Assembly (NCBI GenBank): GCA_030374765.1
Contig: JARGXX010000100.1
Coordinates: 930,001-994,000, forward strand
Direction of reading: 5' to 3'
Origin: Agarophyton chilense
Taxonomy: Eukaryota; Rhodophyta; Florideophyceae; Gracilariales; Gracilariaceae
Length of the DNA: 64,000 nucleotides
The notes under the pieces are model-generated. The model saw nothing but the letters and a program-made list of their open reading frames with translations. It was not told the origin of the DNA and made no database searches. Positions within the stretch are counted from its first letter, which is position 1. Each line of letters opens with the position of its first letter. Shown piece by piece: positions 1 to 64,000 of the stretch. The translations under genes and the position numbers were made by a program.

Positions 1-1700
1 TGGATAGGATATATCCTGTTGGTCGGGTTCGTCGTATTCAAGAAGATTTGATTGTCTTGGTCTGATTTCATCATTACAGCGCTTCGTCTTGCGAAAATAT
101 GGTTTGATTCTTTGGTTTGATGTTTGCTGCCGTTCGAGCTGGTGAAGTGTCTCGAGGACGTTCTTCCGGTCTGAATTATCGTGGCACGTAGGAGCCTGTT
201 CCCGGGGGTTTATTCCGGTTTCTGCATTCGCAATGGGGATGTTCGCCGTCCGAGTCGTTTTCCGCCTGCTTGGTTTCGATGAATGTTGTGCGTCCGGCTT
301 GGTTGGCGTGGTATTGTATGCTTTTGTGGGCCGACATCAGCCTTGCTGAAAGCGTGGGGACTGCTGTCATTCTTGCATAGATGGGATTCCCGCCGCGATG
401 GTGATCGGGGAGTGTATCGCGGCGGGAGTGTCGTTGGATCGGTGTGCGATGTATCGTGGTGCGGCGTGGTTTTGGAGGGGATTTGGTTCGTGCCATGCTT
501 TGGGCTGTTGTCTGATCTCGTAGCCAGTGTGTGGGTATTTGTGACGTCCTTTTTGTCTGGATATGATTGCGTGGACCAATGAGCGGTTTGTACGCGTGCA
601 GTGTTTTGGGCATCGATGTAAGGTGGCGCGGTGGCCGTTCTGTCCTGTACACTCCTTGTTCGGTTTAATTGGCTCACAGTCAACGGGCTTGCGGGAGGTG
701 GTTGGGAACTTGACCGGCCTGTGTGTTTATTTGCGTATATGCTTTTGTGTTTCTGTCAATCGTTTTATTGTTGGGGGTTCCGCTGTCCAATGGGTGAGCG
801 GTTTGGTTTTCAAGCCGCCTTTTTCCCTGTTATGTCGCGTGTGTGGGTGCTTATGGGTGTTTAAGTGTGTCAGGCCTGTTGTTCCCGTTTCTCTCATACC
901 GTGCGGTGCGTATAGAAGCGTTCGTAGTTCTGCATCACCGATATCGATCCGTTTGGCATTATCGCAGCTCCTTTGTCCGCATGCCGCGATAGCGTCGGCC
1001 AGTGTGTCGCTGACGTTGATCCTTGTATACCTGACGTTGGGTCCACGGGTTTCTATCTGTCCGAGCGCGTTCGTGTTTTCCGCTGTGGTGGGTGTGTGGG
1101 TCGAATTCTTTGTAGCGGATCGGTGTGTATTCTGGCTTGGAGTATCAGGATCTTGGGGTGCGTCCTTGGCTGTGTTTGCGGTGGTGCAATTTTGGTGGAA
1201 CGACGGTGCTTGTTAATTTTCCTGTGGTGTATCGTTGCTTCATTGTGTGAGGGTATACATTTCGGTTTAGATGGTTTGGAACGGTGCTGTTGCCTGTTGG
1301 GTGTTTTCTTTCGGGAGGTTTGTCAGTCCGTGAGAGTTTGGTGAGTTCGTTCTCAGTGGGGAGAGTTGCGGATGCTGATTTGGTGCGGGGGGCCGCCTGC
1401 GCGATCCAAACGTTGGGTCTTCCGCTGTTCAGCTTGGAGGGGGGGATGAAGGGGTTGCTGCGAGTGAAGAAAGTGGGTCCAGTGTGTTCAAAACAGCTGT
1501 GAACAAGTGCAAGTGGGAGACATCGGGCTCATGGGGGCTGCCTCCACTCTCCCCCTCCGTCTGGATAGGAAGGCAGTGGAGGGCGTGCGCTTGTTTGTAG
1601 GTGCGCCAGTCTCGGTGACAAGAATGATTTCCAATCGCAGTCCGCACTGGAGGACAAAAGTATAGCGCTTGTACTGCAGGGTTTATGTACATATTTGGTA
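1..1700. other. GT-rich stretch without a recognisable gene
   Basis: The plus strand is visibly enriched in G and T over A and C for about 1.5 kb. Long open frames occur on both strands, for example 563-1216 (+) and 176-652 (-), but they overlap one another. They encode Val/Cys/Phe-rich text on one strand and Thr/His/Arg/Pro-rich text on the other, which is what composition skew alone produces. No family motif was seen. It could be degraded transposon or non-coding RNA sequence; nothing here decides. Confidence 0.4.
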
Positions 1701-2540
1701 GTGCATTTTCGAGGCCGCTAAAGCGTAAACACTTATTTTATTTGTGAAACACAAACCTTTCTATGCTTTCCCTTGCTACAAGATCCATATCTACGTACTT
1801 CGATCGTTCGGCTGGTTTGGACAAGTTAATTCTATTTGAATTGGCGTTTGAAACGCTCTCTACTGATGCGACTGATCCTCTTTCTCAGCGATATTTTTCC
1901 TTCGCAGATCTCAATTTCGATCGCTTCATGTGGCCACATTCTGAATTCCGAATAAAAGACGGAGGTGCTTGAGTGTAACAAACAAATCAATTTTGCTGAG
2001 CTCCATCAAGGACTTCACCGCTTATTTGTAAAGGAAAGCGAGCCAATGGCCTGGAAGGGTACCGATCCGGAGTTGTATCAACACCCTTCGACATTCGCGC
2101 GGTATACAGCTTTCCGCGCTTTCGACGCTGTGATTGACTTAGGATCAAGTCGAAGAGTTCCTCTGTGAGGTATTTGCATTTAAGCTCAGGAATGGCGCAT
2201 TTGGGAATTGTGGCTCCAATGTCCGAATTGATGAAATCGTTCATGGGCATAGAAGGTGTTGGCGCTTCAGGATTGATGGGTGTAGTCCACACCGGTTCTG
2301 AAGATGAACTTACCATAACAGACTCTGAAGATGACCACTGATGAAGAAATCCTCCAAAATCACAAAGGACTAGAAGACCGTGCGAGGAGACGACAATCGA
2401 AAGTGAAGACATCTGATCCCGCGTCCAAATGAATCTCTTCACAAAAGGGATATGCGAGGTAACTGTTTGTGACGGTAGATACATCCAAAAGCTGCATTAC
2501 TCAATGCCACGAGAGGATCCACACCGTACTACGGTACGGA
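1700..2540. other. Unassigned region with short open frames
   Basis: Short frames lie on both strands: 1763-1972 (+), 1965-2168 (+) and a 165-codon frame at 1987-2484 (-). A plus-strand frame around 2190-2342 reads as an acidic Ser/Asp/Glu-rich peptide ending TGA, so some coding origin is possible. None matches a family I recognise. Confidence 0.25.
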
Positions 2541-2544
2541 TCTA

Positions 2545-2593
2545 CCTCACGGCCGCTGGGATCGAACCCAGTACCTCCAATCCAGCATCTACC
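2545..2593 (-). repeat. tRNA-like head with Pol III B box
   Basis: On the minus strand the segment starts GGTAG and carries an exact B-box-like GGTTCGATCCC (2558-2568) inside a T-arm-like stem CTGGG/CCCAG. The distance from GGTAG to TTCGA is 27 nt, the same as in the SINE-like head at 5522-5570. It is too short to hold an anticodon arm between the A-box-like and B-box-like parts, so it is not an intact tRNA gene. The body beyond the head does not obviously match the copy at 5522. Confidence 0.35.
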
Positions 2594-3170
2594 TGTCTGG
2601 TTTGAATAGGACACGACCCCTCCCCCGTACCACTTCATTACCCACCGTGGTGACGTATGCGGAGGGCATCCAGTGCCCTGCACGCTGAATATGTCTGCCC
2701 ACTCCAGTGCAAGAAAGGAAGTCCCCGTTTTCGGGGGGGCCCCATCTGCGCCGAATTGAAAACAATTATGCCCGACTTCTCTTTTTGCTGTTTCTGACGA
2801 GTTGGGGAATCGCTTTCGACCTGAATATGCTTCAACTCTGGCGAGCGCCGCATCGTCAAAAGTCGCACGTTTAGAGTCCGATCCGGTGTTCATGTGCATA
2901 TCTAGACTATACTCGTCTGCCGAATCGTCATCCTCTTTTCCGATAGCCTAACGCAGTGCGCGGCTGATTCCGTCCAGCTCGTCTAATAGTCGCGATCGCT
3001 GCACTTGCTCCCCCAACTCCTGCGTATCTTTTCCGTGTGCGCGGTCGCGTTGCGTTTTGCAGTCCCACATCAAATCCCAATGGTCGCCCTCATTCCTTCG
3101 CTTCCCTCCCGCCTTGCCCATGTCGCGCGCAAGCCGCTCCTCCAGCTCGGCCTTCGCTGCTACTTATCGA

Positions 3171-3380
3171 CGCCACATACTCCTTTGCGCCGCAGAAGGT
3201 ATTAGTACGACATGAGTTTCCACTCTCTTGGCGAAGCACCTTGGTAAAACCAAAATCGGCGAGACGTATAAGGCCGTTGGCATCGATGAGGATTTTTTCC
3301 AGCTTTAAATAGCGGTAAACGATGCCGAGGTTGTGGAGATTATCGACGGTAATCGACCTCGTGGCTACAATATAGAAGAA
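3171..3380 (-). pseudogene. AGC protein kinase fragment, catalytic Asp lost
   Basis: About 70 codons read as the catalytic loop of a PKA-type AGC kinase. LHNLGIVYRYLK corresponds to the family's LHS-GIVYRDLK, followed by ADFGF and TNTFCGAKEYVA, corresponding to the activation segment TFCGTPEYVAPE. The loop aspartate that acts as catalytic base is replaced by Tyr, and the conserved PE of APE is lost just before the similarity stops. Neither the N-lobe (Gly loop, VAIK lysine) nor the rest of the C-lobe was found nearby. This is a gene scrap embedded in repeat-rich DNA. Confidence 0.7.
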
Positions 3381-3435
3381 TCTACTTGATGGCATCCCTT
3401 CGCAATATTTTCTGAATCGAAAGCGAAAGAAAGAC

Positions 3436-3545
3436 ATGCTGCTGAGCGATGACGATAAGCGGCGCGTCATGCGAGACGGCTACCTGCATTTGAAGCAGGT
3501 GGTATCGGGCGCGCAGGTGGCCGCGCCGCTACGCGTTGTAGCATT
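3436..3545 (+). pseudogene. Possible phytanoyl-CoA dioxygenase N-terminal scrap
   Basis: The frame starting at ATG 3436 begins MLLSDDDKRRVMRDGYLHLK and continues with V-S-A-V-A-LR-type spacing. This resembles the N-terminal helix-turn of PhyH-family Fe(II)/2-oxoglutarate dioxygenases, where 'F..DGYlvl..vl' precedes the first core strand. Only about 35 residues look related. The metal-binding HxD...H of the family is absent and the frame ends at 3624. It overlaps the minus-strand kinase scrap region by a few bases. The call rests on a short motif. Confidence 0.35.
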
Positions 3546-3649
3546 CTGGATGCACTCGAGTTCGACCGTTCGAAATACTACGAAGTCGCGATACGGCATT
3601 CACAAGCTATTTCTTGGGCTATAATCGATTACAAGAAGTTATGAGAAGA

Positions 3650-4703
3650 ATTACTTCATGGAAAGGTTTGGACAGGAGAAATTTAATTAAAAAGTACTGA
3701 ATTTAATGTACACTGTAAGGTGCCATCACCAGATATGGTATTAATTAGATAATTGTGTAGTGGTTCGCCACGTGTATGCATTACTGTACCGTACTTGCTT
3801 TGCCTCTTGGCACATTAAAGGGCACAAGGCCCAGGCGAGGACAGGAGAAAGGCCAACCAACAACCAACCAAAACACCATCTTGGTGAGTCCTAGAAATCC
3901 TAAAGTGATTCACCACAACAGGGCACCAATAGTATCAGTTCTTAACCGTTCTGAGCTATAGCTCTTGTTCTGAGGATACCCTCTACTGTTGCGAATTTAC
4001 CGCCCTTTTCCTACAACTTTCTGTGTGGGTGTGTGTGTGTTGTTCCTTTAATATTTTCTCTACTGTTACCTGGTTATTTGTGTTATCACAAGCGATGTCG
4101 AGCCGATCTCGTTTGCATTACGTACCGCCGTATCTGGACATCCACCCTGTGAAAAAACGTATTATTCTCATTGTTCAGGCACACCTGGTTGCTTTCCGCA
4201 CACTCTCGTCTTATTTAAGAACCGTCGCTCGCCGGGAGACACCCTCTCTTCGCGGTAATTTCTGTGGAGACCCACTGCGCCAAGACCTCTACAGTCTACA
4301 GTGTAATACCACATTAATTGGGCTCCTGACTTCGAAAAGAGTACACCTGTGTGTGGAATATTGGTCGCTTCGACCGGAAATATCTTGTTTCGCACTTTCG
4401 AATGATCCTCGTTAGATTCCCGTACGTTGTACTGAGATCAGTGAACTGAACCTTGAACCGTCATCACGGATTATAAATTGTCAGAAGACATTTGGAGCCA
4501 GATCTAACCGTTAGCCACGTTCTTCGGTCAACCGGATCATTGGTTGTGAATCTTCACTGTTTGTTTGTTGTATTGGCTAGAAGATTCTATCGCTGTCAAT
4601 ATTGGTTGTATCGATCGCTATATATATATTGTTTGCATTGAGAAATTGTTTTTGCGTCGTCCTTCGCATATGTTATCTGGATTGCCAGTGAGAATTTGCC
4701 GCC
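3650..4703 (+). other. Possible 5' LTR/leader of the gypsy element
   Basis: No convincing gene lies here, although a 130-codon frame exists at 4023-4415. The stretch sits directly upstream of the gypsy gag start. It contains a TATA-like TATTTAAG near 4212, followed by GC-richer sequence and then AT-rich DNA with a short TA repeat (about 4620-4630). That would suit an LTR promoter plus leader. The 3' half of the element is missing from the window, so no second LTR copy can confirm the boundaries. Confidence 0.3.
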
Positions 4704-5521
4704 ATGCAGACAAGAAGCAGACCGGATGCGGATCGAAATGAGTCCGCGGCACCCTGCTTAGCCACCTCTACAGAGGCTGGCAACCGCCTATATCGTCAAG
4801 CCAAGAAGAAGTCAAAGTCGACAGGAGGCACAACTGCACCTTCAGAGGTTCCAACGACGATCGCTCTCGAGGCTACTACTTCATCTAAACGTGATATCAC
4901 GGAAGATGCAGCCTTGCGAGCTGAATTAAAGCAACTCTGTGCGGAATCTGTGACGCACAAGTTCCGTCTGGAGGAGATGAAAGGTCAAGTTAACTGGTTA
5001 AAATCGTCATTAGAGAGGTTAGGAAGAGAGCACACGGCTCTGGAGGATCGAAATATAGACAAGAATCGGACTGCCGAGATTGTTCGGACAACCCGAGAAG
5101 ACCTGGATCAATTGCTAGAAGAGCAAGGTAATGCCACAGGGGCCTTACCAGCTATACCGTTTACTGTTGAGGAGGTCTTCTCACGTGTAAATCCTCGCTT
5201 AGAGCGATTGGAGACTGTGCTGAATGCCCCGTAGCCAATTCCGCATCCGGGAGTACTGAAGGTTGGACCCATCGTTTCTGATGCGCGGTCGCGCAAGAAA
5301 GAGTCGAAGAAGTAGAAGGTACAGAATTTATCTTCAAGACGCTCTAAATCGAGAAAACTCGCAAGAAGACATGACACCGATGGAGACGGAGATAATTCCG
5401 ATTATACGGATTCCGATAGTTCGGATACGGACGATCCCGAGAATGGAATTTCATCTTCTGACGGTACCTGGAGCGAGTGTAACGCAATGACTGGTGGGTC
5501 AGCGTACCGGTCTCGACCGGT
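4704..5521 (+). pseudogene. gypsy gag N-terminal region, coiled coil
   Basis: The ORF at 4704-5234 (176 codons) starts MQTRSRPDADRNESAA, has a Lys/Ser/Thr-rich N-terminus, and from about residue 65 to 150 shows heptad-rich Glu/Leu/Lys text typical of a coiled coil. After its stop, another frame from about 5360 to 5520 reads as an acidic Asp/Ser spacer and leads to a SINE-like insertion at 5522. MQTRSR-type starts are common in gypsy Gag proteins. The role would be particle assembly; the gene is broken by a stop and a frame change. Confidence 0.55.
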
Positions 5522-5840
5522 GGTAGCGTGGTAGAGCAGGTCCTAAGGTTCGAATCCTTGACGGCGGCACTCCCAGAGTATTCGGCGAAATGGGCTGGCG
5601 TTTACTGCGTAGTCCTCCAGGATGGAGCTACGGAACCGATAGCTTGAAGAGCAATTGGTGAGACTAATATACCAAAGGGAGTTATTTAGCATACTAACGG
5701 TGCCTACCTTACTCTAAGAGAGAAGCGTCACTCGAGCCAATTAAATAGTACTGGCGAGGCGCTGGGATCTCCCTGGCACTGTAATGCTAATGTATTACAC
5801 TAATTAAAATAAATTAATAATCTACATGAGTCTACCTGAG
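5522..5840 (+). mobile_element. SINE-like element with tRNA-derived head
   Basis: The head (5522-5570) holds an A-box-like TAGCGTGGTAGAGCA, an exact B box GGTTCGAATCC (5548-5558) and a tRNA-3'-end-like ACGGCGGCA. An AT-rich tail lies at about 5795-5822. CTCGACCGGT at 5512-5521 recurs as CTCGACCCGGT at 5841-5851, and looser similarity extends upstream of both, so a 10-20-bp imperfect target duplication is likely. Deleting the insert plus one repeat joins gag reading ...AYRSRP to GHMSPVRYLRA... in one frame. Pol III promoter, AT tail, duplication and frame rescue together support a retroposed SINE in gag. Confidence 0.6.
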
Positions 5841-6903
5841 CTCGACCCGGTCATATGTCGCCTGTAAGATACCTCAGGGCCCGGCGGCTTACAGAGCTCA
5901 ATCGTTTTCATCGCTCCTCTACAGCGAGGAGGACACTCGTTGTTCGAGAAAGAAAATAATTGGTAGCTCACTACTCTCGCGCAAGAAGGAACTGCCCTAC
6001 AAGAATCTGAAACCGCTTTCGTGTACAAACCCGCTTTACAGGAAGATTAGGAATGATCTTGTATATCGGGTCAAGGTCCGAAAGGGTAAGCGAACAGGTC
6101 GCGAGACAACCAAAGTGAGATATCACATTAAACGTTTGAAGATTGGCCTCGAAGGTCTCACTTTTTCTGGGAAGGATCCCGTTCTAATATTTGAGTTTTT
6201 CAATCGCATTGTAATCGAAGCCGACACACTGGGAATGAGTGAAACTCCAGCATTCGTGGCACTTCCACACTTATTGGTTGTATTTGAATTGGAGGAATGC
6301 CGTACCATGAGTGGCTCACTTACCGTCGATGAAGGAGGAGTCGCCAGTTGGGCCGAAACCGTGCAGTACTTTCTGCGTAGTTACGCAACGTCTAATGCGA
6401 TTCGTGAACCTATTCTGAATCTCAGAGATATTACCCAGAAGTCTGGAGAAAAGGAGGTTGATTACAGTTCATGACTGAATAATGCAGCTACACGCTGTGG
6501 AAATGTCCATTTTACGGACAAGATGAGGACCCTTTTTGTCGATGGACTCGATCTGACTATCTAGTCATTGGTAGGCCGTCATCGGGAGAAGCACGGGAGA
6601 ATCAGTTTTCTGGAATTAGTGCAGTATGCACAGGCTGAAAGTGAAGCCGTTCGCGCTCGTCTCGGAGGTGGAACACGTCGTCTAGGGATATACCCTGTTG
6701 CTAACAGGGATATAAAACGCCCTATCAAGCGAGGAAAGGTTTTGCATCTGGATTCGTCAGAGGAATCACTCGTTTCGAAGTGTAGACCTTCTGATGCCAG
6801 CTTTACTGAAGAAGACGCAGTTAATTATCTCGATGATCTAGAGGGGTCAGTGCCTGCTACAGATTTGCCGTCAACTGATTCCCATGTGGAACATGATATA
6901 TAG
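5841..6903 (+). pseudogene. gypsy gag capsid region
   Basis: After the SINE-like insert the gag frame resumes. The frame covering 6115-6474 reads LTFSGKDPVLIFEFFNRIV and continues with helical text, the typical retrotransposon Gag capsid pattern of a tryptophan-poor helical bundle (F-G-D...FL..F). It can be followed upstream to about 6000 without a stop. A stop at 6472 and a frame change lead to 6568-6903, an acidic C-terminal part. A CCHC zinc knuckle was not found before the protease; a Cys/His-containing stretch near 7065 may be its relic. Confidence 0.65.
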
Positions 6904-7600
6904 GCTATGGAGCAACGCAGTTATCCTTACAGAAGTAGTCCGATGGCCTTGCTAGCGGCTGGATTTTCTTCACAGAAGCCTGGTTAGGTGGATACCCGTG
7001 GTACAGAACAGCCACAGCTGAGGTTGAACAGAGACGGCATGATATGTTAAGGGGTGGTATGGAAGTCATCATTTGTCATCAGAGTGCACTCTCCCCTTTA
7101 CACAGGTACATCGAGCTGTCTCGAACTATGAAGCTCCATAGGAACAAGAACGAACCCGCGTACCGGGACAACCATATTGGAAGGCCAAAGCTTGGCGACT
7201 TGCCGATATTGTATGCAGAACTCACGCGAGAGCTCAGATCTCTGAAAGATCACAGGGTTCAGCCCCAGAAGTACATAAGGACGCCGATGTGGCCAGTAGG
7301 AAACCCACGTCATCGGAAAATTAAGTGTAGGAGCCCATAGGAGATTGGGTGGATTCAAACCCACCATACCGATCGGGAAACCGACATTGGCCCGCTCCCG
7401 GTAATTTAAACCGAAGGTCCTACTCAGACAAGGAAGATCTTCGAATTTAGGAAACTAAGTACGGTTTGTCTGTATGTTGACATGTCCTTGGAGACGATAT
7501 GTGTGCCCAATTAGTAGGACAAATCACGTCATGATTATGGCTCGAAGAAACTTCAAGGTCTATGCTGACTTCAGCTATTCTCAAGCGCTGTTATCGCGAA
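6904..7600 (+). other. Degenerate gag-protease linker of gypsy element
   Basis: Only short frames remain (7044-7340, 7474-7692). The minus strand at 7340-7410 shows a T-arm-like GGTGG/CCACC hairpin with GGTTTGAATCC, but the rest does not fold as a tRNA. The stretch is best read as eroded Gag-Pol linker, because an aspartic-protease relic follows directly. Confidence 0.35.
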
Positions 7601-7709
7601 GACTCGCTGTATTGAATACGTGTTCAGGCCCAAACTTTATCAGGTTGTATGAATTGCGCGAAAACGAGCGAGCTCGAATACAACAGGCATAGATAACGGA
7701 TATCCGTGA
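7600..7709 (+). pseudogene. gypsy aspartic protease, active site destroyed
   Basis: The frame around 7606-7650 reads LAVLNTCSGPNFIRLYELRE. Gypsy proteases have 'VLVDTGSGPNFI', so the catalytic D-T-G is changed to N-T-C. The frame continues through a stop (TAG at 7690) to ITDIR, where an 861-bp insertion interrupts it, and resumes after 8578 with DAIKRPIKSIGTIRL. The product would have processed Gag-Pol; it cannot be active here. Confidence 0.6.
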
Positions 7710-8570
7710 AGAGCAACGTCCTCCAGGGAGGTTTTTGGAGACTTAAGTTTTTTCCGGAGCCTCCGGCGTGCAACCTCGTTATGAGTAGGAGTAATCCGTT
7801 TTCACGGCGATGGCCGGAACGCCGGTGATGGATTGGCGGGACCGGGTGCCATACGCGTGGCCGCAGCGCCCGCGCGACACGTGGCCGCCAGATTGGCCCC
7901 TTTGTTAGACGGACATTTAGCTATTTAGGATAGACTTTATTTATTCTATTCTATGGTTACTACAGTACTTAGGCCGCCGGCCTCGCGGCCGCCGGTCCAG
8001 TCAAGTCTTCCCAACAAGGGTGATCTTGGTCTTCCAGATCTTGGCTCTGGGTCGAACCGCCTGCGCGGATATACAACTCCTTACGGAGGGATTTGCCGTG
8101 GTGCACGGCTTCCCAACCCCCTTGGACGTTCAAGCAGCCTTCGTGTGTTGGGTATCTATTCCCACTTTCGTGGTTCCGCCCGTGTATACGGTTTGCTACA
8201 CCCGGCAGTGCCGGCTATTCCCGAGTCCCCTCTTGCGACTCGTGGTCAACGTCGCCCTCTTGCCTCCGTTCCCATTTTCCTCCCCTTTTCCTCCCCTTCA
8301 TTGGGCGATTCCCGCTCTTGCGGCTCGCGCTGACACCTGTCGTGCTCGCCACTCTCGTGGGTATTGCCTCCTCAGAGGATACGCAAGCACCGCTTCAGCG
8401 GATATCCTCGGCTTCTTTCAGCCTCCCTGCGCCCGTCGCGACGGTTCGGCTCCGGCTTACACCCGGCATTGCGCGCCGATCCCTGGGAGGGCTCTACCGC
8501 GCCGGTTACCTCGTGAGAGGAAGATCCGGACGTCTTCGTAGGTTTTCCCCCTTGGGGGCATTGTCCTACA
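7710..8570 (+). mobile_element. GC-rich non-autonomous TIR element in the protease
   Basis: ATCCGTGA at 7702-7709 is matched by ATCCGGGA at 8571-8578, an 8-bp target duplication with one mismatch. The ends are imperfect inverted repeats: CAACGTCCTCCAGGGAGG near the left end against CAATGCCCCCAAGGGGG read inward from the right, each able to form a small hairpin. The body is GC- and CT-rich with no coherent ORF. Removing the insert plus one duplication restores the frame D-I-R-D-A-I-K in the protease. Eight-bp duplications are usual for hAT and some other cut-and-paste families; the superfamily is not settled. Confidence 0.5.
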
Positions 8571-9526
8571 ATCCGGGATGCGATCAAGAGACCGATAAAG
8601 TCTATTGGAACAATACGACTTGTCGTTCGCTTTGGAAATCGTGTTGTCATGTTACCTTTCATTGTTTGTATCACATTGGCTGCCCCAGTTGTGCTGGATT
8701 GTGACTACTGTGACAAGTTTGTCGAATCGATTCGCCCGAAGATTCGGAAAGTGGAGCTGGACGATGGCTCTACAGTGCCAATCGTGCGCAGAACTCTGCG
8801 GAGATCCGCTTCATTTGCACTGCTACCATCGTCATTGGAATACGATGCCCCACTGGGTAGAACATCTCCGAAGATTCGATTGTTTAAACTAAAGTTGATA
8901 CCACCAAAAAGTCAAACATGGGTATCAGTCGTTACTGAGAAGCACGGACTTATCGTTATTCAGCTGAACAAGGCACCGTATCTTATTTGTGAATTGCTAG
9001 TCACTAATGGCATTGCCCAGGTGAGCCCGAAGATCCATTTCAGGATACTCGTGAGCAATGTTGGCTCCGATAAGCGTCGCTTACACAAGCATCAGCTCTT
9101 GGGCATGGCGCTGCCACAACCTTCAGTTGTGATACCGACACACATAATGACGGCAGACGTCTTAGGAGTAACGCCCACAGGGGAGCAGAAGTCGACATCG
9201 ACAGAAGTGGTCGAGAACATGAAGAACATGAAGGAAGAGAATTTCTCTGAAGAAGAGATGGAAGAAGCCCTCGAAGGCCCATGAACTCCTCAGGTCGAGC
9301 AAGAACACGTGGACTCCATGTTCGAGAATTGAATCATCGAGCCAGTTCAATTAGCTTGGGCATCTTCAGTGGTCCTTTTTCTCAAAAAATATAGTGCTTT
9401 GCGTTTTTGCGTTGACTACAAAAAACTGAATGCAGTAACTGGGAAGGATACGTAACCATTACTGCGTACTGATGAATGCATGGATAGTCTTGGAGAAGCC
9501 AAGGGTTTTTCTAACCCTTTTTGGCG
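8571..9526 (+). pseudogene. gypsy protease C-terminus, linker and start of RT
   Basis: The frame reads GTIRLVVRFGN and DYCDKFVESIRPK, the end of the protease fold. The linker then reads IPPKSQTWVSVVTEKHGLIVI and continues to LVTNGIAQV and HQLLGMALP, the standard gypsy connection between protease and RT. After an acidic stretch ending at 9284, the next frame gives IIEPVQLAWASSVV, LRFCVDYKKLNAVTGKDT and MDSLGEAKGFS, which are RT motifs 1 and 2. In-frame stops occur after SMFEN and in KDT*PLL. The catalytic YxDD block is missing because the element is truncated at about 9526. Confidence 0.75.
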
Positions 9527-9530
9527 TTAG

Positions 9531-11195
9531 AATTCGCATTCCAGTTCGCTTTGGCACCAGTGTCCATGTATTGTTTTTCATTAGGGAATGTATTTCTTTT
9601 TCCATTGCGGTGCTTCAATATTTTTATCAGATTCTGCTTTTGCTTCTTTAAAAGATTGAGGTTCCATTCCATTTGCTAACATCATAACTGCTCCTGTTGC
9701 AGTATTTTCATCTTCTTCAGCATGCTCGTACGTCAGCCATGCTGGTGTCTTTTTGGCTCTTGAGGATCGTCTAGGGCCGATTTGATGTGTTTTCGAATTT
9801 TCGTCGTTCTGAATTTCTGGTTCTTGAGTATTATCTGTGGTTCAAGTGCTTTCTTCCAGTTGTTCTTCGAATTTATTTTCTTCTGCGTTCACTTCAAATT
9901 CATTGTCTTTCGGGAGCTCCAAAAACTGTGCATTTGCGCTTACTATAAGCTTTTTTTGTATTGATGTCCATGAATCTGTAGTTTTTTCCGTCATACCCGA
10001 TAAAAGTGCATAGTCTTGATTTAGCATTCCATTTTGTCCGCTTTTCTTTCGGAGAAAAAACATAGGCCTTACATCCAAAAATTCTGAGATTGGAAAAGTT
10101 CGGCTTCCTTCCAGACCATTTTTCTTCGGGACTCATGTTTTTTAGAATTTTTGTTGTATTAATATTTCTGATTTTTTTTGCCGTTTGTACTGCCTCAGCC
10201 CAAAAACGTTAAGAAGTATTATGATAATAAAGCATATAACATGCTTTTTCACATGATGGTCTGTTTAGTCTTTCAGCAATTCCGTTTTGTTGCGGCTGGT
10301 GGGCAGCTGTTGGCTCATGAACAATTCCTTTCGATTTAAAAAATTCTTGAAGTTCGGTAGTCATATATTCTCCCCCTCTGTCACTGCGAATTATTTTGAC
10401 AGAAAGTCCAGTTTGATTCTCAGCCATTTCAATAAATTCCTTCGTCTTCTGAACCGTCTCGTCTTTTGTTTTCATGAAGTAGACAAAAGATTTTCGAGTG
10501 TAATCATCTGTACACGTGACAAAATAAACTTTTCCACCCTTTCACAGAGTTTTCATAGGACCACAGAGGTCTGTGTGAATTAATTCCAGCTTTGATTTTG
10601 CTTGAAAGTCTTTAAGCGGTTTAAATGACTTTGAAACCATTTTTCCCAGAACACATCCCTAACAGTAATTTTCCGTTTTCAGTTCTAGTTTCGTCGGTAT
10701 TCCAATAGCAGTTCGTTTCGAAAATATTTGTTTTAGAACTGATTGTCTAGTGTGTCCCAGTCTTGCATGCCATACTTCATAATTTTCTTGTGTGACCGCA
10801 TAAGCGGAATAGTTAGTTTTCGGAGTTTTGTAGGCTTTGAAGCAGTACGTTGATGATTCCTTTCGAACATTCAAAATTATTTCCTCGTTATGTGTTGAAA
10901 TGATTCTGCATGACCCATTTTGAAAGTGAGTAGAATGACAGCGTTCATCAATCTGTCCGACAGATAAAATACTAGCAGCAACTCCGGGTACATGCAGTAC
11001 GTCACAGATTTTTAGAGCTTTACTTTCCATATTTTCATTTTTGTACAGTTCGACATTTCCTTTTATGTTTGACGAGATTTTTGTTCCATCACCAAGTCAA
11101 ATCGTAACAGGATCACTTTTCTATCCACTGTTGGCGACAAACCATCTCTCATTGTTTGTCATAAGGAAAGATGCTCCTGAATCCAGGTACCACGT
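9531..11195 (-). pseudogene. copia A protease-integrase region, broken
   Basis: Fragments in changing frames give the protease active site WYLDSGASFLMTN (about 11155-11195), VLHVPGVAASILSVGQ, and a GAG-pre-integrase WHARLGHTRQS. The integrase core follows with acidic residues in IHTDLCGPM, RSDRGGEY and QQNGIAERLNR. The integrase C-terminus reads FGCKAYVFSPKEKRTKWNAK. An in-frame stop interrupts the core at PMKTL*KGG. A Ser/Glu/Lys-rich linker then leads to EPQSFKEAKAESDK, just before RT, where the element stops. Not functional. Confidence 0.8.
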
Positions 11196-12010
11196 TCCTG
11201 ACAGTTCGGCGTTTCTTCCTGAGCCATTAAAAAATTTCCAGTCCTTTGCCATGTATACTGAGATGATTTTGTTGAATTCCACGTCTGAATTCTATCTTTG
11301 TAGATACCATTTTTCTCATCCCTCTTTCTAATGTGGCAGTCTCGAATTCTGTGTCCCTTTTTCTGACAGTAGTGACACTTGAAAGGAAAGTCCGACGATT
11401 TCTTTTCATATTTTCCTTGAAAGAAATTCCCGCTTTGTTCTTTTTCTGATGTAGAATTTTTTCTAGATTCTTCTCGCAGAATTCTAACATGCAGTTCTTC
11501 GATTGATAATTTTTCTGCGATGTTTTCCAATGTCACTAAAAGACTTTCGTATGATTTTGGTAGTCTTTGTAAGAGACGCATGATATATCCTTCTTTTGAT
11601 TTTTGAACACCCAGTTGATGTAGTCTGGTTTTCAAACGTTTCAATTCCTCAATATATTCTTTTTCGGAATCTCCTTGTTTCAGTTTCTTTGAAATAAATT
11701 GTTCTTCTAAGTCCCTTTTGTTTGCCATTCCTTTGTTTTCATAAACTTCTGACAATGCGTTCCATGCTTCTGCTCCAGTCGTAGCCGATTCGACATAAAC
11801 AATTTGATTGTCGTCTACTGGAAGGCTGATATCTATTAAAGCCTTTTCATTTGCCGTAGCATTTTCTTCTGTTTGTATGACAGCCTTCCAATAAATTTTC
11901 TTCTTCAAATAATTCATCATTTTTAGTTTCCATGAGTAATAGTTGTCTCCATTAAGTTTCTCATTTATAAAGGTATTTTTCTCCTCCATGTCCATTTCGT
12001 TCTGTATCAC
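11159..12010 (-). CDS. copia A Gag with CCHC zinc knuckle
   Basis: This 283-codon ORF starts MIQNEMDMEEKNTFINEKL. The N-terminal part, with NGDNYYSWKLKMMNYL, LWNAL-like and LEEQF-like blocks, is the UBN2/Gag capsid pattern of copia elements. LPKSYESLL marks the conserved Gag C-terminal helix. CHYCQKKGHRIRDC (about residues 214-227) is a CX2CX4HX4C zinc knuckle for RNA binding. After about residue 266 the frame diverges: the protease text WYLDSGAS is read in another frame from about 11190, so an indel separates gag from pol. Gag would build the cytoplasmic particle. Confidence 0.8.
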   Translation of the reverse strand: MIQNEMDMEEKNTFINEKLNGDNYYSWKLKMMNYLKKKIYWKAVIQTEENATANEKALIDISLPVDDNQIVYVESATTGAEAWNALSEVYENKGMANKRDLEEQFISKKLKQGDSEKEYIEELKRLKTRLHQLGVQKSKEGYIMRLLQRLPKSYESLLVTLENIAEKLSIEELHVRILREESRKNSTSEKEQSGNFFQGKYEKKSSDFPFKCHYCQKKGHRIRDCHIRKRDEKNGIYKDRIQTWNSTKSSQYTWQRTGNFLMAQEETPNCQERGTWIQEHLSL

Positions 12011-12517
12011 GCTTATTCAATATATTCTTATCAATTTCTGTGTAACAATGATTCGACTCTGTTGATTTTTCTCAGTATGTAGCTACGACAAAGAAAAATA
12101 TGAAATTCTGGAGATGGCGATTGACAATTGTTGTTGGTTTTTGAACAATGGTTTTCAATATCGATTAAAATCAAAAAAATCTGATATCGGACGACTCTGA
12201 AAAAACTCTGAACTGTTGCTGCACGATTTGGCTCGGTTCTGATTTCGATTTCCAACGATTTCGAGCGACCAATTATGGTTTTGCACGATTCTGATTTGGA
12301 ACACTACAGTGCGATGTTCAGTTTTTTCACGATTTTTATTCTGACCATTTCTTATACTGTTCTCTTCGATTCTTGACGGTTTGAACAATTCTAAAAGGTT
12401 TCAACCGGTTTTGGCCGATTCTGAATTTCGGCGCAGTTTCTGTCTCCTTTCGTGATGAGACTTCTCTTTGCGTTAGGGTACACTTGTAGATGATGAGTAG
12501 ACTAGTCCTGTACGTAG

Positions 12518-12532
12518 TCTGGGCCCATAACC
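12518..12532 (-). promoter_or_regulatory. Primer-binding site, half initiator tRNA-Met
   Basis: Two bases inside the LTR the minus strand reads GGTTATGGGCCCAGA. Its complement, TCTGGGCCCATAACC, is the anticodon arm (CAU anticodon) of eukaryotic initiator tRNA-Met. Priming by a tRNA cut in the anticodon loop is known for Drosophila copia. The complete element at 17160-22411 carries the same site. Confidence 0.8.
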
Positions 12533-12534
12533 AA

Positions 12535-12801
12535 TGATGGTTTAAAGTACACTTGAACACGGATAATTATATGAAGTGTTGACGTGAGTTCGTTTCCTTC
12601 GACTCAGTCTCTGTTCTCCTTTCCTTTTATACTGCTTTGAAGCACATGTAATTTGTTCTAGACGCATATCATTTTCTACTAAGATAGTTCTTGCATTTTC
12701 TACATAAAGTTCTATAGAAGCTTCTAGATGCTTTCACATTTTCCTATCACATACAGCAGTTTCCAATTGCCTTCCAAAACCTTTTAGAAATTTATACAAC
12801 A
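12535..12801 (-). repeat. 5' LTR of copia A
   Basis: This 267-bp repeat aligns along its whole length with 37556-37821, at roughly 70% identity by eye. In coding orientation both copies start TGTTGTA and end CCATCA, the canonical TG...CA termini. They share an internal block CTAGACGCATATCATTTTG-like near the middle. The neighbouring primer-binding site on the inner side confirms that this is the 5' LTR. Confidence 0.8.
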
Positions 12802-14260
12802 CCTCGATCGGGACGGAACACTGGAACCCCTACCAGGACCAGTAGCGGACAAGACCCAGTGGCAATAGGGATCTGGAAACCATCGCCGTGAGCCCAGACT
12901 AATTCTCGGATCGATACTGCTCGCTGGACGCACAAACGAAGGTACTGTTGTCATGATTCGACATTTAGTTGACGAAAGATCTTGACAGTGGGTAGTTGGA
13001 TGGAATACCACAAGTCTTTGCGACATTCTGCATATGAACATTAATACTCTCGAGCTACAGGTATACGTGGTATACCGGATACTGCTCGAAACCTTGAGCC
13101 TGGTGCTGGAGGAAGTGTTTGCTGCCAAATAATTCAAGCATTTGCTTTAGCACTGACACTTCTTGAATGAACATTGATAGTGGCACAGTAGTTGTCATTG
13201 AGCTGGCGGGGATGGCATTGGAAACATTCCCAACTTCCTTGGACATGTCGAGCATTTCAGTGCATAAGTCGTCGTAGTGAAAAATGACGAGCCCAGCGTC
13301 TGCGGCAGAATTCACAGCGCCTGGGTAATAGGTGTTGTCTAACGTCCAGAAATCTTCCACTCTGTCACCTTTTCTTGCAGCGCCATTATCTTCAACTGCA
13401 TCTGTGTCAAAATCGGTGTCAGAAGAGGCAGTGTCACGAGTTGATGTGTCGGATTTGTCAATGGGCTCATGTGGAAGTTAGATGTCAGTCATTTCATCTA
13501 GTGCGTCGATGCCGTCTTGAGCGAGCTCTGCAGAGCTCGTATCGGGGAGAGCCATGCGCGTATCCTCGAGCGCAGCTGTTATCTACTTGCTTGCATTGAC
13601 AGGTACTGTGACAATGTGACCGTCAGTGTTGAATTACGTCACAGTCTTGGAAAGCCACCAACGTTCGCGCTTCTTTCCGTCCCTTTTGAAATATACTTCG
13701 ACTAGTTCACCGGTGTTCAATGGTATGTCCTTGATGGCTTTGGATTTCAGTACGCGTTTTAGCTTTCGGAGAGCGATAAACACATCGCCGACATCTACCA
13801 TTTTACCTGGGAGCAGGGTTTCACGTGGCTCGCCATCAATACGATTGGTAAAACCCTTTGCCATCTCGAAGGCTGACATCATGCCATTGCCATATAAGTA
13901 ATTGTTTATCGTGATAGGCATGTAGGCAGATCACTCAGCGTTGAAATAATCACATGCTACCGACTTGAGCCTTAAGATCACACTGCGAAAGATGTTGTTT
14001 TTGGACTCGACAGAGTTCTTTGCGTGACGGTGGGGCAGCACGAAATGCGGCGGGATTTCGAGGGTCTTGCAGTGTTCGCAGAACACTTTAAAAAGAACCG
14101 CCTGGTCCTCTCTGATAGCTTCGAAATGCAAGAATTGGGACATGCATTTGGCCTCGAACCCAGTATCTGCCTTCTGCATGTACGTGGACTTGACTACGTG
14201 CGCGGTTGAGTATCGTGGCACTAGGTAATTCGAATGTAGCACGCATACCTAATCCAAAAA
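12802..14260. mobile_element. Rearranged remnant of copia family B
   Basis: Two pieces with opposite orientation lie side by side. From about 12808 to 13075 the plus strand reads LEPLPGPVADKTQWQ, then GTVVMIRHLV and CDILHMN, matching the protease/pre-integrase part of the copia B element at 17160-22411. From about 13075 to 14242 the minus strand matches later parts: an integrase end with HRHAKNSVESKNN (catalytic Glu), KRVLKSKAIKDIPLNTGELV and a linker ending HQAQGFEQYP. The pieces are joined head to head near 13070. The right copia A LTR abuts the left end at 12801/12802. Confidence 0.65.
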
Positions 14261-14263
14261 CAA

Positions 14264-16567
14264 GTGGTCCATGAATACAACTTCTTTGAAGGCCTATTTC
14301 AAAGATCTATTAGACACCTTCCGAGTAGGAGGCGAGACAGTCGTAGACCGAGAGGCTTTGCAGCCATTCACCAATTCTGTCACATAATTAGCGTCAGTGC
14401 GCTTCCAAAGCTTAGTGCTCTGGAACAACAGCTGAAAGCCGAAAAAAGAAGCGCGGCCGCAAACATGGGTCTGTACCTTGTCGACTCTGGCCTTCATACG
14501 TACCACACGTCTACCGCGTTGCTCGCGCCTTGGAAGGCGACCGCAGCCCGCCATCCCCATACCCGCGCCGCTTCCGCCCCTCCTTCTTTCTCCATCAGCG
14601 CTTTCAACCAGGCTGCATCCAATGTTGCACGCTACGCACCCACCTTCCGAAAGCCAACGTTTAAACTCGCCATTTTGTTGGGATCCCCGCACCGACTGCT
14701 TCCGCACACCCACAACATTCTCTGCTCGCTTTCGACAAAGGGTGTTCATGGCTTCCTCTGAACCGAAGTTGAGGATCCAGTCAGCGACTTATGTACCCCA
14801 ATCACCCATAAGATTCTGCCCGACGTCATCGCAGCATCGTGTGCAGACTTTTTCTTACTTATCTCTGACCGCAACGTCCAAACTGGCACCGTGCAGCAAA
14901 CGCATCCCCCAAAGCAAATGTTCTTACCACAGCCTATTCTGTTTTTAAGCTTCATTCAATTTCATCTCTTCCCGCTCTGCGACATTCCTTTGACAAATTA
15001 AGCCCGCCTTGCAAACCAAACTCAAGACTGGCAGTCAATGAGCCTGCCCAAATCTTTCTCTGTCTAACATCAGCTGCAATACCCGACTCAATCGCAGCCG
15101 AGCACCCATCAATCTTAACTCCTTTCAACCCCATTGATATCAACCTCTCATTCTGTCCCCTCATCATTCGTAGCCGCGACTTGGAATGGTTCCGAACATT
15201 CACCTTCTACATCTTCTGGTGCATTGAACATTCCGCCAAATACTACAAACACTACTGTAACAGACGCAAACCAGCTTTCACCTCATCAAAACGACTTGAT
15301 CACGACAGACTCAGGTCAACCAAGTGGCAACTCCGATACATATTCACTAATTTCAATCCATTCGATGGCTCTCTTACACCCAGAAGAAGCCTTGCTTATC
15401 GAGATGCAACAGCACCATCCACAACAGCGTTCAATCATCACTTCATCACTTGAAAACCCGACTAAAACGTTGTATTCAGCTTCTACAAGCACAATCGCGT
15501 TAGACGAAGCCCACCCTCCACAGCCATGCACGATACCGACAAATTATCGCACGAATCGGTTGAACCGCCCACATCCATGGGTCTTCCAAGTTTAACACCC
15601 TCTGCTGACGTATCCAGTCATGATCCCGATAACTAAGCGGCTCATGTACATCCAATGATCGCAATAACGCTTCATCGCTGCTCAGCATCAATTACTCGTG
15701 CTCAACTGCGAAACCAGATCCATATCGAAAAACGCATCTCTCACGCAGAATTCTCTTTTCCGTGGCTAAAAAGAAGTCAACCTCTATCACCCAAGATTAT
15801 GCGTTATCAGCTCCTCCACGACATTTACATCGTTCCTTTCTGGAAGCACTCGATTCTATCTCGAAAATGCAAACATCCAAACGCCCAGCAGCCTATCATG
15901 AGCTTCATCATTTTCCAACCGAGACACATTGGCAGCGACTACTGCGCGAGATTCATGGCCCGATTCCTCGGATAGAGAAGCTGGGTAAGCGATTAAGCAG
16001 AAGTCCAAAGGAAAAGCGTTGATGTCGGGTGTCCCATGAGACAAACCATTGGGACGTGTACTTAACACCTGACCAACATGAAAGCCTAACTAGAGGTATT
16101 CAGGGGTGTAACGAACAAACCAAAGCATTGTCAAGTGCTGGGTGGTGGCGATGCTGGGCCTGTAGAGCTCTTTATGAGCCCGATGTATGTTCCTGTCCCG
16201 TTTCTCGAATTCATCCATGTGGAATTGCACCAAGTTTAGCTCCAGCCTAATTGAGTCGTCTCTCTGACGGGCTGCGTGATATTATCAAACACCCTTAAGT
16301 AGTTCGACTTCCATGGCTATTCACACCTAGTATCTTGTCAATCCCTCCGGTTATTGCAAATTGCACCTTCATTTAACACTGTATAGATGCTAAAGGATAG
16401 AAGGGATAACATTTTGATTCATGCTTCCTTGATTGGCGAGGATGATACCGGCCCCCTTCCTGGAAGGTTTCCGCATTTTTGCCATGGGTGTAATGAACCT
16501 CCGGAACGCGAAATTCGTTCGCGAGACCCATTCAACCTTACCACTGCCTTGAGTAACCTGCAGCGCA
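14264..16567 (+). other. Weak host-like ORFs, no family recognised
   Basis: Several short plus-strand frames follow one another: 14478-14948, 15134-15595 (153 codons, Ser/Thr/Asn/Gln/Pro-rich), 15762-16022 (starts MAKKKSTSITQDYAL, basic) and 16387-16605. They read like disordered regulatory-protein segments, and neighbouring frames continue plausibly across stops, so this may be one eroded or intron-containing gene. No domain is visible. A minus-strand frame of 151 codons (14294-14749) is Arg-rich and looks like a shadow. Confidence 0.25.
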
Positions 16568-17164
16568 GTGATGGATATCATAGGCAAGACCCATTCACCG
16601 CCTAGCCGGCATCTTGAGCCTCGACCACCGTGGGCAGCTCGCCGAAGTGAAGTTCTCGCATTTCCAAAGAGAAATTCACCTAGTCGCTTATCCACATCTG
16701 CTCCTAATGGTCCATCTGTTGGTGGTCTCATGCCATGTATCCCTAAAAACGGATTATATACCGATACGTCAGGAGACGAGTTGATTTTGGGAAAGAACAC
16801 TACAGGATCGTTAATATCTCATAACTTGATCCTGAGTTGTAAGCAGTTTCATCCCCTTCAGCAGAGCACAGGTATGAAAGACTCTCTTTCAAGCAAAGAT
16901 TTACGGGGATCAAGCAGTATGCATGATATGCAAGAACTAAGGCAGCCTGAATCGTCCATCACCCATGAATCATATCACGAAGTCAACTTTAGAATGACCG
17001 GAATCACAGAAAGAAACTACCGGTCTAGATTTAAGCCCAGCGTATCAAAACCGATGAAAAAAATAGCGCTTAGTTCCCACGAGGCAAAGAAGAGCTCGCA
17101 AATGGTTCCGAACGAGAACCATTCATCCAATTCTGCGAAAGACATGGCTCCAGGTGACTACCGG
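16568..17164 (+). pseudogene. Unknown ORF interrupted by the copia B insertion
   Basis: An open frame begins MMDIIGKTHSPPSRHLEPRP, runs for 199 codons of Ser/Lys/Asn-rich, probably disordered text and meets the LTR at 17165 in APGDYR. Sequence on the far side of the element (from 22412) continues this frame if the element and one copy of the ACCGG duplication are removed. It adds about 16 codons, starting SGGIASLKEV, before TAA near 22465. The read-through suggests the insertion hit a coding sequence close to its end, but no function can be given and the frame itself could be fortuitous. Confidence 0.4.
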
Positions 17165-17487
17165 AAATTAAAGGATAGTTGTAGATGCTTCTGTTAAAGA
17201 ACAATTTACTTATTCAGATTACTATTCGAATGCTTGCCTACCTCGGATAAACCAAGGGTCCAAGTCCAGGCTCTTGGGCTTATATAACCGACAAGGCGGG
17301 CTAGCGGCCGTGTAATCTATCACTAAAAGGCCACGCAATCGAATGCTAACGGCCACGTAATCTACTCTCTTGCTGCACATGATTATTGCAGCACCATGTC
17401 ATGCAAAACCTCTCCTAGAAGGCTTGCATTATACGCAAATGCGCCTAGGGTATGCATAGATTGACTAAGATGCATTTGCTTTCCATA
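17165..17487 (-). repeat. 3' LTR of copia B
   Basis: Left copy of the 323-bp repeat, at the downstream end of the minus-strand element. On the coding strand it contains TTATATAAG (about 17280), a good TATA box; the other copy has a TGTATAAG variant there. Its termini in coding orientation are TATGGAAAGC... and ...CCTTTAATTT, not TG...CA. The outer edge is fixed by the ACCGG duplication and the inner edge by divergence after CCATA. Confidence 0.9.
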
Positions 17488-17509
17488 GCAATTCCTCTCA
17501 GAGTTACTG

Positions 17510-19159
17510 CTAACCAGTGGGTGCATTAGAGTTTCGGAATAAAGCACTATGAAAGTCCATGGATATTTTTCCATCAAAAAACATTAACTCTAAAGCTTGA
17601 GAGATAGGGCTATCGGTTTTTGTCAACGGATCAGCATAGTTTGCGCTACCTGGAATCCATATCATTCTGTCAACGTTTCTTGTTTCAAATTCGTATCTGA
17701 TTACGCTGACATCTCCACGAATAGAACGATCTGCAGCGTTGCGACAGGTAGAAAGTGTGCCAAACAAATCCTTTGAGTCCACAACGATCCACAGTCCAAC
17801 GTGAATTCCTAACAAAGCCTGGAATGCCTTACAAAGTACCTTGCCCTCATCTATGGCCTCTCCTGCAGCCAGAGTTTCGGTCGATCCAATTGATTTAACT
17901 GGTCTTCGGGACATATGAGAACTCCAGGAAATGACATGAATGACACAGTCTTGCTTCAGTTTTCCAAAAAGAAGTCCAGCGACAAACCCAAGCTGTCCAT
18001 AGTCGTTCGTTCGGCTTGCGTCAGAAAATACTACAATTGAGATCTGATATTCTTTTCCACTGAGTGGCCTCAGGAACCTTAGTGACGTTCCTTTTCTCTT
18101 CAGAGTGCGCAGCATATTAATCTGCGTTATCATGTCCTTGATAGTAGGAAATGGCCCTTTCTGCTGCAAATAGCTTGCCGCAAATGCGCAAAACGGAGAG
18201 GCGGCAATGCCAAGCCAGCAAATTGAACTGTTCAGCGACCTGAATGATGAGAGCTCAATGCTGTTCAGCTGAGTTTCCTGGTCTTTTCTCCTTAAACGAC
18301 TAATTGTTCCGGCTTCGTACCCTTTCAGCTTTTCGTCTCCATCGATGGTAACTGTGTATTCTTCGTTCTGAGTAAGCGCCAGACCATAAAACTGTACCCT
18401 ACCTGGTCCATACACTATCGTGCCAAGTTTATGGTTGTGTCTTATTTTTTCTATTATTGTAGACAAATTCTTTCTCTCTCCAGCAAAGAGGATGTCATCG
18501 ACCACTTTGACTGCAATGACTACAACTTTTCCATCCAATTTTTTGTAAAAGAGCTGCGGCACGTACACGAGCTGCGAAAAACCAAAGCCACGTAGCACAT
18601 CATCACTAAGCTCTTGCCACTTGGCCCCTGCATTTGCGAGACCATAGGCTGCTGATAGCAGCAACCAGTAGTGCTGATGACGTGTTTTGCATTCGCGAGG
18701 AGGTACCATGTAGACATCTCGTTGAGCTTCCGTTTGAAGAAAGGCGCTCTTGAAGTCGATCTTTGCCAGAGTCCACCGATAGATCGTAGAAAGAGACAAC
18801 AGTATGCGGATACCAACTGGTGGGCATGTTGCAGAGTCTGTTTTCAGGGCATGCTTTTCTCGATCCTTATTGCCATGTACTGCAATTCGTGCCTTTAGTG
18901 TCAGCGAGTTATCATCACACTTCTTCACCTTGTAAAGGACGTGGCTTGATACTATGTTCGCGTTTTTAGGAACTCAAGAAACGGCTATATCTCTCACAAT
19001 CTTCTTAAATGACCGTTCTTCCTTGTCATAGGCATTCTGTGTTGCAAAGGGTGGTAACCCCTGTGCTTGGTGCAACATAAATTCTGTATTTCCGAACGCC
19101 TTGTAATAGGTCTGAATGAGGTCTCTCTCTGTGCTTTGCAAGTCTTGCCCTGGCGACAA
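17510..19159 (-). pseudogene. copia B reverse transcriptase-RNase H
   Basis: A second frame opens near 19159, with a stop at 18974, and continues as a 472-codon ORF (18928-17510). RT motifs include IDFKSAFLQTEAQRDVYM near residues 55-75 and VKVVDDILFAG near 140, where the usual Y of YVDD is V. RNase H follows with VVFSDASRTNDYGQLGF (about 295) and WIVVDSKDLFGTLS (about 380), ending ANYADPLTKTDS, a typical copia C-terminus. A frame change near 19150 separates it from integrase. The enzyme would copy the element RNA within particles. Confidence 0.85.
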
Positions 19160-22080
19160 CTGTACTTCTGCTGCACTGATAAGTTCTTCGGCATCTGGTT
19201 GATCGCTTGATTGGTTGGAATGACAGTCCGTATCCTCTTTCTGCTCTGCGACTGCTCGGTTGTCGAGATAATTCCATACTTCATTTTCCAGGTTGAGATT
19301 TTCCTTATCTCCGTCGAAATAATGAACTGCGTACTTTCCAGTCCTCTCGTCATGCGTATGTACTGTGCCTCCGTAAAATTTTTGTCTATTGGCCAGTACA
19401 CTTCTATATTGTCACCGACATTGGGAGTGTTAGGTCCTATGCAGTCGGGTTCTTCTTCTAATTTGTGCGAAGTTGAGTTCGAGTTCGGAACTTCATCTCC
19501 GATAGAGTCTATTCTGGATTCGGGGGAGTTTTCTTCTAGTGTGTCTACATCTTCTTCCAAGTTTCGATCCAGTCCATCAATAGCATTCTGCATAGCAGTA
19601 GCTAGCTCGTTCTGGACTATTGCTGGCCTGACGTCTTCAATTGCAGCGTTAATTTTTTTCCCTTTGGCTCCTGGGACGGTCACTGTGCCGTTTGCAATGT
19701 CAAAGGCCAGCACGGGCTTGTCTCGTGACCACTTCCCACGTTTTTCGTCCTCCTTCTTGATAAATATCTGCACGAGATCTCCTACTGCAATAGGGCTTTC
19801 ATTAAATGTCTTTGATCGCAGAATCAAGGTCAGCTTTCGCTTTGCTAGAAGGGTTTAGTGGGCATCCACGAGTTCCTGTGGAAGTTGTTTTGGTATGACG
19901 TCCTTCTGTATCGGTCTGGAATAGCCCTTGGTAAGTTCTTGCGCAGATAGAACGTCGCTGCCGTAGAGATCATTGGAAATTTTGATTGCCTGTTGAATGA
20001 GCAGGGAGGTTTCCCATTCTTTCCGTTCCACAGTAGACTCTTCCTTCAGGCGAGTGAAGACATCTCGGACGGTTTTATGCTTGGACTCAAGCACGTTCTT
20101 ATTGTGCCTTCTCGGCGGCAGAGGTCTAGCTTCTATGTCATGTTCCCGCAGGTACTCAGCAAGGATGCTATTCTTGAATGCGCTGTCATAAGCGACTGTT
20201 AGTGGTGTCCAAAATGGTGTCAGCCAGTGCGCATCAAATACTAGAATAGCTTCACGCATTGATATGTCTTGCACCACTGCGCCAACAGAGTAGCGCGATG
20301 CGGTATCCATTATGTGCATAACACAGTGCTGATCCAGAAACATATGGTCCACACACACCACCTCATTAAAGGATCTGTTCATCGAGCTAAGTGAGACCTT
20401 CCTGTCTGCTTTTGGCCTAGCAGTTGTTCTGCATGCTGTGCACTCTTCAAGTGTGCGCTGAAGGTACTTGTCTACATGTCCATTCCATAGTTCGTTTCTT
20501 TCAAGAAGTATCTTGATGTCGGAGTATGTAGAGTGGCCGCAGACATGTTTATGGACTTTGTCCACAATTTTTTTCAAGTCCTTCCACGGTTTCTTAGCCA
20601 GGTTTCCGTCGATGTGAGCCGTTGCACAGAACAGGGTCGTTTCGTGCCTAGGGGTCAGCTTTTCTGCTTGATAAGTGAACGCCGTGTGCGGAATGTAGGT
20701 GTGCATGTCTCTGTCGACGAGAGTGATGCTTCCTTGCGAATTGCCGCTGGCATCGGGTGGCAACTTCAATATGTTCTGGTTAACATGTAGTATGTCACAG
20801 TAGTTGGTTACGTTGCGTCTTACAACCCATTGAGAGGAACCATCGATAACCAAATGCCTGATGTTCACCACTGTACCTTCGTCCGTTCTTGCTTTGAAGA
20901 CCACCGATCCAAGTGTTTTCCTTGCCTGGCTTCGATGTTCACCGTTGCCATACTGCCAGTAGGGTCTTTCAGCAACTGCTTCTGGTAATGGCTCCAGCTT
21001 CCTGTTCCAATCGGGAGAGACGAGAGGAGTGATGAGGTTCAATTCAGTAACCCCAATTCCGCTGTAAGGTGCTCCATCGTCTAAGAGTGGTCCAGTAAAG
21101 CCGTCCGGTGTAAATTGTGCGAAGTTCTGTGCGCTCAAATCTGCCATATTGAAGGTCAAACCGTTATTCCGTGCCTTATCGCCTGTTTCAGGGGCATCTA
21201 AAGACTTCACACCCGGTTTCAGCGTCCCGTCCTTCCTGTGGTCTTGATACCAATGACCGTACTTTTCAAAGGTGTTACACTGCGTCTTCCCTTTGAGCTC
21301 AGAAATTTGCTCTGGGGTTCTCCGGGAAGGTCGATTACGCCTACGGTTGCTACCGGCGGCGGAAGAACCTTGCGGCGCCGACTGATAGTGAGCGGCGTTG
21401 GTGGAGAGCGTTTTTGAAGTTGCATCTCCTCCTGAATTTTTCACTTTGTCGCATTGCCTAAGAACAGAGGCAATCGAATCATAAGAAACAACTTTGAGGT
21501 AATCATTTGTCGTCGACGTCGGTGTTAGACTGGAGTCTCGCGGAGCGCCATTGGCCAAAACTGACACTCTCTGATTATTGTCGACATCTGCATTTTCCAG
21601 AAGAGCGAAAGCCACAAGCGCATCAGAAAGCTTTGCTTCCGTTCCATGAGCGTTAAGTCTCGATACTTGCGCCTGAAATCTCGATTCAAAAATTTTAAAG
21701 CTTTCGTTGTGGTTTCTCTTTGTGTTCAGGAGCGAAAGAAAGACCTGAAATACATCTGAAACGACGGCGAGCGGATCTCGCTTGTACAAGGCCTTCACGA
21801 AGGCTTCTGCATCTTCCGCCGATCGAATCACACTGTCCGGAATAGCCTTACACAGATCCCTAGCCCGACCATACAGCTGCGATTGAAGCATTATTCCCTA
21901 TGCTGTCTTGGGAACCTTGTTGCTGTTTGAATCTGTAAGCGTATCCTGAAACGCCTGCCATAACGATACAGCCTCAGCATACTGCTCTTGGTTTCCACGT
22001 CCATCTGTCCATGGCACGGTTCGAATGTCCCAAGAGAAACGAGGTCGAGACGGCAGGTTGTTTGAGCTTTCTGGGCCCAT
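18994..22080 (-). pseudogene. copia B Gag-protease-integrase frame with stops
   Basis: One frame runs from ATG 22080 through TAG 21898 and TAA 19855 to 18994. Positions are counted from the internal Met at 21891 (678 codons). The Gag part includes a degenerate zinc knuckle CNTFEKYGHWYQDH near 206, in which the second Cys is Phe. The protease site LLDDGAPYSGIG has Asp at about 271. Integrase has a zinc-finger pattern HKHVCGH...CTAC, and core acidic residues D515 (CVDHMFLD), D569 (AYDSAFKN) and E602 (LESKHKTVRD), giving DX32E spacing. After 19855 the frame continues as integrase tail and acidic linker. Apart from the stops the domains look intact. Confidence 0.8.
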
Positions 22081-22083
22081 AAC
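22070..22083 (-). promoter_or_regulatory. Primer-binding site of copia B, half initiator tRNA-Met
   Basis: The minus strand reads GTTATGGGCCCAGA immediately after the 5' LTR, complementary to the anticodon arm of initiator tRNA-Met. The ATG inside this site (22080-22078) also opens the gag frame, so the primer-binding site and the apparent start codon coincide. Confidence 0.8.
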
Positions 22084-22406
22084 AAATTAAAGGATAGTTG
22101 TAGATGCTTCTGTTAAAGAACAATTTACTTATTCAGATTACTATTCGAATGCTTGCCTACCTCGGATAAACCAAGGGTCCAAGTCCAGGCTCTTGGGCTT
22201 ATACACCCGACAAGGCGGGCTAGCGGCCATGTAATCTATCACTAAAAGGCCACGCAATCGAATGCTAACGGCCACGTAATCTACTCTCTTGCTGCACATG
22301 ATTATTGCAGCACCATGTCATGCAAAACCTCTCCTAGAAGACTTGCATTATACGCAAATGCGCCTAGGGTATGCATAGATTGACTAAGATGCATTTGCTT
22401 TCCATA
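22084..22406 (-). repeat. 5' LTR of copia B
   Basis: Right copy of the 323-bp repeat. It differs from 17165-17487 at the TATA region (TACACCC for TATAACC on the plus strand) and at a few single bases. It directly abuts the primer-binding site on its inner side and the ACCGG duplication on its outer side. Confidence 0.9.
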
Positions 22407-22411
22407 ACCGG

Positions 22412-23170
22412 AGCGGTGGTATCGCATCGCTGAAGGAGGTAGGAGCTGCTCACGCTGCATATTAAGGAATAGGCCCTGCAACCAAGGAATCCTTACGACC
22501 GGTGTCGGCCCATCACCGCCACAGATGATGAGTCTCACAAGCCCATGGTTGTTCTTAGATACACTGCCAACCCGAACTCCACCTTTTCAACCAACGTTTG
22601 CACCACCATCACCAAGACATCATTTGCCACAGTAACTCCGTCCACATCTAACCATCACATTTTCACATCTTCTCCACCACCCTCCCTAGTGCGACACATC
22701 TTCCCCGATTTTCTACCAAATCCACTGTAAATCCCAACTCCGCCTTCACAATCAACGTTTTTACCACCACAACCAAAATAATATCTGCCGCCACTACCCC
22801 GTCCGCTTCTAACCCCCGCACCAGCTCCCCCTCAACCACCGCCCCCACCCCAACACTCACTACGAACCCCCCTACGAAAGACAACTCCAACAACCCTGCC
22901 TTCACTAACTCCCATTCTATCCCCGCTTCCACGACACTACTCGAGGCACACCTCACGACCGACCGCACCAGGCCGATGGTTGGCGCCCCACTTTAGTGCG
23001 CCCCTGCCAGCCGCGCTTTCTTCCATTCCAAGTCCCGCGTTCTCCCAACCCAACCTCTCCCTTCTCTGTGCAATTTCTAATCTTGCGGTTACATGGATCA
23101 ACGCTTGCTCTCCGCAAAACTGCATTGTACTTTCTACACGTCACATCTCTCTCACATAACATTTCTGTAA
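22412..23170 (+). other. CT-rich flank after the copia B insertion
   Basis: After about 16 codons continuing the interrupted ORF (to about 22465), the plus strand becomes strongly C/T/A-rich with Ser/Thr/Pro-coding frames (22545-22730). No domain is recognisable. Part may be upstream sequence of the THO2-like ORF that starts at 23175. Confidence 0.3.
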
Positions 23171-23174
23171 CATT

Positions 23175-23924
23175 ATGACTCTCCCCGACGACTGTGTGGC
23201 CCCCGGCAAATCCGTCATCTCTCTCTTTGAACCTATCATTAACTTCACCTCTCCGACTAATGTTTCGAAGATGGTCACCGGAAACCGAAACGATCACCTC
23301 AATTCAGCCTCTCTCGCCAACACAGTTTCTCTCCTTCTAACCATACTCAAGCCTCCGAGTACCTCCGACTCCAACTTTCTTCGCCTCGACATCTTCCGCT
23401 CAGTCGTCGACGCGCTTCTTTTATCGGGGGTCCTCTCAAACGAAGGGCTTCTGCACGCCTTGGACCATAACGTGTTGGCGATTCTTCGCCCCGAAGCCAC
23501 AAACGCCTTTGATGAAGAGCGAGTGCGAACAAGGATGTGGTTCACACAAAGAGGCTATCACCTCTTCCGAAAGGAGTCTGAAGGCTACTCCAAGATGATA
23601 AGCCTTCCTTTCGACTGCATACAGCACTCCCAGCAGATGACGGTCAAGGCCGCCGTCACCAAGTTTATGCAGCTCATCTTGCGTATCAACCTTACGTTTA
23701 ACAAGGTCGCTGAACTTGTTCTCGGCGCAGCGGCCAAGTTCATGAACCCTCTGTTGTCGAAGAGCGCATTTATGCCAATCGACCACCGCCTCCCCCCTCA
23801 TGTCGAGACCATGCTGGCCGTCGTCTCGGAGAATCACATCTCCACCGTCGTGGGGGCGATGCTGCGGTTGTTCCACGCCCCAGTCGATTCCGCACAGCTC
23901 GCTCTCTCCGCGACCGAGCTGTAA
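23175..23924 (+). CDS. THO complex subunit 2-like N-terminal fragment
   Basis: The ORF encodes 249 residues. MWFTQRGYHLFRKESEGYSK (about residues 120-140) matches the THOC2/THO2 hallmark 'F/YTQ.KFNLLREE.EGYAK'. It is followed by a helical INLTFNKVAELVLGAAAKF segment equivalent to the family's 'FNLDPNRVLDVILE'. Known THO2 proteins are about 1500 residues and act in the nucleus in mRNP assembly and export. Here the ORF stops after this N-terminal block and nothing convincing continues it, so the copy is truncated or the rest is far away or diverged. The start at ATG 23175 is the first in frame. Confidence 0.6.
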   Translation: MTLPDDCVAPGKSVISLFEPIINFTSPTNVSKMVTGNRNDHLNSASLANTVSLLLTILKPPSTSDSNFLRLDIFRSVVDALLLSGVLSNEGLLHALDHNVLAILRPEATNAFDEERVRTRMWFTQRGYHLFRKESEGYSKMISLPFDCIQHSQQMTVKAAVTKFMQLILRINLTFNKVAELVLGAAAKFMNPLLSKSAFMPIDHRLPPHVETMLAVVSENHISTVVGAMLRLFHAPVDSAQLALSATEL

Positions 23925-24730
23925 ATGAGACAACCAACTCTCGGCCCCTTGCTCGTCGCTGTTGTGGTGTTAAAATGGGACAAAAACATGCCCGTCGCCG
24001 ACGTTTGGGGTTAAATGCCAGTGAACAAAGGGGTCTCCAACCAACGCTTCTTGGAGTTCGAAAAGGACCTCATAGAACTCTCTCGCGAGTTGTCATCGGC
24101 GAAGCTCGGCGAGCGCGATATCGGAAACGAGGGATTGAAATCGGCGCCGAACGGACGAGGAGCTACCCGTCGCAACAGGATCAGGAGGTGAGGTAGAAAG
24201 AGCGCCAGTTGGAGGATCGTGTTTCGCAGTTGGGGAGGGCTTTGAAGGGAATGCAGAGAAACAAGGGGGGTGAAAGGGGGAGAAAAGAGGAGCAGGAGAT
24301 TGGGATAAAGTCTTGTTCACGACTGGTCGAAGGGCCAAAGGGGGATGAGGGAAATGAAGGGAGGGTGGGGAAAAAGAGGGTGATAACCGCGGTGGATATG
24401 GGACAGAGGTTGAGAAAGAAGATTGCCATTGAAGGGAAGGGCAAGAGGGTATTGGAGAGTGTTCTGGAGCAGAAGGGGGGGTTGGGGCGATGGGGCTTTT
24501 GAAAGATGGGAAAAATGAGTGCGGAGGCGGAGAGGACTCAACGAGCCGAGTAAAGTGGCGGGAGGGGAGAGTGTGTGTACTCCGAGAGTTTTGTGCGATG
24601 GTTTTTCCGGTGAAGCCATGGCCGGATACCAGATGAGTTCTGGGTTCCCATGTGGCAAAAGGCAGTTGATGAAGTAAATATGTTTGACAAAAAATTGGTT
24701 TCTGACAGGTGATGCTGGTGACGTTCATGA
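23925..24730 (+). other. Purine-rich segment, possible coiled-coil fragment
   Basis: The frame near 24010-24190 reads RFLEFEKDLIELSRELSSAK, and 24209-24502 reads MEDRVSQLGRALKGMQRNKG. Both are heptad-like and could be pieces of one coiled-coil protein separated by a frame change. The segment is extremely G/A-rich on the plus strand, which also produces a 211-codon Ser/Pro-rich shadow frame on the minus strand (24093-24728). No family assignment. Confidence 0.25.
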
Positions 24731-24939
24731 ATGTGAAACTAGAGAGAAAAGGAATGAAGTATTAAACTATCACCGAACTGCAACTAGCACTGTTGGTTTT
24801 AGGGGGAGTGGAAACGACATTTATAAAAAATTTAAAATTTCTACAGTGCAACTGGTGTGAAATGGTACCAACGGCAATTCCACTAAATTTTTTAGGAGTT
24901 TGCGCTCCAACATAGCTATCTAGCAACTAAAATAACATT

Positions 24940-25400
24940 TTAAGAACACAGACGGATTTCTGCTGTTCTTACTTGTTCCATGGGGACGCATTCATAGACG
25001 GGGCGGGGGAGTAGTAGCAGCACATGCGAGGTTAGGAAACAATCCGCGTTGTTACTCCTTTTCCAGTGGCCGAACTTCCCACAAATTTCGCAAGGGTTGC
25101 GGAGGAAGTTGTGACGCATTGACAGAGATTGGGATTGGCTTTGGAGAGACTGTTCGGTGTGCATGAGAGACATCATCACAATGGTGAAAACCCGATGTGG
25201 TTTTCTCATACTGTACTGTTTGAGATGATCCTTCAATGACCCCGCAGCAGTCAAATATATCTTCGTTGACTCCGTTGGAAGCATTGAGATATAATGTACA
25301 TTGTCGACACCTGAGCTTACCAACAGCATAAAGCTGTCAACGACTTGGGCAAATGAGCAGATCCAGATTAGGCGTTATTCGTGGGCGCCGCCGCATTGAA
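24940..25400 (-). pseudogene. Gag remnant of copia family B
   Basis: The minus-strand ORF 25329-24940 contains VSSGVDNVHYISMLP, corresponding to ENADVDNNQRVSVLANG in copia B Gag. It also has CEICGKFGHWKRSNNADC, which aligns with CNTFEKYGHWYQDH of copia B and keeps both first cysteines of the zinc knuckle. The frame upstream, toward 25480, also reads as Gag-like. No LTR was found attached. Confidence 0.55.
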
Positions 25401-26944
25401 TCTGAGTTAGAAATCTCGGAACGTTACATTGCTCTAGCGCTTCATGTTCAGAAGCGTGATGAAGTTCCCAGAATCGTCGCTGACAAATGACAGCGAATCT
25501 CTCTTGTAGATAGTTTTGACGTTCATATCGGCTCCTTCGACATAATTGTCACTAATCGTAGAGCATAGATCTCGAGCCCTTCAAAACAAATGGCTCTTCA
25601 TTATTATGCCTCGAAGCGATAATTCTATCTTGTTCGAATTTCAGTCAGGCAATTACTAGTGGAACGGTGTCCCTAATGCCACCGGCTTTCAGTAGTCTTC
25701 CTGTATGCCTTTGCCGTTAGTTCACGGGACGTTTTTTTAGTTCCACGAAAAACGCGGATGACTAGGCGTGCCGGAGGATGAAGCTTGTGCTGAGCCCAAA
25801 ACTAACGATTTAGCGGTATAACAGCCGTAGCGATGATTGTAAGACAACCTGAGGTGCGAGTGAGATGTGATGCTCAGACATATAACCTGCTGAGTCATCT
25901 GTTAGTGTTTATGTAGACAATAAAAAAATGCTCATGTTAATGCCCTAACTGCAAACTCAAGTCTGAGCGGACGTAAGCGCACACGGGACATATTATTGAA
26001 AATGAGGCAACCAACAACATTTTTTTCAGAACAACATTGATATTAATTGTTCAAAAGAAAAAAAGGGGAAAATAAGTGTTACACATATTGGTTTGCGTTT
26101 CCAATATGTTAAGGAATTAGTTAAACAGAACACATCCCTGTTGAATTATCATCAATAAAAATACTGACCTATTTACGAAGATATTTCCTGCGGCGACGTT
26201 CTTTGACTATCAAACGACGATCATAATATGTTTTTTCCTTCTCAAGAAGGCGTATCGGAGTAGGATGAAACTAATACAAAAAAGATAAAGTCCTGATCTA
26301 ATAATCTGTTTGATTATTTGCCCATGTATGTTTCTCAATATGGAAACCCTCACGTACTGCACAGAAATGTAAGTGATGCCCAACGAAAAAACATCTGAGG
26401 CGTCCAAGGAACGCCTTTGATTCTAGACAGGATTCTGTGAGTGCTGCAGCGTCAAGTGTCTTTATGGCTTGATGCGTTGTTAGGGCTTGTAAGATACCAG
26501 AACACGAATTTACAAATAGATTAGACAGTTAAAGCCTATAAAAGAGAGGTAGCGCCGAGGAGACATGATTCAATATCTTCGAAAGTCAGCTTCAACACTC
26601 AACGTTTGCGTGCAATTTTGAAATGTTTTCTCAGTTTTTAATTCATAAATACGAATAGCCGATTCTCATCTTAAGTCAAACTCGTTATTGTGAATTCAAA
26701 GCATCATCTATAGTTTGTGTTAAAGATATGAAATAGCTTCAGAAGATCAGAAACGAGGCGACGGTTTTCTTCATTTTTTTAATGGTTATATGCCCAAATA
26801 CGGGGTGTCAGATTCAGGTCCCGACTGGTTCAACATATTCTTTTTTTACGTAACTACTGTTCGATTGATTTAAAACAAGATTTACTTAAGGAGATGGATC
26901 GACGATCTCAGAAAAAAAGGTGTTCATGATCTAGCTACAGAAGA
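25401..26944. other. AT-rich spacer without genes
   Basis: About 1.5 kb of AT-rich DNA with only a short frame at 26210-26407 (-). It lies between two copia B remnants of opposite orientation and may be unrecognisable element body. Nothing else is visible. Confidence 0.4.
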
Positions 26945-27200
26945 ACAGCAAAGATGGGCTGGGTTTTGGATAGTGGTAGACTCGAAAGACCTCTACATAG
27001 CGCTTTCTTTCTGTTGGCATATAGCAAATAGATCGACCCACGCGGTTTTCAGCGTCATTTCCTACGATTTGAAAACCAAAAACTTCCATCGCATGGTATG
27101 GCTTCGTGGGAAGTGCAAATACGCAGATTAGTTCATGAAGGTGGATAGCACTATCGCCGATGCTTTCGAGCTTCTTCTACACGATTGGCAATTTCAGTAG
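26945..27200 (+). pseudogene. RNase H remnant of copia family B
   Basis: The plus strand reads FWIVVDSKDLYIALSFC, then ISYDLKTKNFHRMVWLRGKCKYAD. This aligns closely with WIVVDSKDLFGTLSTC, IRYEFETRNVDRMIWIPGSANYAD of the copia B RNase H. A stop follows YAD, where the intact element has PLTK. It is in opposite orientation to the Gag remnant at 24940. Confidence 0.65.
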
Positions 27201-27270
27201 ATATGTTTAAAGCAGTGTACGCAAGTTCCAACGGGTCAACGAGATAGGGGGCTTACGAAGACGGAGTGGA

Positions 27271-27314
27271 GTGGAATGCAAAAGCTGACAGTGCTGTCAG
27301 CTTTTGCATTCCAC
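27271..27314. repeat. Perfect 21-bp inverted repeat, 2-nt loop
   Basis: Arms begin GTGGAATGCAAAAGC and end CTGACAG, followed by a TG spacer and the exact reverse complement. The 44-nt palindrome lies 166 bp upstream of the ATG of the zinc-finger gene. No target duplication or related second copy was noticed in the window. It could be a fold-back scar, a hairpin small-RNA source or a cis element. Confidence 0.85.
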
Positions 27315-27479
27315 GGTTAGAATTTTATTGCAAAGCGGCACCTCCTGCTCCAGACAGTTTTTTTTAGTATTTAAAGCATACATAATAAGATGAGCCTTTT
27401 TTCATCGGATGTCGAACTTGTTAAAGAATATTCAATACAGCAGCCAAGGTCGTTGATTTTGCGGTAGGCAATCATTTCG

Positions 27480-28313
27480 ATGGATCGCGATTTTAGCCGT
27501 AGTTGCAAAGAACATGGCGGCCGGAAAAAACGGTCTCTGCCCGATGGAAGTAGAAGCCCTTCACGGTTCTCCTGCAGAAATCAAAACGCCAGAAATGATG
27601 TTGGAAAGCCAGACGCTGCACAGATCCAAAGACCGCTGCGACGTACGAAAGTGTCAATTAGAGAGCTCCTCAATCCAAATGACAGTGAGCAGATTCTACA
27701 GAGCCCTCGGGCGCAATCTGGACTTATGCGGAATAGCCCGGAGCTTGACTCCCAATCAACTAGACCAGAGTCTGGACACGCCGGAAAGAGATCGCGAGTT
27801 TTAGGAGAAGTGACCGATTTGCTCCCCAAGACGTTGATTCAACTTTCTGTGATGGGTAGCGCATCCGGCGCTGGGCCTAGCAGCGGTGTGGTTCTTCAGA
27901 GGACCACGGAAGGTGGAAGTGCTGAAGAGAATCGTCGCAGTCATAATGGCGGCGGTGCAGCTCAGTCTCACAAATTGTGTTGTGAGATATGTGGAAAGAT
28001 GGTGCATTGGACCAGTATTACGCAACACAGGGCTACACATAATCCAAACAGGGAACGCCACTCATGCAGGCAATGCGAGAAATCGTATATGAGCAAAGGA
28101 GCGTTGACGAAACACATGCAGATACATGATCCTCGGTGCAGATTCTATTGTAGTGGTTGCGACAAACAATTCATCAGCAGGAGCCACCTGGAGAGGCACA
28201 TGCATGTGCATGATCCGCAGACCAGGCCTAGATTTGAGTGCGACGGATGCGGCAAGACTTTTGTTCAAAGGTGGTGCTTTACGAAACACAAGAGAGAAGC
28301 TTGCAGGCGTTGA
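27480..28313 (+). CDS. C2H2 zinc-finger protein
   Basis: The ORF encodes 277 residues in a single exon. The first 150 or so residues are Ser/Arg/Pro-rich and probably disordered. Four fingers follow. Finger 1 (from CEICGKM) has 11 residues between Cys2 and His1 instead of 12. Fingers 2 (CRQCEKSY...H...H) and 3 (CSGCDKQF...H...H) are canonical CX2CX12HX3H. Finger 4 (CDGCGKTF...HKREAC) ends in Cys, a C2HC form. The short His-Asp-Pro linkers, IHDPRCR and VHDPQTR, replace the usual TGEKP. A nuclear DNA-binding role is likely from the family; the target is unknown. It is one of the few undamaged genes here. Confidence 0.85.
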   Translation: MDRDFSRSCKEHGGRKKRSLPDGSRSPSRFSCRNQNARNDVGKPDAAQIQRPLRRTKVSIRELLNPNDSEQILQSPRAQSGLMRNSPELDSQSTRPESGHAGKRSRVLGEVTDLLPKTLIQLSVMGSASGAGPSSGVVLQRTTEGGSAEENRRSHNGGGAAQSHKLCCEICGKMVHWTSITQHRATHNPNRERHSCRQCEKSYMSKGALTKHMQIHDPRCRFYCSGCDKQFISRSHLERHMHVHDPQTRPRFECDGCGKTFVQRWCFTKHKREACRR

Positions 28314-29547
28314 TAGAAGCCAAGTATATGATCGAAGCTGTGATGTTGAAGTAAGAGAAAAGACGTAGAATCATTGGCTCGCTCATGTTCCGTTGCGACT
28401 AATAATTAGCCAGCAAAGCAAAGCATCTTTGAGGCCCGGTATCATCAGTATCGCTTTCATTTTATTTGAGCTTTCAAGCTACAAATTCCTGTTTCGAAAA
28501 GAAACAAAACCTGAAAATGTGCGAAGGATGTGATGTGCACCACATCTTTTTGTCTATGAGACTGCATGCATATGAGCGTAAATGCGATGTGTTTTACGAA
28601 CTTTGAGTCTGGTTGGCAGCCTCGCACGTGTTCTTCGAGGAAACGGGATGAGCCGAGTGTTACCTCTTTAGTTTTAAGAGAAGCTTGTTACAGCTCTTAT
28701 GTATCTTACAGCCTAACGATACAAGATAAGAATGTATGAGCATAGATTATTTTAAATTAGATACAAGAACAAAAGTTTGATGGTGCTGCTATATAACACC
28801 ATCGTTCTCAGGGGTGTAGTTGCCAATTAAAAACTGCTTCTTATCAACGAAATGTATTGGTTTTGAAATACGACCAACTATTTGGGAAACGCCGAAGTCA
28901 AGACAAAAGACCAAACATAGAAAAGCGTAAAGGATGAGTGCTGTCGAAATCACTATCTGCAAGGTGTACCTAAAGATTACAAAAACACACATACATATAT
29001 ATAATATATATAGAAGAATCATGAATTCTTTATAAATAGAGAGATCTCTTGCGAATAGTTTATTGATACCTTCTTTAATAACAATTTAAGAATTGCGCAA
29101 AAATACCACTCACTCAATGATAGTATTTCTTTTACGGAAACATCCGTAGATGGAATTGTATTTCATTAGTATCTTGCACATGTTTCGAAACAGAAATCAA
29201 TCTCTTGAAAGGAATAGCATTTATATCACGATTAATGTTCATGAAATAATTAATTTATTTCTTTCTCTGACATATGCTCTATGTAGACCATTATAAATTG
29301 AGACTGTACGAAACACAGAGCAGGCACACGCCAATCGCGATCAGCCACACCTAAGGTAGAACCTTACGCGCTTAGTGCGTCCGAAAGAGACCTCACAGCC
29401 CCGAGGGTGGGTGTAGTAAGTTGTAGACACCTACTCGTAGGGCGTTCACAACCGCTCGCAAGTTTTCATCCATGATTTCATCACTTCAGGCGCAGCCCAA
29501 TACTAGCTAGTTATTTTAGCACTATTTCCCAAACAGGAAACTCGTAA
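28314..29547. other. AT-rich intergenic region
   Basis: No gene is supported. The region contains a TA-rich simple repeat (about 28985-29015) and, near 29280-29470, a GC-richer block with repeated GTAGACACC/GTAGGGCG-like words that might be an LTR fragment. No partner copy was seen. Confidence 0.35.
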
Positions 29548-30081
29548 TTGTTCTTTAGACCACCCAGAGATCCTCAGTATAACTTTTGGGACGTCGGAAT
29601 CCCACCAACATTTTCCCACCACAACCTCTCGCGCTGCAACCTTGCATCAAGTGAACACAGCGATGTTGCGGTTGTATCGCAACAAACACCTTCAAGTAAG
29701 GCGTCTGCATCGACACCAGACACGTTCGCATTGTCGCAACAGGCATCCGCGCTCACACCCACTGAAGAAACTGGAGATGGAAGCTACATTCGGCAATCAA
29801 CGTCATCGATAACACTTTCTGTCAGTCGTCCCCGTTTGTTTTCTATCTCTTCAAGAGCGCTCCGAGTGTTTCAGCCCCAACATGACCAGTACAAAATAGA
29901 AGTTATAGCTCGGACGTGGCAACTAACATTAGTTGAGGCGACTACAACCAAGCCAGTTCGTCCCGTTAATCTATTTAACTGTGTTGACGCCGAATGGTTA
30001 GACTATTCCGTTGATTTGGAGTACATTACTGGAGTCAGGGCTGTTAAAAGCCCAAAGACGATAAATTCAGGATATATTTGA
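29548..30081 (+). CDS. Hypothetical protein, Ser/Thr-rich
   Basis: This 177-codon ORF starts MFFRPPRDPQYNFWDVGIPP. The first half is Ser/Thr/Ala-rich; the second half (SRPRLFSISSRALRVF to the end) looks more ordered, with alternating hydrophobic residues. No domain is recognised. Downstream frames (30293-30613, 30702-30980, 30998-31234) may be further pieces of an eroded gene. Confidence 0.3.
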   Translation: MFFRPPRDPQYNFWDVGIPPTFSHHNLSRCNLASSEHSDVAVVSQQTPSSKASASTPDTFALSQQASALTPTEETGDGSYIRQSTSSITLSVSRPRLFSISSRALRVFQPQHDQYKIEVIARTWQLTLVEATTTKPVRPVNLFNCVDAEWLDYSVDLEYITGVRAVKSPKTINSGYI

Positions 30082-31900
30082 AATCAGAAGCAGGAGAGAG
30101 AAAAACCCGATGACAATCCCCGTCATCGAGGAAATTGTTCGTAGAGAAGGGTTAATGGACATGAGTGACATATCATCACTATTCCGATTAAAGCATCCAC
30201 TTATAAACTACGTATCTGCTCTCCGATGTAATGGAAGCTGATTGGTAATGAAAGTCTTTCTGTAACCTACCGTTACTCATCTTATTGCAACCATGAAACC
30301 AAAATTGTTGCAGGAATCATTCTTGATAGAATTAGAACTGGTATATATACCACTGAAAAAGGGTGTCAACAGATTTATGAAGAATGCTCTAACAGTCTCG
30401 GAAGCTTTGCAGATCATCGACAAAAGCTCCCAACTAAGCCTAGAGGGCAAAAATAACACGGTTCATCTACTACATCTATCAACCAATGACCCAAGGTTCA
30501 AACTAATAAATATCCTGACAATTCTACCATTTTGTTCAAACCAGCATCCCGTAAAGAAACCTCGCTCCCACTTTGACCATTCTGCTAGCACCGTAAAACG
30601 AAGGAAGAATTAGATTGGAATGAAGACTGCGCTGTGTCAACAGAAGAAGAAAAGAACGTCTCAGGGCCAGCCTGGCCGTAAGAAAAGTAGCTGATGGGTC
30701 TTTGCATTCCACCAGAGCTCACGAAGCGAAGATAAACCAGAAAAATCCTGGAAAAACTCGTCGCATCATATCAACAGATATTTCTGAATTTTTCGTGAGT
30801 CTTTCGAAGGGAAAGAACTCTATTGATTCGAATAGGCGCTACAATGAGGGGAGCAACGATACTGTTTTTACGCCGACGCTTGTAGAGTCTGCTGTCGCCG
30901 AATTAATTGATACCATGGCTCCCATAGCCAAGATGACACTCTTTGTATTTCTGAAGAAGGAATATGCCAAATCTGCGTAAGTTTTTTCTTTTACAGAATG
31001 TGTACAGCGCTGCAAACCATACAACTTCTGGTGTCAGAAAATCTATCCCTAATGAATAACTCTTCCTTGGGTGCCGATGACTTTAAGTGCTTGCGAGAAG
31101 CTGTTCATTCGAAGATCCGTGCTGAAGCACTTACAATTGGACATCTTCACACTTTCAGAAAACCAACGCTTTTCCGTATATGGGTCCAACTTTTCGAAAG
31201 AAGGAAACCAACCCATCGATCCCAAATGTTTTAACCCAGAGCCTGCGTAGAGATTATTATTTCCGGAGACTTGACGAAAAATTGACGCCTCTGCGTTTGG
31301 TCGAGTAAATCTTTACTCCACCTCCTCGTGGTGGCGACTGGGTAGCGTAAGCTGGCTAACGGAGTAAATCAAGGAGGGATGCCTGTTGGAGAGGGAAGTG
31401 ATCATGCCTCTGTAAGCCACTGATCCCTATTGTGTTGGTGTGTTTTTCAGCATTCTTGAGAACTACTTCATTTTTATGAGAAATTTAAATTTCCAGTACT
31501 TCAAAGCCCGGCGTTGCGGTATGCTGGTTAATTAATTTTTTTATAAGACTAGGTTAGACAAAATCAAGAGCTTAGTTTGGTTCCCGTATAGGTTGTTGTG
31601 CATCTGGCTTTATTTGCGTTACTTGTGTTAAAATCCATAACGGAATTATGTAAGCGTTTTATTTAATTGGATGACCGGGAGACTTTTCCCGCGTGCGCAA
31701 GTTTATCGTCAGTGCAATCCCGGTGGTTGGGAGAAGACCGTAGATCGTTGGGGGTTTTGCGTGATTCTTAATCGATTGTTTTAAGTTTTTCTGAAGGTTT
31801 ATATAGTATTTAACGGTTTTCTTGTGATATTGGTGTTTGGTTTTTAAAGGCTTTTCTGAAGAAAAATTGTTCAAATTTCTGTACCAGGCGCCATGCGTAA
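30082..31900 (+). other. Short frames and unassigned DNA
   Basis: Short plus-strand frames (30293-30613, 30702-30980, 30998-31234) contain plausible helical text but no recognised family. A small palindrome GAGTAAA-TC-TTTACTC lies near 31305. From 31240 to 31900 there is no coding signal. The region could hold the 5' end of the RT-bearing element that follows. Confidence 0.25.
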
Positions 31901-33715
31901 TGAAGCAGAGTGGAGTCGTTTAAAGCACCAAGGTCTGTCCAGTTGTAACTATGGGTAGTGTTGACGAGGCAAGAATCTCCGGGAACTGGCGGTTACGAGG
32001 CACAGACCTGGTTTCACTTCTATGGGAGTCTGGTGACGGTTGGACCTTTTTACGTCGCGCTCTCAGCCGGAAGCAGCCCTTGTGGAAGCGCGAGCTTGCG
32101 TCATGGGTTGAAGTAGTCCCGAAAATGGAATGGTTTGACCGGTCTTAGAGGTTATGGACCTGCTACAAATATAATTCAAACTGTAGTCCCCTCGAGCAAA
32201 ACTCGAAGGCATAAGGGAGTATACCTTGTGAATATTATGAGAATTCTTCCGGAGTAGGCTTCCGGTTTACCTTGGAGAAAAACCGCAGAGCACAAATGGT
32301 CTCCTTCGTGTAATTAGGAATGAGATACCGGGGATCCCCAAAATGTGTGAAGTCGATGTCTTATTCCATTTCATCGAAGGTATAACATACCCACCAAGTG
32401 TCATAGGAAGTGCGTCGAAAGCGAGGTCTTCTAAAGAAGAAGCGAGTACTCGACTTGTAACCGCCTCGGATGAAAAACCTCGAGGGCGTTCTAAACGCGT
32501 GACGAAGGGTAAAGAGGGTGAGTCCTCGAATGAATACGAGTACGAGTCCGCTCCGGATTCTGGCTCTGAGAAAGAGCCTACCACATGCCCCAGTAAACTG
32601 CAGAAAATGCATTCTTTCATGTGGGAGGGGGGGGGTTGCAGAAGGCACAAAAGCACCTGATTAACGACTTTAAGGAATTGAAGGAGTCGCAGAAGAGTTC
32701 GAAGAAAAAGTCAAAATGGAAGGACTTTCTTGTCGACGTCAGACAGGCGATGAAAAGGGTTGTTGTGGATTCCGGCAATGAATCTAGCTCAGAGTACGAC
32801 GATGGTGATGAGAGAATTTAGAGCCTCGCGAGGAAGGTTTGGAGTTCGAATCGTCAGAAGGCCAACAAGAAGTTCTGGGTTGCTTTCGATAGCAAACCAT
32901 TTGCTGAGCAGTATGATTCTGTTGACAGTCTTGAATGGGAAGATTTGTTCTGCAAAGCTCTTACGAATTTTCCGACGGGCTCTGCGTGGGTTGAAGCTCG
33001 TCATTTGACGGGCATTTGGAACCGCCGGGAAGCTGCAACGTTGGATCGAGTTATTGAATGCCTCATCAGCTCGTTGACAATTTTACGCGCTAAAAATGAG
33101 TCGGTGGTGGATTTTGAAATTTGAAGGTGGGCGGCAGTGACAATGGTTGATAAAACTGGCAACTCGGAAGCGGCCAGAGAACTCGAACAGAGCACGACGA
33201 TTTGATAAGCGAGTCAATGAAGCTTTAGCTTCTCAAGTTCGCGAGACTTCGAAAGGATTGTAAGAAGGATAAGTCTACCTTTCGAAACCAAGGAGACGGG
33301 AACGAAAATCAATATAAAAACTACGACAACGACAGTTTCTAATTCGAAGGACAGGTGGGACGTGCTTCCTATTTCAGGGGCAGTCGATAAACAGGATGTA
33401 AATAATGTAAATAAGAAGAAAGCGTGCGCAGGACAATGACAAAAATGGAGACTCAAAAAGAAAATTCAAAGTATAGTTGACGGACTTTGAAGTGGGCTTG
33501 ATTGCTTCTTGTATGCTGGGAATGTCTACCTCTTTCTAACAGTACAATAGAGAACCGCTGTGCAAAGCCTGGCGAGCAATATATTGCAAAGCATCGAGGA
33601 GGACTTATTTCCCCGGACTTAGTATGTGGCGGAGGAGTCCGTAGGAGAGGTTGAATCTACTTTCGAATACAGTGACTCACATCAATAGGTCTGGCTGAAT
33701 CTGGACCGAGTATCT

Positions 33716-34380
33716 TTGCTGGAAAATGGTCTGGCAGCCTCTTATGAAACTATCTCAATACTACCAAGAGATATACAGATACTATATATGACTAAGGAAC
33801 TCATTCAAAGAGATAAAGAGGCGAAAAGAAATAAGAAACCATTTTACGTATTGAAGGCGAAAGATTATCCTACCCTGATTAGAAAATTGGATGAAGGTGG
33901 GCTAATAGATTTAAGGGAGAGAAAACTGCAAATTATGAACGAGTTTTTTGCAGTCCCTAAAAAAGAGAGAAGACAAAGGCTCATATTCGACTCTCGGAAC
34001 GTTAATCTTCAGTTGATTGACCCACCAAAGATCCAGCTTCCTTTTCCAGGACATCTAGCTGGATTGCACATCTCGGCGAGGCAACTGATTTATGTTAGAA
34101 AGTCATATATGAATAATCAATATCATCGAATGACACTACCGAGATGGATGTACGTATTTTAGTTTGCTACCAATCGGAGTCGGACAGAAAAAATTATTCC
34201 CCGTTAAGCTTTCAATGCCCATGGGGTGGTCAAACTCTGTCTTTTTGGCTTAGAAAATCCATTCAGAATTCTTAGCTCACGCAAAGCTCTCCATTGACGA
34301 CTGGGAAGCAGATTCAATATCCGTTGGCGAATATAAATTTGGAGGTTATGTGGATGATTAAATTTTATTCGGAACTATCC
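33716..34380 (+). pseudogene. Reverse transcriptase fragment with YVDD
   Basis: The ORF 33716-34162 contains KLDEGGLIDLRERKLQIMN, FFAVPKKERRQRLIFDSRN and IQLPFPGHLAGL, corresponding to RT fingers with an 'R.I.D.R..N' motif 2. It then has YMNNQYHRMTLP, the motif A region where an aspartate is expected. After a frame change the polymerase box GGYVDD is read at 34341-34358, followed at once by a TAA codon. The 'DPPKIQLPFPG' style differs from the gypsy and copia RTs in this window. Confidence 0.6.
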
Positions 34381-34984
34381 AGGAGATGTCGAAAAGACAT
34401 TTGCGGGCCGTGATAAAGGAGTCTGAGCATAGCTCTTTGATTTCGCAGACGACAAAAGAATCATGGCCTGCTGAAGATAGAAGTGAAGGAGTTGTAGGAA
34501 CTGAATTCGGAAAAGAAGACATATTGATGCCGAAGCGAGAAAAATTGAAAAAGCTGAGAACAATTGAGAAGAACCTGCTAAAAAAGAAAATATGGAAGGT
34601 GCAAAACGTACAAAGCATATTCGGTAAATGGGCGTAGTTTATGCTCTGTAGAAGGCCGCTTTTTCGGTTTTCGAAAAGATACATACCGTTACGTCCTCGA
34701 CCAGAGATTATGTTTAGGGCAATGTTGTAAACAGAAAGGATCTGAAAATAAAATTTAAACTAGCCCCGTTTATCCGGAGAAATATGGCTACGCAGTTCAA
34801 CAAGACAATTATCTGTACAGATGCAAGCTTAAGTGGTGGAGGAGTATAATATACCAAGTTCCGAGATCCCTTAAAAATCTGCGAGAGATCCGAACGGATT
34901 GAATAGATTGGAGAACAGAAGTGGAAAATAGCGATACGACACAAATGGAAGAAAAAACACCCGATACATCGATTAGAGGGCTAG

Positions 34985-35227
34985 GTGGTCATTCTTGGTT
35001 TAAGTTGGCATCTTAGGAATCGGAATAATGATCGACCACAGATAATTATGTTTATTGATAACCGGTCGCGTCTCGGAGCTTTGCAAAAGGGACGTAGCAG
35101 TAAGCGAAGCTTTAACCGGATTTGCAAACGCGTTGCAGCCTTATTACTCGTTGGTGATCTGACACTGAATTGTTTTTTTGTCCCTAGTGGGCAGAATCAG
35201 GCCGATGAACCCTCACGGGCTTTTTGA
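34985..35227 (+). pseudogene. RNase H-like fragment
   Basis: The 80-codon frame reads IIMFIDNRSRLGALQKGRSS, RICKRVAALLLVGDLTLNCFF and VPSGQNQADEPSRAF. The pattern 'DN..A...KGRS...N...R........VPS..N.AD.PSR' is the end of a retroelement RNase H domain, with the catalytic Asp in FIDN and the closing NxADxxSR. It follows the RT fragment in the expected order. Confidence 0.6.
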
Positions 35228-35499
35228 TCTAGATCACCGACGGGTAAAAGTGGTAACGCTGCAAGATTACCGTAAAGATACTTGGTTATTTCTTGGAGTG
35301 GCTGGCGCAAGAACCAGTCGCTCGTCGTCGATTTGGAACCACAGAAAAAGTCGATAAAGTGTTCAAGAGGTATTGAATTGATCTCTTTCATAGTAATCAG
35401 CGATTGAAAGCAGGTGATGTAGATCTGGAAAAATCAGCTTTGGAATATTTTCTCCACGAACTCCGCGGGAAATTGGTATTGGCGAATCAAGTTATACAG

Positions 35500-36190
35500 G
35501 GCTGGTCAGCATCGCGCCCTAATCTCCATTTTGGGGTATGTCCGGAAATAGTTGTATATGGATTGGTGTTAGATCTTTCCGAACACGGAGATCCGGATTT
35601 GGGGATGTGATTCTCGCTACAGTTGCATGGGTGTTTCAGGCTGAGGCTGAGGGATTTATTGTAGTTAAAAGTATTGGATGTCGCCATGCTGCCGCTCGCC
35701 GAAAAGCGAATGCATTACGACATGCTCAATATTTCGATAGGAATACGTGGCCGTAACGAATCCGTCACGATAGAGCCGATTTGTTGGCGGTGTTGGGGAG
35801 CAATTTGGTTAAAAAAGGGAAGTTGGCAAAAGCAGAGGTTCTTTTCCCGTAACAAATGGCCCGGTTTCGAGCCGGTCTCCAAAGAGCTGTCGAGCGTCTT
35901 TGGATTCCGTTCGCAATTACCCCATAAATGCTTAGGTACGGCGGGGCGACTACGGACAAGTTTTACGCTCGCTTCGCCAACCAGGAAATTAAATACCGAG
36001 GACATTCGCAAAGCCATAAGAAATTTAAGTGAGATATTCAACCACACAATTATACCAAGCGCTCAGCGAATTACTCCCGGCCCAACATCGGTCATTTGCG
36101 GCTGTTTACAACAGGGCATACACATCTTTCAGCATGCAGCCGCCAGATTGGGCTTAGGGCTAAGATCATCACGTGGAATCTTAACCTGAA
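35500..36190 (+). pseudogene. Possible tyrosine recombinase relic
   Basis: Frames in this stretch read VFQAEAEGFIVVK and DVAMLPLAEKRMHYDMLNIS, which recall the region around the first catalytic Arg of retroelement tyrosine recombinases ('LRAEAE...L...D'). Near the end they read HAAARLGLGLRSSRGIL, which recalls the 'G.....A...LGL.L..I...G' part after the HxxR box. No catalytic Arg-His-Arg set is intact. The call relies on position after RNase H as much as on sequence. Confidence 0.3.
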
Positions 36191-37139
36191 AATCATTTTC
36201 GGTTAAGTCAGTTCGTCAGAATTTTTCACCCAACTTGCAGAAGTCTGACACTCGGAATCAGTTTTCTGAAAAACTCGTTGTACCAGAAAACGGTCTCTTG
36301 GAATATCAACTTAGAGCTTGAAAATTATATCAGAAGATGAATTTTAGTTTGGATAGTAGTACTGGACCTTAATGTTGAAATTTATTGTGTTTTGGTCTTG
36401 GATTGGTTTTAAGGGAGTCGGGGTGAGCCGGCTGGGACTTAAATTAATTTTTGGTAAAGCCGCTCGGATGCCATCGCGTGGTAGTTTAAAACACTATAGC
36501 TTCGAATTAAAAATTGAAATGTTGTTATCAATAATTATTTGTTACTTTGCTAATATTAGATAGTTAGAATGCGAGGCGTTATAGTACGAGCGTAGCCATC
36601 TGTCATATAATCAATGCGAGGAAACGAATATTTGAGCGGTCTGATGATAGCACGACTACAAAATTCTACTGACACACGCGAACTATCCACAAACCGTGCA
36701 ACGAAGGCAACTGGTCAAAGGTGTCTATGGGGGAGGGCGGTGCGATATTCGAGTGATGCAATGTGTTGCACCTCACTTTTCGTTCCGTTTGACATTTTAT
36801 CTCCAAAACGTCACTAGAGTCGGAGACAAAGTGTTCGTTAAAAAAACTTTTGAGATCCTCTAAATATATCTTAAACACATGTCTTTTAGATTGTTTTTGA
36901 CGCATCTTAGAAGTTTCTAAAATAAAGACAGAAACCTTTAGCTAGTTCTATATGTATGAGCTACGCAACTATTTTGCATACCATATGCAAATAAATGAAT
37001 GGATTTTTAAACAATCTATACGTCTATGGAGGACTTCTACATGAGTGTGGAAAACCACCTCAGGGTTAGCTGCCCCACAGCTCGTCAGTAGATAGATATG
37101 TTCCTGGATCTTTCTCTTTTTCACTGAACCTCTCGTACC
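36191..37139. other. Unassigned AT-rich DNA
   Basis: Only short frames (36372-36563, 36614-36817 and shadows) are present. No repeat or RNA feature was recognised. It is probably eroded transposon sequence between the RT element and the gypsy scrap. Confidence 0.35.
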
Positions 37140-37555
37140 AGCCCAAAGACATTCGTGAAGCAAGAGAAAGCATGTTCAAAGAAGCATTTCAAAACTGCGT
37201 TCCCGTTGCAACGTCCAACGAGCTCAAGCTTATTGTCCAGAATCACCTCAACATTTGTCGCACAAAACTATGCTTGGGACCGCTGGCTCAAGTAAAGCCA
37301 GTGATAATCACCCTGAAAGCTTATGATCGCCTGAATCGCCTTTGTTTACGAAGATACTCACAGGAGTAAAGAACCTTTCTCGACATGTTCCTTTCTCACC
37401 TTTTGCAAACCGGAGTCATCTATTCAAACATTTCATCTCTTTAGAAATCAGCACAACTGAACGCCCGGACACCTGGACGAGCGCGTTTTCATTTCACCAT
37501 CGATCTGCGCCCGATCAGTTGATACACTGTGAAACACGAGTTTCTGATGCGTAAC
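37140..37555 (+). pseudogene. Ty3/gypsy RT N-terminal scrap
   Basis: The frame at 37172-37369 reads LAQVKPVIITLKAYDRL, then LCLRRYSQE. After a stop, neighbouring frames give RTFLDMFLSHLLQTGVIYSN and RARFHFTIDLRPIS-YTVKHEF, matching gypsy RT 'RRYS.EQR.FL...L...G...N', 'FRFTVDLRPVNKYTVKH'. The match stops exactly at 37555, where the copia A LTR begins with TGATGG. It belongs to a different gypsy lineage from the element at 4704-9526. Confidence 0.65.
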
Positions 37556-37821
37556 TGATGGAATAAAGTACACTCGAACGCGGAGAACTCTATTAGGGGT
37601 TAACGTAAGTTCGTTTTCTCCAATCAGTCGCTGTTCTTTTGTTTCTTCACATTACTTGAAAGCGATTCTAAAAATTTCTAGACGCATATCATTTTGTTCT
37701 AAGATAGTTCTTGCCCCTTCTATCTAAAGCTCCGTAGAAGCTGTTGGAGGTATTTATATGCGTCTCTGACGTAAAGCCGTTTACAGTTGCCTTCTGGAAC
37801 CCTTTGTAGGTTTCTACAACA
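37556..37821 (-). repeat. 3' LTR of copia A copy
   Basis: The 266-bp sequence is homologous over its whole length to 12535-12801. In coding orientation it starts TGTTGTAGAAACC and ends CCATCA. Its outer edge sits directly against the gypsy RT scrap, giving a sharp insertion boundary at 37555/37556. Confidence 0.8.
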
Positions 37822-39345
37822 ACCGTTTTTAACGTGTACACTGCTTCAGTCTAAGTATTTACAAAAATCGTTCTTGCTAAAATTTCTGAAGAATCTTACT
37901 AAAGATATGGGCTACCATGTTTTCTGTAGAACTGTATTTGATTTCAATAAGTTCTGTGGCACGTATTCTTGAAAATAGAAGTGCTTAATAGAAAAATGTT
38001 TCAATTTTCTATGACTTCCTTCATTTTCAGAAATCGATATTGCGGACTGATTCTCTACATACATATGTTCTGGTGTTAATGTGGCATTTTTCAATTCATA
38101 AATTGATTTTTGGAGCCACTTTGTATTTTAAACGATTACACATGATGAATTCATTCGGCTTCGGTTGTTGATAAAAAAGGACATTTTTGTTTACGGCTGC
38201 TCCACAATATTAAAATTTTTGCGTAGTAGCTGGCATATCCTGAAATAGATTTTCGTTCTTCTGTAATCCACCAACTTGTATCAATGATTATTTCTACAGT
38301 GTTTCTTCTATCCACTTATCTAAAAGATGCAGATCTTATGTTTTCTGTATGTAGCGTAATAATCTTTTGGAAGCAGACCAATGTTCGTTAGAAATATTTT
38401 CAGAATACTGGCTTAGCGCATTCATGGCATTGACCCAGTCTAGTCGCGATTTAAGCATCATGTTCATAATAGATCTAATTAATTCTCGATACGGAACTGA
38501 TTCCATTCTTGATACCATTTCTTTCGGTTTCAAAAATACCTTGTCAGGTTTTATATGGGTATGAATGGGTTTGCTGTTTTCCAAACCAACTCTTTTGAAA
38601 ATAGTTTCCGAATACTGTCTCTGTGCCAGGTCCATTTTTCCTTCTTTCATGTTGTACTCCACTTCGATTCCAAAAAAGGGCATATTTTTCAAATGTTTTC
38701 CATAAAAACACATGAGCTTTTTTTTTATTTGACGAATTTTACTATTTCGGTGTCTGTAGTAAAGATGACAAGATCATCTATATACAAAGAAATAAATATC
38801 CATTTATTTTTCCAAAAAATATTCCGTTATTTGCGTTGAATTTTAAAAATTCCATCTCTCCAAGTATTGAGCAAACTGCTTTGTATCCAGCTCTTGGCTC
38901 CTGTTTTAAACGATAAATAGATTTATACATTTTGCAAATGTGCGTCGGATATTTTGCGGTTTTAAATCCTAGTGGTTGCTCCATGTATAGTTATTCTTTT
39001 GTGATTCCATTTAAAAATGCGATTCTGATATCCATTTGACAAATATGTCTTTTAAGTTGCATAGAATATGTAAGCATCATTCGTAAAGAGGTCATTTTTG
39101 CAAACGGTGCGTATGATTCAAAATAATCCATTATTTGTGTTTGTTGGAATCCCTTGTACACCAGTTGGGCTTTCAAAATCATTTCTTGGTTTTCGGTTTT
39201 TGGTTTAAATTTAAAAGCCCATTTTGCCTTTGAAATCTGCATTCCAGCTTCGTTTGGTACCAGAGTCCATGTATTGTTCTTCGTGAGAAAAATTTTTTCT
39301 TTTTCCATCGCAGTGGTCCAATGTTCTTTCTCAGATACTGTGAGT
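37556..39345 (-). mobile_element. Ty1/copia element family A, 3' half only
   Basis: On the minus strand from about 39345 the sequence reads the start of RT (NNTWTLVPNEAGMQISKAKW), MDIRIAFLNGITKE, MYKSIYRLKQ and LCIDDLVIF (polymerase box, YVDD changed to CIDD). It continues with DWVNAMNALSQYS and RNase H text MYVENQSAISISENEGS and RKLKHFSIKHFYFQE, then a 266-bp LTR. Frameshifts and stops are numerous. The first 100 bp overlap in homology with the last part of the copia A 5' half at 9531, so this is a separate copy. It ends abruptly near 39345 against unrelated DNA. Confidence 0.8.
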
Positions 39346-40416
39346 GTCGTATAGTGGCAGAAGGTTTGACTTGCGTGGTTGTCATTATACTACAATGACC
39401 TTGTAGGTGATGGATGCGAGGTATCATCGGCCATGCAGCTCCGGGCAAGGTACCATCTATGTGTTGTCAACCACGTATAGGGCTGACATGTACCTTCTGG
39501 TTGAGTAATTGTTAGTAATAGTAATTGTAATCATATGTATTTTAGTGCAGTAGTTGAGTGGCCACCTGGCAATGTAGCCCGTGTTGGCCAGGTCTCTGAC
39601 ACTAGGTCAGAGACCGTCCCTTGCTGGCACCTCCCGGGTGATCTGGAGAGCGCAGTCCACTGCATATAGGGAACTGCACCTCCCCCATCCTAATCAGATA
39701 AAGACAGGCATCACTTGGGTCACGACTATACATGTAAGACAACGCTTGGAGTGGAGACACCACGAAGATGTTCGGGATCTTCCTCTCTTGACAGACACGC
39801 CTCAGGCGGAGGAGACGCGTCCCAGCGGAGCACAGAAACAGAGCCACTCTAGAAAGGCACTACGGAGTCGGGTGTAAGACTGAGGCCAATCCGGCGGGAT
39901 ATACCTAGAGTGTTTAGGTGAGCACGGCACTGTCCGGGGTGTGACCAATCCTAGGCGGAGCGGTATCAGGGCGATTGTCGGAAAAGAAGCGAGGAAACAC
40001 TCGTATGAGGGGGGACGAGCGGGGTGAGAGAGGCGGCCACTCACGAGAGCCAAAAAGGAGAACAAGAGGAAACGGAGGCGAAACCCTATACAGGGGCGAG
40101 ACTACGACAAGTGTCGGCGATTAAATATGAACCCACGGTGGTGGTAGCACTCTGCCCCTTGAAGGGCATTGCAGTTCATATCCCCGTCCTTAGGTGACGA
40201 ACACGGCGTGGACATGGCGGGGAGGTAACGGTCCAACCGGCATAAAAGCGAGCCGCGTACCCGTCCAGCGACCACTCGACTGTCGAAGGCAGAGCTGCAC
40301 AACCGAACGACAACCGCACTAACGCGGTAACCACTCCTCGAACTTCGAGCGCGCTTCTGCATCGTACACCAACCTCTAGCGATTACATTCCGATATCTCG
40401 GCGACCAGTACTCCCG
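39346..40416 (+). other. Upstream region of the GC-rich orphan ORF
   Basis: The composition changes from AT-rich to GC-rich near 39600. A perfect 10-bp inverted repeat GGTCTCTGAC-ACTAG-GTCAGAGACC lies at 39591-39615. A TATA-like GCATAAAAGCG occurs at about 40240, followed by Ser/Arg-coding GC-rich sequence up to the ATG at 40417. That arrangement suits a promoter and leader for the next ORF. No gene was recognised; frames on both strands are open because of composition. Confidence 0.35.
39591..39615. repeat. Perfect palindrome with 5-nt loop
   Basis: GGTCTCTGAC at 39591-39600 is the exact reverse complement of GTCAGAGACC at 39606-39615, around ACTAG. It lies at the point where the GC content rises and could mark an element edge, but no partner repeat was found. 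Confidence 0.8.
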
Positions 40417-41685
40417 ATGAACGGTGGTAACAATCCCCGCCGGGGTTACTTCTCCGGTTTCCATTCGGCTCCCCTTCCGCGGGGGAGTGCCTCGTCAACC
40501 GCGCCGAGCCGATCCCGGGGTCCCGTTGAAGCTTCAAGCCACATCACTCATGCGGAGGACACCTGGCCCAGTTACGACGAACTCTTCGGGTTTAACCCGC
40601 GTCAACAGGCGGCGATTCTCCGGAGAGCTCCGTGATTCCATCCGACTGCGGTCTTCGACGAAGAACTCGTGGCGTCGTATGCTGATGGCAATGCGCGTCT
40701 CCCGGGCGAGCTGCCGGCTTTGATCACCACCTCGTGGGATTGGCGACGCCGTGTGGCGGTTCTCGTTCACGCGATCCCGCGGCGAAGGCGCGAGTCGGCG
40801 GAGGAGGCGCATTGCATATTTGTCCGCATCGGCTATTCACGGATCCACCGGGCGAGCTTTCAATACCCCATCCCCGACGAATCCGGCTTCGACCTACGGA
40901 TGTACAAGACTCAGGGTGAGATCGACTATTGTGACGGCCTCGCGGCGTTGGAAACTTACGCATGGCGCGTTCAACCGCGAGCGCTTCAAGAAGCGATCTG
41001 CTCGGTCCGTCCGATCATTAGTGCCGAATTCCGTCACCTTCGTCGTGAGTCCCGACATCGGTGGTTACAGAACTCCATCCGCGAGGAGCGTCGTGGCAGA
41101 TGCCGCTTTGGGTTCTTTGTCCCTTATCAGAACACGGAGATAAACTGGATTAGTCCCTTCTATCAGTTCGGGCGATACGTTCCCCTGCCTGGGTGGTGGT
41201 CCTTCGTCGAGGTGTGCCGGGGATGTTACGTGGAGTTGCCTCCAGTCGTCTCCTATCTGGGCCCGTACCTTATCGAGGATCCGCACTCCGGCTTATGGTC
41301 CGTGGTCCTAACTGAATGGGCAGTCCGCGCCGCGGCGTGCATCTTGTGGGAAGCCTACGACCCGTATCGACTGTGGTATCTTCCTCTGCGCTTGCGTGGT
41401 TACATCCGGCAGCTGGACCTTCAACTCCCTCTTGGAGGTGTCAATAACGCTGATGAAGCTCAGGAGCTCATCGGCATCATTGGGCGTGTCGACTGGGCTG
41501 TCGTGCCTGTCCGGCAGAGCGGCCGTGGTCAAGAAGCCGGTGGGGCTGATGGGTCTCCGGGGCGTCGCACGCCGCAGTGTATTTACTGGCAATCGACATT
41601 CGCCTTACACGCGTACTACGATTCGAGCACCGGCCCTACACCTGCACTGCGGCGACCATGTATTGGCCTACAGTATGTTAGCTAG
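40417..41685 (+). CDS. GC-rich orphan protein with one in-frame TGA
   Basis: One frame is open from ATG 40417 to the stop at 41683-41685, apart from TGA at 40633. The part after TGA is a 350-codon ORF. The N-terminal 72 codons are Ser/Arg/Pro-rich. The main part is rich in Trp, Tyr and Arg, with ISPFYQFGRYVPLPGWWSF, LTEWAVRAAACILWEAYD and RLWYLPLRLRGYIRQLDL. No family is recognised. Codon use strongly favours G/C at third positions, unlike all neighbours. It may be a transferred gene, an ORF of an unrecognised mobile element, or a composition artefact, though its ordered-looking text argues for real coding. Confidence 0.45.
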
Positions 41686-41741
41686 GGCTGCATGACTGGA
41701 AAAAGCAAGTCCATCGCAATGGGCAACGTGTTGGAGACGGT

Positions 41742-42774
41742 TTGGTTGATGGAATTCACCCATCCTTTCGAGGTGCATATTTCTATACTACTACACAAGC
41801 ATTCTCGGCCGTGCCCTACCTGGAACCTGCGAGCACTGGTAGTATTGGTTCAGGAGCAGAACGACTGGAATCTTGTGATGAAGAAGACTTTGAGCAGCAT
41901 CGCTGCGCTCCATATGGAACGCGATGTGCGCAGTCTCCGCATCGGCAGGAGTTGACTTGTCCAGTCCTGGGGAGCCAGCGAAAGGCAAGTTAAAACAATG
42001 GGGAGCTACGCTCTACACAAAAAAGGCGAAGAACTTTTTGAAGCTGCCGCTGACGTCGATAATGTATATGGCTCTGATGGTCCGTCAAACGACGTGAGGG
42101 ACGTAGAAGATGATTTTGATATTTCAACTCACCACTCTCAGATTCCAGAAACAACATCTGCAGGGCTTTCCAGGACTGCTCCCAATTGGTACGGTGGTAT
42201 CGATATCGGGGAGAAGATGAGTGAAGATAGTGGCACCCTGGCTTCCAATTTGCGATACCAACAGGGAGCTTCTGATAACGAGTCCTGTGCAGAGACTCCG
42301 TTCTTTTTGATTGATCGCTTTCTTTACGATGAAGAAGAGGTACCTTCGTTCGTATTAGATAGTGCAAATGAAGCGAAGTGAATCGGGCTGGATGAACATG
42401 GTTCGACGTGAAAAACTGAAGAGGAGCATGTAGAGGACTGAGATATGGCTGTTGGAGCTGAAGCAGATCATACCAATGCAACACCGAGTACTAAATGGAA
42501 CAATGAAAGGAATGAGCATATAGTAGAAAGTGTAGTGCAATACCCCGGGAGGGGAAAAGACATCCAAAATGTTCAAAGTCTTGCTTCTTTCTTAGGGGAA
42601 TTCAGCGTAAAGCCTTCTGTATCTCTCATCTGTGGGTGTAACTCTATGGAGACTTCAGGATATACCACGGAAGTGGGGATAGAAACGAGTATACAGTGTA
42701 CGATAGAAAAGTCGATAACCCTTGGAACAGGGTACGTAAATGAATACATAAAGGGGGAAACCCCAACGGAGTAG
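41742..42774 (+). pseudogene. Acidic hypothetical ORFs, probably one broken gene
   Basis: Frame 41742-41993 ends in Ser/Glu/Asp-rich text (ERLESCDEEDFEQHRC). The next frame, 41998-42381, starts MGSYALHKKGEELFEAAADV and is acidic throughout, and 42445-42774 continues in the same frame as the second. The similar style suggests one disordered protein split by a frame change and two stops. No domain seen. Confidence 0.3.
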
Positions 42775-44640
42775 TACAAATAACATGAAAACAAGAACCA
42801 ACCCAATAATGAGGCGGAGAAGAAATCTGTAACACACAGTAAAATATAGGAATAAAAGAAACAGGAAAACACACAAAGTGTAGTAAAGATCACTCCTTAG
42901 AAGATGCCGGTGCGATAACTGAACCAATGGCAATGCGTATACCCTCCGAAGGGAGTAGCAATCCTGTAAAGGCAGTCAAAATTAGAGCCGAACACACGAT
43001 ACCCATTTACTTGGTGATGGCGACGGCGAGATCGACGGAGCACAAGTAATGTTCTACTGAACTAATCTAGTGCCACTTATTATATTACTACATTTCTAAT
43101 TACTGTTCTTCTCATGTGGGGATCCATTATAATGGGGGTCCTAGCCTTCTAAATATCCGTGTACATGGTTATCACATTCACGTGTCATTGCATTCCACCA
43201 CATCTGTCGATGATCACCTCAAAAATAGAGCCTGATTGCCTTCTGAATATTCCAAGCTACCATAGCGCCAAAACTCTTACAACCATCCTCTCATAAGTTA
43301 AGCATCCCCAACGGGAGTATCAGTATTACCTTATGAGTATGCGACACCGGAATATCGCCGAATGAATTGCACTACATATACATATAGTATATATCTTGGC
43401 GTTTGCTCTATAGGATACAAAATGATCGGGTTCCTTTGTGTGAATGGGAACGACTTCGCCCAAGAATGTAACAAAACGCAAAGCATGGATCCTACGAAGA
43501 ATGTAATATTTCGGCCCATCCGGATGGGCTCAGTACCCACAAAAGTTTTATTAGAACCATGTTTCAAGATCAGGTTTTCTGGATACAAATATTATCGTTG
43601 TGGACGACTTTTTGTTCCACTTGCAACAACTATTTCCATTCATCCATTTCAGCGGTATTGTTTTAGCACAAATCGTACTTCTGATACTCCAGAACACACA
43701 AGAGGACACATTTGAGCTGGGATATTGTGTCATGAAACGTTTGTTCCTCATGACGCAGTCTCACACCAGTTAGATGTACATTTGGATCCCTCTATTGCAA
43801 TTAACCATCTAGGAGCTTCAGGTTGATCAGAATTTTTAACCGCCTGATCCAGAGTGAGCGGTGCTTTTGATTCACACGTCGAAGCTATTGAGTTCAAAGG
43901 AGGCTGCAGATATCTTATTCAGCCTCTGAAGTAGTACGTATTGGACATCTTTCTTAGTTTCTCTATTTTATCAATCTCACGGCAAATACAGTTGAAATAC
44001 ATGTTTAAGGGAGTGGCTTGACGAAAATGAAACAGACACAGTACAGAATAATAGGTGTATCTAAAACGAGAGGAGCCTTCAATGATTCCAAATCCATAAT
44101 ATTGATTGGTAGAAGTATAATCTGGTTTAAAGGAGTTTTTGCCTCAAAGAAAGAGAAAGTAAGTGGATCTTATAATGAAAACGCAAATATCGAATGATTT
44201 TGTACACACACAAGGGAGGTAGTTTTGTTAGCAAAAAAGACGCAGGACTAGTCTCGCCAGGTACAGAAACATGTTGTGTGATTATAGAGAGAGGAAAGGT
44301 GTTAACGACGATCACTGGTGGTTTGGGAATGATCAACAATCATGACGGCGGTCACGGTGACCTCAATCTGCATTTTTGAAAGCAGTTGGCGCCAAAAGAA
44401 AAATGTGTTTGTGGCTGACTTGTCGTTTGGAGAGCGACGGAATGTACGTAACTTGTTGACTCTGGAGAGGCATTGGAAGAGGGAGGAGATACGGGGAGGC
44501 CATTGACAGAAAGAGAATACGCTCTCACGGGGTCGTTTAAAGTGTGATCACGGCGCATTATCTGCCACGTGGATGTTGACTCTCTTTACTGATTGGCTAT
44601 CTCTGCTACGTCCGGCACGCCGTGTAGAATAGCCTTGTCC
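42775..44640. other. Unassigned region, weak frames
   Basis: Weak plus-strand frames occur at 43362-43715 and 44194-44379. Across a stop at about 43715 the reading GILCHETFVPHDAVSHQLDV continues plausibly, so an eroded coding sequence may exist here. No family motif, repeat pair or RNA gene was recognised. Confidence 0.3.
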
Positions 44641-44647
44641 CCAAGTT

Positions 44648-44980
44648 ATGTTGAGAAATCAGCATAGAGTAACTCCTACTGCACTAATGCCGCACATGTG
44701 GAGCAAACTTTTGACGCCGACTAAAGTGCCGCCGTGGACTCCGCCAGCACCGCCCGCTCCGCCTTCACGCCTCACATCGCCGTCGCCGGGAAGAAGTTTT
44801 AAAAAAGCGAGAGTTCTGTATGGTATACCCTTTGTACCTGTACAGGAATCTCGTTTGTACACATCGCCCCCATCACCGGTTGCTCCGGGGGTGTCGACCT
44901 GCACCTCGCGCGGCGTCTCTCGGCGGCGTGTACGTGCATCGATTCGCGCTTGCGAGGCCAGCTGCGGTGCAACGTTGTAG
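44648..44980 (+). CDS. Small Pro-rich hypothetical protein
   Basis: This 110-codon ORF starts MLRNQHRVTPTALMPHMW, with a PPWTPPAPPAPP run in the middle and an Arg-rich C-terminus. Overlapping frames are open on both strands because of GC content, so the coding status is doubtful. It lies downstream of, and convergent with, the VWA gene. Confidence 0.25.
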   Translation: MLRNQHRVTPTALMPHMWSKLLTPTKVPPWTPPAPPAPPSRLTSPSPGRSFKKARVLYGIPFVPVQESRLYTSPPSPVAPGVSTCTSRGVSRRRVRASIRACEASCGATL

Positions 44981-45235
44981 AGGCGAACAAGGGCAGCGCC
45001 GTGACGGCGTGTCCACCGTTGCAGAAGCAATAGATAGCGATCGTTTTATAAAAAAGCGCTTCGAGTGCAATGCAGTAGCCAGGCCCGAGACTGGTCAGAG
45101 AGTGAAGCGGTAACCCTTTTACCTTTGTACAGGGTAAAAGCTTAACGTTTGTACTCAGCAGCACCTTGCTGTAGTCTACCGTCCGAATTACACCGTCCGA
45201 ACTACACCTACTCGAGCCACAAGCAAATATTGCGT

Positions 45236-46807
45236 CTACTCAGGGCAACCCTGAATGTTGACGAACTCTAAATTGGCCGCATCAAGATCTCCGCCACTCT
45301 CAGTGTACCTGAAGTTGCAATCAAAAGCCCCTTTCGTTTCACAAATGCTGCTCTTCACGGAAAAAGTGTTGGTCACAGTCGTTACAGCGTCTGAAGTGAA
45401 TATGGTTGGCAGAGCAGGGGTATGCGTAAATGTCATTTGGGCAGCGCATTCTGAGCCATCAACGTCGAGAATACGTGGCAAGCCCTCAATTAAAGTTTCA
45501 ATGCCCTCTACCAGTTTGGACTGGTCGGTCTCGGTGAGTACTGATCCATTCGTAGATGTTGTGATGGCTGTTGTCTGGCCTGAGCCGGCAGAGCCACTAC
45601 TGCAGCCATATCGCGACGGAACGATATCCATTTTTCCGAAATTGATGGCAATTGTGGTGATGAAAGCGCTGTTCAAAGCGTCGATGACCGAGTTTCGATC
45701 CAGCCGAGTGCCGCCAGAAATACACGTAGGCTCATGACCGGGATAATCTCCAAAATATAGCAGGATTCGGCGCGAACCTTCTCTCCATCCGATACTTGGG
45801 TCCGTAGCAATTTTGTACAAGGCCACTAGATTGGCCTCGTCTACATCGCCTCCACCAACAGCACTTTGGGCGTTGATAGCTGCTGTTACCAGATCCTTGT
45901 TGTCCGTTATAGATTGCTGGTTGGTGAAGCCGTAGTTAGGGTCGTTTTCGTCTCGGAACATGCCCACGCCGAATCTGACGTTAGGACGGGACCCAAAAAC
46001 GTTCATGATCTCTAGCGCCCTTTCTTTAGCAGTACTGATGGCCACTGACATGGATCCGGTGCCATCACTGAGCATGTACATATCGGTCTTAAGAGGAGGG
46101 GCTCTCAAATCGAGCTTAAAGGATACCTCTTGGAGACTGTCAATGGTGACATTCTCAAAGACAACCTTGTCTCCAGGACATACCACGAATTCGTCGGTCA
46201 AGTCTTTTCGAAGATTGCACGTGAAACCAGAAGCACACATCTCCAAGGAACAGCCAAATTGAACCAGACCGGCACATTCTCCGAAAAGGCCAGCGGAAAA
46301 TGGTGTGCACTCAGAAGGACATTTACCGAAGGTAAACACGGAGCTGGAGGTCTTTTCTTCGCAGACGGATGGATCGGCGGTGTGTGCGACGCTTCTTCCA
46401 AGATGTGGTCTGCGGTTTGAAGATTGCCACTGCTTATGTTGTGGAGTTGGGCCGTAGTAGGGGCTGCGCTGCACGTGATGGCCAGGATGTACTTGAGTAA
46501 TTGGTTGCTCGTCGACGCCCTGAAAGAGGCCTGGGAAGGAAGACTGTCTTTCTACATACACAGGCTGACTCGGAGTGAAATAATGGCGTGGGCGATGGAG
46601 CCGAGAAGCATACTGCAGACGATGGGCATAGTAAGAAATGTCATTTCGGCCAGACGTGAGCATAACAAACATTAGAGTGGTAACAACCACAACAAGGGCG
46701 ATACGGACACGACGAGATATGCGAGCTCCGCGGGGGTGTACAAAGGTGGGATCGGTAGCGACCGCAGGAACATAGCCTGAAGGGATGGCATTGTAGATGT
46801 GATCCAT
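45236..46807 (-). CDS. Integrin-beta-like VWA membrane protein
   Basis: The frame is open from 46960, but Met at 46807 (MDHIYNAIPSG) is preferred because a TATA-like element lies about 80 bp upstream. This gives 523 residues. A single membrane segment, RIALVVVVTTLMFVMLTSG, at about residues 35-53 follows a basic stretch, suggesting a type II signal anchor. A Cys-rich region (CEEKTSS...CPSEC...CAGL...CSLEMC...C) leads into a VWA/I-like domain: DMYMLSDGTGSM (MIDAS DxTGS form), NVRFGVGMFRDE, GGGDVDEANLVAL (MIDAS Thr/Asp region) and IGWREGSRRILLYFGDYPGHE. The last block closely resembles integrin beta 'IGWRN.SRRLLVF..D...H'. A cell-surface adhesion role is inferred. No stops or frameshifts. Confidence 0.8.
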   Translation of the reverse strand: MDHIYNAIPSGYVPAVATDPTFVHPRGARISRRVRIALVVVVTTLMFVMLTSGRNDISYYAHRLQYASRLHRPRHYFTPSQPVYVERQSSFPGLFQGVDEQPITQVHPGHHVQRSPYYGPTPQHKQWQSSNRRPHLGRSVAHTADPSVCEEKTSSSVFTFGKCPSECTPFSAGLFGECAGLVQFGCSLEMCASGFTCNLRKDLTDEFVVCPGDKVVFENVTIDSLQEVSFKLDLRAPPLKTDMYMLSDGTGSMSVAISTAKERALEIMNVFGSRPNVRFGVGMFRDENDPNYGFTNQQSITDNKDLVTAAINAQSAVGGGDVDEANLVALYKIATDPSIGWREGSRRILLYFGDYPGHEPTCISGGTRLDRNSVIDALNSAFITTIAINFGKMDIVPSRYGCSSGSAGSGQTTAITTSTNGSVLTETDQSKLVEGIETLIEGLPRILDVDGSECAAQMTFTHTPALPTIFTSDAVTTVTNTFSVKSSICETKGAFDCNFRYTESGGDLDAANLEFVNIQGCPE

Positions 46808-46880
46808 AGAGCGGGAGGAGCGGCACCGAACTGGAGCGCCAATGATGACGGGAAGAGATGGGCAAATTGGGGAGAGAAGC

Positions 46881-46894
46881 ACGGTATAAATACG
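46881..46894 (-). promoter_or_regulatory. TATA-like element upstream of the VWA gene
   Basis: The minus strand reads CGTATTTATACCGT about 75-85 bp before the ATG at 46807 and is followed by a pyrimidine-rich stretch. Position and sequence suit a core promoter, which is why the longer frame start at 46960 is not preferred. Confidence 0.4.
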
Positions 46895-47695
46895 CTTGTC
46901 ACACTGCTCACAGGCAATTGTTTTGAAACTCGCCCCTGATATCGTACTGGGGCAGTACATACATGAGATTTATGATGCGCTCCAGATGTGTACAAATAAA
47001 GGCAGGTCACGATGTGGGCGAATTGGAAGCACTTGGCCGATTCGACATCAAATCTGGAAGCAAAAAGAAACTGCGTAAGAACACGTTTGTGCCTGGAGGC
47101 AGTATGGAACGCAAAATCGTGGTACTGTAAGTAAGTTGATTGGTATTTAGGGATGAAGGTCGAGAAGGTGTGATGGGCAACTTGCGACATTTCTTTAATA
47201 CGGAAGCAACTTCGCTTACCCTTGATCATCGGGGAGATGTGTGGTGGCCCGATGGAGCGAGGTGACTGTACCATCGGGGCTTTGAGCGTTCCGACCACCG
47301 TTACTACCAATAGAACCGTTCCAATGTAACTGCACCATAACTTTTGTGAAAAGAATGACATGGTGAACGAAAAAGCGGGGCTCGACCTTCCAAAATGCAC
47401 CATAATCTGCGGTTTTGGTGCAGTCCCAAACTAATTAGAAAAAGTACAATTTGTTTTCTACTCCCTTGCAGATCACAAGATTGGCGACACATCGGTTCTG
47501 CCGCCCCAAGGACCTCGCCATCGGGCAGCTCTGCACTGTGCCACAGCAGCGCTCCGCAGCGTTCCGAAAGAAGCGTTCCCGTGACCCCTCTGCAGCAAAA
47601 CCACACTTCCTGATGATATCATGTCCACGCACACGCAATGAATTAAAACTATAACATATGCGTTTGAATTTCAAGAACAATAGTATCGATAGCAA
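46895..47695. other. Intergenic region with duplicated 5' splice-like blocks
   Basis: A minus-strand frame from Met at 47361 reads MSFFSQKLWCSYIGTVLLVV with a signal-peptide-like hydrophobic run, then reaches GGTAAGC (47214-47220), a good 5' splice site. A related block at about 47920-47980 has GGTAAGC at 47956-47962 followed by similar sequence (GCTTCAGTATTAAAGAA-like). These may be exon-intron edges of an upstream or alternative first exon, or just duplicated intergenic DNA. Confidence 0.3.
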
Positions 47696-47915
47696 CATCG
47701 CCAAAGACCCCATTGCGCGCACAGCTCGCGGTGAGCTTGGCGAGTGACGCCTTGGGGCAATAGCTGCCGTCTCGTGCCCCAGCGTATTGGAACTCATACG
47801 TTTTTGTACTCACAAGTCGTGCGGCAAACAGCTGCTCGCACGCCATCGACATGTTGTCTTGCATATGAGCCCCGATCGAGATACCAGATCGTGTGTTAAT
47901 GTTAGTTCGCCCCGA
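47696..47915. repeat. Direct repeat copy 1
   Basis: The block runs from CATCGCCAAAGACC to GTTAGTTCGCCCCGA and recurs at 48177-48401 almost unchanged; copy 2 has 5 extra bases in total. It belongs to a larger duplication, because sequences just outside also recur in part (around 47180-47230 and 47921-47980). Located between two divergent genes. Confidence 0.9.
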
Positions 47916-48176
47916 GGGCTTGACTTGCGACATTCTTTAATACTGAAGCAACTTTGCTTACCGTATGATATCATGTCCATGTCAAACAGCATCACAGTGG
48001 AGATTAGACACTTACGCACAGCGTCGACAAGCACGAAGGAAAGATTCAGGTAGCGCCTTCCTTCCATAGTCCAAGCACACGCAATCATACAATATGGAAA
48101 TGTTCATTTAAACTTGCCACAAGAATGCATAAAAAGAAACTAGTTTTCACTTTGTCCATACGATTATTTGCTGGTG

Positions 48177-48401
48177 CATCGCCAAAGACCCCATTGCGCG
48201 CACAGCTCGCGGTGAGCTTGGCGAGTGACGCCTTGGGGCAATAGCTGCCGTCTCGTGCCCCCAGCGTATTGGAACTCATACGTTTTTGTACTCACAAGTC
48301 GTGCGGCAAACAGCTGCTCGCACGCCATCGACATGTTGTCTTGCATATCAGCACGCCCCGATCGAGATACCAGATCGTGTGTTAATGTTAGTTCGCCCCG
48401 A
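48177..48401. repeat. Direct repeat copy 2
   Basis: Second copy of the 220-225-bp block, 228 bp before the ATG of the large LamG gene. Differences from copy 1 are an extra C near GTGCCCCCAGCG and a 4-nt difference near CATATCAGCACGCC. Such a young duplication next to a start site could carry shared promoter elements. Confidence 0.9.
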
Positions 48402-48628
48402 CGTGCTACAGCACTCCTTTGCTTCGTTCCAAAAATAAAAACAGTTCCAATGGAAGGGGGCACGTCGCTCGTAGTCTTGGCCATCTGCCACACGAAACGT
48501 CTTTCAACGAGTGAAAAAATAAAAGCTGAACCCTCAGTGACCAAAGCTTCCAAAACTCTCGCTCTACTACACACACGAGTACAACCATTCAACTTGGATG
48601 TTTCGAATCAAAGTCTGCAACTGCAATC

Positions 48629-51600
48629 ATGGTAACAGCAACATCTCCGACGCCCAGCCCCCTCTTTGAGAAGGTGCTCAAACGCTATACAGATCGTTCC
48701 TACAAGTTTACCACCACCATCAATCATGGTGGCACCATCGTGTGCTTCGCGGTTGATGATCAACGCCAAATCTTTTACGCTGTGCTTGACTTGCAAACAG
48801 ATGACAAGCAGCGCGGTGATTTCGACGTTGCGTTTTGGCCCTCTGAACCATCCCCTGTCCCGTTCCCAAAGGAGATTGTACAGGTCGGATTCAGCATCGC
48901 TGGTGCTACACTCTTGCCCGATGTTCATCGTCAGTCACTGCAGGAAAAGCCACCGGGTGAAATTCAGCGTTCCGATATTCATCACTTCCTGTCTACCACC
49001 GCACGCCTGTCTAGCCTGTCACCCATTCATGTATTCTCCGATGGTCGTTATATCTTCTTGTTTCGGCAAGCAATTGCCACCAGCGATAGTTCAGCACTAT
49101 ACAAGCTGGAAGACGGTGGATGCTCGGCGGACATTATTCGTCCAGAGGCAGATTACATCATCTCGAAAGGAAACAAAGTGCCCATCGTGAATGAAACGCT
49201 CCTGTGTGATGTATTTGTACTTGTGGGCACGGAGATTCGTAGTGCAAGAGAAGTTCGGTATAGGAGAAGCCGCCACAAAACTCTTCCTGCCAGCAATAAG
49301 GATTCACTTGCAGCCACCGATATGGATGGAAACAAATTCTTCATACCTACGCAGGAGTTTGATTTCATTCGTAATCTGTCCGGTCGTAACTTCAGTGTGA
49401 TGCAGCTCCCCACACAAGTATCAGGGCTGAAGAGATGGCAAGTATTCGTGCACAACAACTTATCGAGGATGATAGATATGTTCAACTTCGAGGTTGCTCC
49501 AGATGGGCTCTTCTTGTTGGCGGGCTCACAGCTTTACACTAGTCCTGATCCGAATCACCAGACGGATGTTTTGGAGAGGTCTCCAGGTACCTGTCCGTTC
49601 ACGGACAAACCTCTCATTCCGAAGAAGAGCGTGACAGGGCATGCGGAGTCTTGTATCCTTATTCCAGCTACTGGTGGCTACGCAACAACTACATACACCT
49701 CATTCGACTCAACAGTGTTCTCTATCGAGATGTGGATCAAACTAGACCCTGACAATGAACAGCCCAATGGATGTTTTCTGTTTGTTAGTCAAAGCTCGAA
49801 CACGGATAATAAGTTTGTGATTGATGTCAATTCAGACGGCATGTTCAGATGCCGTAATTTTTCCTCCTCTTTGGACCTCGAACTGGCACCAACCTCAACG
49901 GAGTGGACTCACGTTTCTGTCACTTTTGATGGAAAGAAGGTAACAGGATATCGCAATGGAAGCAAGGTGGCGTCCGTTGAGCAGACCGGTCTTGTTTTTC
50001 GCTTCAACGACATAACGATTGGAGCAAATTCCTCGGGCTCAAACTCCTTAAACGCCTACTTTGATGAAATTCGGGTTTGGAATCGGGTGTGCACTGAAAT
50101 AGAGATTGAAAGTCAGCGACATGTGCGGCTTGTTGGAAGTGAGCCTGGTTTGATGAGCTACTGGCGTCTTGACGAAGGCGGCGGTACAATTGCCAGAGAC
50201 CAAGGTAGCAAGAATTCTACCCTCAATCTTCAAGGCAATGCTCTTTTTGCCTCATCGGATTGTCCGATCGGAGATAATTCGTCTGTTCGAAGGAGTAGTG
50301 TGGGTTTTGAAAGTACGAGTCAAAGAAGCATTTCAGGAGGAGTCAGTGCATGCTTGTATTATGAGCAAGAAACTGTCAGCAACATTGGCTACGGAACAGG
50401 GGGGAAGGCGATGAAGAAGCAAGCAAGGGTGATGGTAACAACTGCAACAAGTGCGATGGTAGGAGACTCGGATCCCGCAATTACAGCTTTGGATTTCGCT
50501 GTTTCTAGGGAAGGTCGTCTCGCGCAAGTACCGGACGCTGTTGAACTTCCGATCATTGACGTGACAGAATCTCCGCAAGCGAGCCTGTCTAATGAGCAGA
50601 ATGTGGCAAACCTCCAGAACAATATCACAAACGTCGAACGTGAAATTCGCTACAGGAAGGACGCTATATCGAATGTCAAAAGGGAGCTTGAAGGAACTAG
50701 CTTAACTACGGCCCAGCGAACAGAGAAGGAAGGACGACTTCGAGCATTCACCGTATCTCTCAAACAGTTCATGGACCAATGGGATCTGTGGAGCAGCGAG
50801 TACCGAGCGCTTAGCTCGGACCCTTCTGCCGCGCGCGCTTTCCCTCTCCCAAACGTCCATTACGACCCCTCGGGTCTGACAGTATGCGCTGGACTCATGA
50901 AATTTGCGATAGATGACGGCGGTTCATTTCTAATGTATAGTGCAACCGGTCATGTTACGGCATACTTCAGAGAAAGTCAGAATGGAACATTCAATGTGTG
51001 CCATTTTGACACACGAACTGAGCGCACACGATTCAAAGTGTCCTCTCAACTCGTCCTGCAGTCGAGAAACAGTGGGAACTATGGCGCAGACAAAGTTTCA
51101 ATCAGCCCCGGAGACTCAGACGAAACTTGCGTTCTAACCATTGAAGAGAAGAGTCGGGAAATTGTAGAGACATGGGCAAACATTCCCCGAGATCCTGCGG
51201 AAATGAGCGCGCTTCTCAATGGAACAGAATCACGGCCCGACAATGTTGTGGTGACAAACACCCTTCCGTCCGCAAGCACGTCGGGCAAGTCCTTTCTCGT
51301 GACAGCTAGATATGTTGGCTCCGACGTTCCATATATGGCACCAGATGGAGAAGCATCAATTACATACGGATTAGACAAGTCATGGAAAACAGATCATCCT
51401 GGAAAAGCGTACAAGTTTCAAGCAAACACTGGTCTCATGGCTTTGCCGTCAAAGAATCTCCACCAGACGGTTGCGAAAGGACATCTTACCATTGAGTTAT
51501 GGATCAAAACTGGATACGCCACTAGTTTTCCCTCTGCGTGTCTGGTTCATCACGTTTCGGACAAATTAGCTTATACTGTGTCTATTTCTCATGATATTAG

Positions 51601-54600
51601 TGAGACGCGAAAGTTTTTTATATTGATCGGAAATTCCTCCGGAACCATCGAGAATCACAAAGGGGAAAAGATTCTCACCAGCAAGCAGGCTCTTCTCTTA
51701 GATGATTGGACTCATTTAGCGATGCGTTTCCGTCAGTCCTATGCACTGCAGTTTGGAGCGAAGCAGTACATCGATTGCGGGAAGAATGCCGTCCTGAACA
51801 TAACCCAGGACATTACCATCGAAGCGTTTGTCTTGTTCAAGACCAATAGATCTCAGGGGCTTCTCGGAAAAGGTACGCTTGGAAAGCAAGGAGTACCATA
51901 TCAGCTCAGTATAACCAATGATCGAAGAATTGAGTTTGTGTTCCAAGACAAAAATAGAAATCGTGTGTCGTATTTATCTGACGGCCAAATAACTTTGGGG
52001 AAACTTCAACGAATAGCGGTTACGAAAAAAGGAGGAAAAGACAAGAATGAACACAAAGAGCAACGAACGTTCAACTATAAGAATCAGGACGGGGTGTCTC
52101 AAAGCATGGAGGTGGAAGTTGTTTCAGAGGTTGGAGTGAGTGATTTCTTTGACATTTTGTTTTACATTGACGGAGTCAAGGTCGGAACGAGCCGATATAG
52201 TGGAGAAGACCCCGTCGGTGGTAGTGAACCTTTGGAGATTGGACGCTGCCGAACATCCATTGGCAGTGTGTTGGACACAAGCGGCGTTATATCTGAAGTG
52301 CGGTTATGGGACAAAGCCTTGGAAATGAAGGATGTTGGGAGCAACATTGAAGGTATGGAGCCGAACCTTGTCTGTTGGTGGAAGTTTGAGGAAGGTGAAG
52401 GAAAGGTAGCGAACGACTTCAAGAATATGGCGCATGGCAGGATTATCGGAGCCGAATGGATAAAGAATCCTGACCCTCAGGCTAGTCTATTCAAACTATA
52501 CGTCAACGGTCTTGAAATGGAAACTTCTGCTCCAAACACGAACAATTTTTGGATGCTAGACAAATGGGGTGAGCCCGGATTCTATATCGGATGCTCGCAA
52601 GTCGGAGGGGCCACATCCAGGCTTTTGAATGGTACTCTGGAAGAAGTCCGCATATGGAATTGTCTTCGTACCGAAGAGCAAATTACTGATAACCTGTTCA
52701 CCAGGCTTAAAGGGGAAAAGGAGAGTTTGTTGGCCTACTACAACTTTGATACCAGGTCAACTGCTGCCGAGGCAACTCAGCTTTTCGATTCCAGTCTTGT
52801 AGGTAACAATATTCCTTTACCAGCCGATATAATCGCTCATCCAGCTTCTGTTGTTTCAACAGCGCCGATAAGCACAGAGGCCCCGGTGGTTCGTTCTGCA
52901 CTTTTAGGAACGGATACCTTTCTGCACAGGCAAATTGATGGCGCACCAGGTGTTTCTGAATATGCTGATATGCAGCGAGATTCTGAAGGAAACCTAACCG
53001 GAGTGTACAAGCGATGTTACAGTTATCTTACCAATGGAGAATGGAATCTTTTCACTGGATACAAAGTGGGAAACCTTGTGACTGAGTGGATTGGACAAGC
53101 TCAGTTTGATCCACAGGTCATCGGATTTATCGAGGGAGCTCCTCCAGTTCCCACAGAAAATCTCGTAATGGGCACCGTGGACTCAGCCGACGACCGCGGA
53201 ATTGTAGAGCTCATCGACAGTGAAGAAGTAAGTTATACGGTTGGAGCATCTAAAGAGAAGAGCTGGGACGCCAGCTTCAAAGCTGGTGGAAAAATTGCTA
53301 TGGGATCCGACGATCTTTTGATTACGGCACCTCTAGGACTTGGTATGGCAAAGAAAGTCACCGATATTGATGTTAACATAGGCATGAGCGGGAATTTTAG
53401 TGTGGAAAATAGTTGGAGTCAAGAAGAATACCAGTCTCAAGGGCGTGTTCGTACCCGAAAGATGACGGTCTCTACTGGGGGCGGCTTTGAAGACATATTG
53501 GAAACTAATCAACTCAATCCCGTGTTGGGGAGACGGGCCCTTCCTGGAAATGCGGGTCTGGCTCTTGTGCAGTCCAGTACAGCCGATATTTTCGCTTTGC
53601 GCCTAGTTCACAATGGAGCACTGGTCTCCTTGCGTATGTTACCGAATCCAGACATCCCGCAAGATTGGAATATTATTTCGTTTCCCATGAATAACCGATA
53701 CACCAAACAGGGTACCCTTGACGGAAGGGTCGGATATGATGCTGACGGAGGAGTAGTTCTGGACAATGATTACGCAGGAGCAGCTTCATATGGAGAGTAC
53801 AGCTATTACAAACCTAAGGAAGCGTACCGCATAGCAGCACGTATAAAGCGGGATGAAGAACGGTTGAAGAGTTACTACGCTGAATATGATGTAGGTATGG
53901 GGTCAACAGCAGGCGCAGTTATTGGATCTGCCGCCGGTGCGGCTGCTTCGTTGATGATCCCGGGAGCAGGTCCATTCATCGCCGCTAAAGCTCTTGATTA
54001 CGGAATGAATGCTATCAATCAAGCTTCGAAACCTCCTAATCTTGCAGGGAAATTTGCTAAGCGCGACATGGTTAACACCTATGTGTGGACTGCGGATGGA
54101 GGATTCTTTGCCGAGTCAACTGAAAGCACCGAGTCAAGAACAGAGGTGAGCTCAGGATCATTCAACTTCAAAGGCGCTTTTGGACTGGCCGTGGACGCGA
54201 CAATAGAGGTTTTCAGTTTCGGTGTAACCTTTGAGTTTGAAGCAGCGATGGGAGGTTCAATGAGCATTACTAAGACGAAAAAGAAGGAAAGCTCAAAAAG
54301 TTTTTCCATAAATGCAAGTGTTGATGTGCCTGGACGGTTGCAGAAATATGAAATGGATGATCATGGTCATTGGGTTGGCGTTTTTAACGACTCTGGAGAT
54401 CCTATTATTGTGGCCGGTAAGGTGGACGCGTACAGATTCAAGACGTTCTATCTCGATTCCTCAAGTGAGAATTTCGAAGATCTGTTCGAGAAAGTGGTGG
54501 ATCCGATATGGTTCAGTGAAAGCAGCGCTCCGAACGCCTTAGCTCTTCGACAGGCGTATCAAAGTGACAAGAAGCCACCATGTTGGCGAGTATTTCACAG

Positions 54601-54865
54601 GGTGACGTTTGTCAGTCGAATTTTGCCCGAAGTTGTAACAGATGCTGCTGCTGCATCCATGGAAACTGTGATGAAAAGTAATAAGGTTAACAGCAACTGG
54701 CAATTGGTGCAACAGTTAGAACCATACGTTCTCAGCAAACGTCATGATTTTGCATTGTTTGCGGACGCTATACGACAAGCGCTGAGGTCGAACATACCGG
54801 AGCTGGTGCCATACTCAGCAGATGTTGTCAAGTTCATGGCGGAATACTACGGCATGGATGTTTAG
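48629..54865 (+). CDS. Giant LamG/concanavalin-like multidomain protein
   Basis: A single 2078-codon ORF without stops. Residues 1-340 are beta-rich with DGRYIFLF and DGLFLLAG repeats, perhaps a propeller. A first LamG/ConA-like domain spans about 340-545 (IEMWIKLD, AYFDEIRVWNR, YWRLDEGGG). A coiled coil lies at about 652-725. A second LamG is at about 950-1030 (IELWIKTG), a third at about 1036-1250 (ISEVRLWDKAL, WWKFEEGEG), and a partial fourth at 1286-1377 (LEEVRIWNCLRTEE, YYNFD). A Gly/Ala-rich hydrophobic segment (1757-1795; AGAVIGSAAGAAASLMIPGAG) precedes a conserved-looking C-terminal region. No signal peptide or membrane anchor is obvious. LamG domains usually bind glycans or proteins. 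The architecture recalls large bacterial proteins, so transfer is possible but unproven. Confidence 0.85.
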   Translation: MVTATSPTPSPLFEKVLKRYTDRSYKFTTTINHGGTIVCFAVDDQRQIFYAVLDLQTDDKQRGDFDVAFWPSEPSPVPFPKEIVQVGFSIAGATLLPDVHRQSLQEKPPGEIQRSDIHHFLSTTARLSSLSPIHVFSDGRYIFLFRQAIATSDSSALYKLEDGGCSADIIRPEADYIISKGNKVPIVNETLLCDVFVLVGTEIRSAREVRYRRSRHKTLPASNKDSLAATDMDGNKFFIPTQEFDFIRNLSGRNFSVMQLPTQVSGLKRWQVFVHNNLSRMIDMFNFEVAPDGLFLLAGSQLYTSPDPNHQTDVLERSPGTCPFTDKPLIPKKSVTGHAESCILIPATGGYATTTYTSFDSTVFSIEMWIKLDPDNEQPNGCFLFVSQSSNTDNKFVIDVNSDGMFRCRNFSSSLDLELAPTSTEWTHVSVTFDGKKVTGYRNGSKVASVEQTGLVFRFNDITIGANSSGSNSLNAYFDEIRVWNRVCTEIEIESQRHVRLVGSEPGLMSYWRLDEGGGTIARDQGSKNSTLNLQGNALFASSDCPIGDNSSVRRSSVGFESTSQRSISGGVSACLYYEQETVSNIGYGTGGKAMKKQARVMVTTATSAMVGDSDPAITALDFAVSREGRLAQVPDAVELPIIDVTESPQASLSNEQNVANLQNNITNVEREIRYRKDAISNVKRELEGTSLTTAQRTEKEGRLRAFTVSLKQFMDQWDLWSSEYRALSSDPSAARAFPLPNVHYDPSGLTVCAGLMKFAIDDGGSFLMYSATGHVTAYFRESQNGTFNVCHFDTRTERTRFKVSSQLVLQSRNSGNYGADKVSISPGDSDETCVLTIEEKSREIVETWANIPRDPAEMSALLNGTESRPDNVVVTNTLPSASTSGKSFLVTARYVGSDVPYMAPDGEASITYGLDKSWKTDHPGKAYKFQANTGLMALPSKNLHQTVAKGHLTIELWIKTGYATSFPSACLVHHVSDKLAYTVSISHDISETRKFFILIGNSSGTIENHKGEKILTSKQALLLDDWTHLAMRFRQSYALQFGAKQYIDCGKNAVLNITQDITIEAFVLFKTNRSQGLLGKGTLGKQGVPYQLSITNDRRIEFVFQDKNRNRVSYLSDGQITLGKLQRIAVTKKGGKDKNEHKEQRTFNYKNQDGVSQSMEVEVVSEVGVSDFFDILFYIDGVKVGTSRYSGEDPVGGSEPLEIGRCRTSIGSVLDTSGVISEVRLWDKALEMKDVGSNIEGMEPNLVCWWKFEEGEGKVANDFKNMAHGRIIGAEWIKNPDPQASLFKLYVNGLEMETSAPNTNNFWMLDKWGEPGFYIGCSQVGGATSRLLNGTLEEVRIWNCLRTEEQITDNLFTRLKGEKESLLAYYNFDTRSTAAEATQLFDSSLVGNNIPLPADIIAHPASVVSTAPISTEAPVVRSALLGTDTFLHRQIDGAPGVSEYADMQRDSEGNLTGVYKRCYSYLTNGEWNLFTGYKVGNLVTEWIGQAQFDPQVIGFIEGAPPVPTENLVMGTVDSADDRGIVELIDSEEVSYTVGASKEKSWDASFKAGGKIAMGSDDLLITAPLGLGMAKKVTDIDVNIGMSGNFSVENSWSQEEYQSQGRVRTRKMTVSTGGGFEDILETNQLNPVLGRRALPGNAGLALVQSSTADIFALRLVHNGALVSLRMLPNPDIPQDWNIISFPMNNRYTKQGTLDGRVGYDADGGVVLDNDYAGAASYGEYSYYKPKEAYRIAARIKRDEERLKSYYAEYDVGMGSTAGAVIGSAAGAAASLMIPGAGPFIAAKALDYGMNAINQASKPPNLAGKFAKRDMVNTYVWTADGGFFAESTESTESRTEVSSGSFNFKGAFGLAVDATIEVFSFGVTFEFEAAMGGSMSITKTKKKESSKSFSINASVDVPGRLQKYEMDDHGHWVGVFNDSGDPIIVAGKVDAYRFKTFYLDSSSENFEDLFEKVVDPIWFSESSAPNALALRQAYQSDKKPPCWRVFHRVTFVSRILPEVVTDAAAASMETVMKSNKVNSNWQLVQQLEPYVLSKRHDFALFADAIRQALRSNIPELVPYSADVVKFMAEYYGMDV

Positions 54866-55164
54866 AATGAGTGAGTTTTTGGTGAATGGTTGCAGGTAAT
54901 AACGTTGTTTGATTGTAGCAAGATAATGTTTATCGGTTGTACAAGTTGATCATTGTAGAAAAACCTGCCTGAAATGGAACTAATGAATGCGCAAATGCGC
55001 GGGTCGATGCTGGGGGCGTCTACGCGTGCTGGCTTCCTGAAGGTGCTGAGCCATAGGCGTTCCAACGAAGCAGTGGAGGCCTCATGAAAGCTGCTTGCTG
55101 GGAGTGGCGGCCGCTCCCACGGGGCTGTGACACTGTTGTACTCTCTCGAGCGTAGTCTGTTAAC
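54866..55164 (+). other. 3' flank of the LamG gene
   Basis: About 300 bp with no ORF of note. It includes the likely 3' UTR and a small TGCGCAAATGCGC palindrome near 54988. It ends at the terminal repeat of the next element. Confidence 0.4.
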
Positions 55165-56209
55165 CAGGCCCGTACTTCTGACTGACTGACTAGTGCCTAG
55201 AGAGACTAGTCACTTAATCTAGTCATTTAATTACACGTTATATACATTTGCAACGTGTGACCATGTGGAGGGCAATTTACGGTCTTGGTTTTTGACGAAC
55301 GCGACGTCATCTAGTATTTACACTGTCGCATTCCTGAGCTGCCGTGACTCTCATTCAATGCCCCTCTCTTCTTTTAGCTTCAAAATGGCTTGCTCAATAA
55401 CAAAGCCGACTCGTTCAAGCGTATGGTTAATATATTTCAGGGGCGTAATTCTGACTAGTTTTTTGGACTGTTGAAGTCATCTATTCATGCGATTTTGTCC
55501 ATAGTCAGTCATTTAAGAGTCATTAAAGTCATTTAACTTTAATCATCAATTTTCCCAGAACGTGCGACGACTTCCTTCGCTACAATACGATCTTTTCTTT
55601 TAAGTAAGGCCCCTTCAGGATATAAAAGTTTGTTTTATGGTAAATTCTGTGCTCTCAGTACGTTTCTAATGTATACACGAAAAGGTGTAGACATTTTGAA
55701 AGAATCATTTACGCGTATTTGTCTGTAACGTCCTTGAAAGATTAGAAAGTCACCAAATAGCAGTTTTGCGTCAGTAAAAGGGACTCAAGCAGTTAAAGCA
55801 GCGTATGTAAATTCGTTGAAAGGAAATCGACAAACCAAAGTGCTTAAACCTGCGAAGTGCAGACGCTTTTCGCTACATGCCTAAAAGAATTCAAGAATTT
55901 GTCGTCAAAACAAAAACACAACCTTTATTTGTTCCTAGTCTGCCTCTGCATGTTTCAGCTCTGTAGCTGCTAATAATTTATTTTTACAGACCTTTAAAAA
56001 CTTTCAGTCCATGCAAAGTTCGTGCGGATTGATTTCATCTGCCGACGTCGCCCAAATCATGCTCAAATGGTCTTCCACGATGAACACGTAATTCTCGTGT
56101 TCAATGTGTCACTAAATGACTAGAAGAAATGACTTGACTTTCACTTCAGTCAGTCAGTCATAAGTCACATGTTTTTACAGCAAGTCAGTCAGTCATAAGT
56201 ACGGCCCTG
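55165..56209. mobile_element. Non-autonomous TIR element, about 1.05 kb
   Basis: The left end reads CAGGCCCGTACTTCTGACT with two more GACT units. The right end, read inward on the minus strand, is CAGGGCCGTACTTATGACT with the same GACT units; 25 of the first 27 positions agree. Further AGTCAGTC and AGTCATTTAA words lie inside both ends (about 55190-55230, 55500-55540, 56140-56180), a subterminal repeat pattern seen in hAT-type elements, whose ends also often start CAGGG. No transposase ORF is present. An 8-bp target duplication was looked for and not found. Confidence 0.65.
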
Positions 56210-56220
56210 ATATCCCTAGT

Positions 56221-57128
56221 ATTTTTTTTATGTACGATGTATCATATATTAATGTTTACACATCAGGAGTTCAGCTGCACGCTTTGCGTTTCCGTTTCTG
56301 AGAGCCGTGGAGCAATTGAGGGCCTTCCAAAAAGCCGTAGGATAATTTTTACGGCTTTCGCAGCACTCTTTGCTATTCAAATAGAACAAAGAAAAACGCA
56401 ACTTATATATTCTCTAAAGCTTTTTGCGGAATGTACGACACATAGTACATAAAAAAAAGGTCCGAGACACCGATTTTTTGCGGCATTTCTAACTTGTACG
56501 AGGATGTAATCTATTCAACCGGTTTTCAGGCACTTCAGAACGGCATCGTCGCCGTACGACAATTTCTGCGGATCCCAAACGAGATGTGACACAGTCTCCT
56601 TCCCTACTGTTTGGGATAGTACTCATACGATGGAGAGATCTCGAAGGTGAACGGATATTGAGGGGTCTATTCGTATGCCACACATTTCAGAAGGACAGTC
56701 TAAATCCTGCATGCGTTTTAATATATAAATGTATCTCACGAATCGAGCATTTGAAAGAAAAACGATGACCTCTAGAAGCTCCCCTGCTAACGCTCCTTGT
56801 TCCACACAGTGCATACCAGCGCCCTTTCCGCATCTGCGTTTGGTTGTGTCCGTGCACATTCAGCCTCAAACTGGTGCCATTTCCACTATTAAATAACTGT
56901 ATCCTGTTTCGTCGATTCTCTCTCACAAGGACGCTGGCCTGTGCTCGAAGCCTGCTTGCTTCGTCTCCAGGAACCAAAACATGGTTCAAAGCATCGCTAG
57001 CGTCTCGTTCCTGTCTTTCCCTTACAATAATCTTCTCTGCATACTTAAGAAGCCCGACTGCAGCGTCGGCAAAAAAATTCTGCCAATGACCCTACTTTGT
57101 TTAAAGCATTTCGAAACAAGTTTAGATC
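56221..57128. other. Left subterminal region of the piggyBac-like element
   Basis: Contains the inverted-repeat motif at about 56233-56256 and the possible transposase tail at 56690-56989. Otherwise no gene is supported. A 71-codon plus-strand frame at 56237-56452 has no recognised features. Confidence 0.4.
56690..56989 (-). pseudogene. Possible C-terminal zinc-binding tail of the transposase
   Basis: Downstream of the YqaJ-like part, in another frame, the minus strand reads KGRWYALCGTRS...GHRFSFKCSIREIHL. piggyBac and related transposases end with a Cys-rich 'RC..C...R.....F.C..C...LC' region. The spacing is similar, but several cysteines are replaced (Trp-Tyr, Arg). If real, the nuclease lies between the catalytic core and the tail. 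Confidence 0.3.
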
Positions 57129-59789
57129 TTAGAAGCGATCTCCATGATCAACAAGATCTCTATTTTCTGACAACTTCCATGCTGTGAAAGCATTGACAAC
57201 AAGTGTTTTCAAGGTCTTTACAACTACTTTTTGCTCCCATTTTATAGCCGAGATAGAACTTCTGAGTATTGCACGCGCCTGTGCGCCCCCATCAACTCCT
57301 CCCTTTGCCTTGGAGTAAATGCTGTGCATACAGTGTTTGAAAAGTTTAAGAGGAACGAAGGCATCGTTATGCTTAACGTGATCATTAGCTAATTTCCAGA
57401 AATACAGCTTGTCTTTGAACACTTTCTTCGTCTTGGTATCTACAAATGTTGGAATGGTAGGGAAATATTCGTGTGCCCATGAAACGAGGGGGCCAGCTTT
57501 TTTCTTCAGACACACTCGAAACACTTCTGTTGCAGAATTATGAGCATCAACTAATCTGCAGGATAGCAACGCAGATTCCGAGAACATGATGTAAAGGCAG
57601 TAGTTGGTTCTCTTGAAAACCATCTGCTGCATCAGCTGGCCTGTATGCTCCCTGGGAATACAAATCTTGAAACTATCATCTCCATTCGTTGTACAAACCA
57701 AATCAAGTGTGGCATTTCGAAGTGCTCTGAACAAGGATGCGGTTGCTACGCTTGTCTTAATCTCGACGCCGCAAACCTGTAAAGATTGTTCTTGTGGTAC
57801 GGAATCGACCAATGTGGTTTTCGAAAGATCAATTAGGGCAATCCCATCCGGTAAACATGCCATCCAAGGGTTCTCCTTGTCGGCAAGCATCCCACATTCA
57901 TGTCGTGCCACAATAAAACCTTTCTTCAGAAGGGCTTTTATTACAACTCCTTCATTCGCTGTGCCTCTCATCATGGCTTCTATTGAGCGCTGTGAGCCGA
58001 ACCAAGATGTTCATAACTTTCTAGCTTTCTCCGCCAAAGTAGATTCGGATAGTGTCGTACTAGCATTGAATCCGAGTAGAGAGCATACCTGTTCATCTGC
58101 AAGAAGTGTTTCGCCCACAATAGTTCCAGTTATGCGAAACTATCTGAGTAAAAACCAGTCAGCGCATCGTTGTTCTATTGTCAACACCTTGCACGTAGAA
58201 TTGCAGTGAAAGTCAATCACATCCTCTCCTTCTCTGGACTCTGCAAATGGTATAACAAGCTTGCAAGCTCTCTATCTCTTACTAAACAACATGTCCCTAT
58301 GAGATTGGCCTTACGGAACAGCTACCCAACATTTGAGGACTGAATCGAGTTCATCTGGAAGACAATACGAAAAGCGGAGGATCTTAGAAAACTTTTTCGT
58401 CCCCCGCTCGCGAACCACAACGGCTGTTACAGTTTCCCTGGAAGCATACTGTTGATCGCGGAATATTTTCTCTTCGTACTTGCTTTGTGGGCCCTATGTT
58501 GGTCTGTCGTCAATCACCAAAGCTGCACGATCGTACAAATCCAAGTCTATCCTTATGTCCTGCTGGGCATCTCCAGCAGACTCATCTTCAGTTGCATTCT
58601 CAACTTCTAGATCCTCTCTACCTGTAATAAGGTGGGACATTTCGAAAAGCGGATGACACCTCAAGAAATGTTCAGGCTTGATGAACATAAATCCAATTCC
58701 CCGTCTTGAAAATGTCGGAACCATAGAAAACTTGCCATAACCTCTGTCGGCCGTTACTGTAAAACCTGCTAAAGACTGCTCTCTACGTGTCTCCAGTAAA
58801 GCATCAATGAGCTTCTCTACGTTTATAGCGAGAGCTTCTCCTCTTCTTCGAAAGCGCACCATAAGTGTAACACGAAATAAAGCGTCAGCAATAGCATCCA
58901 CACAGCGTCCTTCTTTTCCTGCCTTTTTCATGCTGTAAGTCTTAACCTTATTATCGGCCGCACGGGTTTCATACAGGTCATCATCTAGCGTTGCAAAATT
59001 ATGCCCCGGGGCCAGAAACACTTTGCAGGACATCCTGTATGCCTTTTTCTCAAATTCTGTCAAGCTAACGGTCTGATCTCTTTGTGAATTCCAAACAGTT
59101 TCCCCTTGATAGCCCCGTCCTGTGGCAGAGAATGCCAAAATGTTGGTACTTAAGTAGCGCACTACGTGGAGCTTTGGAATTGCACAGTCGAGCGTCTCGA
59201 GCATGGCAATGCTTTTCGAGAGGCTGAATCCGGAACACTGAGAGAATATCAATACGGCTAGGAACTGATATATGTCCGACATTTTCAAAGCCGTCACGGA
59301 TCCCTCTGATACCACAATGCCCTCGTTCACCCAAGTTCAACATTTATGCAACAATTCATCACAAAACAGTACGATGTAATGTGCCCGACAATGCTCCAAG
59401 TGCCTTACATTAAGTTCGGTGTGCATTCGATCCAATGCAGACCGACAAAAGAGAAGAGCACGTTCTGAAAGAACTTCCAAGATGAACTTGTTATCCATTT
59501 TGATGGTTTCGTTATTGACGTTCATTACTTTCCATCCTTGAGATGGATCCTTGCCATTTGTAACGTTTGCACGTGCAGACTCTCTTCCTGCTCCTCTTCC
59601 TCTACCGCGACCCCGCCTAGTCCCTCGAGCTCTACCTGTGCCTCTAGGACTTCCTTTGGTCCTTACTCTTGTGTGAAGTTCAAACTCTTTTATTATAGCC
59701 ATTCCCTGGGAGGCAAAGCCAACACTAGATGTACCACCCTCTTGATCTGTGGGCGCGCCATCATGCGCGGTCTGAACCTCTTCTTCCAT
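57129..59789 (-). pseudogene. DDE transposase fused in frame to YqaJ-like nuclease
   Basis: Three open segments, 59789-59337, 59330-58494 and 57974-57129, share one reading frame. Segment 1 is a basic Arg/Gly-rich tract (RGTRRGRGRGRG) plus helices. Segment 2 is transposase: SDIYQFLAVLIFSQCSG, FATLDDDLYETRA (first Asp), GRCVDAIADALFRVTL, VTADRGYGKFS (second Asp). Between 58494 and 57975 the frame still reads DWFLLR-stop-FRITGTIVGE, then TSWFGSQRSIEA, the start of a YqaJ domain. Segment 3 has MRGTANEGVVIKALL, NPWMACLPDGIAL (PDG) and VCGVEIKTS (ExK), the PD-(D/E)XK core. Six stops lie in the 887-codon frame. Known families suggest cleavage by the first module and exonuclease by the second. Confidence 0.65.
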
Positions 59790-60157
59790 TCTGGTACGGG
59801 GTCTCAGTCGAGATTTGAGGACTTTTCGAATGAGATGAGGAGGACTGCTAGTCTTGGGAGCTTACGGTGGGATCCTCCGGATGAAGTCAGATGATGTGGG
59901 GATAGTGTAGCGCTACGAAAGCCTTAACATCCTCATTTTTCGAAGTTAGAAAAAAATGAATACGTGGATTTTGTGGAAGAGCCTGGCGAACAAGATGGCC
60001 ATGTCAAAACATCTATTACAGAACTCCTTCCAGAAAAACGGCCCCGCAAAAGCACCCATAAAAAGGGCTTAATGTACTATACATCGTACATTAAGCGGTT
60101 TCCGAATAATCTAAAATTAGCTTATGTACAATGTATCGTACATTACAGGCACTAGGG
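59790..60157. other. Right subterminal region of the piggyBac-like element
   Basis: The region lies upstream of the minus-strand transposase frame, so its promoter should be here. It holds two palindromes of the same type, TTAATGTAC-N8-GTACATTAA at 60069-60094 and ATGTAC-N8-GTACAT at 60124-60143. A 63-codon plus frame at 59964-60155 is probably a shadow. Confidence 0.5.
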
Positions 60158-60455
60158 ATATGTATCGTTTTCGTTGAGTGTAGACGTCCTTGTTTATGCA
60201 AATGAAACGCATTCACATACATAGCGAGGCCTGCCACGTATGTGGCGTGCGCGACGTGTACGAAAAAAGTCGATCACGTATCTGATGCACCGCGGCCGGC
60301 GAGTCTACAAGAGCGAGGCGGGTGCCACGGCGATCTGCAGAGATCACTGGCATGCCTCTCTCTTTCAGAGAGTCCCCATCACTTGGCGGAAGGCAAATTT
60401 CTTAACGGTCAAACGAAGTAGACCAAGCAAACAAACTGTTTGCAACATACACAAC

Positions 60456-61142
60456 ATGACTACCAACGCAGACTTCACAAACAGTCTTTCTCTTGCTGAG
60501 GATCTGCTCACAAGGTCTAAGGAGGTCTCAAGAGGCAAATCTCTTGCTGAAGCCGGAATTGATGTAAAGTACATGACGGCCTACCCCACTATTGCGAGGA
60601 GATGCCGTGACGATAAGGACTTTGAACTCTCTTGCTACCCCTATGAACAAAGCCCAGCCGTTGGGGCGTTCACCGGGGGCTTCTTCGAGCACACAGAGTG
60701 ACCGCTTCGTCGAGGAATGGAGTTGCACAAAAGCATGCGAGCGGTGTACGAATATGAGGCGAACTACATAAATGCAGCAGGGTTTTGGATGTCTTTCCAC
60801 AATGCCGCAATCGCTTTGCGGCATGAGGCTCTACGCGACAATTTATTCGAGAAAGCGGAGCTGTACGATGTTTGGGCAATCATTGCAGTGCGGTATGGAC
60901 TTCGGGTTACTGGACTTCGAGTCGAGTTTTATAAACTTGTGGCAAAGGACCCCGCCTACGCCAAGATGGTTCTTCCGAGTCTTGAACAGAGGAATGATAC
61001 CCCGGCTGCCGATGACCTTGTCGAGCCGCTTGAGAAGCTTGATTCTCACATGACTACCCAATTGATGAAGGTCGTCGCCACCCTCAGTGCCAGCAACGCA
61101 ACGAAAAGAGCTGGGAAGGGTGGGGCTGCCGGGGACAATTAG
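60456..61142 (+). pseudogene. DIRS Gag-like ORF with one nonsense codon
   Basis: Starting at ATG 60456 (MTTNADFTNSLSLAEDLL), the frame runs to TAG at 61140-61142, interrupted only by TGA at 60699-60701 after GGFFEHTE. The continuation PLRRGMELHKSMRAVYEYE is in frame. Text such as NAAIALRHEALRDNLFEKAE, LYDVWAIIAVRYGLRVTGL and LDSHMTTQLMKVVATLS is helical, and the C-terminus is Lys/Gly-rich. No zinc knuckle is present, which is common in DIRS gag ORFs. A CGA-to-TGA change would explain the stop; that is inference. Confidence 0.65.
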
Positions 61143-63103
61143 TCACCATAGTGAGCCGGCGGCGCCCCCTTTGGCGTGGTCCGCAGAGCCGCGTCGAAGA
61201 ATGGCGTCGTCTGGGTTGCTCGGAGTTCCTCTGCCGAGCAGTCCAATACGGAATCTACTAATCTCCTTCAGAACCATTCAAAGGGAATGGAGTAGAGCTC
61301 GCAGACATTCCGCATACTATGGAGGACAAAGCCTTTGCTTCTGTGGATCTCTCAGAAGGCTGCGCAAACGGAATATACCACGAGGTATCACATGCGCATG
61401 CAATGAAGGCAAAAAAAAATGGAGCGGTAATATCCTCAGCCTTCACCGTATGGCAGGACAGTCCTGGCGGAAAGAAAGGGAGGTTTGTAGTAAACCTCTC
61501 AGCGCAGTCAAAGCACTGGGTGAAGGGTACAGTCCGGATGGAATCCTTGGCGGAGTTTGCGATGCAGATACAGCAAGGGGACCATTTCATTTCTTTCGAT
61601 TTGCAGAAGGGATACCGGCATTTTCGGCTCCACCCAGACATAAGAGACTGGTTCATCTTCCGGTACAATGGGAAGTATTATCAATGCGTCGCCCTCCCGT
61701 TCGGGTGGGGAAGATCTCCTCTTTGGTTCCCACAGTTAACGGTGCCGTTCATACGCTGCTTACGGGGACATGGATTCAGGGTGTTAGCCTACCTCGACGA
61801 CTTTCTGGTTGCTCCTTCGGTCTTCGGAACCGTTTCAACCAGGGATCATTGCACCCGAGCGAAAAAGATCATCGCCGTCCTCCTCAGGCGATTCGGAATA
61901 CGGCTAAATACATCCAAGGGGTGTTGGGAGGGAGCCACGAAGTTAGAACATCTGGGGGTACTCATCGACACTGTAGAAATGAAGTTCCTCGTAGCACCGC
62001 ACAAGTTGGAAAAGGTGCAGAGCTTGGCCAAAGCTATCCTAAAGGATGTCCGTTTCGGGAGGAGATGAGTCAGCAAGCGAAAGGTCGAGCACCTTTGCGG
62101 TGTCTGTGTCGCGCTCTCCTTGGCTATGCCATGGGCCAGGTTCTATACCAGGGCGCTTTATTGGGACATTTCGCGAAAGAGGGAGCACGACGATCGGGGT
62201 CGGGTTCGCCTAAGCCACCAGAGTATTCGGGATCTCCGACGATGGAAGCAACTCAGTGCTCAAGAGTTGGGAGGAAGACCAATGGTGCCGCCTACTCCAT
62301 CTGCAGCGTTGCACACCGACGCCGCGGACGTGGGCTATGGAGGAACTTTCAACGCCCGGAACCTCGAGCCAGACGTGGACAGTTGCTGGAAAGCCCAAGG
62401 AATATGGAATTGGGAAGATCGAGCGCAGTCAATAAGCTATCGCGATCTCAAGGCCATACGCATGGTACTCCCCGAGAAGCTGAAGCAGAAAATTCTGAGC
62501 GAACAACACCAGGACTTACTACTGCATGTGGACAACCAGGCCGTCGTTCATATCACCAACTCATTTGTTTCGGCTTCCCGTCCCATGATGAAAGAGCTAC
62601 GAAAGCTAAAACTGGTTCTGGACGCTCTTGTTGTCCGTCTTCGCACGCAGTGGATCCCATCAGTCGCAAACAAATTTGCAGACGCTCTATCGCGACGCTT
62701 CTACCGAGGCGACTTGCAGATCAAGCGGCAGCTCAGGCGTTCCGTCGCGGCTGGTATGAAAGCCCCTCGGGATGCATTTCCATATCGCCCTCTGGGCGAG
62801 CATCCTCGGTTTCTTCGCCGTCAGGCATACGCGGAGCTCGCCTCGAAGTGGGACAAAGAGCAGGCTCGTCTGTTGTGCCCTCCGGTGAGCTTGATTTCTG
62901 CGACACATCACAAATTGCGGGTACCGAAAGCCCCGTCAATGCTGCTGATACCATTCTGGCCTCGGCAGGGATGGTGTCAGGACGCTTTGCGGATGGCATC
63001 ACGGGTCAAAGAGCTGCGAGCCCCAGCGCACACAATGTGGGCCGGTTACAGGAAGTTGAATCCCGCATGGAACCTACTATTGCTCGAGATCAACTTCGAG
63101 TGA
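61142..63103 (+). pseudogene. DIRS reverse transcriptase-RNase H with two stops
   Basis: One frame carries VEEWRRLGCSEFLCRAVQYG, TAA at 61259-61261, then the 250-codon RT ORF from 61319. RT motifs include FVVNLSAQSKHW, FDLQKGYRHFRLHPDIRDWF, ALPFGWGRSP and the polymerase box YLDD at 61790-61801. TGA at 62066-62068 separates this from the next ORF, which in the same frame gives SKRKVEHLCGVCVALSLAMPW, then RNase H: ALHTDAADVGYGG, LHVDNQAVVHIT, WIPSVANKFADALSR. The last motif is the standard NxxADxLSR end. Apart from the two stops all catalytic blocks look sound. Confidence 0.8.
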
Positions 63104-63123
63104 CTAACCGATCCGGCAGAAGA

Positions 63124-64000
63124 ATGGAGTTGGCCAATGCAGCGATGTCGCGCCTAGGGTCACTGCCACCCACCTCAGGTATTCTGCGCTCGGCCGCCCT
63201 GCTCTCCGACTACGCTTCGAGTGGCCGTACTGCTGCAAGTCGCAGTTCCCAGTGGCGAGCATGGATAGAGTTCTGCACCGTAGAGCAGAGGTCTATATTT
63301 CCGGTAACGGAAGCGCATTTCATTGCGTTTGTCGGATGGCTGACGGCGGAGCGCGAGGCTGGGCGAAGAAGCGTTAGCGGCAAGTCCCTTCCCCAGTATT
63401 TCAGTGCGGTGCGGCAGATGCGAGTAACCTTAACCGGCACACCGGTTCCTCCTTACCCATTTCTTTCGCATGTACTTCGGGCTTACCAACGGTGGGAAGA
63501 GAAGGAGTTTCCTCAGTCTACTGTTCGGTGTGGTGTGCCGGCGGAAGTGGTTCAAAGGATATGGGGACTCGGCATGGCGACGAACGCAACTGCAACTTTG
63601 CGAGATTGCGCAATGGTTGTATTTGCGTATTGTTTCAACGGGTTACGCGACAGCTCGGTAACGTCCCTGTTGACGCAAAACGTCGAGATCACGCAGACAG
63701 AAGTGCTCGCTCGGTTGACTACTTTGAAGGGCAAGCCTACCAGTCGTGCGCCGCTAATGCGATATTGGCGAGTGTCCGAAGCTCCATCGCCGATCGATCT
63801 ATGGCAGCGATTTACAGTTGCACGTGGGAGGCACGACTGCTTCTTCGGACTTGACGGCGAGCGAACGCCATTAGCCGAGCAAACCACGACTCGAGCTTTG
63901 TTGCGCTGCCTCGCAGTGTTAAGGATCGAACCACCCGAGGGTGGAAAGTATACATCGCATTCGCTCCGCATTGGGGCGCATACGGAACAAGTTTTGTTAG
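63124..64000 (+). CDS. DIRS tyrosine recombinase, truncated by window end
   Basis: ATG 63124 opens a frame with no stop up to 64000 (292 codons), 20 bp after the RT-RH stop. The N-terminal SAM-like part reads SRSSQWRAWIEFCTVEQR and ITEAHFIAFVGWL-like. The catalytic domain shows Arg I in CFNGLRDSSV (about residue 175), the beta-hairpin Lys in TTLKGKP (about 202) and the HxxR box in SHSLRIGAHT (His 279, Arg 282). The second His and the nucleophilic Tyr are expected just beyond the window. The enzyme would integrate the circular DNA intermediate without target duplication. Confidence 0.85.
   Translation, partial: MELANAAMSRLGSLPPTSGILRSAALLSDYASSGRTAASRSSQWRAWIEFCTVEQRSIFPVTEAHFIAFVGWLTAEREAGRRSVSGKSLPQYFSAVRQMRVTLTGTPVPPYPFLSHVLRAYQRWEEKEFPQSTVRCGVPAEVVQRIWGLGMATNATATLRDCAMVVFAYCFNGLRDSSVTSLLTQNVEITQTEVLARLTTLKGKPTSRAPLMRYWRVSEAPSPIDLWQRFTVARGRHDCFFGLDGERTPLAEQTTTRALLRCLAVLRIEPPEGGKYTSHSLRIGAHTEQVLL

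What the first reader, a model, noticed from the sequence alone, without database searches (positions are those of the whole stretch)
56214..60157. DNA transposon encoding a DDE transposase fused in frame to a YqaJ-type nuclease
A bounded 3944-bp element (CCCTAGT ends, ATAT duplication) has one coding frame that reads through a DDE-type transposase (LDDDLYETRA, TADRGYGK) and then a PD-(D/E)XK YqaJ-like domain (RGTANEG, PDGI, VEIKT). All three open segments share the same frame modulo 3. The bridging sequence still reads FRITGT and TSWFGSQRS between stops, so a single fusion protein is the simplest ancestor. YqaJ nucleases are usually phage recombination exonucleases. I do not recall a described piggyBac-like element with this module, though I cannot exclude one.
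Basis: partly seen in the sequence, partly recalled or inferred. Interest (0 to 1): 0.85.

Follow-up and report, generated by a model that had tools for sequence, protein, structure and literature searches.

The report
Exonuclease nested inside a piggyBac-like transposase
A worn-out jumping gene, probably from a red alga, belongs to a family whose DNA-moving enzyme carries a second DNA-cutting enzyme, of the kind phages use to chew back DNA ends, built into the middle of its catalytic domain.

Summary
The 3,944-bp element at 56214-60157 has CCCTAGT ends, an ATAT duplication and one decayed minus-strand gene (frame 59861→57129 with six internal stops; its C-terminal part lies in another frame). 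Two relatives in the same genome keep transposase and YqaJ in one open frame (883 and 912 codons).

The duplication is ATAT, not TTAA, so I call it piggyBac-like, not piggyBac proper. Lambda-exo nucleases are known in KolobokE (downstream) and ISL2EU (separate ORF); in the listings I saw, no nested one. Proposed role, inferred only: 5' resection of the donor break, favouring repair that restores the element.

The parts
56210..56213 (.). ATAT target-site duplication, left copy
56214..56220 (+). terminal inverted repeat CCCTAGT (3' side of the gene)
56214..60157 (-). whole element, 3,944 bp, decayed copy
56230..56250 (.). subterminal near-palindrome, decayed here (not above shuffles in this copy); clearer in relatives
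56651..57091 (-). C-terminal part with cysteine-rich finger, shifted frame
   Evidence: local tblastn of P0001 and P0006
57129..58010 (-). open segment: YqaJ/lambda-exo core, then return to the RNase H domain with third catalytic Asp
57279..57305 (-). KGGVDGGAQ: third catalytic Asp of the transposase (aligned with piggyBac 437-503, which holds D447)
57621..57650 (-). EHTGQLMQQM: conserved Gln motif of YqaJ
57753..57770 (-). GVEIKT: E-x-K of the PD-(D/E)XK active site
57834..57854 (-). LPDGIAL: Asp of the PD-(D/E)XK active site
57948..57968 (-). RGTANEG: conserved Glu of YqaJ
58011..58493 (-). bridge with stops: insertion-sheet part and start of YqaJ (EQRCADWFLLR at 58143-58175)
58494..59336 (-). 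open segment: helical domain and RNase H fold up to the insertion
58731..58754 (-). TADRGYGK: second catalytic Asp
58959..58988 (-). LDDDLYETRA: first catalytic Asp
59337..59861 (-). N-terminal open segment with Arg/Gly-rich tract
60124..60143 (.). subterminal near-palindrome at the other end (a second, better one lies at about 60071-60092)
60151..60157 (-). terminal inverted repeat (ACTAGGG on +)
60158..60161 (.). ATAT target-site duplication, right copy

Best explanation
A decayed copy of a cut-and-paste DNA transposon whose single protein is a piggyBac-like D-D-D transposase carrying a lambda-exonuclease/YqaJ PD-(D/E)XK nuclease as an extra module in the insertion region of its RNase H domain, between catalytic Asp 2 and Asp 3. 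Shown here by sequence and prediction: the nesting, both sets of active-site residues, the ATAT duplication, CCCTA(G/A)T ends, subterminal near-palindromes in some subfamilies, and a C-terminal Cys/His-rich stretch. Inferred: a dimer binds the ends, nicks and hairpins them over ATAT, opens the hairpins and joins the ends to a new ATAT. The nested exonuclease, held at the break, resects the 5' ends of the donor flanks, so that the break is repaired from a sister or homologue that still holds the element instead of being re-ligated at ATAT; the net effect is copy gain.
Against: No biochemistry. Lambda exo is a ring (title of entry 1avq; trimer is general knowledge), and how that fits a transposase dimer is unknown. 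No annealing partner protein was noticed in the element. Donor resection has no direct sequence evidence; flap or hairpin processing explains the same conservation. Pfam matches are weak: PF13843 in 7 of 38 members at E<=1, and P0001 matches nothing. Cutting out YqaJ and a linker in silico raised the PF13843 score only slightly in P0026 (29.1 to 32.4), P0079 (17.9 to 19.7) and P0043 (10.5 to 12.6), and gave no hit for P0006. The 32 complete proteins come from unnamed sources; those from named organisms are partial or altered gene models.
Confidence: 0.6

Rival explanations
1. Same architecture, but the nested nuclease works on the transposon's own ends: it cuts the second strand, opens hairpins or trims the 5' ATAT flaps, as TnsA does for TnsB.
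For: Position in the insertion region of the transposase domain. Natural TnsAB fusions put TnsA and the TnsB transposase in one chain (PMC8188705 passages; that TnsA is a PD-(D/E)XK-type nuclease is recalled).
Against: The D-D-D site and the ATAT duplication suggest the piggyBac hairpin route, which needs no second nuclease (PMC7351741 passages). The closest nuclease folds are of the lambda-exo branch, usually exonucleases.
Confidence: 0.25
2. The YqaJ module is only an enlarged insertion domain for DNA binding or assembly and is not catalytic.
For: The insertion domain of piggyBac lines the DNA channel (PMC7351741 passages).
Against: The five YqaJ active-site and motif residues counted are kept in 30-31 of 31 sequences down to about 24% identity, and the YqaJ core is conserved more than the insertion sheet.
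Confidence: 0.1
3. Chance adjacency or an assembly/pseudogene artefact joining two unrelated genes.
For: The window copy itself has six stops and a shifted C-terminus.
Against: 32 one-chain homologues from several sources, structure, co-divergence, element ends that enclose both.
Confidence: 0.01

Closest known systems
piggyBac transposase (T. ni piggyBac, PDB 6x67; piggyBat 9c0f)
   Same: RNase H fold with D-D-D, KGGVD motif, similar domain order, C-terminal Cys-rich region, termini starting CCC (piggyBac left end: CCCTAG...), 4-bp palindromic AT-only duplication; in some subfamilies a subterminal near-palindrome from about bp 14-17 (piggyBac: bp 17-33)
   Different: ATAT instead of TTAA; 486 residues from Asp2 to Asp3 in P0006 instead of 101; a lambda-exo/YqaJ nuclease inserted there
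KolobokE (Kojima & Bao 2022, PMC9587614, passages seen)
   Same: eukaryotic DDD/E transposon with a PD-(D/E)XK lambda-exonuclease-like nuclease
   Different: nuclease described as downstream of the transposase domain; Kolobok has TTAA duplications, termini 5'-RR...YY-3', last catalytic residue Glu
ISL2EU (PHIS superfamily, PMC4482050, passages seen)
   Same: YqaJ exonuclease domain carried by a eukaryotic DNA transposon
   Different: YqaJ in a separate ORF; AT duplication; termini usually GG; Harbinger-type DDE
TnsAB fusion transposases (PMC8188705, passages seen)
   Same: a nuclease (TnsA) and a transposase (TnsB) in one polypeptide
   Different: fusion of neighbouring ORFs in bacterial Tn7-like elements; a different nuclease family (recalled)
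P-element transposase (PDB 6pe2)
   Same: an extra functional domain inserted in the RNase H fold (GTP-binding domain; recalled, not read)
   Different: not a nuclease; different superfamily
Lambda exonuclease / LHK-Exo / YqaJ
   Different: not part of a transposase; phage recombination enzyme (general knowledge)

Membership tests
piggyBac superfamily | RNase H-fold transposase with D-D-D and related fold | tested here: met
piggyBac superfamily | Match to DDE_Tnp_1_7 (PF13843) above its cut-off | tested here: met
   P0026 29.1 and P0082 26.0 bits against 22.4; but only 7 of 38 aligned members match even at E<=1
piggyBac superfamily | TTAA target-site duplication | tested here: not met
   ATAT on both sides in 9 of 9 two-ended copies (AT was part of the pattern for some); 15 of 16 ends found without a flank condition are preceded by ATAT
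piggyBac superfamily | Termini starting CCC | tested here: met
   CCCTA(G/A)T; CCCTA was part of the search patterns, so this holds for the copies so found and the window
piggyBac superfamily | C-terminal cysteine-rich finger | tested here: inconclusive
   zf-Tnp_2 in 6 of 38 at E<=1, best 0.0059; conserved Cys/His visible; 9c0f alignment reaches 1018 but with rmsd 21
piggyBac superfamily | Hairpin-mediated excision and seamless repair | not testable with these tools
   needs biochemistry
Kolobok/KolobokE | TTAA duplication and 5'-RR...YY-3' termini | tested here: not met
   ATAT; CCC...GGG; definition from PMC9587614
[quoted passage not shown]
   nuclease between Asp2 and Asp3
ISL2EU | YqaJ in a separate ORF, AT duplication, GG termini | tested here: not met
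   definition from PMC4482050
YqaJ / lambda exonuclease | Pfam YqaJ above cut-off and lambda-exo fold | tested here: met
YqaJ / lambda exonuclease | Intact PD-(D/E)XK residues | tested here: met
   30-31 of 31
YqaJ / lambda exonuclease | 5'-3' exonuclease activity, ring trimer | not testable with these tools
   needs biochemistry

The most novel reading that the evidence does not exclude
A transposase that resects its own donor site: a piggyBac-like enzyme with ATAT specificity that acquired, once and before the two clades seen here (one with red-algal, one with thraustochytrid members) diverged, an active lambda-type 5'-3' exonuclease inside its catalytic domain, turning seamless cut-and-paste into copy-gaining transposition through recombination-directed repair.
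Probability: 0.35. Interest if true: 0.88.

Novelty: new variant of a known kind. Interest (0 to 1): 0.7.

Why it matters
DDE transposases tolerate insertions between the second and third catalytic residue; those I recall are structural or nucleotide-binding. Here the insert is a complete, conserved second nuclease, so two DNA-cutting active sites sit in one chain. It gives a natural test of whether transposons steer repair of the donor break, an old question for how cut-and-paste elements gain copies, and a naturally fused resection enzyme in a piggyBac-like scaffold. It also adds ATAT as a target to a group known for TTAA.

Tried and rejected
Two separate genes, or YqaJ C-terminal to the transposase: rejected. 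KolobokE and ISL2EU membership: rejected on duplication, termini and gene order. In-silico removal of YqaJ (with a linker) as proof of nesting: weak (P0026 32.4 against 29.1 bits, P0079 19.7 against 17.9, P0043 12.6 against 10.5, P0006 no hit), so not relied on. Subterminal palindromes: only 8 of 18 ends are matched by 12 or fewer of 500 single-base shuffles, the other 10 by 65 to 495, so kept for some subfamilies only. A PDB sequence search with P0001 alone found nothing relevant. P0051 (named Spongospora subterranea) is only the N-terminal half and has no contig listed, so contamination is possible. Not obtained: an empty-site search and a count of piggyBac elements without YqaJ in this genome (search machine busy). 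The homologue searches started from YqaJ-bearing queries, so they say nothing on how common relatives without YqaJ are.

Rows dropped before counts: A5 (31 sequences) holds long proteins only, 31 of the 79 database proteins; left out were partial ones and P0018 (gene model lacking part of YqaJ), P0035 and P0084 among them. A4 (structure job) used 61 of the 73 found by then.

'piggyBac + YqaJ' gave 3 papers and 'piggyBac + lambda exonuclease' 7; by titles and abstract starts none describes this architecture. Passages were seen of PMC4482050, PMC11707139, PMC9587614, PMC7351741 and PMC8188705; no paper was read whole. Repbase itself and most subscription papers were not searchable, so a description there cannot be excluded.

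Full report
What is there. The window holds a 3,944-bp element at 56214-60157 with CCCTAGT inverted ends and an exact 4-bp ATAT duplication. Its gene reads on the minus strand. Segments 59337-59861, 58494-59336 and 57129-58010 share a frame of 911 codons with six internal stops, and the C-terminal part (about 56651-57091) is in another frame. It is therefore a pseudogene copy. Four further near copies of its 56214-57200 stretch exist in the same 80-Mb genome at 79-88% DNA identity. Protein searches give 120 matching stretches for the YqaJ piece and 82 for the DDE piece, the window's own included and some of them pieces of one copy.

Fusion test. C33:376282-378930 is a single 883-codon frame holding both pieces; C98:220323-223058 is a single 912-codon frame holding both, inside a 4,212-bp element with the same kind of ends. 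In the C98 copy one stop separates this frame from the C-terminal finger region; in the C33 copy the frame runs into the finger region, and the part before its first codon was not followed further. In databases the first search found 35 relatives, a search with the 38-sequence alignment A2 found 68, many of them the same, and a search from the divergent P0058 found 7, itself included: 79 database proteins in all. By landmarks, 32 of 79 carry Asp2, the YqaJ QRxxDW, PD and E-x-K motifs and the GGVD motif in that order; the other 47 lack at least one landmark, mostly because they are short. In 37 of 37 that have both E-x-K and a GGVD-type motif, the latter comes after.

Who has it. Named sources are Gracilariopsis chorda and Chondrus crispus (Florideophyceae), Hondaea fermentalgiana (Labyrinthulomycetes; the tail of a long gene model, P0083, that ends inside YqaJ) and Spongospora subterranea (P0051, N-terminal half only). 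None of the named ones has all five landmarks: the G. chorda models P0018 (part of YqaJ missing), P0030 (ends before GGVD) and P0033 (starts after Asp2) come nearest. P0044, 96% identical to P0001 over 46% of it, bears a transcript-type name (GEZJ01006395.1) and reads from before YqaJ into GGVD.

The nesting. [quoted passage not shown] In P0026 that end lies after YqaJ at 29.1 bits, above the cut-off (PF13843 at 976-1026, YqaJ at 704-884, 21.9 bits, just under its cut-off). The front of PF13843 matches P0079 (22-204, 17.9 bits, below cut-off) and P0082 (73-226, 26.0 bits); Pfam does not call YqaJ in these two, but the alignment and the QRxxDW landmark place it after. The profile of A2 finds piggyBac transposase 6x67 as its best PDB hit, E 5.7e-5; the stretch around D447 (437-503) is significant alone, 134-188 (10.2 bits) and 553-594 are weak but collinear. 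Of the 38 members of A2, 31 match YqaJ, 7 PF13843 and 6 zf-Tnp_2 at E<=1.

Conservation. In 31 long proteins chosen from the 79, D329 and D815 are invariant and D250 is present in all 30 that have a residue there. In the nuclease D630, E658 and Q704 are invariant, and E595 and K660 are kept in 30 of 31. Columns at 95% or more identity: 24 of 216 in the YqaJ core, 19 of 120 in the D1-D2 part, 8 of 65 in the Asp3 part, 6 of 131 in the insertion sheet and 4 of 161 in the N-terminal helical part. Distances in the transposase and YqaJ parts correlate (r 0.874 over 465 pairs, 0 of 2000 permutations; 0.77 within the larger clade), as expected if they were joined once and inherited together.

Ends. 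In nine copies with both ends in hand the flanking repeat is exactly ATAT; for most of these the search pattern already required AT next to the end. Of 16 ends found by patterns without a flank condition, 15 are preceded by ATAT (7 of 7, 8 of 9); the exception has AGAT, and two more decayed copies have TTAT and ATGT. The termini are CCCTA(G/A)T. In some copies a near-palindrome such as AATGTACGGTGTATCGTACATT starts at bp 14-17, with another near bp 67 on some ends. piggyBac's left end likewise begins CCCTAG and has a palindrome at bp 17-33 bound by its finger dimer (PMC7351741, passages). Over all 18 ends only 8 stand out from shuffles.

How it may work. By homology, the transposase should nick, hairpin over ATAT, open the hairpins and integrate at ATAT. 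This would leave complementary ATAT overhangs at the donor, which invite seamless re-ligation and loss of the donor copy. A tethered 5'-3' exonuclease would instead resect the donor ends and favour repair from a sister or homologue still carrying the element. This is inference; trimming or second-strand cutting at the transposon ends is the main rival.

Known or new. Lambda-exo nucleases occur in KolobokE, downstream of the transposase domain (PMC9587614, passages), and in ISL2EU, in a separate ORF (PMC4482050, passages). TnsAB joins the TnsA nuclease to TnsB (PMC8188705, passages). In the listings of ten searches I saw no YqaJ nested in a DDE domain or joined to a piggyBac-like transposase. 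I file it as a new variant of a known kind: piggyBac-like by fold and sequence, not piggyBac proper because the TTAA criterion fails.

Noticed in passing
window 17513-18973 (-) and 11162-12016 (-): Copia-type LTR retrotransposon remains: reverse transcriptase RVT_2 (E 3.6e-20) and Retrotran_gag_2 (E 3.4e-25).
   Followed up: no
window 48530-54862 (+) and 45239-46969 (-): Open frame of 2,111 codons with three Laminin_G_3/concanavalin-like matches (whole-protein E 7.2e-51), near a 577-codon frame with a von Willebrand/integrin-beta-like domain.
   Followed up: no
window 27468-28310 (+): C2H2 zinc-finger open frame (E 1.5e-14).
   Followed up: no
A5 alignment, P0006 residues 261-283: A strongly conserved RKADxEGHxAD motif between RNase H strands 1 and 2, where piggyBac has the omega loop that contacts TTAA; it might read ATAT here.
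   Followed up: partly
P0016, P0021, P0022 C-termini: Three members carry an extra Cys-rich C-terminal module beyond the usual finger.
   Followed up: no
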